This document shows, piece by piece, positions 1 through 64,000 of a stretch of 64,000 nt of DNA. The notes beneath the pieces were generated by a model. It saw nothing but the letters and a program-made list of their open reading frames with translations. It did not search any database and was not told the origin of the DNA. Every line of letters starts with the position of its first letter. Position 1 is the first letter of the stretch. The translations under genes were made by a program, and so were the position numbers. The stretch is taken from contig JAVSMP010000001.1 of the NCBI GenBank assembly GCA_032027145.1, positions 1,082,903-1,146,902 of the forward strand, written 5' to 3'. This DNA is from Ignavibacterium sp. (lineage in GTDB: Bacteria > Bacteroidota > Ignavibacteria > Ignavibacteriales > Ignavibacteriaceae).

Positions 1-167
1 CTTCAAGTTAATAACCCGGATGAGAAACAACTGGTTCCTTAACATAAGAAGGAAAATCAAAATTGAGCAACAGCTTTGGGAAACAAAACTAAAGGTAGGT
101 GCAACAACAAGAAATTGTAAAACAACAAATAAACTTTTAAAAACAGCACAACAAACAACACAAAAAG

Positions 168-596
168 ATGAATAAAGAACTGACAATAACAACAAGCATT
201 GAAATAATTGCTGACAAAGCAAAAGTTTGGGACGCTTTGACAAACCCCGAAAAAATAAAAATCTATCTTTTCGGGACGGAAACCTTGACAAGTTGGAAAA
301 CGGGAAGCGAAATTATTTTCCAAGGCGAGTATCAAGGACATCAATACAAAGACAAAGGAACAATCCTTGACATCAAGACAAACGAATTTTTGCAATACAC
401 TTATTGGAGTGGTTTTTCGGGACTTGAAGACAAACCCGAAAACTATTCAGTAGTAACATACAAACTTGACACAGCAGACAACAAAACTTTGCTGACATTG
501 ACACAAGCAGGTTTTGCAAACAAAGAAGCTCAACAACATTCGCAGACAAATTGGACGAACGTTTTACAACAAATAAAACAACTGACAGAAGAATAA
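168..596 (+). CDS. SRPBCC (AHSA1-type) domain protein
   Basis: A 142-residue single-domain protein of the START/Bet v1-like SRPBCC fold, AHSA1 type. It begins with the usual strand carrying the pattern I.I.A....VWDALTNPEKIK and ends with an amphipathic helix (WTNVLQQIKQL). Members bind hydrophobic ligands or, as in Aha1, modulate chaperones; a specific role cannot be read from sequence. It is the first complete gene of the cassette array and its stop lies a few bases before the R'' box of attC1. The cassette's left end is at or before the window start, and the 167 bases upstream show no other gene. Confidence 0.8.
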   Translation: MNKELTITTSIEIIADKAKVWDALTNPEKIKIYLFGTETLTSWKTGSEIIFQGEYQGHQYKDKGTILDIKTNEFLQYTYWSGFSGLEDKPENYSVVTYKLDTADNKTLLTLTQAGFANKEAQQHSQTNWTNVLQQIKQLTEE

Positions 597-601
597 CCGC
601 A

Positions 602-732
602 GCTAACATCGTATTGGCAATAGGTGAGCTGAACAGCTTCGTATCAACGGAAATGCTAAATTCAGCTTTTGTTCTTTGTATCAACAGTAGTGCTGAAAAT
701 CCCGCCCATCGCCAATACGCGGCACGTTAGCA
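602..732 (+). repeat. attC-like site 1
   Basis: Imperfect palindrome beginning GCTAACATCGTATTGGC and ending GCCAATACG...GTTAGCA, with the outer arms complementary over the stem and a long, structured centre. The right core GTTAGCA fits GTTRRRY. It closes the SRPBCC cassette; the cut point G^TT lies at 726/727. Confidence 0.82.
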
Positions 733-1455
733 GTCAGGCTATGACGACACAATAGAAATGATATGACACCAAAGGAAACTCTACAAAAATGAAGCGTAAA
801 CAAATTTACCTATTGATTGGTCAAAAAGGGAGTGGGAAATCTTTCATTGGAAACCTTTTTGAAAAAAACTTTGGGATAAAATTCATTCGTGTAGAAGATT
901 GGGCAAAGAGAATTAAGAAAGAAAGGGCTGTTGACAATGAAGAATACTTGATGCAAGTTTTTGACGAAATTGAAAAAGGCGTTAGGAATTGTTCAAAGGA
1001 ATCAGACAAACTTGTATTTGAATCAACAGGATTAACCCAATATTTTGACAGAATGATACAAAACCTAAGTCGGGATTTCAGAGTAACTACTATTGGAGTT
1101 TATGCAGACAGCAAAACCTGTTTGCGCAGAGTAAAATCCAGAGACCAAGATATTCACATCAATGTTTCTGATGATCAAGTCTTTATGATAAATGAAAAAG
1201 TGAGACAAAGAAACTATAAATCTGACTTTTTAGTAATTAATGAGAATAAAAGCAAAGAAGAGTTAATCAATGAAGTTGCTAAAATTGTTAGAGCGATTGA
1301 AATGTAAATCCCAACTAAAAGTCCGAACCGCTAACAAGGTATTGCCAAAAGCGGGGGTGACGAACTTCTATGAAACTTTTGTGCTTAACCGAACATTAGT
1401 TTTTCAAATGAACAGTAGTGCAGAAACGCTCCGCCTTCGGCAATACCCGAAACCG
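727..1455 (+). mobile_element. Gene cassette: P-loop kinase
   Basis: The unit runs from TTAGCAG at 727 to the G of the GTT core at 1455. Its R'' box (GCTAAC at 1330, preceded by CC) is the reverse complement of the cassette start except for one base. It carries one gene. Confidence 0.75.
789..1307 (+). CDS. P-loop NTPase, small-molecule/nucleotide kinase-like
   Basis: 172 residues. A Walker A loop GQKGSGKS sits at residues 11-18, right after the first beta strand. The protein then follows the adenylate/shikimate kinase plan: a lid-like stretch with several arginines (RRVKSRDQD, about residues 115-125) and a final helix. No family-specific substrate motif is visible, so the substrate is unknown; a phosphotransfer role is inferred from the fold. 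It is the only gene of its cassette, 62 bases after the attC1 core and just before attC2. Kinases of this type turn up as accessory cargo, but I cannot link this one to a phenotype. Confidence 0.72.
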   Translation: MKRKQIYLLIGQKGSGKSFIGNLFEKNFGIKFIRVEDWAKRIKKERAVDNEEYLMQVFDEIEKGVRNCSKESDKLVFESTGLTQYFDRMIQNLSRDFRVTTIGVYADSKTCLRRVKSRDQDIHINVSDDQVFMINEKVRQRNYKSDFLVINENKSKEELINEVAKIVRAIEM

Positions 1456-1461
1456 TTATAT
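1330..1461 (+). repeat. attC-like site 2
   Basis: Left arm GCTAACAAGGTATTGCC, right arm GGCAATACCCGAAACCGTTATAT. From the AAC at 1333 it is identical to attC3 apart from one base, although the preceding genes are unrelated. It closes the kinase cassette and abuts the first 227-bp ORF-less element. Confidence 0.82.
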
Positions 1462-1682
1462 CTCAATTCATTGATGCCCATCATCCCTCCAAAGGAGTCG
1501 CTCGGACAGCTTTTAACAGGCAGAATACCTTAATAATTGCTTAACAGTTTTTATAAATCATCGAATGGATTTTTAATTTTAGATAATTGTGAACTACTAA
1601 TCTGTGTATAAAGAAGTGTTGTTTACCTGCAGTAAAGTTTCAAAATAAAATTAAAATTATTATAATTGCGGTAAACAATAAG
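1456..1682 (+). mobile_element. 227-bp ORF-less element, copy 1
   Basis: It starts TTATATCTCAATTC directly after the attC2 core G and ends ...CAATAAG just before the TTGTGGG that begins the next cassette. Copies 2 and 3 are identical over 227 bp, and copy 4 has four substitutions. It contains a GGTAAACAA / TTGTTTACC inverted repeat near the right end, a CTGCAG site and only a 19-codon reading frame. No transposase, terminal inverted repeats or target duplication are seen. An R'' box matching its own start is absent; GCTTAAC at 1539 is the nearest candidate. Confidence 0.85.
1638..1668 (+). promoter_or_regulatory. Possible Bacteroidota-type promoter in ORF-less element (copy 1)
   Basis: TTTC at 1638-1641 is followed after exactly 19 bases by TATAATTG at 1661-1668. 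Each box is one base off the Bacteroidota consensus (TTTG, N19-21, TAnnTTTG). Transcription would start just inside the right edge of the element and enter the next cassette. The same arrangement is present in copies 2 and 3, and weakened in copy 4. Confidence 0.35.
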
Positions 1683-1767
1683 TTGTGGGTAAGTTTAGAA
1701 AGACACCCAAACCGACAAAAGAACCGTTTAAAATTGTAAATTTGCCGAACTAACAAATAAAGACTTC

Positions 1768-2925
1768 TTGAAAGTAGAGCAGAACATATCAAGACTTAAA
1801 TACCTGCTGACATTGTACAAAATGACAGTAGAAGACTTGCTATTGTCTATAAGTGAAGGACTTAAAAAACCATTAACCAAAGACGACATTTTTTCTAATG
1901 AGATAAACGTTAGTCACTTAAAACGAATAGACAAGGTATTTAACAAAGGACTTCACTACTATTTAGACCCAAAATCTCCAGAAGTTTCGAAAGATGCTAG
2001 CATATTCTTCAGAAAAAATAGGTTTGGGATAGAACTTAATATTGGTGCAAAAAAAATTGTAAACCAATTCGAAGAATTTAAAATATCGCTTTCAGCGATT
2101 TCAAAATTAGCTGAGATAAATATTGACAGGTCTTTGCCAGTCTTTTCAGTACAAGACGATCCTAAAGTTGTTGCAATTAAAATCAGAAAAGAGTTATACC
2201 CTGTTTTTAACCCGATGCCAAAAGAGTTTTTACGAGCATTGATTTCAAAATTTGCCGAAAAAAATATTTTGGTTTTTGAGTTTGTAGAAACTTGGAATAA
2301 AAAAGAGAAGGCGAATATTGACGGCTTTTTTCTTGCACCAAATGTAATTGTTCTTAAGCGGCAACAATCTTCTTTCAGAAGAGAGATTTTCACTCTTATA
2401 CACGAGTTAGGACACTACTTGCTTAACGAAGAAGAAATTGAAGAACTTGACATTTCAAACTTCGCCAATAACAAACTTTCAGCCATTGAAAGATGGTGCA
2501 ACGACTTTGCATACTATTTCTTGGCAGGAGAATACAATAAAGCATTTGAACAAATTGACAAAGTTGACGGAACAAATGACTATCACTTTGAATTGATTGA
2601 AAGCATTTCAAAGCATTCACATTTAAGCCAAATTGCATTATTTACAAAACTTCTGTTTCAGAAAAAAATTTCTCAAAGTAACTATAATACAATAAAAGCT
2701 GACTTTGACGAGCAATACAGATTACGTCAAGAAAAAGAAAAGAAACAAAAAGAACTTGATAAATTGAAGGGAATTCAAAAAGGTGGCTCAACTCCCAAAC
2801 CTATGAACTCACCATTGCTAATATCAACCATTCAGACAGCTTTTTATGAAGGTGTAATAAACGAGTATGATGTTTGTAAAATGCTAAATATTTCACCTGA
2901 TAAATTAGAAAACTATTTACAATGA
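1768..2925 (+). CDS. ImmA/IrrE-family metallo-endopeptidase with HTH-like N-terminus
   Basis: 385 residues with a zinc-peptidase HELGH at residues 212-216, inside the family pattern FTLIHELGHYLLN, followed by ERWCNDFA, which matches the ImmA/IrrE third-ligand region. The first 70 residues are helical and resemble a degenerate XRE-type DNA-binding region. Such proteins cleave repressors or act as antitoxin-like partners. Translation probably starts at TTG 1768, because the ATG at 1822 would remove conserved N-terminal helix. The stop overlaps the next gene (ATGA, 2922-2925), so the two are translationally coupled. The pairing with a DUF4411 PIN-like protein is a recurrent two-gene toxin-antitoxin-like arrangement (family knowledge). 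Confidence 0.82.
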   Translation: MKVEQNISRLKYLLTLYKMTVEDLLLSISEGLKKPLTKDDIFSNEINVSHLKRIDKVFNKGLHYYLDPKSPEVSKDASIFFRKNRFGIELNIGAKKIVNQFEEFKISLSAISKLAEINIDRSLPVFSVQDDPKVVAIKIRKELYPVFNPMPKEFLRALISKFAEKNILVFEFVETWNKKEKANIDGFFLAPNVIVLKRQQSSFRREIFTLIHELGHYLLNEEEIEELDISNFANNKLSAIERWCNDFAYYFLAGEYNKAFEQIDKVDGTNDYHFELIESISKHSHLSQIALFTKLLFQKKISQSNYNTIKADFDEQYRLRQEKEKKQKELDKLKGIQKGGSTPKPMNSPLLISTIQTAFYEGVINEYDVCKMLNISPDKLENYLQ

Positions 2926-3491
2926 AAGTAGTAATCGACACAAATTCGCTCTTGTCGTTGGTTCGTTACTACTTACCATTTGACAAAAAAGGAGTTCTAT
3001 TTCAATTCATTAAATCTAAAATCGAGAACGGTGAAATAATCATTATAGACAAAGTTCTTGATGAATGCACTTATAATTCAAAAGGACTTGTTCTTTCCAA
3101 ACTACCATATCTAAAGGACAAAACCTTTTTGAAATCTTCAAAAGTTCCTTATAAAACTGACAGCTTACTTGTTCCAAATACAAGACAGTTCTTTCACCAG
3201 TTAAATACTGTATTTGTAAACTCGCCAATTAGAAGAAAACTGACAAATGTAGAATTTGAAAATCAAAAGAACTCGTTTATTAAAAGTGCCGATATGAAAC
3301 AAGTGATTTTGTCTTTGAATATAAAAAATCAAGGCGAGCAGGTGATTATAGTAACAGAAGAAACAGAAAGCAGTAACGATAACAAACTCTTCCAAAAGAT
3401 ACCTGCGATTTGCAAAGTGTTAGAAATTGAAACGATGACTTTGCCTGAATTAATTGCAAAATATGACGGTATTGACATTGACTTCCAATAG
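2922..3491 (+). CDS. PIN-like DUF4411 protein, putative RNase toxin
   Basis: 189 residues. It opens with the PIN signature MKVVIDTNSLL (Asp6, Asn8), has a central acidic residue in the DEC segment and a later IVTEETESSND region that fits the DUF4411 branch, where the usual second Asp cluster is replaced by T/E-rich residues. PIN proteins are Mg-dependent ribonucleases. It overlaps the ImmA-like gene by four bases, so the likely reading is nuclease toxin plus regulator. The gene lies wholly within a cassette, as toxin-antitoxin pairs often do in long arrays, where they stabilise the array. Nuclease activity is inferred. Confidence 0.75.
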   Translation: MKVVIDTNSLLSLVRYYLPFDKKGVLFQFIKSKIENGEIIIIDKVLDECTYNSKGLVLSKLPYLKDKTFLKSSKVPYKTDSLLVPNTRQFFHQLNTVFVNSPIRRKLTNVEFENQKNSFIKSADMKQVILSLNIKNQGEQVIIVTEETESSNDNKLFQKIPAICKVLEIETMTLPELIAKYDGIDIDFQ

Positions 3492-3497
3492 AAAACC

Positions 3498-3633
3498 TAC
3501 GCACAACAAGGTATTGCCCAAAGCGGGGGTGACGAACTTCTATGAAACTTTTGTGCTTAACCGAACATTAGTTTTTCAAATGAACAGTAGTGCAGAAACG
3601 CTCCGCCTTCGGCAATACCCGAAACCGTTATAT
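3498..3633 (+). repeat. attC-like site 3
   Basis: Left TACGCACAACAAGG, right arm ending CCCGAAACCGTTATAT. The block 3505-3854 (attC body plus ORF-less element) equals 1333-1682 with one substitution. Confidence 0.8.
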
Positions 3634-3854
3634 CTCAATTCATTGATGCCCATCATCCCTCCAAAGGAGTCGCTCGGACAGCTTTTAACAGGCAGAATAC
3701 CTTAATAATTGCTTAACAGTTTTTATAAATCATCGAATGGATTTTTAATTTTAGATAATTGTGAACTACTAATCTGTGTATAAAGAAGTGTTGTTTACCT
3801 GCAGTAAAGTTTCAAAATAAAATTAAAATTATTATAATTGCGGTAAACAATAAG
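3628..3854 (+). mobile_element. 227-bp ORF-less element, copy 2
   Basis: Identical to copy 1, with the same left (G^TTATATC) and right (AATAAG^TT) junctions. The following cassette starts TTAGGCAACA. The bases after it, 3855-4029, hold no gene that I can recognise. Confidence 0.85.
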
Positions 3855-4029
3855 TTAGGCAACATTGCTAAACAGACCGGACAACAAAACGAATGACACA
3901 TCTGCGGCAGACTATTTCACGGTAATTTGACGCAGAAGACAGAAAAACAAAAGGCCGACCCTTCAGAGATTTTTATTTGATTTTTGCCGACACACAATTT
4001 TTTGTCATAGTTTTTGAACCCACGCTTCC

Positions 4030-4119
4030 TTTAGCATATTTACAGGTTAGTTTTTAAAATGCGTAGGAAAAATTACGCATTTTAAAAACTTGCTCCGCAC
4101 CACCTGCAAAAGAGCTAAA
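4030..4119 (+). repeat. Bracketing hairpin H1 (ATA/AGA internal loop)
   Basis: Outer stem TTTAGC/GCTAAA, internal loop ATA (4036-4038) against AGA (4111-4113), then TTT/AAA and CAGGT/ACCTG. It shares its architecture with H2, H3 and H4 but not the stem sequence. A second, perfect hairpin is nested inside. Confidence 0.6.
4049..4090. terminator. Perfect 17-bp hairpin
   Basis: Arms 4049-4065 and 4074-4090 are exact reverse complements (AGTTTTTAAAATGCGTA and its partner) with an 8-base loop. The A/T tails on both sides would make it a bidirectional terminator, insulating the operon from the left. A structural role with H1 is the alternative. Confidence 0.55.
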
Positions 4120-4194
4120 GCCCACTGCACAATCAAAAACATACGCCAAAAAAATCGCCCACCCGCCAATGAATGACGTTGTTAATAATTATTC

Positions 4195-4225
4195 TTTGAC
4201 TGTAATGTACAATTTGTTACTTTTG
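4195..4225 (+). promoter_or_regulatory. Bacteroidota promoter of the RM/TIR operon
   Basis: TTTG at 4195-4198, 19 bases, then TACTTTTG at 4218-4225: an exact match to TTTG-N19-TAnnTTTG. It lies 30 bases before the TTG start of the regulator gene. Confidence 0.7.
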
Positions 4226-4238
4226 GACATAAAATGTC
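4226..4238 (+). promoter_or_regulatory. Possible operator (GACAT-AAA-ATGTC)
   Basis: A perfect dyad, GACAT/ATGTC with a 3-base centre, lies immediately after the -7 box, over the predicted transcription start. It is a natural site for the HTH protein encoded next, as with controller proteins of restriction systems. Binding is inferred. Confidence 0.5.
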
Positions 4239-4256
4239 AAGTCAAATGGTTTCAAG

Positions 4257-4565
4257 TTGAAAAATATAGCGGAAATAATCAGAGAACTAAGAGAGCAAAA
4301 CGGACTATTGCTTCGACAGGTTGCTGCAGAAATAGAAATTGACCAAGCTCTTTTAAGCAAAATTGAACGTGGAGAGCGAATGCCGACAAAAGATCAAGTT
4401 ATTCGTTTGGCTAAATTTTATAAGGTTGACCCGAATGAATTTTTGATTGCGTTTATAAGCGATAAACTTGTTTACGAATTGCAGGACGAAGAAGTAGCTT
4501 TAAAGGCCATGCAAGTAGCCGAGAAGAAAATAAACTATATAGCTAAAAAGAAAAATGGCAAATAA
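4257..4565 (+). CDS. XRE-family HTH regulator (controller-protein-like)
   Basis: 102 residues. A helix-turn-helix of the Cro/CI (XRE) type occupies roughly residues 5-60 (RQVAAEIEIDQALLSKIERG, the canonical LSKIE recognition-helix pattern). TTG 4257 is used because the only nearby upstream ATG (4246) runs into a stop. Its 3' end overlaps the methylase gene by 11 bases. Small XRE proteins in front of type II systems act as controllers that delay nuclease expression; the dyad at 4226 overlapping the promoter would allow autoregulation. The regulatory role is inferred from context. Confidence 0.82.
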   Translation: MKNIAEIIRELREQNGLLLRQVAAEIEIDQALLSKIERGERMPTKDQVIRLAKFYKVDPNEFLIAFISDKLVYELQDEEVALKAMQVAEKKINYIAKKKNGK

Positions 4566-6141
4566 AAAACTCATAGAAAAAATTGCCAATGAGTTGCCGA
4601 GCCATTATGCTGACCGGCTTGGGTTGAATTATGCCAAATCTGTTAATCAGGAACACAAGAAAACAAACGGACAGTTTTTTACTCCGATTGAAATAGCCGG
4701 ACTGATGGGAACATTCGCTGAATCTCGTCAAAGTTCTCTCAGAATACTTGACCCCGGTTGCGGCACAGCTATTCTGACATGCGCATTAATAGAATCACTT
4801 GCAGAGAGCAATAAAAAATTGAAGGAGATTGAATTAATAGTATATGAAACCGACAAAGCATTAATTCCATACACAAAAGAATCGATTGATTATTTGAGAA
4901 GTTGGTTAAGTGAAAAAAATATTGATTTTAAATCTGCGGTTCATACAAATGATTTCATTCTTGAAAACGCAGATTGCTTAACAGATAATGGCAACTTGTT
5001 TTCACAGACAATTGAACCGTTCGATATTATTGTTTCAAATCCTCCTTATTTCAAATTGCCGATTGACGACAAACGGGCGATTGCTGCAAAAGCAGTTGTT
5101 AACGGCCACCCAAATATCTACGCTATTTTTATGGCAATTTCCGCGAGATTACTGAAAGAAAACGGCCAACTAATATTTATTACACCGAGAAGCTACGCTT
5201 CCGGGAGTTACTTCAAATTATTTCGTGGGTATTTTTTCAAGATAATTGAAATTGATAAAGTGCATTTGTTTGTTTCCAGAAAGGACACGTTCAACAGAGA
5301 TAAGGTATTACAGGAAACAGTAATCATAAAAGGCACGCGAAAGGAAAAAACAAATCCGAAGCACAAAGTAAATGTTTATTCATCACATGGGTTAAAAGAT
5401 ATTGATTCTCCAATAATCAAATCTTTCACACAAAAGGAATTGATTGATCTCAATTCAAATGAAAAAATATTGTACCTACCCACAAGCGATTCAGATGAAG
5501 TGATTTTGAATGTTTTTAAAAATTGGAATGGAAACTTGAATAAATACAATATTCAGATTTCAACCGGCCCTGTCGTTGCGTTCAGATCAAAAGAGTATTT
5601 ACATGACACATATCAAAACGGAACAGTATTTTTAGCTCCACTCTTTTGGCTACATAACGTAAAGCAAATGGTCTTGGAATGGCCGATGCCAAAGCCCGAA
5701 AAAGGACAATATGTAAGAATACAGGATGAATCAAAGTCTATTCTCATTCCAAATAAAAACTACGTTCTATTGAGGCGCTTCAGTGCTAAGGATGATAAAA
5801 GCAGATTGGTCGCAGCTCCGTACTTTTGCAATTTCATTGAAGCAGAATATATCGGGGTAGAAAACAAGGTAAATTACATCTATCGTCCGAAAGGTCATTT
5901 GGAACGAAACGAGGTAATTGGGCTTTGTGCTTTATTAAACAGCAGTTTATTCGATTCGTATTTCAGAATTTTTAATGGAAATGTAAATGTGAGTGCAACA
6001 GAACTCAGGGAAATTCCACTTCCACCGCTCGAAATGATCAAAGAGATTGGCAACAGCATTATTCTTTCCAATGATTTTTCGGTAGATAACGCCAACAAAA
6101 TAGTAAGTGAACAATTTGAATTTACACCAGCAATAATATGA
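4555..6141 (+). CDS. BsuBI/PstI-type N6-adenine DNA methyltransferase
   Basis: 528 residues. AdoMet-binding motif I is LDPGCGTAIL (about 65-74) and the catalytic motif IV is NPPY (162-165). The order, with a long C-terminal target-recognition half, fits gamma-type N6-adenine methylases such as M.BsuBI and M.PstI. It should protect host DNA from the nuclease encoded next. It overlaps the regulator by 11 bases and the nuclease by 4 (ATGA), so all three are coupled. Known relatives recognise CTGCAG; the specificity here is not proven. The gene sits fully inside an integron cassette. Confidence 0.88.
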   Translation: MANKKLIEKIANELPSHYADRLGLNYAKSVNQEHKKTNGQFFTPIEIAGLMGTFAESRQSSLRILDPGCGTAILTCALIESLAESNKKLKEIELIVYETDKALIPYTKESIDYLRSWLSEKNIDFKSAVHTNDFILENADCLTDNGNLFSQTIEPFDIIVSNPPYFKLPIDDKRAIAAKAVVNGHPNIYAIFMAISARLLKENGQLIFITPRSYASGSYFKLFRGYFFKIIEIDKVHLFVSRKDTFNRDKVLQETVIIKGTRKEKTNPKHKVNVYSSHGLKDIDSPIIKSFTQKELIDLNSNEKILYLPTSDSDEVILNVFKNWNGNLNKYNIQISTGPVVAFRSKEYLHDTYQNGTVFLAPLFWLHNVKQMVLEWPMPKPEKGQYVRIQDESKSILIPNKNYVLLRRFSAKDDKSRLVAAPYFCNFIEAEYIGVENKVNYIYRPKGHLERNEVIGLCALLNSSLFDSYFRIFNGNVNVSATELREIPLPPLEMIKEIGNSIILSNDFSVDNANKIVSEQFEFTPAII

Positions 6142-7073
6142 GCAAACTTGACGAAGCAAAAAAGATACTCAAAGAATTAGGGCTGCCAACAGCGCAGCAA
6201 AATGAAATATCTGCATATACATTGTTGGCACTCTGCGGTATTAAGCCACGTGATAGTTGGAGTAAGGCTACTCGTAAAAGTTTAAAGGTTACCAAAGGAA
6301 TTATGGCGTTTGTCCTTGATGTTCACAAAAAAGAGTACGCTCCAAATACAAGAGAAACATTTCGCAGACAGGTTTTACATCAATTTGTTCAGGCACGAAT
6401 TGCTGACTATAATCCCGACAATCCAAAACTCCCTGTAAATAGCCCGAATGCTCATTATGCTATTACTAATGAAGCTCTGGAAGCCATTCAAGCCTTTGGA
6501 ACAAAGAACTGGAAAAAAGCTGTTGAGAGATTTAAAGCAGAAGCCGGAGAATTGGCGAAGCGATATAAAAAAGAAAGAAAACAAAACCTGATTCCCGTAA
6601 AACTTAGTAACGGCAAGACTATTAAACTTTCATCAGGAAAACACAATGAAGTTCAAGCTGCCATCGTACATAATTTTGCAGCAAGGTTCGCTAATGGCGG
6701 ATCGGTTCTTTATTTGGGAGATACAGCGAAAAAAGATTTGTTCGTGGATGAAAAGAAGTTGAAAGAATTAGGAATACCGATTGACCAGCACAGTAAACTG
6801 CCAGACGTTGTGATTTATGATGAGAAGAAAAATTGGTTGTTCTTGATTGAAGCGGTTACTTCACATGGGCCGGTTTCTCCGAAACGACTTGTTGAGCTGG
6901 AAGAATTTCTGAAAGACTGTAAAGCCGGGAAGATTTATGTAACAGCATTTCCCGATTTCACCGAATTTAAAAAACACTCCAATAATATTGCCTGGGAAAC
7001 GGAAGTATGGCTGGCTGATACGCCAGACCATATGATTCATTTCAATGGCGATAGATTTATGGGGCCAAGGTAG
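6138..7073 (+). CDS. BsuBI/PstI-family type II restriction endonuclease
   Basis: 311 residues, close to R.BsuBI/R.PstI. The N-terminal half is a helical DNA-binding region and the C-terminal half carries the family core: VLYLGDTAKKDLF, then KLPDVVIYD (Pro222-Asp223) and LFLIEAVTSHGPVSPKR (Glu238), the PD-(D/E)xK-like centre of this family. It cleaves unmethylated target DNA, probably CTGCAG-like by family. The ATGA overlap with the methylase keeps modification and restriction in one transcript, with the regulator first. The gap to the TIR-like gene is 31 bases, so read-through is likely. Confidence 0.87.
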   Translation: MSKLDEAKKILKELGLPTAQQNEISAYTLLALCGIKPRDSWSKATRKSLKVTKGIMAFVLDVHKKEYAPNTRETFRRQVLHQFVQARIADYNPDNPKLPVNSPNAHYAITNEALEAIQAFGTKNWKKAVERFKAEAGELAKRYKKERKQNLIPVKLSNGKTIKLSSGKHNEVQAAIVHNFAARFANGGSVLYLGDTAKKDLFVDEKKLKELGIPIDQHSKLPDVVIYDEKKNWLFLIEAVTSHGPVSPKRLVELEEFLKDCKAGKIYVTAFPDFTEFKKHSNNIAWETEVWLADTPDHMIHFNGDRFMGPR

Positions 7074-7104
7074 AATTTAAGAACAATAAAAACAATTAAA
7101 GGGT

Positions 7105-7590
7105 ATGTGGCCAGTATTAATAGGATTAGGGATAGGGGCGTTAATAGCAAGTGCTTTTTCAGATGAAGAAGAACCTCCTAAAAAAAGAAGGAGAGGCACA
7201 ACCCGTAGGACAAAGAAGAAGATCTTTATCAGTTTTGCAATTGAAGACAAGAAGTACAGAGATTTTCTTGTTTCACAAGCTAAGAATGAAAGAACTCCAT
7301 TTTCTTTTGTTGACATGTCGGTAAAAGAACCCTGGACACAAAAAATTTGGAAAGAGAAGTGTAGAGAAAAAATTCAGAAGTGTGATGGAATGATTGTCTT
7401 GCTAAGTAAAAATACGTGGCATTCAAGTGGCTCAAGATGGGAAATAACCTGTGCGAAAGAGGAAGGCGTTCCGGTTATTGGAATGCATATAAAGAAAAAT
7501 GATAAAGGTGCGAAGCCGCCCGAACTTAACGGAAAGAAAGTAATTGAATGGTCATGGGATAATTTGGATGAAACAATTAGCAAATTTTAA
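7105..7590 (+). CDS. Membrane-anchored TIR-like (DUF1863/ThsB-like) protein
   Basis: 161 residues. An N-terminal hydrophobic segment (residues 2-17, PVLIGLGIGALIASAF) is followed by an acidic then very basic linker (KKRRRGTTRRTKKK) and a TIR-like domain starting IFISFAIED. Family hallmarks are FVDMSVKEPW and SRWEITCAKEEG; Glu113 of WEI is the expected catalytic glutamate. This is the MTH538/DUF1863 branch to which Thoeris ThsB belongs. ThsB proteins make a cyclic ADP-ribose-type signal on phage infection (established); here that activity is inferred. The stop abuts the next start (7590/7591). It is paralogous to the gene at 8448. Confidence 0.82.
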   Translation: MWPVLIGLGIGALIASAFSDEEEPPKKRRRGTTRRTKKKIFISFAIEDKKYRDFLVSQAKNERTPFSFVDMSVKEPWTQKIWKEKCREKIQKCDGMIVLLSKNTWHSSGSRWEITCAKEEGVPVIGMHIKKNDKGAKPPELNGKKVIEWSWDNLDETISKF

Positions 7591-8265
7591 ATGAGATTAT
7601 TTATCTGCAATAGGAATACTGACAAAATAGCAACAGAGAACGTCATCAAAGATTTGTTCGCTGTGTCAGAAAATTCTATAGCAATTCTTCAAGAAACTGA
7701 ACACGTTGAAAATTGGAAAACTCTTGTAGAAAAGAAAATGCAAGAATCGGATTTTATTGTTTTCGTAATTGGAGCCGATACTTTTGCAAGTGATCAAGTC
7801 AAGTGGGAATATGCAAAAGCGAAAAGCTTGAATAAGCAGATTGTAGGTATTAAACTCTCGACAGCATCAAAAGAATCAATATTATTCTGCCAAGGGTTTC
7901 AAGTATTTGAAAAGGTTGAACAGTGTTTTAAATTCCTTTCAAAAACATTTGAAGACGATAGAAAACTGAAATTCGAGCAATATAAAATGATGGTAAGCTC
8001 AACAGAGAAGGTGACTGAGAGCAGAATGAAAGTTAATAACCTGTTTTTTACAATTACGTCCTCCATCCTCTCGGTTGGATTTGTTTTGGGTAAAACATTC
8101 GGATTTACTATTGCAGCTACAATAGGAATGATTGTTTTAACGGCATTATCACTTTTAGTATCATATTTCTGGGAGAAATTAATAGATTCTTACGGCAAGC
8201 TCAACACTGGTAAATTCAAAGTGATCGATAAGATTGAAAAACAACTTCTGGACGAACATGTTTGA
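7591..8265 (+). CDS. TIR-like protein fused to RipA-like membrane domain (C-terminus in another frame)
   Basis: 224 residues. The N-terminal 115 form a diverged TIR-like domain (start LFICNRNTDK; DFIVFVIG; KWEYAKAKS with Glu73 at the catalytic position). A charged helix (120-145) follows, then two membrane segments (about 150-169 and 171-193), and then WEKLIDSYGKLNTGKFKVIDKIEKQLL. From memory, this last stretch matches the segment after the membrane helices in proteins annotated as RipA-family octameric membrane proteins, where it runs on into a DAEW...-type segment. Here the frame ends at 8265, and the continuation (FEDEWKIL...) is in the +1 frame from 8258. The gene is either frameshifted or encoded as two coupled pieces. 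Confidence 0.68.
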   Translation: MRLFICNRNTDKIATENVIKDLFAVSENSIAILQETEHVENWKTLVEKKMQESDFIVFVIGADTFASDQVKWEYAKAKSLNKQIVGIKLSTASKESILFCQGFQVFEKVEQCFKFLSKTFEDDRKLKFEQYKMMVSSTEKVTESRMKVNNLFFTITSSILSVGFVLGKTFGFTIAATIGMIVLTALSLLVSYFWEKLIDSYGKLNTGKFKVIDKIEKQLLDEHV

Positions 8266-8431
8266 GGATGAATGGAAAATTCTTACAGAGGAAATAAAGT
8301 ACGAGCCAAACACAAGAACCGAAACGAAAGTCATAAAATATTTCAGAACATTTATAATAATAGTTGGAATATTTGAATTGCTTTATCTCGGCTATCATCT
8401 ATATCAGTTAATCCCCAAATGTTATTGTTAA
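8258..8431 (+). CDS. C-terminal piece of the RipA-like membrane protein (overlapping frame)
   Basis: 57 residues from ATG 8258, overlapping the stop of the preceding gene by eight bases. It begins MFEDEWKILTEEIKYEPNTRTETKVIKYFRTF and ends with a hydrophobic helix (FIIIVGIFELLYLGYHLYQLI). It reads as the natural continuation of the preceding TIR-membrane protein (EKQL...EDEW). Either a one-base change split one gene, or the two are made by termination-reinitiation or frameshifting. No independent homologue is recognised. Confidence 0.55.
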   Translation: MFEDEWKILTEEIKYEPNTRTETKVIKYFRTFIIIVGIFELLYLGYHLYQLIPKCYC

Positions 8432-8447
8432 TTAAAACCAAATAAAT

Positions 8448-8828
8448 ATGGCAAACAAAAGAGTATTCGTTGCATTTGCAATAGAAGATGAAACAACTAA
8501 AATCCTATTCACGGGTCAAGCTAAAAACGCAAAGGTTCCTTATGAATTCGTTGACATGTCAGTCAAAGAACCATTTGACGAAAAATGGAAAACAAATTGC
8601 AGAACAAGAATTAAAGGCTGTGATGGATTCATTGCATTAGTTTCTAAGAACACTAAAAAAGCAGCGGGTGAATTGTGGGAAATCGATTGTGCTAAAGAAG
8701 AAAAAATTAAAATGTTGGGTATTTACATTAAAGAAGCAACTTATGCGGACAAGCCAGACAATATGACTGGTGTAAATTGTAAAGAGTGGACTTGGGACAA
8801 TGTGAAAGAATTCATAGAATCCCTTTGA
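8448..8828 (+). CDS. Soluble TIR-like (DUF1863/ThsB-like) protein
   Basis: 126 residues, a bare TIR-like domain: VFVAFAIED at the start, FVDMSVKEPFDEKW, CDGFIALVSKNT, then LWEIDCAKEE with Glu78 as the candidate catalytic residue. It shares those blocks, in order, with the membrane-anchored protein at 7105, so the two are paralogues probably arisen by duplication around the membrane-protein gene. By analogy with ThsB it may make a nucleotide signal from NAD+ and the membrane protein between the two could be the effector; this is inference. It is the last gene of the 5.3-kb cassette, 16 bases after the preceding frame. Confidence 0.82.
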   Translation: MANKRVFVAFAIEDETTKILFTGQAKNAKVPYEFVDMSVKEPFDEKWKTNCRTRIKGCDGFIALVSKNTKKAAGELWEIDCAKEEKIKMLGIYIKEATYADKPDNMTGVNCKEWTWDNVKEFIESL

Positions 8829-8860
8829 ATTTTTGTCATACTTTTTGTGCCGACACACAT

Positions 8861-8903
8861 TTAGCACATTTGCCTCCTCGTTCCTGCGGGGCAAAAGAGC
8901 TAA
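8861..8903 (+). repeat. Bracketing hairpin H2 (ACA/AGA internal loop)
   Basis: TTAGC-ACA-TTTGCC pairs with GGCAAA-AGA-GCTAA around a 15-base loop. It is the partner of H1 at the other end of the RM/TIR operon. Confidence 0.65.
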
Positions 8904-9050
8904 GCCAACCCGCAAACAAAAAGATATGCCAAACGCCAACGCACAGTGACAAGAAAAAATCAAATAAAATCTCTCCCACCGCACTTTTAAAGACAGGTGG
9001 ACAAGAATGTAAAATGACCGAACAGACCAAGCAGGACATAAGCAACGATT

Positions 9051-9180
9051 GCCTAACAGCGCACTGGCGCAATAGCGGGTGTAGTGCATATATGAACAGT
9101 AGTGCAATTAATAAACATGGCGCGTCTAGACAGGTTAGTGTTTCAAAGCCGCTACTGCGCCAGTGCGCAAAGCGTTATGT
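9051..9180 (+). repeat. attC-like site 4
   Basis: Left GCCTAACAGCGCACTGGCGC, right GCGCCAGTGCGC...GTTATGT. It is the strongest stem of the set and closes the 5.3-kb cassette; its R'' matches the cassette start at 3855. Confidence 0.83.
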
Positions 9181-9234
9181 GTCAGGCAACGAGCGACTGT
9201 GCAAACAACAATCGAACAAACTAATTAGACGAAT

Positions 9235-9999
9235 ATGTCGATAACAAGACAAGATGAACTTATCGGAATGAAAAAAGCAAGTGAAGCAGTTGCTTTGACT
9301 TTGAAGGAAATGCGGAACTATGCTAAACCCGGTATGACAACAAAGCAATTAGACAACTATGGAGCAAAAATTCTGTCATACTTTGGTGCAAAATCAGCAC
9401 CTTATTTGACCTATGGTTTTCCAGGTTGGACTTGTATTAGCGTTAACAATGAATTTTGCCACGGTATTCCGTCCGAAAGAAGAATATTACAAGAAGGCGA
9501 TTTAGTGAACATAGATGTTTCAGCAGAACTTAACGGTTTTTGGTCGGACAATGGAGGTTCGTTTGTTCTTGGACAAGACATTAACCAACATCAAAAACTA
9601 ATAGACGCTTCGCAAGAAATTTTACATAAAGCAATCTATAACATTAAAGGTGGTGTCAAAGTCGCTGACATCGGACACATAATGGAAACGGAAGCAAAGA
9701 AGAGGGGATTTAAAGTTATCAAAAACCTTGGAGGGCACGGAGTTGGTGGAAGTTTACACGAACAACCAGACGAGTTAATGAATTATCGAAACCGATTTGA
9801 CCAAAGACGATTTAAGAAAAATTCAGTAGTAGCAATTGAGACTTTTATTTCAACATCTTCAAATTATGCAATTGAATTAAAAGACGGTTGGACTATGGTT
9901 GGTAACAAAGGTGGTTTTATGGCACAACACGAGCATACAATTGTGGTAACTGACGGGAAACCAATAATTCTAACTGAGATGAATGGAATATGGAATTAA
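9235..9999 (+). CDS. map: Type I methionine aminopeptidase (cassette-borne)
   Basis: 254 residues, the length of bacterial type Ia enzymes. It removes the N-terminal Met from nascent proteins. The metal ligands are all present at near-E. coli positions: Asp94, Asp105, His168, Glu202 and Glu233, with the substrate-binding His76 in FCHGIP. It is the single gene of its cassette (TTATGTGT at 9175, R'' ACACATAAC at 10011). Presumably the host has its own chromosomal map, so this is an extra copy. Extra Map genes could give resistance to a Map inhibitor or alter a toxin or defence protein; neither can be read from sequence. Confidence 0.92.
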   Translation: MSITRQDELIGMKKASEAVALTLKEMRNYAKPGMTTKQLDNYGAKILSYFGAKSAPYLTYGFPGWTCISVNNEFCHGIPSERRILQEGDLVNIDVSAELNGFWSDNGGSFVLGQDINQHQKLIDASQEILHKAIYNIKGGVKVADIGHIMETEAKKRGFKVIKNLGGHGVGGSLHEQPDELMNYRNRFDQRRFKKNSVVAIETFISTSSNYAIELKDGWTMVGNKGGFMAQHEHTIVVTDGKPIILTEMNGIWN

Positions 10000-10010
10000 A
10001 AACTGCCCGA

Positions 10011-10144
10011 ACACATAACACGGGTTTTGCGTCAGGCGGGGTGACGTGCAAACTTGGAGCTTTGTGCTACTATTCAAGTTCAGTGCTGGTTGACAGTTTA
10101 GTGCTTCGAAATCCGCCACTGCGCCAAGCGCCAAACCGTTATAT
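10011..10144 (+). repeat. attC-like site 5
   Basis: Left ACACATAACACGGGTTTTGCG, right CGCCAAGCGCCAAACCGTTATAT. From 10046 to the end of the adjoining ORF-less element it matches 14408-14727 (attC7 plus copy 4), about 320 bp, almost perfectly. Confidence 0.8.
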
Positions 10145-10365
10145 CTCAATTCATTGATGCCCATCATCCCTCCAAAGGAGTCGCTCGGACAGCTTTTAAC
10201 AGGCAGAATACCTTAATAATTGCTTAACAGTTTTTATAAATCATCGAATGGATTTTTAATTTTAGATAATTGTGAACTACTAATCTGTGTATAAAGAAGT
10301 GTTGTTTACCTGCAGTAAAGTTTCAAAATAAAATTAAAATTATTATAATTGCGGTAAACAATAAG
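10139..10365 (+). mobile_element. 227-bp ORF-less element, copy 3
   Basis: Identical to copies 1 and 2, with the same junctions. It precedes the McrBC cassette (TTAGCGGTC at 10366), whose R'' at 13157 (ACCCGGTAAC) is complementary with one mismatch and one inserted base. Confidence 0.85.
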
Positions 10366-10402
10366 TTAGCGGTCATTGTAAAACGACAGACAAACAAAGA
10401 AA

Positions 10403-11791
10403 ATGAGTATAGAAAACCTTAGACAGTTCATAAAAGAAAAAGCTGAACAATTCGGTGCCAAGACTGACAACGAATTTAATAAACCTTACGTTGAACGCAA
10501 CAACACTGGACAAGAAGCTTTAAAAGACAACGGAGCATATTTTGGTTTTATTCATCCAGAAGAAGAAGCTTCGGGACCATTTCACGACTTTTCATTAACT
10601 ATATTTCCAAACGACCAAGATCAACCTTGGTTAGTTTGTTTGGGTATTGGTTCTAGTGGTTTCAAAAATGACTACGAACTTGCAACTTATCCAGGACTTA
10701 GACGATTATTTTCAAAGCTGATTGATGAAAGGGGATTTTGTAAATCTGACTTTTCAGACATAGAAACTAGTCTACCAAAATCAATCACTGGCAGTCTAGA
10801 TTTACAGCACATAAAAAACACAATTAAAACTTACACCAAAGTTTTACCAGCTTGCCAAATTGTTGATGACCCGGAAAGCGAAGAAGGCAAGAAAACAATT
10901 GCTGCATTTGTAGCTGGTTACGCAAAGCTTCGAGACTGGCCTTCAAACAAAGACCACCGCAAAGCTATTTCAGAAGCTTTGGAACCTTTCCTTAAAGCAG
11001 AGACAATTGATGAAGCAGAAGAAATAAAAAATCTTTTGAACGAAAGAAAATATATTGTACTTCAAGGACCTCCCGGTACTGGGAAAACAAGAACAGCAAA
11101 AGAAGTTGCAGAAAAAATTAAAGCCAAAACATTTTTTACCCAGTTCCATGCAGAGACAAGTTTTTCGGATTTTATTTTTGGTATTCGGCCAGACTTAAAC
11201 AATAAAGAACTTAGATACAAAGAAAATTTGGGGAGTTTTACAGAAGCTTTGAAGTATGCGAAAGACCACGAGAATGAAAAAGTTCTTTTGATAATTGACG
11301 AAATAAACAGAGCAAATCTTTCGAATGTTTTAGGCCCTATTTTCTATTTGTTTGAACACAAGATGGACAAATCCAATGTTGAAATTGAAATTTCTACTGG
11401 TTTCAAGATTAACAAACTCCCAGATAATTTTTCTGTAATCGCAACTATGAATACAGCTGACAGAAGCTTGGCGGTAGTTGACTTTGCATTGCGTAGACGA
11501 TTTGCTTGGTATTCATTAAAACCAAAGGCAATTAAATCGAACCAATTTTTCAAAGAGGATTTTGCAAGAATTCAAGAGATATTTGATTGGTATGCTTCAA
11601 GCACTGAATTAAACTTACAACCCGGTCAAGGCTACTTCATTGCTGACTCCGAAGAAGAAATGAAAAATCGTATTCGATATGAAATATTCCCACTGGTTAA
11701 AGAGTATATTCAAGAAGGACTATTACGAAATGCTAAAGAAGAGTTTAACAACTATTTCTCGACAAGAATAAATCTATCTCTTTTCGAATGA
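10403..11791 (+). CDS. mcrB: McrB-type AAA+ GTPase of a type IV restriction system
   Basis: 462 residues. The N-terminal 200 are a sensor-like region not recognised as a standard modified-base reader (FHDFSLTIFPND, LVCLGIGSSG). The AAA+ module has Walker A GPPGTGKT (222-229), Walker B LLIIDEINRANLS (Asp299, Glu300) and the McrB signature MNTADRSLA (349-357), followed by an arginine-rich ALRRRF. McrB rings hydrolyse GTP and drive the McrC nuclease against modified DNA. The ATGA overlap with the next gene is typical. The start at ATG 10403 is 38 bases after the ORF-less element, whose putative promoter would serve it. Confidence 0.85.
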   Translation: MSIENLRQFIKEKAEQFGAKTDNEFNKPYVERNNTGQEALKDNGAYFGFIHPEEEASGPFHDFSLTIFPNDQDQPWLVCLGIGSSGFKNDYELATYPGLRRLFSKLIDERGFCKSDFSDIETSLPKSITGSLDLQHIKNTIKTYTKVLPACQIVDDPESEEGKKTIAAFVAGYAKLRDWPSNKDHRKAISEALEPFLKAETIDEAEEIKNLLNERKYIVLQGPPGTGKTRTAKEVAEKIKAKTFFTQFHAETSFSDFIFGIRPDLNNKELRYKENLGSFTEALKYAKDHENEKVLLIIDEINRANLSNVLGPIFYLFEHKMDKSNVEIEISTGFKINKLPDNFSVIATMNTADRSLAVVDFALRRRFAWYSLKPKAIKSNQFFKEDFARIQEIFDWYASSTELNLQPGQGYFIADSEEEMKNRIRYEIFPLVKEYIQEGLLRNAKEEFNNYFSTRINLSLFE

Positions 11792-13161
11792 CAAAGCCAT
11801 TAGATGTTTTTTGTGAAATCCCTTGCTTAACTGAACAATCAAAAAAGTTGAGTGGAATTGCTTTACAAAAAAAGTGGTTTAAATCAGCAGATAAAAGAAT
11901 AATTGGTCAATATCTCCAGAAATTTATAGACTACAACTCCGAGCAATTTAATTTTCTTGGTGTTCAACCTTATATAATTGGCTCAGACCAAAGCACTGCA
12001 CTAACATTCCGTTCATCTGGTTTCATTGGCTCTATTCCATTAAGAGCTTCTGACACGGGAAAGCAAATCGGTGATTTTGTTGTTATGCCCAGGTTTACCG
12101 GACGTGACAGATTTGAGGACTACATCGAAATTCTAAACCTACTTGGAACTGAAATTAGCCCAGAGGTAATTGATAGTTTACCATTAGCATCAGGTAAGAA
12201 TTTCAGACCACCTTTATATTTGGAGGCCGCAAAATTCATAGCAGTCCTTGAAAAACTGACAATAAGACCTTGGAGAAAGTTTGACAATATTGAAAAGGTT
12301 TCAAATCAGCCTACTGGTCAAATTAATTGGACAAAATATATCAATAACGAATATAAGGTAGAAAATAGGTTGAGATTTCCGGCAAGGAAAAATGTTTTAA
12401 GTGAGTTCCATACCGAATATTCTGAAATTAGATATGTCTTTGACATTTGTAAAAGTGAACTACTTTCAGCCAATACACCACAGAGAATTAAGAACACTTT
12501 GCGCACAAAATTGAGTTTTCTTGAAGAACGTTTATATCATCATAGACCCAAAGTAACCAACAAAATCGCTATCAGGTTCTCCGACAATCCTACTGTGAAA
12601 ACTTGCAAGGAACAAGCTAATAGAATTTTAAACTTTAACCTTGTAGACAGTACTGCTTGGCGTGTTGACTTTTCAGATGTATTTGAAAAATTCGTTCAAT
12701 ACATTTTCAAAGCAGTTGCTAAAGAGACTGGAGGAAAATTATTTGCAAATTTCAAATTCCACTCGCGAACTTCTAAGCATTATTCGTGGGAACTAAAACA
12801 CATTGAACCAGACGCTATTTATCAAAAAGATAACTTATTGGTATTCATAGACGCCAAATACAAATCAAACCTTTACAACAAGTTTGACAATAGCGAAGTC
12901 CTGAAAGACGACCACAGACACGATTTACACCAAATTATGGCTTATACTTCTTTTAGCAATACAGACTTTAAATATGGATTCCTTTGTTATCCATCGGACC
13001 AATTAGAATTGGAAACAATAAAATACAAGAACGTAATTAACGAAGTAAAAAACACAGTTTTAATAATGGGAATTTCATTAAAAAAAGACAGTATCAATGA
13101 AGCAAAGCGACTACTGACAAATGAACTTAACGAGCTTGAAAGAAGAACAACGACCCGGTAA
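11788..13161 (+). CDS. mcrC: McrC-type nuclease subunit
   Basis: 457 residues. The C-terminal PD-(D/E)xK core is visible: EPDAIYQKDNLLVFIDAKYK, with Asp342, Asp355 and Lys357. The N-terminal half contacts the McrB ring in known complexes. Together with the overlapping mcrB-like gene it forms a complete McrBC type IV restriction module that cuts modified (for example methylated or glucosylated) phage DNA; the target base is unknown. Its stop codon (13159-13161) lies inside the R'' part of attC6, so the gene fills its cassette to the last base. Confidence 0.84.
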   Translation: MTKPLDVFCEIPCLTEQSKKLSGIALQKKWFKSADKRIIGQYLQKFIDYNSEQFNFLGVQPYIIGSDQSTALTFRSSGFIGSIPLRASDTGKQIGDFVVMPRFTGRDRFEDYIEILNLLGTEISPEVIDSLPLASGKNFRPPLYLEAAKFIAVLEKLTIRPWRKFDNIEKVSNQPTGQINWTKYINNEYKVENRLRFPARKNVLSEFHTEYSEIRYVFDICKSELLSANTPQRIKNTLRTKLSFLEERLYHHRPKVTNKIAIRFSDNPTVKTCKEQANRILNFNLVDSTAWRVDFSDVFEKFVQYIFKAVAKETGGKLFANFKFHSRTSKHYSWELKHIEPDAIYQKDNLLVFIDAKYKSNLYNKFDNSEVLKDDHRHDLHQIMAYTSFSNTDFKYGFLCYPSDQLELETIKYKNVINEVKNTVLIMGISLKKDSINEAKRLLTNELNELERRTTTR

Positions 13162-13307
13162 CACGGGTTTGGCAAAAGTGGCGGTTCAGTGCTCCGCAGA
13201 CACATTTGTGGTTAATCAAAGTTTGGTTCTCCGCATCAACTTTTGTGGTGTATTGACAGTTTTGTGCTCGGAACCCCGCCCGAACGCAAAGTCCAGAATC
13301 GTTAGCT
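13157..13307 (+). repeat. attC-like site 6
   Basis: Left GGTAACACGGGTTTGGC, right end CGCAAAGTCCAGAATCGTTAGCT, about 150 bp with a weaker outer stem. The mcrC stop codon is inside the left box. Confidence 0.72.
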
Positions 13308-13390
13308 GCAAGCTTAAGTGACAGACTGCTTCACGAAAATATTATTAACTAAATAACGAATGTTTAATTAGACATAAAAGGCAGAAGTTT

Positions 13391-14338
13391 ATGAAATCAG
13401 TAGCCCGAAAATATCCTGTTTTAACCTTCTTCACATTATCTGTTCTAATCTCCTGGGCAGGCTGGGTTCCTTATGCTGCTTCAAAATCAGGATTGTTGAA
13501 TCTAAATATTCCATCCGAAATTATTTGGCTTGCAGAATTTGGACCATCACTTTCTGCAATAATTATTTCGGTATTAATTTATGGAAAGACTGACACTACA
13601 AGTTTACTTAAACGCCTTCTGATATGGAAGACAAGTATTAAATGGTATTTCTTTGCTATAGTGGTTACTCCAATTTTAATTTTAGCATCAATTGGAATTG
13701 ATATTTTATTGTTCAATACAACCTATGACTTTTCGCTATTGAGTCAATGGGATACCAACTTTATTAATCGAACGGAAGCTTTTACTCCTTCAATGGGACT
13801 TATTACTCAATTAGTTTCCTTTATGCACACAGGGACTTTTGCAACAGGACTTGTCTTTTTAGTATTAGCTTTAACCAATGGCGGACTTTCGGAAGAGATA
13901 GGCTGGCGTGGATTTGCGTTAAGTAAATTTCAGGACAAACCATACAACTTTTTAGTTTCAAGTTTGTTCGTTGCTTTATTATGGGCATTCTGGCACACAG
14001 GAACACTATTTTGGCAAACAGTGTTTACATCTACTTTTTCAGAAGGAATTTCATTTGCAGCAGTCTATCTTTTTCAATATCTGTTACTCGTAATTCCTTT
14101 GTCAGTGCTATATACGGTTTTATACAATGGGACAAATGGAAGTATTCTTCTTTCAATAATATTACACGCCTCTTACAACATTTCAATTTCCATATTTGCA
14201 ACAGCTCTTCCAAATTTCCCAATGATAATTTTAGTTGTTTTGCTTTGGATCTTTGCTATTTTACTGACAATTATTTTATGGAAAAAAAGTAAATACAACA
14301 AGACATATCCCAATGAAACTAATGAAGCCAGCCGCTAA
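13391..14338 (+). CDS. CPBP-family intramembrane glutamic endopeptidase
   Basis: 315 residues, with about eight membrane segments. The CPBP (CAAX protease/bacteriocin-processing, Abi) motifs are all present: EEIGWR (Glu168-Glu169, Arg173), FWHTGTLF (His202) and HASYN (His259, Asn263). These proteases cut within the membrane and are linked to bacteriocin self-immunity, prenyl-protein processing and abortive-infection-like roles. It is the sole gene of its cassette (TTAGCTGC at 13302, R'' GCCGCTAAC), and its stop lies within attC7. The substrate is unknown. Confidence 0.86.
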   Translation: MKSVARKYPVLTFFTLSVLISWAGWVPYAASKSGLLNLNIPSEIIWLAEFGPSLSAIIISVLIYGKTDTTSLLKRLLIWKTSIKWYFFAIVVTPILILASIGIDILLFNTTYDFSLLSQWDTNFINRTEAFTPSMGLITQLVSFMHTGTFATGLVFLVLALTNGGLSEEIGWRGFALSKFQDKPYNFLVSSLFVALLWAFWHTGTLFWQTVFTSTFSEGISFAAVYLFQYLLLVIPLSVLYTVLYNGTNGSILLSIILHASYNISISIFATALPNFPMIILVVLLWIFAILLTIILWKKSKYNKTYPNETNEASR

Positions 14339-14506
14339 CACGGGTTTACCTTCGGTGCTGCTTCGCGGTTGCGTCAAGCGGGCTGATCCTGTAAAGCGGG
14401 ACAAGTTGTGCAAACTTGGAGCTTTGTGCTACTATTCAAGTTCAGTGCTGGTTGACAGTTTAGTGCTTCGAAATCCGCCACTGCGCCAAGCGCCAAACCG
14501 TTATAT
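14334..14506 (+). repeat. attC-like site 7 (extended)
   Basis: Left GCTAACACGGGTTTACC, right CGCCAAGCGCCAAACCGTTATAT. It is about 40 bp longer than attC5 because of an extra segment near 14355-14405; the right part (from 14408) equals attC5. Confidence 0.75.
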
Positions 14507-14727
14507 CTCAATTCATTGATGCCCATCATCCCTCCAAAGGAGTCGCTCGGACAGCTTTTAACAGGCAGAATACCTTAATAATTGCTTAACAGTTTTTATA
14601 AATCATCGAATGGATTTTTAATTTTAGATAATTGTGAACTACTAATCTGTGTATAAAGAAGTGTTGTTTACCTGCAGTAAAGTTGCAAAGTAAAATTAAA
14701 ATTTTTATTATTGCGGTAAACAATAAG
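14501..14727 (+). mobile_element. 227-bp ORF-less element, copy 4
   Basis: Same length and junctions as the other copies, with four substitutions near the right end (in the -33-like box, nearby, and in the spacer bases of the -7-like box). The next cassette starts TTGGTGGC at 14728. Confidence 0.84.
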
Positions 14728-14778
14728 TTGGTGGCAACTCTTAGGCGACAGCACTAACATCAATCAAAACATACAAAA

Positions 14779-15945
14779 ATGGCAGATTTTGAAAAAGCAT
14801 ATAAAACAATAATGGCATTTGAAGGAAACAATCACAGACAAGAAATGGAAGACACCAACATTCTTCTTTGCTCTGACTGTTTTCGTGATGAAGGGCTAAA
14901 AATCGATGCTTTCAAAATCGGAATTGACAACAAAGACAAATGCCCAAAGTGCAATTCAACCAACGGACACAAATTGACAAAAGGGTTAGTTCAGGACTTG
15001 TGTTATAGATTTTTTGTTAGAGGCACAATTCTTAAACAAGAATATGGTGGTGCACCTTTAATTCAATTTAATCAGCAACACTTCAATAAAACCGATATAG
15101 ATGTTTCTCCTTGGCTTGTAGACGATGTGAAACTAATTGAACAAGCAGGTGAAATAGGAATGTTTTATTACGGTCCAAGATTTTGGATGCTTGGAGAAGT
15201 TGAGCCTTTGAAGTCGCTTCAAAATGAGAACGAACGAAACGAAATAGTTGAAAAAATTCTGACCACATATCCCATTAGAGAACTTACAGACAAAGAATAT
15301 TTTTATCGGGTAAGAGTAAATCCTAAAATTTCGCACAACTTCAGTGAGTATGACACTGCACCTGATGAGTTTTTAGGTAAAAACAGATTTGACGATATTG
15401 GTTTCCCTGTTCTTTATGGCTCTCCTGACTTAGAACTTTGTCTCCACGAATGTCGGACAACAGTTGAAGACAATCTTTTTGTGGCTAAATTAGTGCCGAC
15501 ACATAAACTAAAAGTGCTTGACTTGTCCACATTACTTGATGAGGAAAATATAACGGAATTTGAAAGTATTGACATTGCTATTCATTTTCTGTTTTTGGCA
15601 GGCAAACATTCATACAACATTTGCCGACAAATTGCACTCAAAGCAAAGGAGAAAGGTTTTGACGGAATAATTTACCCTTCCTATTTTAGCTACATTAGGA
15701 CAGGTGCGTTTCCGTTTGAAACCATTTATGGAATATCAATAAGGCGTATTCCTCAATTAAAGGATTACGCACAATCACAAAGCATTCCAAACTTGGCTCT
15801 GTTCGGACGACCAGTGAATGAAAAAAAAGTTACAGTTGACTGCATAAATAAGATTGTAATAAATAGAGTTGGTTACGACATTACTTTTGGACCAGCATAT
15901 CACAAAGCTTATGAAGAAGAATCAGATGAACAAGACAGTAAATAG
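14779..15945 (+). CDS. RES-domain protein with zinc-ribbon-like/HEPN-type N-terminus
   Basis: 388 residues. The N-terminus has CSDC...CPKC (from about residue 32), a zinc-ribbon-like pair, then a helical stretch as in the HEPN/RES N-terminal family. The RES part starts near FYRVRVNPK and includes NRFDDIGFPVLYGSPDLELCLHECR. RES proteins are NAD+ phosphorylases or ADP-ribosyl-transfer toxins (established for MbcT and ParT). No Xre-type antitoxin gene is in this cassette, unlike classic RES-Xre pairs, so the N-terminal half may regulate it or it may be a stand-alone defence effector. Its cassette is 14728-16083. Confidence 0.8.
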   Translation: MADFEKAYKTIMAFEGNNHRQEMEDTNILLCSDCFRDEGLKIDAFKIGIDNKDKCPKCNSTNGHKLTKGLVQDLCYRFFVRGTILKQEYGGAPLIQFNQQHFNKTDIDVSPWLVDDVKLIEQAGEIGMFYYGPRFWMLGEVEPLKSLQNENERNEIVEKILTTYPIRELTDKEYFYRVRVNPKISHNFSEYDTAPDEFLGKNRFDDIGFPVLYGSPDLELCLHECRTTVEDNLFVAKLVPTHKLKVLDLSTLLDEENITEFESIDIAIHFLFLAGKHSYNICRQIALKAKEKGFDGIIYPSYFSYIRTGAFPFETIYGISIRRIPQLKDYAQSQSIPNLALFGRPVNEKKVTVDCINKIVINRVGYDITFGPAYHKAYEEESDEQDSK

Positions 15946-15956
15946 AAATAGAGCAG

Positions 15957-16089
15957 CCACCAACAAGGTATTGCCAAAAGCGGGGCTGAACGGCTTCGAT
16001 TGGACATTTGTGCAAGGTTCAACAGCAGTAATTCTATTGAACTTTTGTGCTAAAAATCCGCCACATCGCCAAGCCGAAAAACGTTATAG
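15957..16089 (+). repeat. attC-like site 8
   Basis: Left CCACCAACAAGGTATTGCC, right TCGCCAAGCCGAAAAACGTTATAG. R'' is the exact complement of the RES cassette start. Confidence 0.82.
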
Positions 16090-16147
16090 CCAATGCTAAA
16101 GGACGGACAGACCAAACATAAAATGACAGACGAAATGCCAACCGCAC

Positions 16148-16210
16148 ATTCAAGCACATTTGGTTGCCCCAACGCACGGGCGAACGCTTCGCAACCAAAA
16201 GAGCTTGAAT
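16148..16210 (+). repeat. Bracketing hairpin H3 (ACA/AGA internal loop)
   Basis: ATTCAAGC-ACA-TTTGGTTGC pairs perfectly with GCAACCAAA-AGA-GCTTGAAT (8 bp + 9 bp). Both stems differ from H1 and H2 with compensating changes, while the internal loop is kept. It ends 34 bases before hen1. Confidence 0.72.
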
Positions 16211-16244
16211 TTTGCCACCGCACGACAACGATAATATTAACAAA

Positions 16245-17637
<1,393 letters not shown>

Positions 17638-17648
<11 letters not shown>

Positions 17649-20214
17649 AGTACCCGAATTATCGCTTGTTGTTTTAATTGGTGTTTCGGGTTCAGGAAAG
17701 AGCAGTTTCGCCAAAAAACATTTTAAACGAACAGAAATATTATCTTCTGATGAATGCCGTGCATTGGTTTCGGATGATGAAAACAGTCAGTCAGCAACAA
17801 ATGATGCTTTTGATGTTTTGTATTACATCGCTGGCAAACGATTGAAAAGTGGTTTGCTAACAGTTATTGATGCCACAAATGTCCAAAAGGAATCTCGCAA
17901 AGGACTAATTGAATTGGGAAGAACATATCATTGTTTGCCTGTTGCTATTGTTCTTGATTTACCTGTAAAAGTTTGTGAAGAAAGAAATCAAAGCAGACCA
18001 AACAGAAATTTCGGAGGACATGTAATTCGTCAGCAAAATCAGCAATTAAAGAAATCAATTAGAGGATTAAAGGACGAAGGTTTTAGACAAATATATGTTC
18101 TGAAATCACTCGAAGAAGTTGATGCAGTTCTTGAAATCAAAAGAGAGAAACTTTACAACGATAAAAAAGATGAAACGGGTCCATTCGACATCATTGGCGA
18201 TGTTCACGGATGTTTTGACGAATTGCAAGAACTTCTTTTAAAATTGGGTTATTCAGTAAAGAGAACCGATGAAACTGCAAATAATTTTGGCTTTAGCGTT
18301 CTAGCTCCTGAAAACAGAAAAGTAATATTCGTTGGCGATTTGGTTGACCGTGGCCCTGATTCACCAAGTGTTTTGCGTTTGGTAATGAGTATGGTTAATT
18401 CAGGTGTTGCTTTTTGTGTTCCTGGCAACCACGACTTGAAATTACAGAAATACTTAAATGGAAAGCAGGTTCAATTAAAGCACGGATTAGAAGTAACAGT
18501 TAAACAACTAGAAACTGAAACTGCACAATTCAAATCAACTGTAGAGAAATTTCTTTATGGATTAATCAGTCATTACGTATTTGACAATGGTAAATTGGTT
18601 GTTGCTCATGCTGGTCTTAAAGAAGAAATGCAAGGTCGTGGCTCAGGGGCAGTTCGTTCATTCTGTATGTATGGTGAAACAACAGGAGAAATTGATGAAT
18701 TTGGTTTACCTGTAAGACATAGTTGGGCAAAAGAATATCGTGGGAAAGCAAAAGTTGTTTATGGACATACACCAGTTCCCGAAGCAGAATGGTTAAATAA
18801 AACTATTGACATTGATACCGGCTGTGTGTTTGGCGGTAAGTTAACAGCTTTACGTTATCCCGAAGAAGAACTAGTTTCTGTAAAAGCCAAAATGGTTTAT
18901 TGCGAACCTATACGACCAATCAACTTTAATGAAAATCAAAACAAACTTAGTTCGCAACAAGAGTATGACGATTTATTAAATATTGAAGATGTTATTGGTA
19001 AACGTATTGTACAAACAAGACTTAGAAATAACATCACCATTCGAGAAGAAAACTCTATTGCAGCATTGGAAATAATGAACCGATTTGCAATTAACCCGAA
19101 ATGGTTGATTTATCTTCCACCAACAATGTCGCCTTGTGCGACAAGCGATATTCCTGAATATTTAGAACATCCTGCCCAAGCTTTGAATTACTACAAGAAG
19201 CGTGGAATTGAAAAAGTTGTTTGCGAAGAAAAGCACATGGGTTCAAGAGCTGTATTGGTAATTTGTAAAGACGAAGAATCAGGAACAAAACGTTTTGGAG
19301 TTCAAAATGAAGGTATCGGAATTTGCTATACAAGAACAGGAAGAAACTTTTTCAACGATGCTGAAATTGAAAAGGAATTTGTTGGAAGAGTAAATCAATG
19401 TTTGACCAAAACAAATTTCTGGAAAAAATTCAACACAGACTGGGTTTGTTTAGATGCTGAATTAATGCCTTGGTCTGCAAAAGCACAAGCTTTGCTAAAA
19501 GACCAGTATGCAGCAGTCGGTGCAGCCGCTGGTGGAGCTTTGCCTGAAGTTGAAAAGGCTTTACAATTAGCTTTTGACAGAGGAATAAAAGATGCTTTAC
19601 CTTCTTTGGAAAAATTTGCGGTAAAGAATAATGCGATTTCAAAATATGTAAAAGCATATCAAAACTATTGCTGGACAGTTGACACTATTGACGATTATAA
19701 ATTAGCTCCGTTTCATATTTTGGCAACCGAAGGACAAGTTCACGTTGACAAAACAAATGAATGGCACATGGAAAATATTGCAAAAATCTGCAAGGGTGAC
19801 ACCAAACTATTTATGGCAACACCGTACAAAATTGTTGACCTTAACGACCAGACAAGCTATGACGAAGCTGTAAACTGGTGGATGGAATTAACTAAAAAAG
19901 GCGGAGAAGGAATGGTTGTAAAACCGTTCGACTTTATTTCTACAGGGACAGAAGGACTTTTACAACCTGCTGTGAAATGTAGAGGAAGCGAATATCTAAG
20001 AATTATTTACGGACCCGAGTACGACCTGCCTGAAAATATTGAAAGACTAAAAAACCGTGGACTTTCTAGAAAACAATCTTTAGCAATTAGAGAATTTGCT
20101 TTAGGCGTTGAAGGACTGGAACGGTTTGTGAAAAAAGAACCATTAAGACGAATACATGAAAGTGTTTTTGGAGTATTAGCATTAGAAAGCGAAGATGTTG
20201 ACCCACGATTATAA
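17638..20214 (+). CDS. pnkp: Bacterial Pnkp: polynucleotide kinase-phosphatase-ligase
   Basis: 858 residues, the size of the characterised enzyme. The N-terminal kinase has P-loop GVSGSGKSS (Lys21-Ser22). The central metallophosphatase has IIGDVHGCFDEL (Asp188, His190), GDLVDRGPDS and PGNHDLK. The C-terminal adenylyltransferase/ligase has EEKHMGSRAV (nucleotidyl Lys532) and GEGMVVKPF (motif V). It heals 5'-OH and 2',3'-cyclic phosphate ends, and with Hen1 it seals tRNA and other RNA broken by ribotoxins. No domain is truncated. The pair fills an integron cassette, next to toxins of the PIN and RES types. Confidence 0.94.
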
Positions 20215-20230
20215 GCCAACCCTTCGCAGT

Positions 20231-20290
20231 CATACACATTGGCAAGCCATACAATGCATCCGCACTGACCAAAGCTTGCCAAAGAGTATG
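20231..20290 (+). repeat. Bracketing hairpin H4 (ACA/AGA internal loop)
   Basis: CATAC-ACA-TTGGCAAGC pairs with GCTTGCCAA-AGA-GTATG; an extra GCAG/CTGC pairing flanks it (20226, 20292). It begins 17 bases after pnkp. Confidence 0.72.
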
Positions 20291-20323
20291 CCTGCCCAAC
20301 TGCAGGGTGGAAAAGAAAGCACT

Positions 20324-20458
20324 GGCTATAACATCGGTTTGGCAAAAGGCGGGGTTTCGTGTTACAAAGACAGTTTTGTGGTTAAACAAACATTAGTTTG
20401 CCAAATCAAGTTTTGTGGTAAAAGTCCCGCCCTTCGGGTAGCTGCAAAAACGTTGGGC
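20324..20458 (+). repeat. attC-like site 9
   Basis: Left GGCTATAACATCGGTTTGGC, right end GTAGCTGCAAAAACGTTGGGC (core GTTGGGC, exact GTTRRRY). It closes the Hen1-Pnkp cassette. Confidence 0.8.
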
Positions 20459-20510
20459 GTAATTTTATATCTGAAAATCAAATATTCTTAACTTATCAAA
20501 ATTCCAATAA

Positions 20511-20912
20511 ATGGACGAACCGCATAACAATATTGAAATTGTCAAATCACTTTATGAAGCTTTTGCAGCAAAGGAAATAAACAAAATCTTGGATTTACTG
20601 CATGAGAATGTTGAATGGGGAGAACCTGATAACCCTTATAATCCTGCAGGAGGAACAAGACATGGGCACAAAGGGTTTTTAGAATGGATAGCCATCGGAA
20701 AAAAAGCAGAAGAAGTTTTGGAGTTGCACTTGGAAAGATTTCTAACTGACAATAACTCTGTTGCAGTTAGTGGACGTATGATATGTAAGGCTCTTAAGAC
20801 ACAAAAAATATACAAATCAGATTTTGTGCATATAGTCGTAATCGAAAATAAAAAAATTAAAAAGTTCCAGGAATATTTTGACACATATATTGCTGGTGAA
20901 GCTTTCAAATAA
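20511..20912 (+). CDS. SnoaL/NTF2-like protein
   Basis: 133 residues of the NTF2-like superfamily (SnoaL-like branch): an N-terminal helix NIEIVKSLYEAFAAKEINKILDLLHENVEWG, a central GHKGFLEW, and a C-terminal strand pattern ending FQEYFDTYIAGEAF. Members bind or isomerise small hydrophobic molecules, and many have no assigned function. It is the single gene of a cassette starting TTGGGCGTA at 20453, whose R'' TACGCCCAA at 20928 is an exact complement. A specific substrate cannot be proposed. Confidence 0.8.
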   Translation: MDEPHNNIEIVKSLYEAFAAKEINKILDLLHENVEWGEPDNPYNPAGGTRHGHKGFLEWIAIGKKAEEVLELHLERFLTDNNSVAVSGRMICKALKTQKIYKSDFVHIVVIENKKIKKFQEYFDTYIAGEAFK

Positions 20913-20928
20913 ATTCGACAAAAAAACT

Positions 20929-21066
20929 ACGCCCAACATCGTATTGCCAAAAGCGGGCTGAACGGCTTCGTATCAACGGAAGTACTAAACTCAACTTCTG
21001 TTCTTCGATTGAACGACTGTACTAAATATCAGCTACTACGCCAAGCCGCATACCACTAAGTAAATG
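20929..21066 (+). repeat. attC-like site 10 (right core lost)
   Basis: The left box TACGCCCAACATCG is intact, but the right side reads CCAAGCCGCATACCACTAAGTA, with no GTT core where attC8 has one. It is probably inactive and marks the start of the decayed end. Confidence 0.6.
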
Positions 21067-21146
21067 CGGGCGACAACACAGTTAATAAGATGAAAGCAGT
21101 TTACTTTAATATTTTTGTATGAGTTTTTTGAGGAAATGAGAAAATT

Positions 21147-21590
21147 ATGAGAATAGAAAAAATTATCCATAACAAGAAGCAATATCTTGACTTATTGCTA
21201 TTGGCAGACGAGCAAGAGAATATGATTGATAGATATTTGGAAAGTGGCGATATGTTTGCGTTGTATGATAACGACTTGAAGACAGTTTGTGTTGTTGTAG
21301 AGATAGACAAAGAAACCTGCGAATTGAAAAACATAGCGACATATAAAAAATATCAGCGTAAAGGATATGCTAAAACATTGATAAAATTCGTCTCAGACTA
21401 TTACAAAGACAACTATAAAACAATGCTCGTTGGTACAGGTGAAACTCCTGCAATATTGTCATTTTATGAAAGTTTAGGATTTGAGAAATCGCATTTTATC
21501 AAGAATTTTTTTACCGATAATTACGATCATCCGATGTTTGAAGACGGAATACAACTGATTGACATGGTTTATCTGAGAAAGAAATTATAA
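21147..21590 (+). CDS. GNAT-family N-acetyltransferase
   Basis: 147 residues. The acetyl-CoA-binding motif A is clear: [27 protein letters not shown] (Q-x-x-G-x-A), followed by [22 protein letters not shown] (motif B, typical N/A-x-x-x-Y). The N-terminal [24 protein letters not shown] fits a family of small GNATs seen near mobile elements. It transfers an acetyl group to an unknown amine; antibiotic or peptide targets are possible. It lies after the degenerate attC10, so its cassette limits are uncertain. Confidence 0.85.
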
Positions 21591-21644
21591 ACGCCAGTTA
21601 CGAACATTTAAGCGATGTAAGACTGAAAATAAAATTAGTTGTAA

Positions 21645-22078
21645 GATGAATCGAATTAATATTATTGCACTTGGCGTGTGAGATATACAAAAATCCGTAA
21701 AGTTTTATCGAGTAGGATTGGGATTTCAAACTAAGGGAATTGAAGATTGTCCGAAAGTTATCATTTTCAACACTTTTGAGACATAGTTTGAATGTATCCA
21801 CTAGATTTATTAGCACAAGATATTAACGAATCAAATCCACCTAAAATTGCACAAGGTTTTAGTTGAATGACTTTAGCGTTCAATCTGAAAAACAAACAAG
21901 AAGTTCACGAAACGATTGAGTTGGCTCGCAAAGCAGGTGCAACTATCGCAAAAGAACCTCAAAAAGTTTTTTGGGGAGGTTACATGCTTATTTTGCCGAC
22001 TCTGACATCTATTTTGGGGAAGTAGCATATAATCCTATTGTTCCTTTTGACAAAAATGATATTCTGCAAATACGATAA
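21645..22078 (+). pseudogene. Decayed VOC (glyoxalase/bleomycin-resistance-type) protein
   Basis: Reading from ATG 21645 gives a VOC start (MNRINIIALGV, stop, DIQKSVKFYRVGLGFQTK) with a TGA after 11 codons and a TAG near 21784. A shift of frame near 21790 restores YPLDLLAQDINESNPPKIAQGFS, then another TGA, then MTLAFNLKNKQEVHETIELA and KAGATIAKEPQKVFWGGY. A further shift near 21980 gives AYFADSD, then a change near 22010 and FGEVAYNPIVPFDKND. At least two stops and two frameshifts make it non-functional. It is the last gene remnant of the array. Confidence 0.82.
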
Positions 22079-22082
22079 ATAT

Positions 22083-22220
22083 GCCAGCGGGTAATTTGCG
22101 GTATAGTCGATTGCTGGATTAGTGCGTATTCAAGCTGTTGTAGCCCGTATCAAAAGTAGTTGTAACTTGATAGGAAGGTGCTTCGAACTCGGCAACTAAC
22201 CATACCAGTACCCGTTAGCG
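22083..22220 (+). repeat. attC-like site 11 (degenerate, last of array)
   Basis: Left GCCAGCGGGTAATTTGCGG resembles the TAACACGGGTTTTGCG arm of attC5 but lacks the AAC; the right end ATACCAGTACCCGTTAGCG keeps a GTT core. It is the right limit of the array as I read it. Confidence 0.5.
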
Positions 22221-22337
22221 ACAGGTATCTGCTGAAAACTCTGATAAAGTATTAAAAAGTAAAAAAATGTTTGAAACATTGATTTGCCACATAAGTTAGA
22301 AAATTATTTAAAGAAGGAACTGGTGTGATATAGTTGG

Positions 22338-22366
22338 AAGGCAGAGTTTTTAACTTTGCCTTTTAT
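22338..22366 (+). terminator. Hairpin terminator
   Basis: AAGGCAGAG and CTTTGCCTT pair (one G-T) around a 7-base loop and are followed by a T-rich tract. It separates the cassette array from the iron operon. Confidence 0.55.
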
Positions 22367-22380
22367 ATTCACATTTTTCT

Positions 22381-22400
22381 ATTTTAAGCACACTTAAAAT
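22381..22400 (+). promoter_or_regulatory. Candidate DtxR-type operator
   Basis: Perfect dyad ATTTTAAG-CACA-CTTAAAAT, 8-bp arms, centred 29 bases before a DtxR-family gene. Size and position suit autoregulation by a metal-dependent repressor. Confidence 0.5.
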
Positions 22401-22419
22401 AATAATTAGAAGAACTTAA

Positions 22420-23079
22420 ATGGTTAATATCTCTCAGGAAGACTATCTGACGGCAATTTACAGAAACCTTGATAATGACGGTGAAGTTAAACCAAACTTA
22501 CTGGCTGAAAAGTTGGAAATATCCAATGCAGCAGTTACAGATATGTTAAGAAAACTTTCGCGGGATGGTTTTATTGATTACAAAAAATACAAAAGTATTA
22601 AGCTTACTGATGATGGTGAATTTTATGCAAAAAGTATTTTGAGACGCCATAGGTTATGGGAAGTATTTTTGCACAGAACACTTGGTATGAGCTGGGATAA
22701 AATTCATGATGAAGCCGAAAAGCTTGAACATGCTTCATCTGATGAGTTGATCAACCTGCTGGAAGAATTTTTAGGCTATCCGGAAATAGATCCACACGGT
22801 TATCCTATCCCTGATAAGAGCGGAAAAATTAAAGATTCAAAAACAGTTGTTGCAATTACAGAGTTGGATAAAAACGATTCTGCAAAAGTTGTCCGGGTAA
22901 ATGACGATGTAAAAAATCTGTTATCCTATATAACCAACATTGGGATCAATCTGGGTAAAGAGATTAAAATAAAAGATAAACTGGGTTTTGACGGTTCGGT
23001 ACTAATTAAGATTAATAGAAACGATGTAAATCTAAGTAATAAAGTTGCATCAAATATTTTTGTAGAAAAGATTAAATAA
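22420..23079 (+). CDS. DtxR-family metal-dependent transcriptional regulator
   Basis: 219 residues. The N-terminal winged helix (YLTAIYRNLDNDGEVKPNLLAEKLEISNAAVTDMLRKL) is the DtxR/MntR type. The dimerisation/metal domain follows with RRHRLWEVFLHRTLGM, DEAEKLEHASSDELINLL and the E/H-rich YPEIDPHGYPIPDKSG, all family blocks. The C-terminal 60 residues look like an SH3/FeoA-like domain. It likely senses Fe2+ (or Mn2+) and controls the feo genes that follow; the dyad at 22381 is the obvious site. It is nine bases upstream of a second regulator-like gene. Confidence 0.88.
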   Translation: MVNISQEDYLTAIYRNLDNDGEVKPNLLAEKLEISNAAVTDMLRKLSRDGFIDYKKYKSIKLTDDGEFYAKSILRRHRLWEVFLHRTLGMSWDKIHDEAEKLEHASSDELINLLEEFLGYPEIDPHGYPIPDKSGKIKDSKTVVAITELDKNDSAKVVRVNDDVKNLLSYITNIGINLGKEIKIKDKLGFDGSVLIKINRNDVNLSNKVASNIFVEKIK

Positions 23080-23087
23080 GTAAAGAC

Positions 23088-24116
23088 ATGAATGAACCAA
23101 TAACACTTTTAATAATCGGCATTGCAGTAATTATTTTTATTACGATGTTATTTTATCCTGCAAAAGGAATAATTGCAAAAGTCAAACGATCAAAAATTGC
23201 AAGTAAAAAAATATTAATAGAAGATGCATTAAAGTATTTATATAACTGCGAATATCATCAGATTGTCTGTACTTTAAACGGTGTTGCAGGTAATCTTTCA
23301 ATTTCAGCTGATGATGCCACTGATATTATTTCTAAGCTGGAAGCACTTGGATTAGTAAATGCAAAAAAGAACGAATTAGTTTTAACCCCTGACGGAAGAT
23401 CCTATGCGCTGCGTGTTATTCGTGTTCATCGTTTGTGGGAAAAATATCTTGCCGATGAAACAAGTGTTTCAGAAGATGAATGGCACATTAAAGCTGAAGA
23501 GATTGAACATACATTAAGCCCTGAGCAGGCAAATCAGTTGGCAGCACAAATTGGTAATCCTGTTTTCGATCCGCACGGAGATCCAATCCCTTCTGCTAAA
23601 GGTGATTTACCTTTAAGAAGAGGTAAACTTCTTACCGAAATGCAGGCAGGTGAGTTCGCAAATATTATTCACATTGAAGATGAGCCTTATGCAATTTATT
23701 CACAGATTATTGCCGAAGGATTATATGCTGGTATGCAGATAAGAATGTTATCAATTACAGATAGACGAATTAAATTTATTGCGAACGGAGAAGAATGTGT
23801 ACTATCACCTTTAATTGCAAAAAATATTACCGTGGGAATTATAAAACTTGAAAAACAAATTGGAGAAAATTTTAAAACACTTTCTTCACTTAAAGTGGGA
23901 GAAAAAGGTACAATACTTGGGATAGCCAAGTCTTTGAGAGGTCAGCAAAGAAGAAGATTGATGGACCTCGGTATAGTACCGGGAACAAAAATAGAAGCCG
24001 AACTTGAAAGTTTAACAAATGATCCTATTGCTTACAGAGTAAGAGGAACAATTGTAGCTTTACGTAAACAGCAGACTGATAGAATATTTATTGAGAATAA
24101 TGAGGTTGAAAATTGA
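23088..24116 (+). CDS. Membrane-tethered DtxR-like protein with C-terminal FeoA domain
   Basis: 342 residues. An N-terminal membrane segment (about 5-24, [17 protein letters not shown]) is followed by a DtxR-like winged helix ([20 protein letters not shown]), the metal/dimer domain with [15 protein letters not shown] and [13 protein letters not shown], and then an FeoA domain ([38 protein letters not shown], residues 265-335). FeoA supports FeoB in Fe2+ import. A membrane anchor on a DtxR-like protein argues for a transport-coupled rather than a purely transcriptional role. Its stop overlaps the TTG start of the next gene. Confidence 0.82.
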
Positions 24117-24916
24117 ATAAGTTAGAAATGAGTAATTGTGCTAATTGTCCTGTGCATAATATGGGCAATCTGAAAAAGCTCGGGATTGATATGAGCAGTT
24201 TCGATTTTGTGGTTGCACTTGCAGGAAATCCGAATACCGGTAAAAGCACTGTTTTTAATTACCTTACCGGCTTAAGACAGCATACTGGTAATTGGCCCGG
24301 TAAAACGGTTACTAGAGCTGAGGGTGGATTTGAGTTTAATGATAAAAAATTTAAACTAGTTGATCTGCCGGGTACATATTCACTTCTATCTACAAGCACC
24401 GATGAAGAAGTTGCACGTGATTTCATTTTATTCGGGCAGCCGGATGTTACAGTTATTGTTGTTGATGCTACAAGATTAGAAAGAAATCTGAATCTTGTTT
24501 TACAAATATTGGAAATAACTGATCGTGCAGTATTGTGTCTTAATCTTATGGATGAAGCAAGAAGAAATGGAATTAATATTGATGACAGAACATTAGCCAA
24601 AGAACTTGGTATTCCCGTTGTTGTTACTTCGGCTCGGCAGGGTGAGGGTATGAATGAATTGTTAAATATGATTTCTGATGTTGCTTCAGGTAAATATGTT
24701 TGTAAACCATACAGGATTAAAAGCAGCTCAAAAGAGCTTAATACTGCGATTGAAAAATTAAGTAATGAAATTGAAAAAGAATTTTCCGGGTTACCAAATC
24801 TCCGGTGGGTTGCTTTAAGATTACTTGAAGGAGATCAAAGTATTATGGATGCAATTCGAAATGGCGATTTGGGTAATCTTAAAAGACAAGAACTTGCAAG
24901 TATAGAAAATGAATAG
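24113..24916 (+). CDS. feoB: FeoB N-terminal GTPase piece
   Basis: 267 residues from TTG 24113 (the alternative ATG 24128 keeps the whole G domain). The G domain is complete: GNPNTGKST (G1), DLPGTYSL (G3), NLMDEA (G4), TSARQGEG (G5). A CANCPVH motif precedes it, which may bind metal. The gene stops within the helical GDI region of a normal FeoB. The remaining parts follow in two coupled frames (24909-25019 and 25016-26440). FeoB drives GTP-dependent Fe2+ import across the inner membrane. Confidence 0.85.
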
Positions 24917-25019
24917 AGAATATTTATTACATAACTCCGAATACTCAAAGAAATGCAAAATAAAAGTATTGAGTGATGATGCTGAAAGAACAGCCAAAAT
25001 ATTTTGGAAAACAATATGA
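24909..25019 (+). CDS. 36-residue linker ORF inside the split feoB
   Basis: An ATG at 24909 overlaps the stop of the GTPase gene by eight bases and its own TGA overlaps the ATG at 25016 (ATGA), so it sits exactly between the two FeoB pieces. The product starts [16 protein letters not shown] and ends [11 protein letters not shown]: basic, one Cys, no membrane segment, no recognised family. It may be a translational bridge or a separated part of the FeoB S-domain. Too short to be sure it is made. Confidence 0.45.
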
Positions 25020-26440
25020 ATAACGGTGAATTAAGAAAAGAATCGATCTTGGTAACAGCAAATAATTTACGCTGGGAGGTTGGAGATAATCTTCACGATA
25101 CATTGATGGAATCTATTTATGAAAATGCTACTTCAATTGCTAATAAAGTTGTAGAATATCCGGATAAAAAACAGGCATTTAGTTTTGATAGAACTTTAGA
25201 CAAAATCTTAACCAGTAAATATCTCGGTTTTCCGATTATGTTTTTAATTTTAGCTGTTGTTTTTTGGATTACAATAGTTGGTGCAAATTATCCTTCTGCT
25301 TTAATTTCTTCGGTCCTTGTTGACAGCTTACATCCAATACTCAAAAACTTTACAGATTCATTTATGCCTTGGTGGTTAAGCGGTGTGTTAATTGATGGAG
25401 CATATCTTGCTATGGCTTGGGTTGTTAGTGTAATGCTTCCGCCTATGGCTATATTTTTTCCGGTTTACACTTTATTAGAAGACTTTGGATATTTACCCCG
25501 TGTTGCATTTAATATGGACCCGCTTTATAAAAAAGTAGGAGCTCACGGAAGACAGGCACTAACTATGGCAATGGGATTTGGATGTAATGCCGCAGGTGTA
25601 GTTGCCACAAGAGTAATTGATTCCCCGCGTGAAAGACTGATTGCAATAATTACAAATAATTTTTCATTGTGTAATGGAAGATGGCCGACACAAATACTGA
25701 TTGCTACAATTTTTATTGGAGCTGCTGCTCCTGCTTATCTGGCTGGAATTGCTTCTGCTGCTGCTGTTGTTTTTATTGCAGTTTTAGGGATTACATTCAG
25801 TTTAATTGTTTCATGGGGATTATCAAAAACATTATTAAAAGGCGAGGCATCAGCTTTTAGCCTGGAACTTCCTCCATATCGTCCGCCAAGATTGTTGCAA
25901 ACACTTTATACTTCTCTTATCGATAGAACAATTTTTGTTTTGTGGAGAGCAGTTGTATTTGCATTGCCAGCAGGAATGGTTATCTGGCTGGTAGCTAATA
26001 TTACAGTAGATGGAATTTCTCTTGCAGATCATTTTATAAACTGGGTTAACCCGGCTGCTTTTATCTTTGGACTTAACGGAGTAATTATTCTTGCTTATAT
26101 AATTGCTATTCCTGCCAATGAAATTGTAATACCAACTGTATTAATGCTGACTGTTGCTAACCTTGGTTTAACCAATCTTGGCGGTGGTAGCGGGGTAATG
26201 TTTGAGTTAGATTCTGCTGCTGATACTGCACAAATTCTCCACGCCGGCGGTTGGACATTATTAACAGGAATCAATCTGATGCTTTTCAGCTTGCTTCATA
26301 ATCCTTGCTCAACTACTATCTATACAATTTATAAAGAAACTAAAAGTGTAAAGTGGACTGTTATATCAACCTTTCTCCCAATACTATTAGGATTAACTGT
26401 TACTTTCTTTGTTACTCAGTTATGGAGAATATTTTTATAG
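25016..26440 (+). CDS. feoB: FeoB C-terminal membrane permease piece
   Basis: 474 residues from ATG 25016, chosen because it overlaps the stop of the linker ORF; an in-frame TTG at 25004 is possible. It begins with the end of the S-domain (NLRWEVGDNLHDTLMESIYENA) and continues LDKILTSKYLGFPIMFLIL, the FeoB first membrane helix, then two Gate-type repeats including GFGCNAAGVVATRVID and NNFSLCNGRWPTQ. With the separate GTPase it should form the Fe2+ transporter. No FeoC is seen. Confidence 0.87.
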   Translation: MNNGELRKESILVTANNLRWEVGDNLHDTLMESIYENATSIANKVVEYPDKKQAFSFDRTLDKILTSKYLGFPIMFLILAVVFWITIVGANYPSALISSVLVDSLHPILKNFTDSFMPWWLSGVLIDGAYLAMAWVVSVMLPPMAIFFPVYTLLEDFGYLPRVAFNMDPLYKKVGAHGRQALTMAMGFGCNAAGVVATRVIDSPRERLIAIITNNFSLCNGRWPTQILIATIFIGAAAPAYLAGIASAAAVVFIAVLGITFSLIVSWGLSKTLLKGEASAFSLELPPYRPPRLLQTLYTSLIDRTIFVLWRAVVFALPAGMVIWLVANITVDGISLADHFINWVNPAAFIFGLNGVIILAYIIAIPANEIVIPTVLMLTVANLGLTNLGGGSGVMFELDSAADTAQILHAGGWTLLTGINLMLFSLLHNPCSTTIYTIYKETKSVKWTVISTFLPILLGLTVTFFVTQLWRIFL

Positions 26441-26469
26441 TTAATTAAAAAATTAAAGGGACTGTTTTT

Positions 26470-27240
26470 ATGCGTATTCTTTCATGGAATGTTAATGGCA
26501 TTCGTGCAATACAAAAAAAAGGGTTTGTTGATTGGTTTTTGACTGAAGATCCTTACATACTTTGTTTGCAGGAAACTAAAGCTGCACCTGAACAACTTTC
26601 TGAAGAACTGTTAAATATAAACGGATATAAATCATATTTCACTTCTTCCAAAGTTAAAAAGGGCTACAGTGGTGTTGCAATCTACACCAAACAAGAGCCG
26701 ATTAAAGTTGAGCATGGTTTTGGCATTCCAAAGTTTGATGATGAAGGAAGAATTATAATAGCGGATTACAAAGATTTTGTTTTGCTTAACATTTACTATC
26801 CAAATGGAAAGATGAATAAGGAACGATTACAATATAAAATGGATTTTTATGACGCATTTCTGAAATATGCAAATAAGCTGGTTAAGAAAGGAAAAAATCT
26901 TGTTATTTGTGGTGATGTTAATACTGCACACAAAGAAATTGATTTAGCCAGACCAAAAGAAAATTCCAATGTATCCGGATTTCTGCCTATCGAAAGAGAA
27001 TGGTTGGATAAGTTCATTTCAAATGGTTATCAGGATACTTTTAGAATGTTTAATGACGAACCGGATAATTATACTTGGTGGGATCAGTTAACACGTGCCC
27101 GCGATAGAAATGTTGGCTGGAGAATCGACTACTTTTTTGTGAGTGATAATTTTAAGAATAATGTAAAAGATGCTTTTATTATGCCGGATGTTATGGGGTC
27201 AGATCACTGTCCGGTTGGAATTGACATTAAGCTTAAATAA
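26470..27240 (+). CDS. xth: Exodeoxyribonuclease III / AP endonuclease
   Basis: 256 residues, full length for the ExoIII class. Motifs of the endonuclease/exonuclease/phosphatase fold are all present: [10 protein letters not shown] at the start, LQETKA (metal-binding Glu), [21 protein letters not shown] and GSDHCPVGI (catalytic His). It cuts at abasic sites and trims 3' ends in base excision repair in the cytoplasm. It follows the feo operon by 29 bases but is functionally unrelated. Confidence 0.92.
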
Positions 27241-27519
27241 CAGTTCAGAATTTACGCCACAAATTTGTGTACTAAGCAGCAGATAATAATCTGAAAAGTG
27301 AAAGATAAGAATTACTTTTTTGAGTGTTAATCACCGACAATCTGCACAAGATTGATTAAAAATTGACATAATTCTAAAATAATTACAGTAATCTGTTCCG
27401 AAAATAACTAATTTTCTTATATTATAGTTAGAATAATACGGCACTTTAATTGTTGTAATTATTAGGTTTATTGTTTTCCTTATAAAGTGTAATTTCTTAA
27501 AATTAACAGTCAGGAGTAA

Positions 27520-29457
27520 ATGAGATCTAAATCTCAAAAACTGCAATTAAGGCTCACAATTGAATTTGCATTGTTCTTTATCGTAGTAGCAGTCTTCATC
27601 TTTGTATATTTTACCAGAAAATTTGAAGACCAGATAAACGAAAAATATGCCTATAAAGCTGATGTGTTTATCAACTTTTTTAAACAAAGCCCGAGTTCTT
27701 TTACTGATAAAGAGTTTACTGATAAAGAAGCGATTTCTAATTTACTTCAATTAAATGGGGCAGTTTATTTAGTTATTGAAAAACCCAGCGGAGAAGTATT
27801 AGATGCCATTAACTTAGATATTGCTGAAAATAACCTTTATGTACTTTCTAAATCTCAGAAGGAAGGGATTTCTCAGGACGAAAAAGTGTATCGAGTTGCA
27901 CTGCCTGTTGAGAGGGAGAAAGTTACCGGAAAAATCTATGTTGGATTTGATTCGGGCGACGATGCGCATAAGATTCTTAAAAATCGAATGTTGACTGCAT
28001 TATTCAGTTTATCAATTCTGATGGCTGGGATAGTTTTCACTTATTTCTTAAGCTCGATTTCTTTCCGACCTTTAGCAAAAATATTTAAAGCACTTGACTC
28101 GGCAAATATTTCTGCAGAACTAAAAGGCAAAAAGATCAGCAAAAAAAATGAGTTGAGAGTTCTTGAAGACCGTGTTAATATTCTGCTGGGTGAACTTGAT
28201 AGATCAAGCGGTGAAGTTGAATCATTAAACAAAAAACTACACGATGTATTCAAAGACAAAATTGCAGAGTTAAATTTTGAAATTAACCAACGAAAGAAAG
28301 CTGAAATCCTGCTTCAAAAAAGCGAAGAACAATTCAGACTTGTATTTCAGAACGCTCCTATCGGTATAGTTATTATATCTACAGAAGGGAAAATTATAAG
28401 TGTTAACAGATCTTTTTGTAATACTGTTGGGTTTGAACGTGATGAAATAATCGGGGTTCCTGTTAAATACTTATTTGAAAAAAATGACCTCGAAGGTTTT
28501 GATATAGAATCACTTGAATATAATGGAAAACCAATTGCCGATATCCACACAGAAAAAACTTTGTTAAAAAAAGAAGGAAAAGAGATTAATGTTATAGTAA
28601 AATTAGTTTCGGTTCTGGATGAAAAGAATAAAGTTAAACATTATGTGATGCAGCTTTTAGATATCACTGAAATAAAGAGAGTTCAGCAAGAACTTGTTGA
28701 AGCACTAAGGAAAGCTGAAGAATCCGATAGATTAAAATCAGCCTTTCTTGCGCAGATGTCACACGAGATCAGGACTCCGCTTAATGTTATCCTGACTTCA
28801 ATACCATTGCTTGCTGATGAAATCTCGAGCAAGGACGAAGAATTGAAAATTATTCTTGATTCTGTTAAAAGTGCAGGAAGGCGGTTACAAAGAACAATAG
28901 ATATGATATTAAATATGTCTTCTGTTCAAAGCGGAAATTACAAACCAACTTTTGAAAAATTTGATTTAATAGAAGATCTTAAAAAGTTGATTAATGAATT
29001 TAAATCCTTAAGTGACGATAAAGGACTTGAGTTGAAGTTTACTCATTCAATAGTTAATTCATTAATTGTTGCTGATAGATATACTGTAAATCAGATATTT
29101 CAAAACCTGATTAATAACGCAATTAAATATACATTAAAAGGTTATGTTGAGGTATTTGTAAGATATGAGAATAATAATAAAATAAGAGTTGAAATACGTG
29201 ATAGTGGTATTGGAATGAGTGAAGAATACCGTAAAAAATTATTTACACCTTTTTCTCAGGAAGATGTTGGATACAAAAGAGAGTTTGAAGGAAATGGATT
29301 AGGATTAGCATTAGTAAAAAAATATGTGGAGTTAAATAAAGCTGAAATTAACGTTGAAAGTGAAAAGAGTATCGGGTCTGTTTTTTCTGTTACATTTGAT
29401 CTTAGTGTTAATTTTGAAAATGACTCTCAAATCAAAAAGTATTCTCAATATCAATAA
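27520..29457 (+). CDS. PAS-domain sensor histidine kinase
   Basis: 645 residues. Topology: membrane segment about 10-30, extracytoplasmic sensor 31-155, membrane segment about 160-182, coiled linker to about 265, a PAS domain (roughly 270-385), then HisKA with SHEIRTPLN (phospho-acceptor His415) and the HATPase (N box NLINNAIKYT, G1 DSGIGMS, G2 GNGLGLALV). AGGAG at 27512-27516 precedes ATG 27520. No response regulator gene is adjacent, so it is an orphan kinase; the signal is unknown. Confidence 0.9.
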   Translation: MRSKSQKLQLRLTIEFALFFIVVAVFIFVYFTRKFEDQINEKYAYKADVFINFFKQSPSSFTDKEFTDKEAISNLLQLNGAVYLVIEKPSGEVLDAINLDIAENNLYVLSKSQKEGISQDEKVYRVALPVEREKVTGKIYVGFDSGDDAHKILKNRMLTALFSLSILMAGIVFTYFLSSISFRPLAKIFKALDSANISAELKGKKISKKNELRVLEDRVNILLGELDRSSGEVESLNKKLHDVFKDKIAELNFEINQRKKAEILLQKSEEQFRLVFQNAPIGIVIISTEGKIISVNRSFCNTVGFERDEIIGVPVKYLFEKNDLEGFDIESLEYNGKPIADIHTEKTLLKKEGKEINVIVKLVSVLDEKNKVKHYVMQLLDITEIKRVQQELVEALRKAEESDRLKSAFLAQMSHEIRTPLNVILTSIPLLADEISSKDEELKIILDSVKSAGRRLQRTIDMILNMSSVQSGNYKPTFEKFDLIEDLKKLINEFKSLSDDKGLELKFTHSIVNSLIVADRYTVNQIFQNLINNAIKYTLKGYVEVFVRYENNNKIRVEIRDSGIGMSEEYRKKLFTPFSQEDVGYKREFEGNGLGLALVKKYVELNKAEINVESEKSIGSVFSVTFDLSVNFENDSQIKKYSQYQ

Positions 29458-29615
29458 ACTGATAAAATATCTTACCGTAAAAAAATTATTCCGCTTATCT
29501 GTAATTCTTAAAATATTATATTTGTAGCACCGATTACTAAAATTCACTTTAAATTTTTAGAAGTATAATTACTAAAACTATACAAACAGAATCTTATAAT
29601 TGAGTATAAATTAAT

Positions 29616-30503
29616 ATGAGTAAATACAGGATAGTCTCTTTTTACAAATATGTAACTATTGATGATCCGGAAGCTTTAGCAAAGAAACACCTTTCCTGGT
29701 GTATTGAAAACGAACTTAAAGGAAAAGTTTATCTTGCTAAAGAAGGAATTAATGGTTCGATATTTGGTAATAATAACAAAATAGAAAAATATAAAAACCA
29801 CTTATCCCTCTATCCGATGTTTTCAGACATTTGGTTTAAAGAAACACCAACTGATGAAATAGCTTTTACTAAAATGCACGTCAGAGTAAAATCAGAGATT
29901 GTTAATTCAGGGTTAGAAAGCACTTCACTGGAGCATACTGCACCAAAAATTACACCTGAACAATTACTGAAATTTTATGAAGATAAAAAAGATTTTATAA
30001 TTGTTGATGCACGAAACTGGTACGAAAGCAAGATCGGGAAATTTAAAAATGCTATCACACCACAGATAACTCATTTTAGAGAGTGGCCCAAGGTTGTTGA
30101 GTCATTAAATCAATACAAAGACAAAACAATTATTACGTACTGCACCGGCGGTATAAGATGTGAAAAAGCATCAGCGTATATGAGAGAGCAGGGCTTTAAT
30201 AATGTTTATCAGATTGACGGCGGTATTTTAAACTATATTCAGAAATTTCCAGATACTTACTGGCAAGGCGGTATGTTTGTATTCGATGACAGGAGAGTAT
30301 TTGAACCAAATACAAAAGAAGAACTTAAATATACAGCAAACTGCCACTTTTGCGGCAAGCCGACAGCATATCATATTAATTGTCATAATCTTGATTGCGA
30401 TAAAATTATTGTATGCTGCCATGAATGTAAGATTATAAATGAATATTGCTGCAGTGATAAATGCAGGGCAAGTTCAAATAAAAGAAAAACCTTTTATGGA
30501 TAA
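29616..30503 (+). CDS. trhO: tRNA uridine(34) hydroxylase TrhO (rhodanese family)
   Basis: 295 residues. An N-terminal acylphosphatase-like domain (about 1-90, GKVYLAKEGINGSIFGN) is followed by a rhodanese domain with active-site loop CTGGIRCEKASAYM and a cysteine-rich C-terminus (NCHFCGKP, CDKIIVCCHEC, CCSDKC) that probably binds zinc. TrhO makes 5-hydroxyuridine at tRNA position 34 with O2, the first step to cmo5U/mcmo5U-type wobble bases. A U32 protein of the O2-independent TrhP type is also in this window (46187). Confidence 0.9.
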   Translation: MSKYRIVSFYKYVTIDDPEALAKKHLSWCIENELKGKVYLAKEGINGSIFGNNNKIEKYKNHLSLYPMFSDIWFKETPTDEIAFTKMHVRVKSEIVNSGLESTSLEHTAPKITPEQLLKFYEDKKDFIIVDARNWYESKIGKFKNAITPQITHFREWPKVVESLNQYKDKTIITYCTGGIRCEKASAYMREQGFNNVYQIDGGILNYIQKFPDTYWQGGMFVFDDRRVFEPNTKEELKYTANCHFCGKPTAYHINCHNLDCDKIIVCCHECKIINEYCCSDKCRASSNKRKTFYG

Positions 30504-30511
30504 GTTTATAT

Positions 30512-30554
30512 TTATGCGTCTCTGCCTTTAATAATCAGATGCAAAGACGCATAA
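30512..30554. terminator. Bidirectional terminator between convergent genes
   Basis: TTATGCGTCT and AGACGCATAA are perfect 10-bp arms, extended by TGC/GCA after one mismatch, with a 15-base loop. It lies between the converging trhO and DUF2911 genes. Confidence 0.75.
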
Positions 30555-30570
30555 TTACAATTACAAAGAA

Positions 30571-31401
30571 TTACTTTTTCCAATCAGCTAATAATTTTTT
30601 CATGTTTTCAAAATCAAAAGGCGGATTTTTCAATCTGCTGCCGAAATCAATTGCTTTTTCCATTGTAGAAATTGCCTCAGATTTCTTATTCATCTTTGCA
30701 TAATATTGTGCCAGTAAACTCATATTAGAATAGTTCTGAGTAATCAAAGTAGATGCCTGAATCCAGTTAAAACCTTCATCAAGATTTATATTTTGCTGCA
30801 AACAGTAATTTGCTGCTGATGAAAGTGTTCGCCAGTCAACGGTATTGCGGGCGTTTTGCAAAACTAAATCCTGAGTGTTGATATTGATTTTAAATGGAAC
30901 TTTAAGTTTTTCCCAAATCAAATTTACAATTGCAGAATTATCTGTTACATCAGTAATTGTAAATGCCATTCGTTCAGTGAAGGGATTTGATTCGGGTTTT
31001 ACTTTTATTCTTAATACTTCTTTATCCGGATTAAAAGCCGGACTATCATCAACCTTTGTATCTTTGCTAAAAATAATTTCCCACTCATTTTTATTTGGTA
31101 TTGTGTGGATACCGTAAGTCCCTGCCGGTAACTCAGTTCCATTAATATTTACTGCTTCAGAAAAAGTAATTGTTGTTGCTTCATTTGCACCAGTTCTCCA
31201 AACCTGTCCAAAAGGAACAAGTTCGCCCCAGATTACCCTTTCCTTAACACCTGGTGAACTGTAATCAATTGTAATTTTTGTAATACCCACAAACTGAGAA
31301 ACAGTTGCATCCGGACTTGGACGTGGTGTTTTGAAACCTTGTGCATATACTGAGAGTGTCATTACTGCCAGTATAGACAACACAAATAAGATTTTTTTCA
31401 T
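30571..31401 (-). CDS. DUF2911 exported protein with TPR-like tail
   Basis: 276 residues. It has a Sec signal peptide (MKKILFVLSILAVMTLSVYAQG), then DUF2911 (about 25-165; blocks TKITIDYSSPGVKERVIWGELVPFGQVWRTGANEATTI and GTYGIHTIPNKNEWEIIFS), then helical TPR-like repeats (ANYCLQQNINLDEGFNWI, AQYYAKMNKKSEAISTMEKAI). This layout is common and uncharacterised in Bacteroidota. It should be periplasmic or surface-located. It is transcribed alone, facing trhO, with the shared terminator at 30512. Confidence 0.88.
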   Translation of the reverse strand: MKKILFVLSILAVMTLSVYAQGFKTPRPSPDATVSQFVGITKITIDYSSPGVKERVIWGELVPFGQVWRTGANEATTITFSEAVNINGTELPAGTYGIHTIPNKNEWEIIFSKDTKVDDSPAFNPDKEVLRIKVKPESNPFTERMAFTITDVTDNSAIVNLIWEKLKVPFKININTQDLVLQNARNTVDWRTLSSAANYCLQQNINLDEGFNWIQASTLITQNYSNMSLLAQYYAKMNKKSEAISTMEKAIDFGSRLKNPPFDFENMKKLLADWKK

Positions 31402-31496
31402 AAATGTCCCTTCCTTTAATTTATATTTTGAACGATTAGTATGGATTAGTTAATTTCAATACCAAGTTAATTATCATTTTTTATTTATGCAATTCA

Positions 31497-32039
31497 ATGG
31501 ATAACGAGTTTAAAAAAGAAATTGAACAAAGTCTGAAGAAATCAAAACCTCACACCAAAGTTGATGAAATTAAAAGATGGATCCCGAGCATTATTATTCT
31601 CCCGATTGCAATTTATTGGATATTGAATAGGGGAGAATATGGCTTACTGGATAATATTGATCTTGTAATTCACGAAGCAGGACATCTTTTCTTTAAATTT
31701 TTTGGAAAATATATCTACACTCTTGGCGGAACTTTAATGCAGATAATTCTTCCTTCAATTATTTTCTTTTATTTTTTCAGAAGCGAGTACAGAACCGGGA
31801 TGCAGTTTTCATTGCTCTGGCTTGGACAAAATTTTATTAACATATCTGTTTATGCTGCTGATGCCCAGGCTCAAAGATTACCTTTGCTTGGCGGAAACAG
31901 AGTTTATCACGATTGGCATTACCTGCTTGGTGAAATCGGATTGCTTCAGTATGATGCTGAAGTGGGATATTTATTTTTCGGAATTGCAATTGCAATTTTT
32001 ATTGTTGTGATAATAATGCCTCTAATTACTCAAAATTAA
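31497..32039 (+). CDS. Membrane protein with HEAGH motif, putative M50-like peptidase
   Basis: 180 residues with about four membrane segments. VIHEAGHLFFKFFGKY carries HExxH in the first helix after a short soluble start, and HDWHYLLG later could supply another ligand. YTLGGTLMQIILP resembles the structural loop of site-2 proteases, but the classic NPDG motif is absent. Therefore a zinc intramembrane protease is plausible but unproven; it may be an uncharacterised Bacteroidota family. It lies just upstream of the TonB-like gene, 37 bases apart and in the same direction. Confidence 0.6.
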   Translation: MDNEFKKEIEQSLKKSKPHTKVDEIKRWIPSIIILPIAIYWILNRGEYGLLDNIDLVIHEAGHLFFKFFGKYIYTLGGTLMQIILPSIIFFYFFRSEYRTGMQFSLLWLGQNFINISVYAADAQAQRLPLLGGNRVYHDWHYLLGEIGLLQYDAEVGYLFFGIAIAIFIVVIIMPLITQN

Positions 32040-32076
32040 ATATTATCTTTTGCCTCAAAAAATTAACGGATATTAA

Positions 32077-32895
32077 TTGAAAAAGATTTTTCTTCTATTA
32101 TTATTAATAATTATTCAAAATAATCTGTTTGCTCAGCAGGATACTGTAAAAACGTTTTTCCCAAACGGAAAACCCGAAGCGATTGTGGTTTATAATGGCG
32201 ATCAGCGGCAGGGAGAAGCTTTATTTTACTGGGAAAACGGTAATCTTAAAGAGAGAAGAAACTATGTGAATGACAAAGTGTTTGGAACGGTTACTGTATA
32301 TTATGAAAATGGAAAAATAAAGGAACTATATAGTATTGAAGATGGAAAAAGAGATGGACCCGCAGCTTATTATGATTCACTTGGTAATGTAGTCGAAGAT
32401 GTGATCTTTGAAGATGGAGTAAGAAAAGGACAGGAGTTTTTACTTGTTGGTGAATATCGGGAAGAAGATTATCAGAAACTTTTAGCAGAATGGAAAGAAA
32501 GACAAAGCAATAAAAAGAAAGATGCCAACGAACTTAATCTTCCACCCATTGAAGATGATAAGATAAATATGGATGATGATCCTGCATATCTGCTTAGCCC
32601 GGAAATTATGCCTGAGCCGATTGGAGGAATGCATACTATTTACAAAAGACTTGTTTATCCAATCGAAGCGAAAAAGAATAAAATAGAAGGCACTGTAAAA
32701 GTGATGGCTTTTATTGAAAAGAATGGCGAAGTCTCTTCTGCTCAGGTTGTTGAGGGCATTGGTTATGGTTGTGATGAGAATGCAAGACTATCGGTTTACT
32801 ACACAAGATTTAAACCCGGGCTGCAAAAAGGCAAAAGAGTTAAAGTTCAGATGATAATACCTGTTGAGTTTAAATTAGATGGTTCAAAGGAATAA
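32077..32895 (+). CDS. TonB-C-terminal protein with MORN-type repeats
   Basis: 272 residues from TTG 32077, needed to keep the signal peptide MKKIFLLLLLIIIQNNLFAQQ. Three to four MORN/YwqK-like repeats follow (FPNGKPEAIVVYNG, WENGNLKERRNYVN, YENGKIKELYSIEDG, YDSLGNVVEDVIFEDG). The TonB C-terminal domain is at about 185-270 (YPIEAKKNKIEGTVKVMAFIEKNG, ARLSVYYTRFKPG). It has a signal peptide rather than a TonB membrane anchor plus proline-rich span, so it is probably a periplasmic TonB-domain protein rather than an energy transducer. Confidence 0.85.
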   Translation: MKKIFLLLLLIIIQNNLFAQQDTVKTFFPNGKPEAIVVYNGDQRQGEALFYWENGNLKERRNYVNDKVFGTVTVYYENGKIKELYSIEDGKRDGPAAYYDSLGNVVEDVIFEDGVRKGQEFLLVGEYREEDYQKLLAEWKERQSNKKKDANELNLPPIEDDKINMDDDPAYLLSPEIMPEPIGGMHTIYKRLVYPIEAKKNKIEGTVKVMAFIEKNGEVSSAQVVEGIGYGCDENARLSVYYTRFKPGLQKGKRVKVQMIIPVEFKLDGSKE

Positions 32896-32904
32896 GATTT
32901 TATA

Positions 32905-34041
32905 TTAAATAATCTTAAATCTTAATTCTGCTAAAACTGATTTGATCGTCTCATTCAGATTTGTGCTTTTGATTTTATAGTTATTATATTCTCTTCTTAC
33001 CGGATAGTATTTCCTTTGATTATCAAACTCATTTATAATATTTGAACTACTCATTCCTGCCATTTTTCTCATCCTTTTGTCATCATCAGCTATCGGATAA
33101 ATTTCAGATATAAGCTGATTCATGGAATCCTCAAACCGTGTAGAAAAATTTATTTCGATAACAGGATTCTGTAGTACAGGGAGCTGAAAATCGTATTGTT
33201 TATCAACATTCAGAAATTTACAAAGTGAGTCATAGATCATGATTGTTCCATTTGCCTTTCCTTCATAAGAATATCCTGCAATATGTGGCGTAGCAATATC
33301 CGCTCTATCTAATAATTCCAGGTTTACTTCCGGTTCATTTTCCCAGACATCAAGAACAGTAATTATTTTTTTATTTCTAAGGGTTTCAATTAAATCATTG
33401 TTGTTTATTACTGCTCCGCGTGAAGTATTAATAAGAATAGTGTTTTCTTTAAGTTTGTCAAGCTTATCTTTATTGATGAGATGCAAAGTACTATCAATAC
33501 CGCTAAGATTTAATGGAGTATGAAGGGTGATAATATCACATTTAAGGATTTCATTTAGCGAAACAAATTTTCTTGGATCTCCGCCTCTTTCAAGCGGCGG
33601 ATCGTTTAAGAAAACTCTCATCCCAAGAGATTCTGAAAAATGTGCGACTTTGCTGCCAACATTACCTACCCCAACTATTCCGATTGATTTATCTTTAAGG
33701 TTAAAATTAAATTTAACACTTAGATAAAAAAGTGAAGCAACAACATATTCAGCAACAGAAAAAGCATTACAGCCCTGTGCATCTGCAAAAGCAATTTTGT
33801 TTTTTTTAAGATAATTCAAATCAACATGATCTGTTCCGATTGTTGCAGTACCGGTAAATTTTATATTAGTATTTCTAAGTAAGCCTTCATCAACCTTAGT
33901 GATAGATCGAACAATAAGAATGTCAGCATTTTTTAGAAGTTGATTTGAAATAAAACGTCCGGGAACAGTTTCAACGATTCCTAAATGGCTGAAAGCTTTT
34001 TCGGCAAACAAAATATTTTCATCAATAATAATTTTCAGCAT
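32905..34041 (-). CDS. pdxB: 4-phosphoerythronate dehydrogenase
   Basis: 378 residues, the PdxB length. The D-2-hydroxyacid dehydrogenase fold shows the NAD-binding GVGNVGSKVA, and a catalytic His in IATPHIAGYSYEGK, where HIAGYS (not HxAxxT) is PdxB-like. The C-terminal dimerisation domain (after about 285) distinguishes PdxB from PGDH. It oxidises 4-phospho-erythronate in pyridoxal phosphate synthesis (DXP-dependent route). It faces the TonB-like gene, nine bases from its stop. Confidence 0.88.
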   Translation of the reverse strand: MLKIIIDENILFAEKAFSHLGIVETVPGRFISNQLLKNADILIVRSITKVDEGLLRNTNIKFTGTATIGTDHVDLNYLKKNKIAFADAQGCNAFSVAEYVVASLFYLSVKFNFNLKDKSIGIVGVGNVGSKVAHFSESLGMRVFLNDPPLERGGDPRKFVSLNEILKCDIITLHTPLNLSGIDSTLHLINKDKLDKLKENTILINTSRGAVINNNDLIETLRNKKIITVLDVWENEPEVNLELLDRADIATPHIAGYSYEGKANGTIMIYDSLCKFLNVDKQYDFQLPVLQNPVIEINFSTRFEDSMNQLISEIYPIADDDKRMRKMAGMSSSNIINEFDNQRKYYPVRREYNNYKIKSTNLNETIKSVLAELRFKII

Positions 34042-34182
34042 ATTTTTTTAGTTCTGATCTATAATAACAAAATTTTTAATTGGGATTTGCACATATTCAA
34101 ACTATTTTTGCAAACCAATTAAGTCAACAAAATTAATTTACATGTAAAAACAAATTGTTTTTCCTAAAATAAGGATTTTCTG

Positions 34183-35562
34183 ATGCTAAGCAGACTTTTA
34201 CAACCTGAAATCCAGTCTCTGATAGAGGAGAGACAGCTTAGCATTCTTAAAGAAATTCTTTTAGAGTGGACTCCAGCCGATATTGCTGAACTTCTTATTG
34301 ATCTTCCAGAAAAAGACCGGGTTATCATCTTTCGTTTGCTTTCTAAAGAACTTGCTGCTGATACATTTGAGTATATGGATTTTGATACTCAGATGGAATT
34401 GCTGAAGCTAATGGGTAAAGAAGAAAGCGCCGTTATCCTGAACGAAATGGATCCCGATGACCGTACCTGGTTGTTTGAGGAATTACCGGCATCTGCTGCC
34501 AAACAATTACTTCAGCTGCTTTCACCTGATGAAAGGAAAATTGCAGTACAACTGCTCGGATATCCGGAAAATTCAGTTGGAAGGCTGATGACGCCTGATT
34601 ACATTGCCGTAAAACCTTCATACTCAATCCAGGAAACTTTAGACTACATACGCGAACACGGACAAAACAAAGAAACATTAAACATAGTTTATGTTGTTGA
34701 TGAAAAAGGAAAGTTGATTGATGATATTAAGATAAAAGATTTTCTTCTTGCACCATTAAATCAAACAGTATCTGATTTGATGACAGAAAACTTTGTTGCA
34801 TTACATGTTTATGATGATCAGGAAACTGCTGTTGAAGCATTTAAAAAATATGATAGAGTTGCTTTGCCTGTTGTAGATAGAGCCGGAATTCTGATAGGAA
34901 TAGTAACTGTTGATGACGTATTTGACATAGCTGAAGAAGAAGCAACAGAAGATATGCACAAGCAGGCAGCTATGGAAGCTCTTGATGAACCTTACTCTTC
35001 GATTCCATTATTAGAGATGATAAAAAAACGTGCCGGCTGGCTGGCAGTTTTATTTCTGGGAGAAATGTTTACGGCTTCAGCAATGGCTTTCTTTGAAGAC
35101 GAAATAGCTAAGGCAGTTATACTGGCAATGTTTGTTCCGCTGATAATTTCCAGCGGCGGTAACTCAGGTTCACAAGCGGCAACGCTTGTAGTACGTGCAA
35201 TGGCACTTGGTGAAGTTACAATTAAAGACTGGTTTTTTGTTATCAGGCGCGAACTTATAACAGGACTGACATTGGGTTCTATATTAGCAGTTATTGGCTT
35301 TTTAAGGATTTTTGTCTGGCAAATGGCTTCGCATATTTATGGAGAGCATTGGTTCTTTGTTGCGCTTACTGTATCTACTTCTCTGGTTGGTGTTGTAATG
35401 TGGGGTACAATTACCGGCTCAATGCTTCCGTTTATATTAAAAAAATTTGGTTTTGACCCCGCATCATCTTCTGCACCGTTTGTTGCTACTCTTGTGGATG
35501 TTACAGGATTAGTAATTTATTTTTCAGTAGCAATTTTTATACTAAGCGGCAGACTTTTATAG
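34183..35562 (+). CDS. mgtE: MgtE-type magnesium transporter
   Basis: 459 residues. N-domain (about 1-130) with helical repeats (TPADIAELLIDLPEKDR, ELPASAAKQLLQLLSPDER), then two CBS domains with VGRLMTPDYIAV and VSDLMTENFVAL plus GIVTVDDVFDIAEEEATEDMHK, the connecting plug helix, and five membrane helices containing MFVPLIISSGGNSGSQAATLVVRAMA, the Mg2+ pore signature. It is a Mg2+-gated inner-membrane channel. A stand-alone gene after a 141-base divergent region; no Mg2+ riboswitch was recognised upstream. Confidence 0.93.
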   Translation: MLSRLLQPEIQSLIEERQLSILKEILLEWTPADIAELLIDLPEKDRVIIFRLLSKELAADTFEYMDFDTQMELLKLMGKEESAVILNEMDPDDRTWLFEELPASAAKQLLQLLSPDERKIAVQLLGYPENSVGRLMTPDYIAVKPSYSIQETLDYIREHGQNKETLNIVYVVDEKGKLIDDIKIKDFLLAPLNQTVSDLMTENFVALHVYDDQETAVEAFKKYDRVALPVVDRAGILIGIVTVDDVFDIAEEEATEDMHKQAAMEALDEPYSSIPLLEMIKKRAGWLAVLFLGEMFTASAMAFFEDEIAKAVILAMFVPLIISSGGNSGSQAATLVVRAMALGEVTIKDWFFVIRRELITGLTLGSILAVIGFLRIFVWQMASHIYGEHWFFVALTVSTSLVGVVMWGTITGSMLPFILKKFGFDPASSSAPFVATLVDVTGLVIYFSVAIFILSGRLL

Positions 35563-35654
35563 AGAAGTTTGCTGTTTTCCTGGTAAAATATTAAGAATCG
35601 TAAACTTATTATTTTTATATTTACACCGTTATAAATTATCCAAAAAGTAATAAT

Positions 35655-36536
35655 GTGAGTAAGAAAAAAATAACAAAAGGAATAATCTTAGCCGGCGGCT
35701 CAGGTTCAAGATTATATCCGATAACAAAAGTTTACAGCAAACAATTAGCATTAATTTATGATAAGCCGCTTATCTATTATCCCCTTTCTATCCTGATGCT
35801 CGGAGGAATAAAAGATGTTTTAATTATTTCGAATGAAGAAACAATACCATTATATAAGCAGTTATTTAACAGCGGTAACACAATAGGAATGAACATACAA
35901 TATGCAGTTCAACCAGCACCAAATGGAATTGCAGAAGCATTTATAATAGGAGAAGAATTTATTGGTGATGATAATGTTTGTTTGGTTCTTGGTGATAACA
36001 TCTTTTACGGCGATTTGACTTTTTTTTATGAAGCAATAGAAAAAAACACCGGTGCTACAATTTTTGGTTATCAGGTAACAGATCCCGAAAGGTATGGGAT
36101 AGTTGAGTTTGATAAACAAGGAAAGGCAATTTCAATTGAGGAGAAACCATTAAAACCTAAATCACAATATGCTGTACCCGGACTTTATATTTACAACAGT
36201 GATGTTGTAAATATTTCAAAAAATTTAAAACCTTCTGCTCGCGGTGAGCTGGAAATCTCCGATGTAAACCGAATATATCTTGAAAAAGGTGAGCTATACG
36301 TAGAAAAAATAGGCAGAGGAATTGCCTGGCTGGATACAGGAACGCCAGAAGCACTATTACAAGCATCAAACTTTTTTGGAGTAATTGAAGACAGACAAGG
36401 ATTAAAAGTAGCTTGTATTGAGGAGATTGCTTTTAATAAAGGATTTATAAATAAAGAGCAGTTTAGAGAGTTAACTAATTCGATTCCTAAATCGTTATAT
36501 AAAGATTATCTTGAAAAAATATTGAAAGAGGGATAA
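35655..36536 (+). CDS. rfbA: Glucose-1-phosphate thymidylyltransferase
   Basis: 293 residues from GTG 35655. The nucleotidyltransferase signature is GIILAGGSGSRLYPITKVYSKQL, followed by PLIYYPLSILMLGGI, LGDNIFYG and the metal/sugar-binding VEFDKQGKAISIEEKP and GIAWLDTGTPEALLQAS. It makes dTDP-glucose from dTTP and glucose 1-phosphate. It begins a polysaccharide operon with rfbC (4-base gap) and an aminotransferase; rfbB and rfbD are not in this window, so the pathway is completed elsewhere. Confidence 0.92.
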   Translation: MSKKKITKGIILAGGSGSRLYPITKVYSKQLALIYDKPLIYYPLSILMLGGIKDVLIISNEETIPLYKQLFNSGNTIGMNIQYAVQPAPNGIAEAFIIGEEFIGDDNVCLVLGDNIFYGDLTFFYEAIEKNTGATIFGYQVTDPERYGIVEFDKQGKAISIEEKPLKPKSQYAVPGLYIYNSDVVNISKNLKPSARGELEISDVNRIYLEKGELYVEKIGRGIAWLDTGTPEALLQASNFFGVIEDRQGLKVACIEEIAFNKGFINKEQFRELTNSIPKSLYKDYLEKILKEG

Positions 36537-36540
36537 GTAA

Positions 36541-37089
36541 TTGGAGGTTATAAAAACAGAGTTTCCCGGTTTATTTTTGATCAAACCTAAAGTATTTGGT
36601 GATATAAGAGGATACTTTTTTGAAAGCTACAATAAAGATGTCTATCATAAAGCTGGAATAGATTTCCATTTTGTTCAGGATAATATTTCTAAATCAAAAA
36701 AGAATACTATAAGGGGACTTCATTATCAGATTGGCAACAAAGCACAGGGTAAATTGTGTCAGGTAATCTCTGGCAAAGTGCTGGATGTTGCAGTAGATAT
36801 ACGATTTGGTTCACCTACATTTGGAAAATATTTTGCTTCAGAATTAACTGAAGAAAATCACACCCAACTCTGGATTCCGCCCGGATTTGCTCATGGCTTT
36901 TCTGTTTTATCAGACGAAGCAATTTTTTCATATAAATGTACTGAACTTTATTGTAAAGAACTCGAAAGAGCAATTTTATACAATGACCAGCAGCTGAACA
37001 TTGATTGGAAAGTTAACGCTCCGCTTGTTTCTGAAAAGGATTTACAGGCAAAGTTATTCAAAGAAATCAATAAAGACTTCATCTATTAA
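36541..37089 (+). CDS. rfbC: dTDP-4-dehydrorhamnose 3,5-epimerase
   Basis: 182 residues from TTG 36541. A cupin of the RmlC family: FGDIRGYFFESYN, QDNISKSKKNTIRGLHYQ (catalytic His), LDVAVDIRFGSPTFGK (Asp), WIPPGFAHGFSVL, and the catalytic Tyr within KCTELY. It epimerises dTDP-4-keto-6-deoxyglucose at C3 and C5. The gene is tightly linked to rfbA and precedes a sugar aminotransferase, so the end product may be an amino sugar rather than rhamnose. Confidence 0.9.
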   Translation: MEVIKTEFPGLFLIKPKVFGDIRGYFFESYNKDVYHKAGIDFHFVQDNISKSKKNTIRGLHYQIGNKAQGKLCQVISGKVLDVAVDIRFGSPTFGKYFASELTEENHTQLWIPPGFAHGFSVLSDEAIFSYKCTELYCKELERAILYNDQQLNIDWKVNAPLVSEKDLQAKLFKEINKDFIY

Positions 37090-37112
37090 TTTGTATTCAA
37101 AAAGGAAATTAT

Positions 37113-38279
37113 ATGCAAGTTCCGTTGTTAGATCTTAAACTTCAATACCAGTCATTAAAAAAAGAGCTTGATGAAGCTATTATAAAAGTAGCTGAATCAC
37201 AGTACTTTATTCTTGGACCTGAAGTAACAAGTATGGAAAAAGAATTTTGCAGCTATCTTGGCTGTAAACATGCACTTGGTGTTTCATCCGGTACTGATGC
37301 TCTTCTATTAGCTCTGATGGCTGTTGACATAAAACCCGGTGATGAAGTTATCGTACCAACATATTCATTCTTTGCAACTGCTGGAGTTGTTTCAAGATTA
37401 TTTGCTGTTCCGGTTTTTGTTGAGAACGATCCTGTTACATTTAATATTGATCCAAAAGACTTTGAAAGAAAAATTACTGCAAAAACAAAGGCTGTAATCC
37501 CTGTTCATCTTTATGGTCAGAGTGCTGAGATGGATGAAATAATGAAGATTGCAAAATCTCATAATCTTATCGTTATTGAAGATGCTGCTCAGGCAATCGG
37601 CACACAATATAAAGATGGAAGATTTGTTGGAACAATAGGTGATATCGGATGCTTTTCATTTTTTCCCAGCAAGAATCTCGGCTGTTATGGTGATGGAGGC
37701 TTGATTACAACTAATAATGATAAGCTCGCAAAAATCCTTACTATTAAAAGAGTGCACGGCGGTGAACCTAAATATTATCACAAAGTAATCGGCGGTAATT
37801 TCAGAATTGATGCTTTACAGGCAGCAGTGTTGAGAGTTAAACTTCCACATTTGGATAAATGGTCTGAGAAAAGAAGACAGAATGCAAATCGCTATACACA
37901 ATTATTTAAGGACGCCGGCCTGGCAGAAGAAACAGGAAAAACATCCTTCGATTCTAAAAATAAAGTGTTGCTGCCTAAAGCTGTTTATGATTTAGCAAGT
38001 GTGAAAAATTATCATATCTACAATCAATATATCATCAGGATTGAAAACAGAGATGCTGCGAGAGAATTCTTAACTAAAAATGAAATCGGAACAGAAATAT
38101 ATTATCCGGTTCCTTTTCATTTACAGGAATGTTTTAATGAGCTTGGTTATAAAAAAGGAGATTTTCCCGTATCAGAATTTGCGGCAGATAAATCCTTAGC
38201 TTTACCAATATTCCCTGAGTTAAGTGATGATCAACTTGTGTATGTAGTTGAAACTTTAAAAAAGTTTTTCAATAAGTAA
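37113..38279 (+). CDS. DegT/DnrJ/EryC1-type sugar aminotransferase
   Basis: 388 residues, PLP fold type I. GVSSGTDALLLALMA binds phosphate, VIPVHLYGQSAEMDEI and IEDAAQAIG (Asp) bind the PLP ring, and the PLP lysine is in CFSFFPSKNLGCYGDGG. GGNFRIDALQAAVL and the C-terminal EIYYPVPFHLQECF are family blocks. It transaminates a nucleotide keto-sugar. In this setting a dTDP-3- or 4-keto-6-deoxyhexose is the likely substrate, supplied via RfbA; the exact position is not deducible. Confidence 0.9.
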   Translation: MQVPLLDLKLQYQSLKKELDEAIIKVAESQYFILGPEVTSMEKEFCSYLGCKHALGVSSGTDALLLALMAVDIKPGDEVIVPTYSFFATAGVVSRLFAVPVFVENDPVTFNIDPKDFERKITAKTKAVIPVHLYGQSAEMDEIMKIAKSHNLIVIEDAAQAIGTQYKDGRFVGTIGDIGCFSFFPSKNLGCYGDGGLITTNNDKLAKILTIKRVHGGEPKYYHKVIGGNFRIDALQAAVLRVKLPHLDKWSEKRRQNANRYTQLFKDAGLAEETGKTSFDSKNKVLLPKAVYDLASVKNYHIYNQYIIRIENRDAAREFLTKNEIGTEIYYPVPFHLQECFNELGYKKGDFPVSEFAADKSLALPIFPELSDDQLVYVVETLKKFFNK

Positions 38280-38288
38280 AAGTATCTT

Positions 38289-39941
38289 ATGTTAAAAAAG
38301 ATATTTCTGTCACTGCTATTTAGTTTTATCACATTTGCACAGGTGGTTTATGAGCCGCTGCACAAAGATATTTATTCATTCCTCGCAAGACTTAGCCAAA
38401 AATCTGTTATTGAGTTTAACGATCAGATAAGACCTGTTAGCAGAAAATATATCGCTCAAAAACTAATTGAAGTTACCGGAAAATCTGATAAACTGACTTC
38501 ATTGGAGAAGGATGAATTAGACTTTTACAGCAAAGATTTTCGTTTTGAATTTGATCTGCTGAAAAATATTAAGGAAGATTCTTCAGGAATTTTATTTTTC
38601 AGATATGATAAATCAGAAAGATTAAGGCTATTCAGTTTTAATAATAATTTCTTCAGATTAAATATAAGCCCGATACTTGGTTTACAAATTGGTACTCGTG
38701 ACAATGAAAAGCTAACCCATATATGGAATGGAATTGCCACTTACGGCTACATTGATAAATATATCGGGTTTAGTTTTGATTTCAGAGACAATACTGAAAC
38801 CGGTAAAACAATAGATAAGTTAAAACAGTTTACACCAATAACAGGCGTCGAAGCAAAATCGGATTTAACTACCCCGGTTTTTCCTCCGGATAAAATGGAG
38901 TATAGTAAAATAAACGCTGTAGTTGCAACTGAATGGGATTGGGGATCGTTTGCAGTTGGTAAAGATTTAATGGAGTGGGGTTATGGTAAAAGCGGATTGC
39001 TGGTTCTATCACAAAAAGCTCCCTCATTCGGATTTATAAGATTGGATGTTAAACCTGTTGATTGGCTCAGGTTTAATTATTTGCACGGCTGGTTATCATC
39101 AACAGTATTGGACTCTAACACAATAATTCATAATCTATCAGGCGGCATCAGTTTTTCATTTATTGATAAGTTTATTGCTTCCCACACATTGACAGTTACA
39201 CCACTAAAAGGATTGGATATTTCACTTGGAGAATCGATCGTTTATGATAAAAAGCTTGAACTTTTATACTTAATGCCAATAATGTTTTTCCGGTTAGCAG
39301 ATCATCAGCTAAGCCATCAGTTAAACGCTGCCGGAAGCAATGCGCAAATGTTTTTTGGAATAAGTTCAAGGGGTAACATAACAAATACTCATTTGTACGG
39401 AACATTATTTATTGATGAAATAACAATCAGCGGTTTATTTGATTCATACAAACAGCGTAATCAATTTGGGTTTACTCTTGGTGGTTCGGTTACTGACTTG
39501 CCGATAGAGAATCTGACTGCAACAATTGAATTCACAAAAATATATCCGTTCGTTTACCGGCATTATATTCAAACAACAGATTATCAAAGCTCTGGATATT
39601 TGCTTGGTCATTGGATGGGACACAATTCTGATCTGATTTATGGATCACTCAACTATAGATTTATAAGAGGTCTGCAGGCTACAGTATGGGCTCAGTACAT
39701 CCGTAAAGGTGAAAACGGAAATGTTCAGCAGCAGTACATTATTCAGCCGCAGCCGCCGTTTTTATTTGGCTTGCGAAAAAACTATTCTTACTTTGGAGCT
39801 GAAATAAAGTATGAATACACACACGAATTGTTTGGAAAATTACAATATCAAAGGACAAATTCTTCTTTGCAGCAAGATGATTTAAGTTTTGCTGATAAAG
39901 TATTAAATGAGTTTTATTTCTCAATTTATTATGGTTTATAA
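38289..39941 (+). CDS. Outer-membrane beta-barrel, capsule assembly Wzi-like
   Basis: 550 residues with signal peptide MLKKIFLSLLFSFITFAQ. A short helical N-terminal part (IYSFLARLSQKSVIEFNDQIRPVSRKYIAQKL) precedes a long series of alternating amphipathic strands ending FYFSIYYGL, an aromatic C-terminal outer-membrane signature. FGFIRLDVKPVDWLRFNYLHGWL is typical of Wzi-like capsule proteins in Bacteroidota. Position between sugar nucleotide genes supports a role in surface polysaccharide attachment. Assignment is by pattern, not a precise motif. Confidence 0.68.
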   Translation: MLKKIFLSLLFSFITFAQVVYEPLHKDIYSFLARLSQKSVIEFNDQIRPVSRKYIAQKLIEVTGKSDKLTSLEKDELDFYSKDFRFEFDLLKNIKEDSSGILFFRYDKSERLRLFSFNNNFFRLNISPILGLQIGTRDNEKLTHIWNGIATYGYIDKYIGFSFDFRDNTETGKTIDKLKQFTPITGVEAKSDLTTPVFPPDKMEYSKINAVVATEWDWGSFAVGKDLMEWGYGKSGLLVLSQKAPSFGFIRLDVKPVDWLRFNYLHGWLSSTVLDSNTIIHNLSGGISFSFIDKFIASHTLTVTPLKGLDISLGESIVYDKKLELLYLMPIMFFRLADHQLSHQLNAAGSNAQMFFGISSRGNITNTHLYGTLFIDEITISGLFDSYKQRNQFGFTLGGSVTDLPIENLTATIEFTKIYPFVYRHYIQTTDYQSSGYLLGHWMGHNSDLIYGSLNYRFIRGLQATVWAQYIRKGENGNVQQQYIIQPQPPFLFGLRKNYSYFGAEIKYEYTHELFGKLQYQRTNSSLQQDDLSFADKVLNEFYFSIYYGL

Positions 39942-39943
39942 TT

Positions 39944-40903
39944 TTGATAAATGACTTGAAAAATAAAAAGACTTACATTGCCGGTCATAATGGTATGGTT
40001 GGCTCAGCTATTTATAAAGTGTTGGTATCATCCGGTTATAAAAACATTGTTACCAAAGACTTCTCACAATTAGATTTAAGAAACCAATCAGATGTTTTAA
40101 AATTTTTCGAGACAGAAAAACCGGAAGTTGTTATTATTGCTGCAGCAAAGGTTGGTGGAATATTAGCTAACAATACTTATCGAGCAGAATTTATTTATGA
40201 TAATCTGATGATAGAATCAAATCTTATTCATTCATCTTACTTAAATAAAGTTGAGAAACTTGTTTTTCTCGGAAGTTCGTGCATTTATCCAAAACTAGCT
40301 CCTCAGCCTTTGAAAGAAGAGTATTTGCTTACTGACACTCTTGAATTTACAAATGAGCCTTATGCAATTGCAAAAATAGCCGGAATTAAATTGTGTGAAA
40401 ATTATTATCGTCAGTATGGATGTAATTTTATTTCTGCAATGCCGACTAATCTCTATGGACCAAACGATAATTTTAATCTTGAGACTTCACATGTTCTTCC
40501 GGCACTTATAAAAAAATTCCATGAAGCAAAAGTAAAAAATGAAAAGGAAGTTGTAATCTGGGGTTCAGGCAAGCCTCTTCGTGAATTTTTATTTGTAGAA
40601 GATCTTGCTGGTGCGATTTTGTTTTTAATGGAGAATGTAAACTCAGAAGATCTTTATGGAAAAGGAATCACTCATTTAAATATCGGAACCGGAAAAGATA
40701 TTTCTATTAATGATCTTGCAAAAATGATAGCTGAGATTATTGGATATAAAGGCAGTATTAATCACGATACATCAAAACCGGATGGAACTCTTCGCAAGCT
40801 TCTGGATGTTTCGCGGATAAATTCACTAGGGTGGCGGTATAAGACTGAACTGCAAGATGGAATTGATAAGACTTATAACTGGTTTTTAAGTAAATTTGCT
40901 TAG
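39944..40903 (+). CDS. fcl: GDP-L-fucose synthase
   Basis: 319 residues from TTG 39944. An extended SDR with GHNGMVGSAI (NADP-binding), AAAKVGGILANN, FLGSSCIYPK (catalytic Ser), YAIAKIAGIKLCENYYRQYG (YxxxK with Tyr and Lys) and MPTNLYGPNDNFNLETSHVLPALI. It converts GDP-4-keto-6-deoxymannose to GDP-L-fucose by epimerisation and reduction. It pairs with the gmd gene 114 bases downstream, so this region makes GDP-fucose for a surface glycan. Confidence 0.92.
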   Translation: MINDLKNKKTYIAGHNGMVGSAIYKVLVSSGYKNIVTKDFSQLDLRNQSDVLKFFETEKPEVVIIAAAKVGGILANNTYRAEFIYDNLMIESNLIHSSYLNKVEKLVFLGSSCIYPKLAPQPLKEEYLLTDTLEFTNEPYAIAKIAGIKLCENYYRQYGCNFISAMPTNLYGPNDNFNLETSHVLPALIKKFHEAKVKNEKEVVIWGSGKPLREFLFVEDLAGAILFLMENVNSEDLYGKGITHLNIGTGKDISINDLAKMIAEIIGYKGSINHDTSKPDGTLRKLLDVSRINSLGWRYKTELQDGIDKTYNWFLSKFA

Positions 40904-41017
40904 TGAATAGAACACGGATTGAACTGATCAAAGGGATTTTCACGGGTTAGAAAATCAATTTAAATCGGTTTTATCAGTTAAATCAATGTCCCATTATTTT
41001 AATCAAAAGTTGAAGAT

Positions 41018-42145
41018 ATGAAAAGAGCATTAATAACAGGAATAACAGGACAAGATGGAAGCTACTTAACAGAAATCCTTCTTGAAAAAGGATATGAAGT
41101 TCACGGAATTATCAGGAGAAGCAGCTCTTTTAATACCGGAAGAATAGATCATCTTTACAACGATCCTGAAATTCTTAATAAGAAATTGTTTCTTCATTAC
41201 GGCGATCTTGTTGATACAAGCAATCTGAACAGATTACTTGAAAAAATTCAGCCTGATGAAATATATAATCTTGCTGCACAAAGTCATGTTAAAGTTTCGT
41301 TTGAAGTTCCTGATTACACCGGACAAGTGGATGCACTTGGCACGCTAAGATTCCTGGATGCAATAAGAGAAGTAGGATTAAGAACAGTAAAATTCTATCA
41401 GGCATCAACAAGTGAATTGTATGGTAAAGTTCAGGAAATTCCACAAACTGAAAAGACGCCTTTCTATCCTCGTTCACCGTATGGCGTTGCAAAGCTTTAT
41501 GGTTTTTGGATAATTGTAAATTATCGCGAAGCTTACGATCTGTTTGCCTGTAACGGAATTTTGTTCAATCACGAGTCACCGAGAAGAGGTGAAACATTTG
41601 TAACCAGAAAAATTACTCGTGCTGCATCCAGAATTGCAGCCGGGATGCAGCAAAGTATTTCGCTTGGAAATCTTAATGCTAAAAGAGATTGGGGATATGC
41701 TCCTGAATATTGCGAAGGAATGTGGAGAATACTTCAGTATAAGCAAGCTGAGGATTTTGTTCTTGCAACCGGTCAAACTAATACCGTTAGAAAATTTGTT
41801 GAACATAGTTTTAATCACCTTGGAATTGAGTTGGAATGGAAGGGAAAAGGAATTAATGAAAAAGGTGTTATCAGCAGTGTAGATTTCAACAAAGCCAGAG
41901 CTTTGATTGATTACAGAAAAAACTCTAAGTTTTATAAATATGATTTTACCACAAAACTTAAGAAGGGCAAAGTTGTTGTTACGGTTGATAAAAATTATTA
42001 CCGACCTACAGAAGTTGATTTGTTGATAGGCAATCCGTTAAAAGCAAAAAAATTACTTGGCTGGAAAGCAAAAACAAAGTTTGAAGATCTGGTAAAGCTG
42101 ATGATAAAATCCGATATGGATAAAGTGTTAAAAAGAGGATTTTAG
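41018..42145 (+). CDS. gmd: GDP-mannose 4,6-dehydratase
   Basis: 375 residues. SDR signature [19 protein letters not shown], then [35 protein letters not shown] (catalytic Thr/Ser), [13 protein letters not shown] (YxxxK) and [21 protein letters not shown], all diagnostic of GMD. It turns GDP-mannose into GDP-4-keto-6-deoxymannose, the substrate of the fcl product just upstream. The gene faces the GH9 gene, whose stop is nine bases away. Confidence 0.94.
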
Positions 42146-42153
42146 ATTCTGTG

Positions 42154-44616
42154 TTAAATCTTTATCAAATCAAATTTATAGCCTTTAGATTTTAGATTTT
42201 TGATAAGTTCTTCAAGTCTGTTATAAAATTTATCGGTTCGTTCAGGGCTTGTTCCGAAATGGATTAGAATATTTGTCCCGTTTAATCCATATTTATTTTC
42301 GAAGCTGATAATACTGTTAAAGATTTCGTCACTTGAACGATATTGTTTCCCCATCGAAGGAATTGTATAATCTGCGTTTGAAATGATTCCCGGAGTAAAA
42401 TTGATTATCTTTATACCAATTTCATTTGCCCAGACAGATATCGTATCGTTATACCATTCATAAGGAGGAAGAAAAATTGAAGATTGACTTTTACTTACTC
42501 CAGCTTGATCTAAAGCCCTATAATTATTTTTCAGATCAGTTAGAAATTCTTTTTTTGTGATCAATGTGGAATCCCTCTTTTCCCAATCTGCATATAACAA
42601 ATGTTTGTCCGAATGAGGACCGACATAATGACCATCGTTTTTCAATTCTTTTATTAATTCAAGATGAGATCTTACAAAATTTCCTGTAAAGAAAAAGTTT
42701 GCCTTAACATTTTCATCTCTTAAAGTTTTCATTATAATTTTTGCACCGTCATCAAATTCGTGTGCACTGAAAATAAGATGCACTTCTTTTTGTGTAGTAT
42801 CGGTTTTAATAATTCCGCCATGATTGATAACAAAACTATCATAAGATTTATTCCCTTTGTTCTGAAGCGCTGACAAGTAGTAAGTTAAGCTTGCTGTTCC
42901 ATCCATTGTTGGTTCATTAGTTGAGTAATCTCCATAATCATCGTGATAAACAACATAATTGTTTTGAAATTGTTCATATTCATCCGGGCTGTAAAGCTGT
43001 ATCCCAATAAGTTTATTATAGATAGTTGCGTAAACCGGACCATCAACCAGCCCGCCAGTAATCGGATAATTATAAAGATGTGTAAAAGCAGAATGAGGAT
43101 CAGATGGATAATCACCATTTGCCGGCAATCCGACTATCATACTTGTGCCCCACGGATTACATCCAAACAGCCAATCGCGTAATGAAGCTTCCATTTCAAG
43201 ATAGTCTTCATTACCCGAAATCTCATTATACAATCTGCATTGAGTAAGTATTGCGGAAACTAAATTATTAGAACACCAGATAAACGGGATACCTATTTGG
43301 AACGGATTATCAATACCGCGCTGATAAACTGAATCAATTCCTCTTTTCATAAACGATAAAAAAATTTCTTTTGAAGCATTAAGATCATTCTCAGCCAACA
43401 AGTAATGACCAAGATTAACGAAAGGATACCATTGATAATGCCTTGCAGTATCAGCTCCCATCCACGGGGTAATCTGCTCGCTTACTCCAAAATTAATTGC
43501 ATCAGATAAATAATTATCATCACCCGAAACATTAAATAATTGCACAGCAGCAAGTTCCATATCATCAACAAAGTTATCTTCTTCATAAAAATAAGGTGAT
43601 ACACAAGGTGCCGTCTGGCAAGCTCCGGGATTGTTCTTTCCGGTTATATACGCATCTTTAGATTTTTGATAAAATGTTTCAGACAATTCAGGATAATATT
43701 TACCAAGCAATTCTGCGGCTAAAGAAAACACAGAAGAAAACTTGCCTGCAGTTGAAGCAAGTCCCGTTGCCCTGTTCTGATATTTAAAAACTCCCTGCGG
43801 CTTTCCGGTTGCAAAATAAACAGGTCTTTCCAATCCTTTTCCATAACTTGTTGTATCTTCAGTTGGCAGTCTAAATCCGCGATGATCTCTGTCATCAGCA
43901 ATCTGATTAAACATAACATCTTTTTCGGGATTCATTTTCATCAGCCAGTCAACTCCCCATTTTGCTTCATCAAGAATATCAGGAATTCCATTTGAAGCCT
44001 TGTTTCCATCTTTGTCATACTTATCGCCAAATGCTTCCGGATTTTTTGAATATGCGAATAACATCTGATAAGCTGCATTTGCAGATGTTGTAACATACTG
44101 CAAGTAATCAGAAGCATCGTGCCAGCCGCCGACAACATTGATAAAAGTTGAATCAAGCGCCGGATGATAAATTATAAATCCATCGTGAGTGTGACAGGAA
44201 TCTTTTAAAAAGGGATTGTAACCACATCTTTGCTGACGCATATAGTTGAGCAGAAAATCAGCAGTTCCGTTATACACATCATCATCAATTCTGAAAGAAG
44301 GGGATTTAATTCCATTGCATTCGATATAAAACGCGCCTTGTATTTCAAACTCAGAAAAATCTAATCTTGCTGTTGAATTAAAAGACCATTGCGTACCGAA
44401 AGATTTTATTTTATTCGATGTAAAAACTATCTGCTCTGTCAGCGCATCCTTTATTGAAAAGTTTTCAGGTAATTTAAATTCTTTGCTGATAAAGACTGCA
44501 GCTTTAATTGATTTAGTTAAATAGCCAAGTTGGTTTATTCTTATCCAGCTCTTTTGGTCCTGCGGATAATTATTTACTATTATAAAAAAGAGCAGAAGCA
44601 AAATGATTTTTTTCAT
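42154..44616 (-). CDS. GH9 glycoside hydrolase fused to a NodB-type polysaccharide deacetylase
   Basis: 820 residues with signal peptide MKKIILLLLFFIIVNN. N-terminal Ig-like CelD_N domain (IRINQLGYLTKSIKAAVF, about 22-105), GH9 catalytic domain (about 110-590) with GGWHDASDYLQY (base Asp pair), HPHSAFTH-like PHSAFTHLYNYPITGGLVDG and the acid Glu in NEPTMDGTASLTYYLS. The CE4 domain (about 610-820) has EFDDGAKI (Asp) and GPHSDKHLLYADW (HxxxH metal site). It probably cuts and deacetylates a beta-glucan or related glycan outside the cell. Confidence 0.87.
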   Translation of the reverse strand: MKKIILLLLFFIIVNNYPQDQKSWIRINQLGYLTKSIKAAVFISKEFKLPENFSIKDALTEQIVFTSNKIKSFGTQWSFNSTARLDFSEFEIQGAFYIECNGIKSPSFRIDDDVYNGTADFLLNYMRQQRCGYNPFLKDSCHTHDGFIIYHPALDSTFINVVGGWHDASDYLQYVTTSANAAYQMLFAYSKNPEAFGDKYDKDGNKASNGIPDILDEAKWGVDWLMKMNPEKDVMFNQIADDRDHRGFRLPTEDTTSYGKGLERPVYFATGKPQGVFKYQNRATGLASTAGKFSSVFSLAAELLGKYYPELSETFYQKSKDAYITGKNNPGACQTAPCVSPYFYEEDNFVDDMELAAVQLFNVSGDDNYLSDAINFGVSEQITPWMGADTARHYQWYPFVNLGHYLLAENDLNASKEIFLSFMKRGIDSVYQRGIDNPFQIGIPFIWCSNNLVSAILTQCRLYNEISGNEDYLEMEASLRDWLFGCNPWGTSMIVGLPANGDYPSDPHSAFTHLYNYPITGGLVDGPVYATIYNKLIGIQLYSPDEYEQFQNNYVVYHDDYGDYSTNEPTMDGTASLTYYLSALQNKGNKSYDSFVINHGGIIKTDTTQKEVHLIFSAHEFDDGAKIIMKTLRDENVKANFFFTGNFVRSHLELIKELKNDGHYVGPHSDKHLLYADWEKRDSTLITKKEFLTDLKNNYRALDQAGVSKSQSSIFLPPYEWYNDTISVWANEIGIKIINFTPGIISNADYTIPSMGKQYRSSDEIFNSIISFENKYGLNGTNILIHFGTSPERTDKFYNRLEELIKNLKSKGYKFDLIKI

Positions 44617-44784
44617 ATCAAATAAATGTTTTGTTGCAGTTAAATTACAAAAGAAGCTGCATTATTCCTTAAACAAAGCATAATTTGTTTTTGCCTTCAG
44701 AAAGATTAAAGTTAATTTTGTAATAAAATATTATTGTACTATGCAAACAGAAATTTTTGCTCAAATTTAAATACCGGAGGTTTT

Positions 44785-46032
44785 ATGTTCGACTCTAATT
44801 ATAAATTTACTTGTGTTGAAAGATTTTTAAAGTATGTGAAATACGATACTCAATCTGATGAAGATTCCACTTCGTTTCCATCAACTGAAAAACAAAAAAT
44901 TCTTTCAAAAGATCTAGCTGAAGAATTAAAGCAGATTGGATTAAAAGATGCACATATGGATGAATGGGGTTATGTAATGGCAACTCTTCCATCTAACACA
45001 AATAAAAAAGTTGATCCAATTGCTTTTATCTCTCACGTAGATACATCACCAGCTGTATCGGGAAAAGATGTTAAGCCAATGATAAGAAAAAATTATCAGG
45101 GTGGAGACATTAAACTTGAACATGGCGGCTGGGTAATTAAAGTTGATGAAAATCCGTATTTAAAAGAAGTGATAGGATACGACTTAATAACAACTGATGG
45201 TTCAACGCTGTTAGGCGCTGATAATAAAGCAGGTGTTGCTGAAATTATGGATGCAATCAATTATCTGTTAACTCATCCTGAAGTAAAACATGGCGATATC
45301 AAAGTATGCTTTACACCGGATGAAGAAGTGGGAAGGGGAACTGAAAAGATTGATCTGAAAAAACTTGGTGCAAAGTATGCTTATACTATTGATGGATCAT
45401 GCAGAGGCGAACTTGAAACAGAAACTTTTTCTGCAGATGCTGTTGTAATAAAATTCTTCGGAAAAAATATCCATCCCGGTTATGCAAAAAATGTGATGAT
45501 AAACTCTATTAAAATTGCATCCCGTTTTATTGAAAAACTTCCTAAGGATAGTCTTTCACCTGAAACCACAGAAGGACGTGAAGGTTATGTTCATTGCGGT
45601 GCTTTTAACGGGAATGAAGAATTAACAACATTGAAATTTATTATTCGTGATTTTGAAACACCAAAGCTTAAGGAGTACGAAGAATTATTAAAGAAAATTG
45701 CTGAAGATACAGTTAAAGAGTTCCCAGGTTCAAAGCTTGAGTTTCAGGTAATTGAGCAATATAGAAATATGAAGGAAGTTCTCGACAATCATAAACACGT
45801 TACTCAATATGCTATAGAGGCAATGGAACGACTTGGAATAAAACCGATTATGCATCCGATTCGCGGAGGTACGGATGGTTCTCGTTTATCTTTTATGGGA
45901 TTACCAACGCCAAATATTTTTGCCGGTGAGCAGAGTTTCCATTCGCAGATCGAATGGGTTGCGGTTCAGGATATGGAAATGGCTGTTAAAACAATTGTTG
46001 AAGTTGCAAAAGTCTGGGAAGAAAAAGCTTAG
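44785..46032 (+). CDS. pepT: Peptidase T (tripeptide aminopeptidase)
   Basis: 415 residues from ATG 44785, which has GGAGG at 44776-44780; the in-frame extension to 44734 has no such site. M20B metallopeptidase with all dizinc residues: ISHVDTSPAVSG (His, Asp), LLGADNKAGVAEI (Asp), PDEEVGRGTEKID (Glu-Glu), YTIDGS (Asp) and EQSFHSQIEW (His). It releases N-terminal residues from tripeptides in the cytosol. A single gene, downstream and divergent from the GH9 gene. Confidence 0.93.
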   Translation: MFDSNYKFTCVERFLKYVKYDTQSDEDSTSFPSTEKQKILSKDLAEELKQIGLKDAHMDEWGYVMATLPSNTNKKVDPIAFISHVDTSPAVSGKDVKPMIRKNYQGGDIKLEHGGWVIKVDENPYLKEVIGYDLITTDGSTLLGADNKAGVAEIMDAINYLLTHPEVKHGDIKVCFTPDEEVGRGTEKIDLKKLGAKYAYTIDGSCRGELETETFSADAVVIKFFGKNIHPGYAKNVMINSIKIASRFIEKLPKDSLSPETTEGREGYVHCGAFNGNEELTTLKFIIRDFETPKLKEYEELLKKIAEDTVKEFPGSKLEFQVIEQYRNMKEVLDNHKHVTQYAIEAMERLGIKPIMHPIRGGTDGSRLSFMGLPTPNIFAGEQSFHSQIEWVAVQDMEMAVKTIVEVAKVWEEKA

Positions 46033-46186
46033 GAAATTTGAAGATAATTGTTGCGCGATTTTTATAGGTTAATATCTGCTCTTATTAATCAGAAAAATCT
46101 GAAGAACTTGAAGTTATCTATTGCAGAAAAGCTGAATAATTTGACTTAGTCTTTTGTTAATTAAAATTCTTATAGAAACTTTCTTG

Positions 46187-47452
46187 ATGAAAACTCAAAA
46201 GAGAAATGATTCAAATAACATAACAGACAGCCGGCTCCCAATCCCCAGCCGACCTCCGGAGTTAATGGCGCCTGCCGGAGACTGGACGATGCTGCGTGCA
46301 GCAGTAAATAACGGTGCTGATGCAGTCTATTTTGGTTTGGATAAACTAAATATGCGTGCAAAAGCAAAAAACTTTACTCTTGATGATCTGAAAGAACTTA
46401 CTTCTTACTGCAAAGAAAATAATGTTACTACATACCTCACATTAAATACAATTGTTTTTGAAGAAGAACTTGAAGAACTTGAAGAAATAATTGTTGCAGC
46501 AAAAGAAAACAAAGTAGATCGAATAATCTGCTCTGATCTAGCAGCGGCTGACTTATGTTTTAAACATCAGATGCCGTTTTGTATCTCAACTCAAAGCTCA
46601 ATTTCAAATTCACTTGCTGCTGATGTTTATAAAAGAATGGGTGCTGTAAGAATAGTTCTTGCGCGTGAATGTTCACTTGAAGAGATAAAAAAAATTCGTA
46701 AAAAGACCGATCTAGAGATAGAGACTTTTATCCATGGAGCAATGTGCATTGCAATAAGTGGAAGATGTTTTATGAGTCACCATCTTTTTGGTAAGAGTGC
46801 AAACCGCGGTGAATGTGTTCAGCCGTGCAGAAGAGAGTATGAAGTTTATGATTCCGCTGCAAAAAAATCACTTCTCATTGGTGAGGATTATGTAATGTCT
46901 CCACAAGATCTTTGTACAATCGAATTTATTGATAAGTTGATTGAAGCGGGCATTGACTCTTTTAAAATCGAAGGGAGAAAACGGGCACCTGAATATGTTG
47001 CAAAGTCTGTATCTGCATATCGTCAGGCTATTGATCTTTACTTTGAAGGAAAGCTTACCGCTGCAAAGAAAAAAGAGTTGCTTACAGAACTTGAAAAAGT
47101 TTATAACCGAGGTTTTTCATCAGGATTTTATTTCAGTGTCCCAAGCTCTGAAGAATATGCCGGAGTTGAAGGAAGTAAAGCGACGACCAGAAAATCTTAT
47201 GTTGGTAAAGTTCTTAATTACTTTAAAGAAATTGGGATTGCACATATACTGATTGAATCAGGTCAGATAAAAATTGAAGATGAGTTGTTGATTATGGGCG
47301 AAACTACCGGAGTTCTTGAACTTAAACTTGAAAAAATTGTTGTTAATGATAAAGAGGGTCAAACTGCAAATCGCGGCGATGAAGTTACTTTTAAAACTCC
47401 TTCATTGGTAAGGAGAAATGATAGAGTGTATTTGATTGAACAAGTCGTTTAG
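46187..47452 (+). CDS. U32-family protein, TrhP-type tRNA hydroxylation enzyme
   Basis: 421 residues from ATG 46187; a TTG start at 46154 is possible. U32 blocks: LMAPAGDWTMLRAAVNNGADAVYFG, CSDLAAADLC, and the cysteine set CIAISGRCFMSHHLFGKSANRGECVQPCRREY that binds the 4Fe-4S cluster. A C-terminal domain follows (VGKVLNYFKEIGIAHILI, beta-barrel). Length and the extra domain fit TrhP (prephenate-dependent U34 hydroxylation) better than UbiU/UbiV. The leader before MAPAG is unusually long and proline-rich. Confidence 0.82.
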   Translation: MKTQKRNDSNNITDSRLPIPSRPPELMAPAGDWTMLRAAVNNGADAVYFGLDKLNMRAKAKNFTLDDLKELTSYCKENNVTTYLTLNTIVFEEELEELEEIIVAAKENKVDRIICSDLAAADLCFKHQMPFCISTQSSISNSLAADVYKRMGAVRIVLARECSLEEIKKIRKKTDLEIETFIHGAMCIAISGRCFMSHHLFGKSANRGECVQPCRREYEVYDSAAKKSLLIGEDYVMSPQDLCTIEFIDKLIEAGIDSFKIEGRKRAPEYVAKSVSAYRQAIDLYFEGKLTAAKKKELLTELEKVYNRGFSSGFYFSVPSSEEYAGVEGSKATTRKSYVGKVLNYFKEIGIAHILIESGQIKIEDELLIMGETTGVLELKLEKIVVNDKEGQTANRGDEVTFKTPSLVRRNDRVYLIEQVV

Positions 47453-47536
47453 AAAATACTAGAGTCTTAAAACAGAATTATTTGAAAAGTAAGTTGTAAT
47501 TTTTATACTTATTAAGTGCTGTGTGCCTTTGCAAGT

Positions 47537-48292
47537 TTAGATTATTTTTCGCTTTACCCAAAAGCGTATTCCAATTACCAGACTAAATGATATAACAGCA
47601 GGGAGAGCGATAAATAAAAGTCCTAAACCCGGAGTGTTTTTCCCGGTTGCAGGATCATAGTTAAAGCAGGAAAACAGATTATTTGGAGTTGGTAAACGAT
47701 AGGTGGGTGAAAAAACATTGTTAATACTGCTGATCAATAAGCTAATTTCTTTTTCATTTCGGAGTCCGATTAATTTTTTAGTTATGTAACCATCTGAATT
47801 TACGCCAACCAAAAGTGCATCATGATCAAATTGTTTAATTTCATCGTTCCATACCGGATTAAATCCAACAGAAGCATTAAGCTGATTAATGCTGTCGGTT
47901 ATAGCAAATTGCCAATGTTCGTTATCATTTAATTCAATCCGCTGTGCCATCAACTTCATATCTTTTAATGAATCAAGCGGATCAAAACTAATTACTAAAA
48001 CATAATAGTTTTTGTTTCTGCCGGAAGTGATATGTTGTAGATTTTCCATCAACTGAAAAAGTAAAGGACTGCATACACCTGTGCATCTGGTAAAAATCAG
48101 TGCAACAATTAATGGTCTTTTAGCGGCAAGCTGATGCAGATAAATATCTTCTCCGTTTATTAGTTTTAACGGAGCATTTGATATACTATCATAAATATTG
48201 GTTTCTTCACTCCAAGCAGGTGTTTGAGATTGAACGATACTGACCGCGGCAAAAACAAAAATCAGGAACGAGAAAATAAAATGCTTAAACAT
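47537..48292 (-). CDS. SCO1/SenC copper chaperone with C-terminal membrane anchor
   Basis: 251 residues with an N-terminal signal segment (FIFSFLIFVFAAVSIVQSQ). SCO fold: VALIFTRCTGVCSPLLFQLMENL has the CxxxC copper site and DHDALLVGVNSDG the conserved His. A C-terminal hydrophobic helix (LGLLFIALPAVISFSLVIGIRFW) is an extra anchor. SenC loads CuA in the oxidase subunit II. Third in the cluster after the subunit II and I genes and overlapping the subunit I gene by about 31 bases, as in norS-norY-senC clusters. Confidence 0.87.
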   Translation of the reverse strand: MFKHFIFSFLIFVFAAVSIVQSQTPAWSEETNIYDSISNAPLKLINGEDIYLHQLAAKRPLIVALIFTRCTGVCSPLLFQLMENLQHITSGRNKNYYVLVISFDPLDSLKDMKLMAQRIELNDNEHWQFAITDSINQLNASVGFNPVWNDEIKQFDHDALLVGVNSDGYITKKLIGLRNEKEISLLISSINNVFSPTYRLPTPNNLFSCFNYDPATGKNTPGLGLLFIALPAVISFSLVIGIRFWVKRKII

Positions 48293-49701
48293 CTGTTAGA
48301 TATATTTACAAAAAGAATTAAAATTCCAACCAGATAAACTGAAGCAAAAGCAGCGCCTATAGTTGCAAGTAATTTAGCACTTGTAAATGCATCGGGATAG
48401 TCGCTATATCTTCTTGGTATAGAATCAGCGCCGCCTACATAGAAAGCTAATAAAAAGCCTATCCCGCCCACTACAATAAATAAAAGTTTAAGTGTGGAAA
48501 ACCTGTCATTAGTTTTACTATTAGTATATTGTTTAGAAAACCAATAAAAGAAAGCAAGACTAAAAAGCACATTTCCCAAAGCATTGTATGTATGGAAATG
48601 AGCAGGCACCCAAAGTGTATTATGCAAAACAAAATTATTTGAAATAGTAGCATCAATAACAGCGCCTATTCCTCCAATTACCCAACCGACTACTCCGATG
48701 AAAAATAAAAGATTTGGTAATGACCAATTAATTTTTTTCCGAAACACTGAAACAATAACACTAAATACAGTTACTCCTGCTGCCGGTAAGCTGGCTGAGT
48801 AAGATGCAATCTGCCCGATAATCTGAAATCCTTCAGGCTGAACAAAATCCATATACAAGTGATGGAAAAATGCTGTCAATATAAAGATCAAAGTAAAGTT
48901 CCAGGCTAATGCAACATACCAGGTAGTTTTCCATTTTGGCTGACCGCTTATCTCTGAGAACAATTCATATAAAATTGCCAAACCCAGGTACAACATCTCA
49001 TTAGCGAGTGTATGTCCGAAAAAATAGGTTAGATTTTTCATCAACAGCGCATCATTCACAAAGCTGCCGTTTGAATAATACTCTGAAAAAAGTAAAACCA
49101 ACAAAACCACGGCTGCAATTAAACAGGTAATTATACCAACCAGACTTATCATTGAGATCAAAACAAAAGGAGGAGTTTCAACTTTAGGATTTTTTTTAAA
49201 ATGCTGCCATGCAAACACCTGAGGTATCGAGTATTTTTTTAACAATGCTGTAACCATACTTAAACACCAAATCAACCAGCCAACGCCAAAAGTTGTTAGT
49301 GAAAATAAAAATAAAGGTGTTGCCCAAGCACTCCACATTATTTTAAATGGCAGAGGATAAAGAAAAGTCCAACCGGCATGAAAATTTCCAATAAGTGTCG
49401 AAGTCCATAACATTAGTATGCCAGCAATTGTTAAAACCAAAGCCAGCAGATTTGCCAAATAGCTTGTTTTAACATATCGTTCCATAATAAAGTTTATCCC
49501 CGCCATTCCCGCAACAAACCATATCCCAATCATAGTAAGTCCGTGAATGGTCATATCAGTATAAAAAGTGACAGGGGATAAACTAATAACCGCACCTTGG
49601 TTTAATCGCATGATAATGCCAAGTATAATGCTTAATACGAACAACACCAGTATAGTTATAATCCAAAAAGCTGTATTTTTTTTTAATAAAATGTTTTCCA
49701 T
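48262..49701 (-). CDS. Haem-copper oxidase superfamily subunit I, probable sNOR-type NO reductase
   Basis: 479 residues, start ATG 49701 (TTG 49719 in frame), about 12-13 membrane helices. Haem ligand HGLTMIGIW, CuB ligands FFGHTLANEMLYLG and FFHHLYMDF, and VPAHFHTYNALGNVLF for the high- and low-spin haems. The helix VI residue four after the first CuB His is Asn rather than the cross-linked Tyr of oxidases. This, with a CuA subunit II and SenC neighbours, points to the B-family-related sNOR nitric oxide reductases. Oxygen reduction cannot be ruled out. Confidence 0.8.
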   Translation of the reverse strand: MENILLKKNTAFWIITILVLFVLSIILGIIMRLNQGAVISLSPVTFYTDMTIHGLTMIGIWFVAGMAGINFIMERYVKTSYLANLLALVLTIAGILMLWTSTLIGNFHAGWTFLYPLPFKIMWSAWATPLFLFSLTTFGVGWLIWCLSMVTALLKKYSIPQVFAWQHFKKNPKVETPPFVLISMISLVGIITCLIAAVVLLVLLFSEYYSNGSFVNDALLMKNLTYFFGHTLANEMLYLGLAILYELFSEISGQPKWKTTWYVALAWNFTLIFILTAFFHHLYMDFVQPEGFQIIGQIASYSASLPAAGVTVFSVIVSVFRKKINWSLPNLLFFIGVVGWVIGGIGAVIDATISNNFVLHNTLWVPAHFHTYNALGNVLFSLAFFYWFSKQYTNSKTNDRFSTLKLLFIVVGGIGFLLAFYVGGADSIPRRYSDYPDAFTSAKLLATIGAAFASVYLVGILILFVNISNRCLSILFSRS

Positions 49702-49708
49702 AATAATC

Positions 49709-50260
49709 TCATTTAACAATAAAAGAAGTTTTCATCACCTGATGCGCCATTCCGCAATATTCCAGACAATATACATCATAATTGCCAGGTTCGGTAAATT
49801 TCCAACGCAGTCTGTTGACATAACCAGGCATTGCCTGGGTTTGAGCAATTAATTCATTTGCAGAGTTATAAATTGCAAAGCCATGATTTACATCAAAGCT
49901 TGTAACTCTAAACTCTACTAACTCATCAACCGGAATATCAATTGAAGTTTCACCAGTTGGATTATCAGGATTTATTGCTTGATTAGACATTATAAAATAA
50001 AATTGCTTTGAAGCCACATGGATGATCTTTGCGGGTTGTTCATCTGCAAAAATAAAGTATGGTGATTTCGGAATTGTAATTGATGCAAATATTGCCAATA
50101 CTATAAACAGAATCAGTATAAACCAGAACCGTTTTTGTAATGCATTCTGCATACCGTTTTGAATTTGTTCATCTCTTTTTGATGACAGAAATACATAAGT
50201 AAATATAATTATGATAATTCCTGTTAGAATGAGAAATAACAATAGAAGAGAATTCTGCAT
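49709..50260 (-). CDS. Haem-copper oxidase subunit II with CuA centre (NorS-like)
   Basis: 183 residues. One or two N-terminal membrane segments (LLLLFLILTGIIIIIFTYVFL and WFILILFIVLAIFASI), then the cupredoxin CuA domain. Ligands are complete: VNHGF (His), CLEYCGMAHQVM (Cys, Glu, Cys, His, Met). The subunit takes electrons from cytochrome c or cupredoxin in the periplasm and passes them to subunit I. It is first of the minus-strand cluster, eight bases before the subunit I start. Confidence 0.88.
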   Translation of the reverse strand: MQNSLLLLFLILTGIIIIIFTYVFLSSKRDEQIQNGMQNALQKRFWFILILFIVLAIFASITIPKSPYFIFADEQPAKIIHVASKQFYFIMSNQAINPDNPTGETSIDIPVDELVEFRVTSFDVNHGFAIYNSANELIAQTQAMPGYVNRLRWKFTEPGNYDVYCLEYCGMAHQVMKTSFIVK

Positions 50261-50513
50261 AACTAATTAGAATATAAATTCAAATAAAATTGTGGATGAT
50301 TTAATGACATTGTGTACAAACATATCGAAATTTTTAATTCGGACAAAATTGTCTGGAAATAGAAAAAGTGTTATATGACTAAAATCATTTTATGATTTGC
50401 CGAAAAGCTCTAAGTGTTAGATTAATCACGAAAAGTTTAATTGGTGTTATAAATACAGAAGTAACTTACACTATATTTAAACTAATAGAAGAAGTATTTA
50501 TCAAAATAAACAG

Positions 50514-51209
50514 ATGAAACAATTACAAACTTTTGCAGAAAAGGCTATTGCATTTAACCAAGATTTAAAGTATTCAGGAAAACTCCCTGATGATTTTCAA
50601 GTGTTGAATCCATTTTTAGATAATCCGGAAACAATGCAGGTAATGCAAAAATTTTATTATAAATTTTATAATGATAACAAACAGAGGAAATTTATTATCG
50701 GAATAAATCCAAGCAGACATGGGGCAGGCATTACAGGAGTACCCTTTACTGATACAAAGCGCCTGGAATTAGTTTGTGGTATTCCGATGCGCTCGGCTTA
50801 CAGTCATGAAGTTTCCTCAGTTTTTATGTACGAAATGATTGAAGCATTTGGCGGAGTGAAGAACTTTTATAAAAATTTTTATATCAATTCACCTTTCCCT
50901 TTAGCAATAGTCAGGAAAACAAAGAACGGGAAGTGGCTTAATGTTAATTATTATGATGATAAAAATCTTTTTGATAGTGTGAAAGATTTTATGATTGCCT
51001 CACTTAAAAAACATATTAATCTTGGATTGGATATAACAAAGGTTTTTATATTGGGAAAAAAAAACGCTGACTTTATTCAGATAATAAACAAAGAACAAAA
51101 AATGTTCGGAGAGCTGATTGTGCTGGAGCATCCAAGGTTTATTCAACAGTATAAATCGAAAGAAAAACAGTTATATATTGATAAATATATTTCAGCATTA
51201 AAAAGATAA
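50514..51209 (+). CDS. SMUG2-like uracil-DNA glycosylase family protein
   Basis: 231 residues. The UDG-superfamily motif 1 is IIGINPSRHGAGITGVPFTDTKRL (GINPSxxGAxxTGxPFTD), and motif 2 is near VLEHPRFIQQYKSK (HPxF, where SMUG has HPS). VFMYEMIEAFGG and FYINSPFPLA are typical of the SMUG2-like/DUF4918 group. It would excise uracil or other damaged bases in DNA. It lies next to, and divergent from, the oxidase cluster. It may form an operon with the DUF488 gene 29 bases on. Confidence 0.85.
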   Translation: MKQLQTFAEKAIAFNQDLKYSGKLPDDFQVLNPFLDNPETMQVMQKFYYKFYNDNKQRKFIIGINPSRHGAGITGVPFTDTKRLELVCGIPMRSAYSHEVSSVFMYEMIEAFGGVKNFYKNFYINSPFPLAIVRKTKNGKWLNVNYYDDKNLFDSVKDFMIASLKKHINLGLDITKVFILGKKNADFIQIINKEQKMFGELIVLEHPRFIQQYKSKEKQLYIDKYISALKR

Positions 51210-51238
51210 GTTAAGTTAGTTAAACAGTTAACAGGCAA

Positions 51239-51787
51239 ATGTTTTCATCAGAAGAACATATCATATATACGATTGGACATTCTACACATAGTATAGATGA
51301 ATTTGTAAAAATGCTAAGACACTTTAATATTAAATATTTGATTGACATTCGCAGTTTTCCCGGTTCAAGGAAATTTCCGCACTTTAATAAAGAAAATTTG
51401 GAAATAGCATTAAAAGAAAACGGAATAAATTATACACATTTAATAGAATTGGGTGGAAGAAGAAAAGTTCAGAAGGATTCTAAAAACATTCGCTGGCATA
51501 ATGATTCTTTTCGCGCTTATGCTGATTACATGGAAACTGAAACTTTTGAAAAAGGAATAGCAAAATTAGAAGCTATTGCATCTAAGCAGACAACTGCCTA
51601 TATGTGTTCTGAAGCCCTTTGGTGGCGGTGTCATCGTTCAATGGTCTCTGATTATCTAAAAGTAAAAGGCTGGAAAGTCTTGCACATTATGGCTGAAGGA
51701 AAAGCAGAAGAACATCCTTATACATCACCAGCACGGGTTGCAGGAAATCGGGTTTTTTATTCAGAAGAAAATTTATTTGACAAATAA
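51239..51787 (+). CDS. DUF488 family protein
   Basis: 182 residues with the DUF488 blocks: YTIGHSTHSIDEFVKMLRHFNIKYLIDIRSFPGSRKFPHFN, YTHLIELGGRR, and CSEALWWRCHRSMVSDYL with the conserved Cys/Arg-His pair. The function is not established. Often found by DNA repair genes; here it follows a SMUG2-like glycosylase closely and precedes a DUF2945 gene by 11 bases, so the three may be one operon of DNA maintenance genes. This grouping is inferred. Confidence 0.88.
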   Translation: MFSSEEHIIYTIGHSTHSIDEFVKMLRHFNIKYLIDIRSFPGSRKFPHFNKENLEIALKENGINYTHLIELGGRRKVQKDSKNIRWHNDSFRAYADYMETETFEKGIAKLEAIASKQTTAYMCSEALWWRCHRSMVSDYLKVKGWKVLHIMAEGKAEEHPYTSPARVAGNRVFYSEENLFDK

Positions 51788-51798
51788 CTTCTATTATC

Positions 51799-52008
51799 AT
51801 GAAAACTAAATTTAAAATAGGTGATCACGTCAGTTGGAACTCAGAAGCTGGAAGAGTTTACGGAACGATAATAAAAGTGCACACAAAAGACTTTAATTAC
51901 AAAGGTTATACTCACCATGCTTCAAAAGATGATCCGCAGTATGAAATCAAAAGCGATAAGTCTGATCACATCGCCGCTCACAAAGGATCGGCACTTACTA
52001 AAAAGTAA
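51799..52008 (+). CDS. DUF2945 (Tudor-like, hypervirulence-associated) small protein
   Basis: 69 residues, complete. KFKIGDHVSWNSEAGRVYGTIIKVHTKDFNYKGYTHHASKDDPQYEIKSDKSDHIAAHKGSALTKK matches DUF2945 end to end, a small Tudor/SH3-like barrel. It follows the DUF488 gene by 11 bases. The role is unknown; such proteins are often near DNA repair or stress genes. Confidence 0.87.
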   Translation: MKTKFKIGDHVSWNSEAGRVYGTIIKVHTKDFNYKGYTHHASKDDPQYEIKSDKSDHIAAHKGSALTKK

Positions 52009-52230
52009 GATTACTCTGATAGTTTCATAATTATTAACCTGAGTTATTCAGAATGATTATAATATCATTCCAAACTTGTTTCGGAGTTATGTTTTTCAAT
52101 TTTAAAATGCATAAATAAACCTGTTCTGAAAATAAATCATAAATCAGGACTCAGGATAATGCTTAAATAAGCTCATTTAGTAAAAGTATATTTTTATCTG
52201 ATATTTTTGAATCAAAAAAGTCTTACAACA

Positions 52231-52650
52231 ATGAAAGAAGATATGTTTTATATAAACCGATGTGAGGCACTCGGAAAAGCAGCTGCAAAAAAAGGCAATT
52301 CACCTGTTGGTGCTGTTATTATAAAAGATGATAAAATAATAAGTGAGGCTGAGGAAGCTGTGAAAAGCAAAAATGATATTACATGTCACGCAGAAATTGA
52401 AGCAATCAGAATTGCGATTAGAAAATTAAATTTAACCGATTTATCCGAATGTATTTTATACACTTCTCACGAGCCTTGCATTATGTGTTCTTATGCGATA
52501 AGATATTATAAAATTAAAAAAATAGTTTTTCTGAATGCTGTGGATTATCTGGGCGGAACAACATCTTCAATGGCTTTGCTTAAATCTGATGATGTGCCAC
52601 CTAATTGGGGAAAACCACCGCAGATAGTGCATCTTAAATCAGATTCTTAG
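52231..52650 (+). CDS. Nucleoside/cytidine deaminase family protein
   Basis: 139 residues from ATG 52231; an in-frame TTG at 52207 would add eight. Zinc deaminase signature: CHAEIEAIR (zinc His and proton-shuttle Glu) and HEPCIMCSYAIRYY (PCxxC). The GNSPVGAVIIKDDKIISE start is typical of guanine/cytosine deaminase and TadA relatives, but the C-terminus GGTTSSMALLKSD is not TadA. Likely acts on free bases or nucleosides. It converges with osmC across the terminator at 52783. Confidence 0.83.
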   Translation: MKEDMFYINRCEALGKAAAKKGNSPVGAVIIKDDKIISEAEEAVKSKNDITCHAEIEAIRIAIRKLNLTDLSECILYTSHEPCIMCSYAIRYYKIKKIVFLNAVDYLGGTTSSMALLKSDDVPPNWGKPPQIVHLKSDS

Positions 52651-52782
52651 TAATTCACCTTCGACAATTGGAATGGTTTTATAAATAATTTATTAACAGA
52701 AATCCTGATGAACTGTTGTTAATGTAAATTCGAATTGGTCAAAACTCATCCTCGAGTCATGTAAATTTCTGCATGCAAAAGA

Positions 52783-52817
52783 ATGCCTGATTATTTAAAA
52801 TAAAAATTATCAGGCAT
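52783..52817. terminator. Bidirectional terminator
   Basis: ATGCCTGAT/ATCAGGCAT perfect arms, extended by ATTT/AAAT after one mismatch, with a 7-base A-rich loop, between the convergent deaminase and OsmC genes. Confidence 0.75.
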
Positions 52818-52840
52818 CTAAAATCATATTTGAATCTTAA

Positions 52841-53260
52841 TTAAACTAAACTTGCATCCAGGCTAATTGGAAGGCTAAGTGCTTTACTGATCGGGCAGTT
52901 TTCTTTAGCAGCATTAGCAATTTCCAGAAATTTTTTCTGATCAATGTTTGGAATCTTTGCCTTTACCGTTAAATGAGAACCAGTTAGCGCAAGTTTTTCC
53001 GGATCCATAGTTACTTCTGCATTTACATCAATTGAATCAGGTGTAAATCCATTCTGACCAAGAATAAGACTGAATGCCATTGCGAAGCAGCCTGCGTGAG
53101 ATGCTGCAAGTAGTTCATCCGGATTGGTTCCAGCTCCATCTTCGAAACGAGTCTTGAAAGAGTATTGATGATTATTCAGAACTTTACTCTTTGTTGTTAA
53201 GGTTCCTTTTCCTTCTTTCAAAGAACCGTTCCAAACAGCATAAGCATTATGTTTTTTCAT
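52841..53260 (-). CDS. OsmC/Ohr-family thiol peroxidase
   Basis: 139 residues from ATG 53260; a TTG at 53293 would add a non-conserved leader. OsmC blocks: GAGTNPDELLAASHAGCFAMAFSLIL with the first catalytic Cys, and AKENCPISKAL with the second. Predicted to reduce organic peroxides in the cytoplasm. It is alone on the minus strand; the divergent region 53261-53582 separates it from a DsbA-family gene. Confidence 0.9.
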   Translation of the reverse strand: MKKHNAYAVWNGSLKEGKGTLTTKSKVLNNHQYSFKTRFEDGAGTNPDELLAASHAGCFAMAFSLILGQNGFTPDSIDVNAEVTMDPEKLALTGSHLTVKAKIPNIDQKKFLEIANAAKENCPISKALSLPISLDASLV

Positions 53261-53582
53261 GATTATTATCCTTTCATTATTGTTAATATTCAATTAGTAC
53301 ACATTATCAAGTTGTAATAATTAGTAAGTTATGCTCTTTTAATTATGTTGAGAAGAGTTTCATTTGTACTCAACGGCAACATAATAATTTAAGTAAAGAA
53401 AGAGAATTGTATTTCTTGAGTTATCTCACAATCATTTGATCCGATAACAAAACCTGTGAAGTAATCCACATTGAAAATACTTTTTACTGTTTGTGAGTCA
53501 GAAAAATTTTAGATAGATAATTAATTGTATATTAAATTCAGATTATAGAGATGTATAATTAATAATTTTTAAAAGCTGAACA
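53261..53582. other. Divergent intergenic region
   Basis: The 322 bases between osmC (left) and the FrnE-type gene (right) hold no reading frame of note. An imperfect inverted repeat with ATTATGTT/AACATAAT arms lies at about 53342-53387. No consensus promoter was recognised. Confidence 0.5.
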
Positions 53583-54287
53583 ATGAAAGTAGAAATATGG
53601 TCGGATGTAATATGTCCGTTTTGTTACCTTGGCAAAAAACATTTTGAAAAAGCTTTGGAACAATTATCATTTAAAGAAAAAATAAAAGTGAAATGGAAAA
53701 GTTTCCAATTGGACCCTTCGCTGCCTGCTGAAGGACTTTCTGTTTCAACAACCGAGTATTTAATTAAACACAAAGGGATGCCTGAGCTGCAGATTGAAAG
53801 TATGTTCGATTATCTTAAGCAAAAAGGATCAGAAGTTGGAATTGATTTCAGACAGGATATTTCTATACAGGCTAATACTTTCAGGGCACATCGTCTGATT
53901 CATTTTGCTCAGGAAAAAGAGAAGGGAAATGAGATTGAAGAATCTTTATTCAAAGCTCATTTTTCTGATGGCAAAAATATTGGCAGCATCAGCGTCCTGG
54001 AAGAGCTTGCAGAAAATATTGGGCTGAATAGAACTGAAGTTATAGCATTATTAAGCAGCAACGAGAAAACAGAAGAGGTGATGAAAGATATTAAAGAAGC
54101 TCAAGCTTTAGGTATTCATGGAGTTCCGTTTTTTGTGATTGATAAAAAATATGGAGTTTCAGGTGCACAGCCTGTTGGAACATTTGTAGAAGCCTTACGA
54201 CAGGCTTATCAGAAAAGTAAGACTGAATTTGATATCATGGACAAACAAAGCGATGGTGTTTGTGAAGAGGATAACTGCAGTATATAG
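53583..54287 (+). CDS. FrnE-type DsbA-family oxidoreductase
   Basis: 234 residues. Thioredoxin fold with CPFC at residues 11-14 (WSDVICPFCYLGK), the FrnE/2-hydroxychromene-carboxylate isomerase-like long form: KVKWKSFQLDPSLP, ANTFRAHRLIHFAQEKEKG, LFKAHFSDGKNIG and GIHGVPFFVIDKKYGVSGAQP (cis-Pro loop). Cytoplasmic, without a signal peptide. It likely has disulfide exchange or oxidative-stress function. A C-terminal CEEDNC adds a metal- or thiol-binding tail. Confidence 0.9.
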   Translation: MKVEIWSDVICPFCYLGKKHFEKALEQLSFKEKIKVKWKSFQLDPSLPAEGLSVSTTEYLIKHKGMPELQIESMFDYLKQKGSEVGIDFRQDISIQANTFRAHRLIHFAQEKEKGNEIEESLFKAHFSDGKNIGSISVLEELAENIGLNRTEVIALLSSNEKTEEVMKDIKEAQALGIHGVPFFVIDKKYGVSGAQPVGTFVEALRQAYQKSKTEFDIMDKQSDGVCEEDNCSI

Positions 54288-54410
54288 AAAAAATTAATTC
54301 GATAAATTTGTTTTAAGTCAAATGAAAATTGTTTTTAATACTGTAGCTTAGAGTAACTGCAATTACTATGATCAGCAGTTCAGATCAATTAAAATAATTT
54401 GGAGTTTTAA

Positions 54411-54866
54411 ATTTTTACACTTTACCAGTTTCTTGTTATAGTTCATATATTATCTGCCATACTTGGGATGGGACCCGGTTTTGTTATGATTTACATCGTA
54501 ACAAAAGCAGCTAATATGACTGAATTAAAGCATGCATATTTTATCCGGAACAGACTGCATAATTTTGTAATGGTTGGCGGTACTCTTCTGCTTCTTTCCG
54601 GTTTGGGATTGGGATTTGTTAATCCTTATCTGTTTAAAGCAGCTTGGTATATAATAAGTTTAATTCTATTCATCATTGCACTAGCTTTCGGTCCAATCTT
54701 ATTAACACCGCGATCAAAACCGATTAAAGAGTTGTTGAAATATTATAATGGTGATGAAATTCCTGAAGAATATTATGCGCTTTCAAAGAAGTTGTTCTTC
54801 TATGAAAGAATTGAGAACCTGATTTTCATAATCATAATCATACTTATGGTACTTAAGCCATATTAA
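54411..54866 (+). CDS. DUF2269-like membrane protein, probable ATT start
   Basis: 151 residues if translation starts at ATT 54411, with GGAG at 54401-54404; from the first ATG (54468) only 132 remain and the first membrane helix, carrying the conserved His (FLVIVHILSAILGMGPG), is lost. A stop lies directly upstream of the ATT. Four hydrophobic helices follow (HNFVMVGGTLLLLSGLGLGF, WYIISLILFIIALAFGPILL, LIFIIIIILMVL). DUF2269 proteins are inner-membrane and of unknown function. A start codon other than ATG/GTG/TTG would be unusual. Confidence 0.62.
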   Translation: MFTLYQFLVIVHILSAILGMGPGFVMIYIVTKAANMTELKHAYFIRNRLHNFVMVGGTLLLLSGLGLGFVNPYLFKAAWYIISLILFIIALAFGPILLTPRSKPIKELLKYYNGDEIPEEYYALSKKLFFYERIENLIFIIIIILMVLKPY

Positions 54867-54936
54867 AAATCAATTTTATATTTGATATTAATTAACTGAC
54901 AAAAAAATTTTTACATAAATAATCAGATTGAAAAAA

Positions 54937-55683
54937 ATGAAATCAAATGAAGAACTTGATGTAAGAACGCTTATTCCGATTAAAAGACACGAGCTGTTAT
55001 TAAAAATATTCAAAGAACTGCCAGTCGGTGAAAGCTTTATCTTTATTAATGATCATGATCCCGTACCATTATTTTATGAATTTCGCTCAATCCATGGCGA
55101 TGTTGTCGGCTGGGAATATTTGAATCGCGGCGGAAGAGAATGGAAGGTAAGGGTTACTCGTACTGAAGCTTCAAAAGAACGTGAGATGAAAAATGTTGCA
55201 ACGCTTCTTGATCTTCGCAAAGCTGATAAAAAAGAATGGAAGCAGATTGTATTCCATCGCTATGGTATGATGGAAGAGGGAACCACAATGGAACTGGTTG
55301 CAAAAGAAGATATGAAGGAAATTGAAAACATTTTTAAAGAAAAGTTTGAGGGTAGATATAGCTGGATATCTAAAAGTAAATCTTCCGATGAATTTGTAAT
55401 TCATATTAGAAAAGAAGATAACAGTGGTCTTGGAGATACCGGTTACTCAGTTGTAAATGAATTTGATGTGCGCCCTTATCCGCCTTCTGAGCGGCACGAA
55501 ATGTTTTACAAAGCTTTTGCAGATATAAAACCGGGCGAAGCATTTGAATTTTTTAATGATCACGATCCTAAACCATTGTATTATCAGATGGAAGCCGAGA
55601 GTAAAGAGCCTTTTAGATGGGAATATTTAGAAAGCGGACCTGATGTCTGGAAAGTAAGAGTTATCAAGATAAAATCAGAATAA
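54937..55683 (+). CDS. Triple DUF2249-repeat protein
   Basis: 248 residues from ATG 54937 (TTG 54928 in frame). First repeat: LDVRTLIPIKRHELLLKIFKELPVGESFIFINDHDPVPLFYEF...WEYLNRGGREWKVRVTR. Last repeat: FDVRPYPPSERHEMFYKAFADIKPGEAFEFFNDHDPKPLYYQM...WEYLESGPDVWKVRVIK. The middle one (VATLLDLRKADKKEWKQIVFHRYGMMEEGTTMELV...YSWISKSKSSDEFVIHIRK) has lost HDP. DUF2249 has a TusA-like fold and is often found with hemerythrins and NO-related genes. Function unproven. Confidence 0.82.
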   Translation: MKSNEELDVRTLIPIKRHELLLKIFKELPVGESFIFINDHDPVPLFYEFRSIHGDVVGWEYLNRGGREWKVRVTRTEASKEREMKNVATLLDLRKADKKEWKQIVFHRYGMMEEGTTMELVAKEDMKEIENIFKEKFEGRYSWISKSKSSDEFVIHIRKEDNSGLGDTGYSVVNEFDVRPYPPSERHEMFYKAFADIKPGEAFEFFNDHDPKPLYYQMEAESKEPFRWEYLESGPDVWKVRVIKIKSE

Positions 55684-56031
55684 TATGTTTTAATCAGTTG
55701 GAAATTCAATCGTTCAATCATTCATCATATTATTTAGAAATAATATTTAGCGGATTGCGAAAAATTGTTGTTATGTTCATTCCAAACTGAGCAAAAGTCG
55801 TCCTTAATTACTTTCAGTGTCTTGTTTGGATTGGAGTCAAGATGGTAAGATTATTAATTATCAACCGTCAGCTATGCCTTTGGTAACACTCTCCGGTTTT
55901 AATCAGTAATAATTTTTCAGGAGTTGCTTTAAATATTTTTAAGATCATAATTAATTTTTAGATTTGAAAAAATATTTTTAAATATTTTTGGTGGCTTTGA
56001 GATTAAAAGAATTATAAAGTAGAGGTTACAA
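55684..56031. other. Non-coding gap
   Basis: The 348 bases contain no supported gene, RNA or strong hairpin, and no exact promoter match was seen. The lplA leader lies in the last part. Confidence 0.4.
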
Positions 56032-57012
56032 TTGCTTTGCATTTATCATGAATCAACTGATCCATATTTTAATGTTGCTGCAGATGAATATATATTAAAG
56101 TATATTGAAGAAGATTGCTTTATGCTGTGGCGCAACGATAACGCCATTATCGTAGGTAAATTTCAGAATACACTTTCAGAAATAAATTATGAATATGTCA
56201 AAGAACATAACATCTCAGTTGTACGAAGACTATCCGGCGGCGGGGCTGTTTATCACGACCTTGGCAATCTGAATTTCTCTTTTACACAATCAGGTAAGGA
56301 TACCAGTTTATCAGATTTTGAAAAGTTTACCAGCCCTATTATTGAAGTTATAAGAAGTCTTGGAATAGATGCGCGCTTTGAAGGGAAAAATGATTTGGTG
56401 ATTGATGGAAGAAAATTTTCAGGAAATGCAGCACACATTTACAATAACAAAATCTTACATCACGGAACTATTCTTTTTGCTTCTGAAATGAGAAATATTA
56501 GTGAAGCATTGCGGATTAACCCGGTAAAATATATTGATAAAGCCGTGAAGTCCATTCCTAAAAGAGTTACAAACATTTCCGAGCATTTAAAAACTAAAAT
56601 CAGTCTTGAAGAGTTTACTAAGAAATTAATGGATTATGTTCTCGCAAATTATCCGGATGCACGCCTTTATAAATTTACTGAAGATGATAAAATAAAGATT
56701 CAAAAGTTAAGAGATGAAAAGTATGCAACTTATGAATGGAATTTTGGGAAATCGCCTGAATATAATTTTAAAAAGTCAGTACGCACAAAAGGCGGCTTGC
56801 TTGAAATGAATCTTGAAGTAAAAAACGGAATTATTGAAAAAGCAAAAATCTTCGGTGATTTCTTTTCTGAAAAAGGAATCGAGGACATTGAACATGCTTT
56901 AATAAACATACATCACGAAGAAAAAAACTTAAGAGATATCTTATCTAAATATCCGATTGAACAGCACTTTCGCAGCATCAATATTGATGATCTGATTGCT
57001 GCTATGTTTTGA
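56032..57012 (+). CDS. lplA: Lipoate-protein ligase A
   Basis: 326 residues from TTG 56032. Biotin/lipoate transferase fold with NVAADEYILKY, FMLWRNDNAIIVGKFQNT, VVRRLSGGGAVYHDLGNLNFSF (lipoate/AMP-binding RRxSGGGAVYHD), GRKFSGNAAH and the catalytic-Lys region. The C-terminal accessory domain (about 240-326) is present. It attaches free lipoate to the E2 and GcvH proteins using ATP. A stand-alone gene between long AT-rich spacers. Confidence 0.93.
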   Translation: MLCIYHESTDPYFNVAADEYILKYIEEDCFMLWRNDNAIIVGKFQNTLSEINYEYVKEHNISVVRRLSGGGAVYHDLGNLNFSFTQSGKDTSLSDFEKFTSPIIEVIRSLGIDARFEGKNDLVIDGRKFSGNAAHIYNNKILHHGTILFASEMRNISEALRINPVKYIDKAVKSIPKRVTNISEHLKTKISLEEFTKKLMDYVLANYPDARLYKFTEDDKIKIQKLRDEKYATYEWNFGKSPEYNFKKSVRTKGGLLEMNLEVKNGIIEKAKIFGDFFSEKGIEDIEHALINIHHEEKNLRDILSKYPIEQHFRSINIDDLIAAMF

Positions 57013-57202
57013 TGTCTGTATCGTCACAACTCAAAGAAGTAATTTTAATTACTTTAGACTAAATCTCAGCATTGTGTTTCTTAATCATTAGAATGATAAA
57101 AATGCTAATAGCTGAGAAAATATTTTTGGGATATCAGAGTCTAACAGAAATAGAGTTAAAATCTATTTTCTGAAATTAAAATTATTATAAGGAGTTGAAG
57201 TT

Positions 57203-57712
57203 ATGTTTCTAACAAAAATATTAATCGAAGAAATTCAACAGGAAGCTGTTAACACAAAAAAAATGTTAGGGCGTGTTCCTGCTGAAAAATTTGAATGGCG
57301 TCCTCACGAAAAATCAATGACTTTAAAACAACTGGCGGTACATACAGCTAATTTATCCAGACGACCGGCTCAGATTATCACCACTAAGTATCTGGATATG
57401 GCTGATAGCTCAATTAAAAAACCAGAAGTAAATAGTACTCAGGATTTATTAAAAGAATTTGAAGAAGGAACCAGCCAATCCATTGATGCTTTAACTTCAG
57501 TTAGTGATGATGATTTAAATGTAAATTGGATTATGCGAAGAGGCGAGCATATTATAATAGATACTTCTAAAGCTGCTGCTATTCGTAATATGGGCTTGAG
57601 TCATCTTTATCATCATAGAGCACAATTAAGTGTTTATCTTCGGTTGTTAGATGTTCCTGTTCCCGGAATGTATGGGCAAAGCGCAGATGATAAATTGCTG
57701 GTTAAAGGATAA
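57203..57712 (+). CDS. DinB-family protein
   Basis: 169 residues with AGGAG before ATG 57203. A four-helix bundle with metal-binding His pattern: LKQLAVHTANLSRRP (first His) and GLSHLYHHRAQLSVYLRLL (HxxxHH) with VPVPGMYGQSADD near the end, typical of DinB/YfiT-like proteins. These bind Ni/Zn and are thiol-dependent transferases in some cases; the substrate is unknown. An isolated gene upstream of a PEP-mutase family enzyme. Confidence 0.88.
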   Translation: MFLTKILIEEIQQEAVNTKKMLGRVPAEKFEWRPHEKSMTLKQLAVHTANLSRRPAQIITTKYLDMADSSIKKPEVNSTQDLLKEFEEGTSQSIDALTSVSDDDLNVNWIMRRGEHIIIDTSKAAAIRNMGLSHLYHHRAQLSVYLRLLDVPVPGMYGQSADDKLLVKG

Positions 57713-57793
57713 AACGTATTTAGATATTAAAAATATCCTTAATGATTTGTTTAATAAACTGAAGTCGTTATTAAAATTAAATAGAGTCAGATA

Positions 57794-58639
57794 ATGAATA
57801 ATAGATTTGATCATATCAGACAAAATGAATTATCAGAAAAATTTCACGCATTACATCATAGTGATGAAATGCTTGTGCTGCCAAATGCATGGGATTGTGC
57901 TTCTGCAAAGATATTTGAAGTTGCCGGATTTAAGGCGATTGCAACAACGAGTTCCGGTATATCCTGGTCCTGCGGATACAAAGATGGTGAACACATTCCG
58001 CCGGATTTAATGATTGAGGTTATAGACCGTATGTCGCATTGCGTTAATATTCCTCTTACTGCTGATATTGAAGCAGGATACTATGGAAATGATCTTGATA
58101 AATTTTCAGAGTTTATCGGAAATGTAATTAAAGCTGGTGCAGTTGGGATTAATCTCGAAGATGGTGATTCTAAAACCAAATCAATGATTAATATTAATCT
58201 TCAGATAAAAAAAATAAAATCAGTTAAAGAAGTTGCTAAACAAAAAGGAGTTAATTTATTTCTGAATGCCAGAACGGATGCAATTGAGCTGGTACAGGGA
58301 GATTTAAAAACTAAAATTAAAGCCTGCATTGAAAGAGCTAAAGCATTTGAAGAAGCGGGTGCAGACGGGATATTTATTCCTTTTGTAAAAGAAATAGAAA
58401 CAGTTGAAGAATTAAAAAAGGCAATCAGACTGCCTTTAAATATTCTGATTAATGATACGGTAAAAATTGACGAGCTGAAAAAATTAAAAGTAAACAGAGT
58501 TAGTGTCGGCGGTAAACCAATGTTAGCTTCTCTGAATATACTCAAAGTAATTGCAACTGAATTACAGTCTGGTAATAATTGGAACTCACTTTTTGTAAAA
58601 GATCCGAATTATTTAGAAGTGAACAAATGGTTTGTGTGA
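57794..58639 (+). CDS. Isocitrate lyase/PEP mutase family enzyme
   Basis: 281 residues, a TIM barrel of the ICL/PEPM superfamily: LPNAWDCASAKIFEVAGFKAIATTSSGISWSCGYKDG, LTADIEAGYYGND (metal Asp and Glu), VGINLEDGD, FLNARTDAI and GADGIFIPFV. The catalytic Cys loop of isocitrate lyase (KKCGH) is absent, so this is a PEP mutase, phosphonopyruvate hydrolase or oxaloacetate decarboxylase-like enzyme. Exact activity is open. It converges with marC. Confidence 0.85.
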   Translation: MNNRFDHIRQNELSEKFHALHHSDEMLVLPNAWDCASAKIFEVAGFKAIATTSSGISWSCGYKDGEHIPPDLMIEVIDRMSHCVNIPLTADIEAGYYGNDLDKFSEFIGNVIKAGAVGINLEDGDSKTKSMININLQIKKIKSVKEVAKQKGVNLFLNARTDAIELVQGDLKTKIKACIERAKAFEEAGADGIFIPFVKEIETVEELKKAIRLPLNILINDTVKIDELKKLKVNRVSVGGKPMLASLNILKVIATELQSGNNWNSLFVKDPNYLEVNKWFV

Positions 58640-58658
58640 ATTTAACTTAATAAAGATC

Positions 58659-58711
58659 ATTTTGATTTTACCTGCTTTTAAAAACAAATTAATTTATGAA
58701 AAAATCAAAAT
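58659..58711. terminator. Possible terminator between convergent genes
   Basis: ATTTTGATTTT and AAAATCAAAAT are perfect 11-bp arms with a 31-base loop; the right arm overlaps the marC stop. The all-A/T character leaves some doubt. Confidence 0.4.
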
Positions 58712-59373
58712 AAATTTTTGATTCCAGTTATTGCGATCTGCAGTCCGACACAAAAAATAAGAAAAGCAATAAAACGATTTGCAATTGTTTGTCCTTCATT
58801 ACCTAATCTTCTAACTATATTCTTTGTATGTCCATAAAGAAAATATATTAAGATGCACATTACAATGATTGCTAAAAGCATTGCTGCATTATTAATCAGA
58901 TAGCTTAACCAGTCTGCATTTGAGCTATGTGCGCTTAGTGTGAAAAGCACGGAGATAGTTCCGGCTCCGGTTGTAATCGGAAAAGTGATAGGATAAAAAA
59001 GTTTATCTTTTACATTATTGGTATAGTTGTTATTAGTAAGACTTTCTAAATCTTTTGCCTCGGTTTTAGTGTTATCACGTGAAGAGAGTGACTCCCAACC
59101 TAATATACAAATCACAATGCCGCCGGCTAATTGTATTACAGGAATTGAGATACCGAATAACTCAAGTATCCATCTACCGGCAAATAAAGCTACAACACAA
59201 ATCGAAAAAGCATAAAGGGCAATTTTTTTTACCGCAGCTTTTTTGTCAGAGTCCGGAAGCTGTGACAGATATGGATTAACAATTAAAGCTGATCCAATAG
59301 GATTAATAACAGGAAACAACGCAACAATACTTATAAAAAGCATATTAATAAATGTATGAACATAGGTTAACAT
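58705..59373 (-). CDS. MarC-family integral membrane protein
   Basis: 222 residues, six membrane segments of the MarC/UPF0056 family: FPVINPIGSALIVNPYL (signature NPxG), ICVVALFAGRWILELFGISIPVIQLAGGIVICILGWESL, and FPITTGAGTISVLFTLSAHS. Despite the name it has no proven role in multiple antibiotic resistance; the family has unknown transport function. Alone on the minus strand, starting 226 bases before the divergent alcohol dehydrogenase. Confidence 0.9.
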   Translation of the reverse strand: MLTYVHTFINMLFISIVALFPVINPIGSALIVNPYLSQLPDSDKKAAVKKIALYAFSICVVALFAGRWILELFGISIPVIQLAGGIVICILGWESLSSRDNTKTEAKDLESLTNNNYTNNVKDKLFYPITFPITTGAGTISVLFTLSAHSSNADWLSYLINNAAMLLAIIVMCILIYFLYGHTKNIVRRLGNEGQTIANRFIAFLIFCVGLQIAITGIKNLF

Positions 59374-59599
59374 ATTATCTCATAGTTTTATTTAAAGTTA
59401 CTGATTGTTTGTGTTTTTTCATCAAGCACATTCCATACTTTTTTATGTCTGAAAGAAATTATTAATAAATATTTTTAATTAATCCAGATTGTTCTGAGTT
59501 AATTAAAAAAAATATTTTTATAAACATTTTATCTTTATCACTAAATGAATAAGTTAACATCAAAACTTATTTTACAATTTATATAATTCAGAAAGCATT

Positions 59600-60628
59600 A
59601 TGAAAGCAGTTCGTTTTGTAGGGGTAATTAAACCTTTAAAATTGCAGGAAATCCCAATCCCTGAAATAAGGAAGCGCGACATTTTAGTGAAAATAAAAGC
59701 AGCAGGCATTTGCCATTCTGATGCGCATTATCGTGCAGGAATTTCACCAGTGAGTTTTACTCCGCTAACATTAGGCCACGAAATAGCCGGTATAGTGGAG
59801 AAAACGGGCGAAGAAGTTACAAATGTTAAACCCGGAGATAGAGTTTGTCTTCATTATCTTATTACCTGCGGTGATTGCTATTACTGTTCAACGGGCAACG
59901 AGCAATTTTGTAAACAAGGTAAAATGATAGGACATCATACAGATGGAGGTTATGCAGAATACATTGCGGTTCCATCACGTAATGCAATTCATCTTCCGGA
60001 TGTAATTCCATTTGAACAAGGAGCTACTTTGATGTGTGCTTCTGCTACTGCCTATCACGCTTTACTAAAAAGCAGAATAAAACCCGGTGATAAAGTTGCA
60101 ATATTTGGTGTTGGCGGTTTGGGGCAATCTGCGATACAGCTTGCAAAAGCTTTTGGTGCATCAATGGTATTTGCAATTGATATTGATGAAAAGAAATTGA
60201 AACTTGCTGCTCAGTATGGTGCTGTTCCGATAAACGGAAAAACAACTAATCCTGTTGAAGAGATTAAAAATTTAAACGCAAATAAAGGTGTTGATGTTGC
60301 AATAGAAATGATCGGATTAATACAAACACAAAAACAAGCTCTGCAATCTGTTGGTCCAATGGGACGAGTGGTGCTCGTTGGTCTTTCAAATAAAAATCTT
60401 TCTGTAAATACTTACAGCGAAATACTTGGGAATGAAGTTGAATTAATCGGCTCAAATGATCATCTGTTGCAGGAGCTTCCTAAACTGATTGATTTTGCAG
60501 CAAAGAAAATGCTTGATACTTCACAAATTGTAAGCCGGACTATCCCATTGGATGAAGATGCTATTAATGATACACTTGATGCTTTAGAAAAGTTTGATGC
60601 AGGAGTAAGGACGGTCATTGTCCTTTAA
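59600..60628 (+). CDS. Zinc-dependent alcohol dehydrogenase (MDR)
   Basis: 342 residues. Catalytic zinc: GICHSDAHYR (Cys38) and LGHEIAGIVE (His). Structural zinc: CGDCYYCSTGNEQFC, all four cysteines. Rossmann: VAIFGVGGLGQSAIQLAKAFGA, with Asp in FAIDIDEKKL suggesting NAD+ preference. It oxidises primary or secondary alcohols or reduces aldehydes; the natural substrate is unknown. Followed after 124 bases by an MFS exporter in the same direction, but with a separate leader. Confidence 0.92.
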   Translation: MKAVRFVGVIKPLKLQEIPIPEIRKRDILVKIKAAGICHSDAHYRAGISPVSFTPLTLGHEIAGIVEKTGEEVTNVKPGDRVCLHYLITCGDCYYCSTGNEQFCKQGKMIGHHTDGGYAEYIAVPSRNAIHLPDVIPFEQGATLMCASATAYHALLKSRIKPGDKVAIFGVGGLGQSAIQLAKAFGASMVFAIDIDEKKLKLAAQYGAVPINGKTTNPVEEIKNLNANKGVDVAIEMIGLIQTQKQALQSVGPMGRVVLVGLSNKNLSVNTYSEILGNEVELIGSNDHLLQELPKLIDFAAKKMLDTSQIVSRTIPLDEDAINDTLDALEKFDAGVRTVIVL

Positions 60629-60752
60629 CAGTTTCCTGAAAACTAATAGTACTAAGGGGATGGATGTCAATCTTCAATTGTATTTGTTTGCAATCAATTA
60701 AAAATATTTCCGATTCTGATAATATTAGTAATAATATTTAATTTGTTTTTTT

Positions 60753-62264
60753 ATGTCTGATAATTCTCCTATTGATAATAAACCAAAGCGGCGCAGTTTA
60801 ATTCTTGTTGCGTTAATGCTTACTATGATGCTGGCAGCAATGGACTCAACCATTGTTTCAACTGCTATTCCGCATATTGTATCTGACTTGGGTGGATTTA
60901 CAAAATTCTCCTGGGTGTTTTCAATTTATCTGCTTGCACAAACAGTTACTATTCCACTCTATGGAAAGTTAACTGATCTATTTGGTCGAAAGAAAATTTT
61001 AATTTTTGGAATCAATGTTTTTTTAATCGGATCAGCCGCTTCTGCTGCTTCATGGAATATTGAATCACTTATCCTATTCCGCGGAATGCAGGGACTTGGA
61101 GCCGGTTCTATTATGGCTACAGTAAACACTATTGCTGGTGATATTTATACAGTGGAAGAAAGAGCAAAAATTCAGGGATATCTTTCAAGTATCTGGGGAA
61201 TAAGCGCTATCGTAGGTCCTGCCCTTGGCGGTGCATTAGCAGAGTATGTGAACTGGCGCTGGATTTTTTTAATTAACCTTCCGATAGGTGCTTTATCAAT
61301 TTATTTTATCACTACTTTTTTCAAAGAGAAAATTGTACCTGTAAAACCTGTTATTGATTATAAAGGAGCTGTTCTTATACTGGTTACCTTAGCTCTGTTA
61401 TTTATTTATTTACTCGAAGGCGGACAGGCGTGGTCATGGATTTCTTTTCAGAGTTTTGGTCTTCTTATAACAATTCTATCATTAACGATCTGGACTATTA
61501 ATTCAGAAAGGAATACAGCCGATGCAATTATGCCGCGATGGTTATGGAAAAATAAAACATTAGCTTTTACTAATCTTGCTATGGCCGGTATGGGAATCGT
61601 GATGATGGGACCCGAAACTTTTCTGCCAACATTTGCACAAACTTCACTTGGAATCGGAACCATTGCATCGGGTTTTATATTGGCAAGTATGAGCCTTGGC
61701 TGGCCCACTTCTTCGGCACTTTCAGGAAAATTGTATATGCGGATTGGATTCAGAGATACTTCAATTATTGGAGCAGTTCTTGTTCTTATGGCGTTTGCCG
61801 GATTTCTTTTTATTCCGGCACCTCAGCCTGTTTATTTACTGGTTATAGATCAGGTTTTGCTCGGTGCAGGGTTTGGTTTGCTTTCAACACCTTCTTTAGT
61901 TGGGATTCAATCAATGGTTGCATGGCAGCAGAGAGGAGTAGTAACAAGTGCTAATATGTTTTCAAGAAATCTCGGACAGAGTCTTGGTGCTGCAATCATT
62001 GGTGCAATCTTCAACAATTCATTCTTACAGCAGATGAAAAATAAACCATCAGATATTCCTGATTCTATAAAAGATATTATCGGAACATTCCATTCACCCA
62101 ATTTAGCAGAATCATCTAAAGAGTTTTTGCGCGGGGCTATAAATACATCTATGCAGAATGTTTATCTGGGACTTGTCTTGTTTACATTGCTTGTTATTCT
62201 TTGTCTTTATGTGGTTCCTCAAAGAAGTGCAAAAGATAAAACACTTATTGATACTGGCGGATGA
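60753..62264 (+). CDS. EmrB/QacA-type (DHA2) MFS drug exporter
   Basis: 503 residues with about 14 membrane helices. DHA2 motifs: AAMDSTIVSTAIPHIVSDLGG (helix 1, motif D1), GKLTDLFGRKKILIFG (motif A), LILFRGMQGLGAGSIMATVNTIAGDI (motif B) and WGISAIVGPALGGALAEYVNWRWIFLINLPIGAL (motif C, antiporter). It expels drugs or metabolites in exchange for protons. No TolC or HlyD partner is adjacent. Confidence 0.93.
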   Translation: MSDNSPIDNKPKRRSLILVALMLTMMLAAMDSTIVSTAIPHIVSDLGGFTKFSWVFSIYLLAQTVTIPLYGKLTDLFGRKKILIFGINVFLIGSAASAASWNIESLILFRGMQGLGAGSIMATVNTIAGDIYTVEERAKIQGYLSSIWGISAIVGPALGGALAEYVNWRWIFLINLPIGALSIYFITTFFKEKIVPVKPVIDYKGAVLILVTLALLFIYLLEGGQAWSWISFQSFGLLITILSLTIWTINSERNTADAIMPRWLWKNKTLAFTNLAMAGMGIVMMGPETFLPTFAQTSLGIGTIASGFILASMSLGWPTSSALSGKLYMRIGFRDTSIIGAVLVLMAFAGFLFIPAPQPVYLLVIDQVLLGAGFGLLSTPSLVGIQSMVAWQQRGVVTSANMFSRNLGQSLGAAIIGAIFNNSFLQQMKNKPSDIPDSIKDIIGTFHSPNLAESSKEFLRGAINTSMQNVYLGLVLFTLLVILCLYVVPQRSAKDKTLIDTGG

Positions 62265-62456
62265 TTTTATTAGTCTTTAACTGAAAGTGCAGTAAGTATT
62301 TTCAATAATAAACTTTTCATAGTCTCTTTAGAATTATTGGTAAACATCAATCTAATAACAATTAGTCTTTTCAAAATAAAATAAGCCCGCTTCTTCTTTA
62401 ATTGTAGTCTTATAGATTTATCAACTCTTCAGTTTTTCCTAAAAATGAATTCTTGT

Positions 62457-62972
62457 TTACTTCCGGTGTTTTGCTATCAAATCAAAATCAAAACCTGCTC
62501 GACTTAAAGCATTCTTAGCCGCTTGCAATGCAAAGTCAGCTTTGTTATGCGGATGTACAGGTACCTCAGTAGTATTTTGTAACTGCTCAAGCAGATTTTG
62601 TGTTTCAGCCTCTGTTAACTTTTCACAAACATCATACATACCGCCCGGTTCTTCTTCAAGTAAATCATGTTTTTCCATTATATGCCGGATTACTTTTATG
62701 ACATCGTGAGTTGGCGGCACAACCATCAATGCAGTTAAAGCACCATGATCCAAACGAAGCTTTGCCTGCAGAGGTAAAGGGACATTATTATTTGCTTTTT
62801 GTGCAGCCGGAAAAAGTATTTTCTCTTCCATTTTTATGTGCTTTAATAATCCTGTCCGGAATTGATGATAAAGCTCAGCATCTACTTCGTTTGGATTTTC
62901 AGTTGCCTTATCAAACAATGATTCAATTCTTCTGTGGTCAGTTGTGAAATAGTTATAAAGTGGTTTGTTCAT
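62457..62972 (-). CDS. Hemerythrin-domain protein
   Basis: 171 residues. The di-iron four-helix bundle: TTDHRRIESLFDKA (His), FRTGLLKHIKMEEKILFP (HxxxE), LRLDHGALTALM (His) and IRHIMEKHDLLEEEPGGMYDV (HxxxE/H). Hemerythrin-like proteins bind O2 or NO and repair iron-sulfur clusters under nitrosative stress. With the sNOR-like oxidase cluster and the DUF2249 protein it suggests NO handling, though the genes are not adjacent. It converges with the MFS gene. Confidence 0.9.
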   Translation of the reverse strand: MNKPLYNYFTTDHRRIESLFDKATENPNEVDAELYHQFRTGLLKHIKMEEKILFPAAQKANNNVPLPLQAKLRLDHGALTALMVVPPTHDVIKVIRHIMEKHDLLEEEPGGMYDVCEKLTEAETQNLLEQLQNTTEVPVHPHNKADFALQAAKNALSRAGFDFDLIAKHRK

Positions 62973-63205
62973 CTTTCCTTAAATACATTTAAATAATTTT
63001 TAAATAATCTGCTACTCTTAAGTATATATTATCTGCAACAAAATTCTTTTTTCATTATTAAGAACTTACTGATTGATGCTGAATAATTCTAAGATAGAAA
63101 TATGTTGAAAAATATCTATTTATTTGTAAGTTGCAGAGTTAGATAAATAATCATCGGTTTTAAACTATTCTTTTTAGAAACAAAACACAAAATCAATAAT
63201 TATAT

Positions 63206-64000
63206 ATGAAGTATTCAAAAGCAAAATCGTTAAAAGAGTTTTCAGTTAACGGAACAAAGTATAATTACTGTTCCTTGAAAAATCTTAAAACAGGGGATGT
63301 AAATCATTTACCATTCAGTATTCGAATTCTTTTAGAAAATGTGCTTAGAAATTATGACGGGTTTAGCATAACAGATGAACACGTAGAAACATTGTTAAAA
63401 TGGACCCCAGAAGCGGTTGATAAAGATATTCCTTTTATGCCCGCACGAATTTTAATGCAGGATTTTACAGGAGTGCCGGCTGTTGTTGATATGGCTTCTT
63501 TACGTTCTGAGTTTGTACGACATGGAAAAGATGGACAGAAAATTAATCCAGCCATACCCGTTGATTTAGTGATTGATCATTCAGTCCAGGTGGATTATTA
63601 CGGAACTGATTATGCATACGATAAAAATGTTGAGCTGGAATTTGAAAGAAACAAAGAGCGTTACGAGCTGTTAAAATGGGCACAAAAAGGATTAAACAAT
63701 TTTACTGTTGTTCCTCCGGGAATGGGGATCTGTCATCAGGTAAATTTAGAATATCTTGCTAAAGGTGTTATTGCAAGAGATGGCTGGCTCTTTCCAGATA
63801 CTTTAGTTGGTACCGATTCACATACGCCGATGGTTAATGGTATCGGTGTTATTGCCTGGGGTGTTGGCGGTATAGAAGCAGAAGCTGCAATGCTTGGTCA
63901 GCCGATTTTCTTTACTTGTCCGCAGGTAGTTGGTTTAAAACTTACCGGTGATATTCCAAATGAATGCACCGCTACTGATTTGGTGCTTTCAATTGCAAGA
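63206..64000 (+). CDS. acnA: Aconitate hydratase A (truncated by window end)
   Basis: The first 265 residues, from ATG 63206, are in the window and the frame is open at its end. They match the AcnA/IRP class: [89 protein letters not shown], and [39 protein letters not shown]. AcnA interconverts citrate and isocitrate with a 4Fe-4S cluster; the cluster cysteines lie past the edge. The TCA-cycle role is established for the family. Confidence 0.93.

Follow-up and report, generated by a model that had tools for sequence, protein, structure and literature searches.

A textbook integron has a single entry site at one end of its cassette array, with new cassettes strongly expressed and old ones fading, and its Pc promoter is normally located near attI. 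The integrase IntI is defined by an IntI-specific additional domain around patch III (PMC9668308), and clusters of attC sites lacking an integrase are known as CALIN (PMC9024848, PMC8618304). Two further systems are close to the locus described here: the delta-attI-type cassettes of class 1 and class 2 integrons, which are excised and inserted by IntI1 (PMC12901181), and the promoter-bearing gene-less cassettes of Vibrionaceae superintegrons (PMC11014356) and oral Treponema (PMC6557892).

We analysed a stretch of 64,000 nt of Ignavibacterium sp. DNA (the window; contig JAVSMP010000001.1, positions 1,082,903 to 1,146,902) whose cassette array contains a repeated ORF-less element. The element is 227 bp long, runs from G^TT to G^TT and occurs exactly four times in the 3.67-Mb genome, always within this array and on the + strand, at 1456–1682 (copy 1), 3628–3854 (copy 2), 10139–10365 (copy 3) and 14501–14727 (copy 4). 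Copies 1, 2 and 3 are identical, and copy 4 is 98% identical to them, with 4 substitutions in the attI spacer. The ORF list showed no gene-sized ORF inside the element; what it did show there were the tail of a recombinase gene and pieces of ORFs running in from the attC. Directly left of each copy lies an attC on the + strand, at 1333–1455 (the attC of the preceding kinase cassette), 3505–3627, 10016–10138 and 14336–14500, respectively, and the four copies are followed by four different cassettes, each beginning with GTTR. These attC sites were detected with a covariance model built from the window's ten attC sites; folding of the inverted ends was strong for the sites at 605 and 9055 (z scores of −2.4 and −3.5), weaker for the one at 1333 (−1.6), and not significant for those at 10016, 15961 and 20330. 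With 10 attC-like sites in the window and, in the genome, neither an IntI over the cut-off nor a full-length member of the 273-aa recombinase family described below, the array counts as a CALIN, a term that calls for two or more attC and no integrase gene. Unlike described CALIN, it holds four apparent remnants of the platform itself.

Searching the element alone against the phylum recovered two loci where the left (to ~1624) and right (from ~1618) parts of the element lie ~770–860 bp apart, with the gap filled by a gene on the opposite strand encoding a 273-aa tyrosine recombinase. Weak DNA matches at element positions 95–130 in other genomes were short and AT-rich and were set aside. A search of the order with the recombinase protein found it in 35 of 164 genomes. 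Results showed that in the eight closest Ignavibacteriales loci the recombinase gene has the left part of the element as its 3′ end, and that in platforms complete on the 5′ side the right part sits just 5′ of this gene and is followed by the first cassette at GTTR, both parts having the same order and orientation as in the element. All four window copies encode the last ~23 codons of the recombinase with a correctly placed stop (1549–1624 in copy 1, − strand; 83% identical at the protein level in all four). Comparison with intact platforms located the deletion junction at 1615–1630, at a short repeat (TTGTTTT / TTGGTTTW), with ~740 bp of the recombinase gene removed. By homology, the element is a delta-int/attI remnant of an integron-type platform, deleted between short direct repeats, and this anatomy suggests that it is not simply a promoter and that its main function would be that of a recombination site. 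A MITE, or a group II-attC intron targeting attC sites, would also be repeated, non-coding and always adjoining an attC, but we consider either extremely improbable, since the two parts of the element correspond to opposite ends of a single recombinase gene, reading the sequence revealed neither a target duplication nor group II termini, and an Rfam scan of the window gave no match.

The weakest identification is that of the leftmost stretch of copy 1 (1481–1560), which is similar to fragments in a relative that in turn look like the 3′ tail of carB. Because the genome's own carB tail is only marginally similar to this part of the element, the label is tentative. Fragments resembling the carB 3′ tail are also repeated both in and beside the arrays of loci L092, L034 and L012, where they adjoin HicBA-like and nucleotidyltransferase-like genes, and are perhaps attachment sites of another island.

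The element derives from a recombinase that is different from IntI, shorter, and devoid of the IntI-specific insertion. Aligned with one canonical IntI, all the short recombinases lacked a ~30-residue IntI-specific block, and they scored below the TIGR02249 cut-off (187 and 172 vs 265 bits), which canonical IntI passed in 57 of the 164 genomes of the order. The recombinase tree kept a single canonical IntI row and had long branches, and no rooting was drawn from it. An attC was present within 10 kb (<=10 kb) of 14 out of 37 short-recombinase loci and of 0 out of 69 IntI loci (Fisher P = 6e-8, counted on the best-listed attC places); genome by genome, attC presence followed the short recombinase (24/35 vs 31/129, P = 2e-6) and had no association with IntI (P = 0.23). 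These figures are to be read with an attC model trained on the window's array and with loci that are phylogenetically non-independent, and adjacency does not equal activity. The lineage's platform is like that of an integron (intI-attI-Pc) in that the recombinase gene is divergent from the array, entry occurs at an attI-like G^TT and cassettes bear attC sites, whereas its 273-aa recombinase is without the IntI-specific insertion near patch III.

We then considered the right end of the element. Twenty-one attI-type sequences, from platforms and internal copies, aligned without gaps across a site that in copy 1 spans 1619–1684 (+ strand) and comprises two recombinase-arm motifs in inverted orientation (TTGTTTACCtGCA ... 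TTGCGGTAAACAA), a fixed distance apart, with the crossover at G1682^TT. The inverted arms pair in 179 out of 228 cells in register, compared to 94–123 at offsets of one to three bases, and the site keeps a conserved GTT at its edge. Its position between the recombinase gene and the first cassette and its GTTRRRY-type crossover, seen in intact platforms and at an exact cassette junction, are those of an attI, and we interpret it as a putative attI-type insertion site with predicted recombination activity. As in delta-attI-type cassettes, an attI sequence takes the place of an attC at the right end of the element. Order-wide matches to the attI pattern with 2 mismatches were numerous and many look like chance; the analysis kept just the matches that lie in an array context. 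The right end does fold as a hairpin (z about −3), as might an ordinary ORF-less cassette carrying a short attC there rather than an attI. We find this very unlikely: attC model R1, which detects the attC sites of the array, gives no match on the right end of the element, and the same sequence sits in relatives just 5′ of the intact recombinase gene, at the edge of the platform, next to the start of the array, so that the hairpin was rejected as an attC.

The complete genome CP053447.1, of the same genus, allowed us to compare dispersal. A pattern search found seven copies there, in one array and on one strand, with 0 matches for the reversed control. One of them is a platform whose recombinase gene is frame-shifted and interrupted by stops, and the other six are internal and share their deletion junction with the window copies. 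The window cassette at 16083–20348 (+ strand), which here follows an attC, is 92.3% identical in CP053447.1, where the G^TT of an internal attI copy is its exact starting point; its other end is a full attC in the window and half an attC plus an attI in CP053447.1. This exact junction provides, at the level of sequence comparison, our strongest argument that the crossover site works. In CP053447.1, too, the kinase cassette that here lies left of copy 1 is found ahead of an element (84.6%), suggesting that some associations are old, and several CP053447.1 copies are fused to half an attC, which indicates that rearrangement is also at work. Genome G290, another member of the family, carries a copy with an independent, different internal deletion that keeps the first codons of the recombinase gene, and such remnants therefore arose at least twice. 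In a contig binned as Desulfobulbaceae (L145, WBUQ01000156.1) we observed an intact recombinase gene and an attI that nearly matches the CP053447.1 platform; the contig is either a mis-binned Ignavibacteriales contig or a recent transfer.

The copies could also have spread by homologous recombination or gene conversion of an attC together with the element, without any site-specific mobility. Copies 1 and 2 share a 352-bp block that includes near-identical attC sites (99.7%), copies 3 and 4 have another block in common that includes part of the upstream attC sequence, and homologous duplication thus probably contributed; in addition, the window's genome has no such recombinase, so that present-day movement would need an outside enzyme. 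As an account of the whole pattern, segmental duplication nevertheless seems to us unlikely. Every copy has G^TT as its precise right edge, the four cassettes behind being unrelated, copies 1 and 3 have the element in common but different attC sites, the identity beginning near the left G^TT edge, and duplication of this kind does not account for the exact cassette junction at the internal attI of CP053447.1.

Taken together, we consider it quite probable that this ORF-less unit represents what is left of an integron-type platform and works as an attI cassette and as an internal landing pad. As the comparison shows, a platform ordered as a carB-tail-like stretch, the recombinase tail and the attI-type site normally found 5′ of the gene lost the bulk of the recombinase gene via deletion between the short direct repeats. 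In the mechanism proposed, the element, with the G^TT crossover on its right and an attC adjoining it on the left, could circularise by attI × attC recombination: the attI at the right end would recombine with the attC on the left to give a small circle bearing attI, and this circle would re-insert after another attC, that is, as a cassette whose recombination site is an attI. Each inserted copy would then be an internal landing pad able to receive new cassettes at its G^TT, which the homologous junction in CP053447.1 supports in one case, and would perhaps also bring the Pc promoter. On this view, attI itself turned into an insertion site that is dispersed and behaves like a cassette, perhaps with Pc still in place; the circular intermediate and mobility at the present day are predictions of this model, as is promoter function.

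The first-pass annotation had read the element as a mobile promoter, pointing to the boxes TTTC-N19-TATAATTG, one base off consensus in each. Both boxes are indeed found on the + strand at 1638–1668 of copy 1 (TTTC at 1638–1641, a gap of 19 nt and TATAATTG at 1661–1668), with one mismatch each to TTTG and TAnnTTTG, and the picture of a discrete, cassette-like unit with G^TT at both edges, dispersed and facing the next cassette, holds. The boxes themselves, however, are no more than chance would give. One-off/one-off matches with N19 spacing arose in 20% of dinucleotide-shuffled elements, and in 57% when the spacing was N17–21; for the right-most 70 nt only, the values were 6.7% (N19) and 22% (N17–21). 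Across the window such N19 matches occur ~1.0 times per kb, and in gene-upstream regions we counted 27 sense and 24 antisense. To calibrate the consensus we used a sample of ~450–500 kb of the window's genome with 108 upstream regions. In this sample TAnnTTTG was the top-ranked TAnnNNNN octamer upstream of genes (37 vs 18.1 expected), which makes the Bacteroidota-type consensus valid in this genome, and TTG-N17-20-TAnnTTTG occurred upstream of genes 10 times vs 1.4 expected. The element's variant TAnnATTG was not enriched upstream of genes in the same sample (13 vs 14.2 expected). Having TTTC and TAnnATTG, the element departs from the Bacteroidota housekeeping form TTG/TTTG-N17-20-TAnnTTTG at positions that the genome's own promoters keep, and the end of its −7 box belongs to the right recombinase arm of the attI-type site.

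Other observations leave room for promoter activity. Such activity is plausible, attI sites being expected to have a Pc promoter nearby, and the TAT right before the arm overlap of the −7 box is also conserved in the attI alignment, which is compatible with an embedded Pc. Cassettes 3 and 4 begin only 35–50 bp past the element and have little or no space for promoters of their own. The same boxes are present in copies 1–3 and recur as TTTC-N19-TAttATTG in six internal CP053447.1 copies and at G290:1614329, and promoter activity has been found in gene-less cassettes of Vibrio and Treponema (PMC11014356, PMC6557892). On the other side, the −33 box is not conserved in intact platforms, and 6 out of 7 platforms have no exact TAnnTTTG in the array direction. 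We conclude that the element may carry the Pc promoter of the platform, for which the named boxes are poor evidence; that it persists because TTTC-N19-TATAATTG transcribes the next cassette is possible but, on balance, doubtful.

Two predictions attached to the promoter reading fared less well. Copy 4 had been expected to give weaker output owing to changes in and around both boxes. It does differ at four bases here (TTTC has become TTGC, an A in the spacer is G, TTAT reads TTTT, and TATAATTG reads TATTATTG), but the −7 change falls only at the free N positions of TAnnTTTG and the upstream change creates a TTG at N20, closer to the consensus of the genome, so that weaker output does not follow. 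The TATTATTG of copy 4 is also the commonest state among relatives. As to the proposal that defence cassettes depend on the element to stay expressed, the BsuBI/PstI-type restriction-modification cassette after copy 2 has an exact consensus-type, promoter-like site of its own, TTG-N19-TACTTTTG at 4196–4225 (+ strand).

Compared with the described systems, the element is like delta-attI-type cassettes (PMC12901181) in being bounded by attI, and differs from them in that it is gene-less, keeps the tail of a recombinase gene, belongs to a different recombinase and is located in chromosomal Ignavibacteriales arrays with 4–6 internal copies. It shares with the Vibrionaceae and Treponema gene-less cassettes the lack of an ORF, the location within an array and the orientation towards the next cassette, whereas those cassettes are attC-bounded with measured promoter activity and the element has an attI site and a putative promoter. 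A literature search, largely without subscription papers, returned nothing relevant on internal or multiple attI sites, which is weak evidence, and within the accessible literature we found no report of a platform remnant that has no ORF, serves as an attI at scattered points of chromosomal arrays and goes with a recombinase other than IntI. This combination is apparently new, while delta-attI cassettes and promoter-bearing gene-less cassettes were already known. The broader proposal is that Ignavibacteriales possess a second integron-like system, with a recombinase devoid of the IntI-specific domain and an insertion site that is itself a dispersing cassette, so that an array would have four to seven attI entry points, each perhaps with a promoter, rather than a single one; the chances of its being right seem to us evenly balanced. 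Dispersed attI copies would permit insertion, and perhaps expression, at many points of an array, and would change both the evolution of arrays and the reading of their gene order. It is also suggested by this system that the recombinase of an attC array can be one overlooked by the usual detection rule based on the IntI-specific domain, and some arrays described as lacking an integrase may therefore have one.

Beyond the element, we noted several features of the attC-bearing regions. The attC model matched 16 sites in the genome, 10 of them in the window, and the other clusters, at 805836–816363 and 1810280–1820803, are without the element. The window's array appears to be decaying at its right end (21600–22230), where a glyoxalase-like gene is broken and an attC incomplete. 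As to cargo, an HTH gene, a methylase and a BsuBI/PstI-type restriction enzyme stand together at 4257–7073, followed at 7105–8828 by three small TIR-like-looking proteins, and a methionine aminopeptidase-like gene is carried as a cassette at 9235–9999.

Follow-up and report, generated by a model that had tools for sequence, protein, structure and literature searches.

Does the operon at positions 47537-50260 of the window, the whole stretch of 64,000 nucleotides of Ignavibacterium sp. DNA analysed here, encode a cytochrome oxidase, as annotation models would have it, or a nitric oxide (NO) reductase of the sNOR type, as the original prediction proposed? Gene content, active-site residues, phylogeny and the other nitrogen and oxygen genes of the genome bear on this question and are considered in turn.

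Gene content of the operon

Three minus-strand open reading frames, with overlaps of 11 and 31 bases, fill the region; they therefore look like one operon, transcribed in the order CuA subunit II, subunit I and SCO/SenC-like protein. Its neighbours seem unrelated: a U32-peptidase-like gene (judged by eye; 46154-47452) converges on the operon, the gene at 50514-51209 diverges from it, and neither orf1 nor a nitrite/formate transporter gene adjoins it. The minus strand of the window also carries, at 42154-44616, a gene for an 820-aa glycoside hydrolase-like protein with a C-terminal polysaccharide-deacetylase-like part (by eye). The gene order had been equated with that of the nor cluster of ammonia oxidisers, norSY-senC-orf1 (PMC4940428); the order II-I-SenC is indeed present, but orf1 is missing, and the order is not specific to sNOR, bNOR having the same one. 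Formate/nitrite-transporter(-like) genes, absent from the window, were observed near the NOR genes of six other loci from several branches (L018, L019, L020, L078, L079 and L080).

Subunit II (49709..50260, minus strand; 183 aa) is a NorS/CoxB-like CuA cupredoxin that matches the COX2 Pfam model with 32 bits. The CuA motif CLEYCGMAHQVM plus His126 is present, and the CuA ligands H126, C165, E167, C169, H173 and M176 are invariant in 12 aligned sequences. Two separate N-terminal hydrophobic segments (residues 1-29 and 39-72) provide two putative membrane anchors; Thermomicrobium subunit II also has two such segments, and the Ruegeria protein has one anchor from its annotated start and gains a second from an upstream start (by eye). 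The eight B-family subunits II compared showed one anchor, or overlapping windows of one.

Subunit I (48262..49719, minus strand) comprises 485 aa when read from the TTG at 49719, from which residues are numbered here, or 479 aa if it starts at the ATG at 49701, and it matches the COX1 Pfam model with 182 bits. The AlphaFold2 model of this NorY-like haem-copper catalytic subunit, built from 40 alignment rows (pLDDT 91.3, pTM 0.92), displays the general haem-copper fold with 12 long helices, predicted to be transmembrane. Chains of the A family head both structure-match lists, so the fold cannot tell an oxidase from a NOR; that no NOR chain stands among the 50 matches listed in either list carries no weight either way. 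The third protein (47537..48292, minus strand; 251 aa) resembles SCO/SenC copper chaperones, with a CTGVC motif and a hydrophobic C-terminal segment that probably forms a membrane helix; it is termed SCO-like here, its SCO1-SenC Pfam score of 20.6 bits lying slightly below the cut-off of 22.8. The only NCBIfam models that match subunit I are those of cytochrome oxidases, every score being far below cut-off, so that automatic annotation would give cytochrome oxidase or nothing; the misannotation foreseen in the original prediction is thus a real risk.

Active site of subunit I

The six metal-ligand histidines H59, H236, H286, H287, H374 and H376 are all present and are conserved in the aligned relatives. 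The active-site stretch of helix VI (48967..49014, minus strand) reads GHTLANEMLY, with the first CuB histidine H236 followed by N240 at +4, E241 at +5 and Y244 at +8, and extends to Y251. The earlier reading of Asn (HTLAN) in place of the cross-linked Tyr of oxidases extends to the whole group: position +4 is Asn in 106/106 aligned rows of the Asn group and Tyr in 31/31 oxidases (21/21 of the A family and 10/10 of the B family). These rows had been gathered by overall similarity or by helix VII and X patterns, independently of the helix VI motif, and the count is therefore not circular. A tyrosine supplied from another helix, as in cbb3 oxidases, was not found either: the CcoN Tyr of the single C-family row (L138) has I280 as its counterpart, and no conserved Tyr is listed at this helix VII place for the aligned Asn-group rows. 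Plasmids of Variovorax, Mesorhizobium and Caballeronia (L145, L146 and L147) carry B-family oxidases whose helix VI reads LHAIVY instead of GHP.VY; these are flanked by c-type cytochromes, and one adjoins an NnrS gene.

Two helix VI tyrosines, Y244 (+8) and Y251 (+15), are invariant in the Asn group. The former has no counterpart in the 31 aligned oxidases, and the latter aligns with Tyr248 of Thermus ba3, a residue common to ba3 oxidases. Comparison with Tyr248, Thr312, Ser309 and Tyr244 of the Thermus enzyme, which we take to be K-path residues, indicates that two are kept, T317 aligning with Thr312, and that two, Ser309 and Tyr244, are lost. As regards protons, sNOR is listed with no proton channels (PMC8756737 Table A4), yet it is described as electrogenic (PMC8906906).

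Glu241 is confined to one clade, referred to here as the NE clade: Glu stands at +5 in 68 aligned rows, being fixed in 68/68 rows of the window's clade, and Ile, Ala, Leu, Val or Ser in the other 38. The active-site position of cNOR and qNOR is Glu (PMC8756737 Table A4); an identity with these enzymes fails on this residue, the window protein having Asn at +4 and its Glu at +5. It is conceivable, if doubtful, that the NE clade is a separate subfamily of NOR whose Glu241, beside Asn240, brings a carboxylate close to the active site like the glutamates of cNOR. This would amount to a further, convergent NO-reducing centre, perhaps using another proton route or non-haem metal.

Phylogeny and distribution

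The kinship of subunit I was analysed in an unrooted tree of 61 rows, hand-chosen for spread from a larger alignment and consisting of 43 Asn rows, 10 B-family and 8 A-family oxidases, with bNOR, eNOR, gNOR and nNOR not included. A branch with 100/100 support (bootstrap/SH-aLRT) separates the 43 Asn rows from the oxidases of both families, and the same groups were recovered in a quick preliminary tree. Included in the Asn clade are the sNOR of Ruegeria pomeroyi, formerly Silicibacter pomeroyi (PMC8756737 Table A4 gives Silicibacter as an sNOR whose active-site residue is N), and two subunits I from genomes bearing AmoA, which was present in 2 of 10 genomes tested (G596 and G356); these two are therefore regarded as norY of ammonia oxidisers. 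Ruegeria and the ammonia oxidisers share a 100/100 branch of 9 rows, to which the 33-row branch containing the window (100/99) is sister, and within the latter the window belongs to a 100/100 branch of 17 rows, which are all the rows of the tree with Glu at +5. The window protein thus groups with Ruegeria sNOR and norY and not within the ba3 oxidases, as had been expected; of the proposed kinship to the ammonia-oxidiser cluster, membership of the same sNOR clade stands, but the window falls outside the ammonia-oxidiser branch proper, in a lineage sister to it. With regard to the rows used, L003 and L017 had no usable subunit I ORF and were left out, L002 and L004 duplicate the window, and incomplete or broken rows, including L006, L009, L015, L019, L037, L050, L055, L083, L095 and L100, were read only as far as they were open.

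Among plasmid records, the best matches of subunit I came from Ruegeria pomeroyi DSS-3, Parasedimentitalea marina and Thermomicrobium roseum (E 6e-54 to 1e-52), below which there was a sharp drop to oxidases. The Ruegeria locus has an Rrf2 regulator gene upstream and then runs through genes for subunit II, subunit I, SCO, a hypothetical protein and a formate/nitrite transporter. Of the 395 genomes sampled from the phylum, 6 gave a match with E no higher than 4e-178 and the next-best E value in any genome was 4e-31, a gap that marks the family as sharply bounded, with the proviso that a loose first pass selects what is scored and some members may be missed. In the class sample, 13/245 genomes were positive at E 1e-40 or better, and no match to the gene was obtained in the 13 other genomes of the same family, so that its distribution appears patchy. 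The closest relative is Ignavibacteriota bacterium IGN3 (95%). The operon also occurs in two named strains of the clade whose genomes are not MAGs, Gelidibacter japonicus Bio7-1 and Cerina litoralis F89. The gene was also present in 9/399 genomes of the order of a Burkholderiales MAG (G290, carrying locus L094). Among the 80 best loci from the species collection, subunit II was found as a neighbour in 74 and SCO in 79; the SCO gene does not adjoin subunit I in two of these 79 (L057 and L077), and in the six loci without subunit II the contig starts at or shortly before subunit I.

The window's clade is drawn mostly from Bacteroidota/Ignavibacteriota, with some members from Methylomirabilota, Acidobacteriota, Binatota and Verrucomicrobiota. 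In Ca. Methylomirabilis, norSY/sNOR has been named and is transcribed, the enzyme being called cytochrome c-oxidising and electrogenic (PMC8906906); the Methylomirabilis protein L077 belongs to the window's clade, although it may differ from the product of the published norSY gene. Members of the clade have therefore likely been called sNOR before, and no new family is claimed: with this sNOR-type operon, the Ignavibacteriota genome contributes a new member of a kind already known. In the extracts retrieved by limited literature searches (sNOR with Ignavibacterium, nNOR, and sNOR with Bacteroid/nosZ), no description of the window's clade was found, nor, for sNOR and nNOR, one of Glu next to Asn.

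Proposed function and comparison with known systems

COX1 matches in the owner's genome are limited to three, namely the window subunit I, the subunit I of a caa3-like oxidase that has an SCO of its own (L001) and an NnrS-like protein of 155 aa; hence neither a full-length cNOR or qNOR nor any other full-length NorB-like protein was found among them. The genome harbours a clade II nosZ together with nosL-, nosD-, ATP-binding and permease-like genes (accessory names by eye) as well as nrfA. Neither nirK nor nirS was found in it, which suggests that the owner has no dedicated NO source of its own. Among relatives, for which 53 of the 80-odd loci were submitted to the nosZ search and L025 was left out, nosZ scored above cut-off in 38 of the 52 genomes or records with the gene (34/40 in the NE clade and 4/12 outside it). 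In the class sample, nosZ occurs in 90/245 genomes overall, 9/13 with the gene as compared to 81/232 without it (one-sided p 0.015, the relatives not being independent), and 4 of these 13 show no nosZ above cut-off. Since nirK was above cut-off in 7 of the 26 NE-clade genomes tested, the gene co-occurs more with N2O reduction than with copper nitrite reductase. About 5-20 kb away from nosZ (G000:C1 ~3,399,000-3,412,000; L115), the minus strand carries a run of genes that resembles a nitrosative-stress cluster. It includes ScdA_N/hemerythrin (RIC-like), DUF1858/DUF2249 and COX1-like/NnrS-like proteins; DUF59-like, NADH dehydrogenase-like, AhpD-like and Crp/Fnr-like genes were recognised by eye. 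In L025, L044, L062 and L082, the NOR genes have homologues of part of this set as neighbours (matched by eye).

Taken all together, the Asn in place of Tyr, the tree position with Ruegeria and norY, the 12-helix subunit I and the two-anchor subunit II support the original reading as a probable sNOR, and the operon probably encodes an NO reductase of the sNOR family fed by cytochrome c (or a cupredoxin). From the genes, metal ligands, Asn, tree place and nosZ/nrfA, we infer its substrate, electron donor and physiology as follows. Electrons would enter at the CuA centre of subunit II, loaded with copper by the SCO protein, and pass to the low-spin haem (H59 and H376) and on to the haem/metal centre, with H374 as ligand for the haem and H236, H286 and H287 for CuB, where two molecules of NO would be joined to N2O. 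Asn240 in place of the oxidase Tyr should impair the radical-forming chemistry of O-O cleavage, whereas NO reduction, which needs no such Tyr, would stay possible. The N2O would be handed to the clade II NosZ, and the pair may thus clear NO that comes from outside the cell or from a side activity of NrfA. NO as the substrate is suggested by the missing cross-linked Tyr, the link with nosZ and the NOR nature of the characterised families without this Tyr: cNOR, qNOR, bNOR and eNOR are called biochemically characterised (PMC11388526) and have a residue other than Tyr at the place in question (PMC8756737 Table A4). Moreover, norSY is treated as an NO reductase in the literature (PMC6478695, PMC4940428).

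The sNOR genes of Nitrosomonas europaea were 2.7-10.8-fold up under O2 limitation and a high-affinity terminal oxidase was proposed, it being pointed out that NorY is without the NorB glutamates and that the evidence for NO reduction in Nitrococcus is indirect (PMC6967387). A high-affinity oxygen reductase that works without the cross-linked Tyr under microoxic conditions is accordingly an explanation to be weighed for the window operon, the more so as Tyr244 lies one turn below Asn240 and might stand in for the missing residue, and as the caa3-like oxidase indicates that the owner probably respires O2. We consider this unlikely given that there is no Tyr at the A/B or the cbb3 position, that the gene is associated with nosZ, and that cNOR, qNOR, bNOR and eNOR all do without Tyr at that place (PMC11388526, PMC8756737 Table A4). 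Assignment to another named class of Asn-type NOR, i.e., bNOR or nNOR, would change the name and not the function. The nNOR class exists (PMC11388526), and bNOR likewise has Asn and a SenC neighbour (PMC8756737, PMC3475470), so that these two features by themselves cannot name the family; but bNOR combines a 13-helix subunit I with a one-anchor subunit II (PMC3475470) where the window has 12 and two, and grouping with the sNOR of Ruegeria and ammonia oxidisers, in a tree without bNOR and nNOR, makes either assignment improbable. An ordinary ba3-type oxidase, with which the operon shares the fold and the matches to oxidase annotation models, is refuted with near certainty by Asn at +4 and by the 100/100 branch that separates it from the 10 B-family oxidases.

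Upstream of the operon, a palindrome, GGACAAAATTGTCT (50341..50354, no strand assigned), lies 81 bases before the ATG of subunit II and may be an NsrR-like regulator site, which we regard as a weak lead. The exact GACAA-N2-TTGTC dyad of this palindrome (RGACAANNTTGTCY) occurs in 6/57 upstream regions, the window included, as compared to at most 4 in any of 30 mononucleotide shuffles, and a GACA(A)-N-(T)TGTC palindrome is found about 80-190 bases before subunit II in the window, L042, L046, L051, L058, L060, L062 and L074. In 12/57 NE loci an Rrf2 gene with three Cys is found in the vicinity of the operon, and 4 of the 7 loci with the palindrome also have Rrf2 (p 0.03, uncorrected). The full pattern has one exact copy in the genome, about one being expected, and a reversed control pattern is commoner (91 vs 25, up to one mismatch). 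No Crp/Fnr-type site was clearly above chance in the 59 regions upstream of subunit II. Two of the five Rrf2 regulator genes of the owner's genome lie beside the nos cluster (G000:C1:3387462-3387836) and about 2.5 kb from nrfA (3367111-3367491), respectively.

In anammox reactors, members of this group are regarded as N2O sinks that do not denitrify; one study reported Ignavibacteriaceae bins carrying clade II nosZ and nirBD/nrfAH, and the only NOR genes it quantified were cnorB and qnorB (PMC10982107). If the sNOR is active, some members of the group, such as the owner of the window, would both make N2O from NO and consume it, a capacity that standard annotation would hide. The disputed role of sNOR in NO or O2 reduction would, furthermore, become testable in organisms with nosZ and no other NOR.

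Of the known systems, Thermus thermophilus ba3 shares with the window the fold, the six histidines and the counterparts of Y251 and T317, and differs in its Tyr at H+4 and in Ser309 and Tyr244, which the window has not kept. The bNOR (qCuANOR type I) of Bacillus azotoformans, for which NO reduction was demonstrated biochemically, has Asn, a CuA subunit II and SenC, and differs in its 13-helix subunit I and single-anchor subunit II as compared to 12 and two in the window (PMC3475470). The same source sets 'type II' qCuANOR, with 12 helices and two anchors, against type I and ba3; this B. azotoformans system (BAZO_04705/04710) shares Asn, the 12-helix subunit I, the two-anchor subunit II and the SenC neighbour with the window, according to its published description, and has an extra gene for 4-5 helices. 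The sNOR/NorSY-SenC of ammonia oxidisers and Ruegeria has the same CuA subunit II, subunit I and SCO, Asn at the Tyr site and a place in the same clade. Identity to these is only about 30-35%, the window belonging to its separate 100/99 lineage, and the residue after the Asn is Glu in the window whereas it is Ala or Ser in the ammonia-oxidiser/Ruegeria branch.
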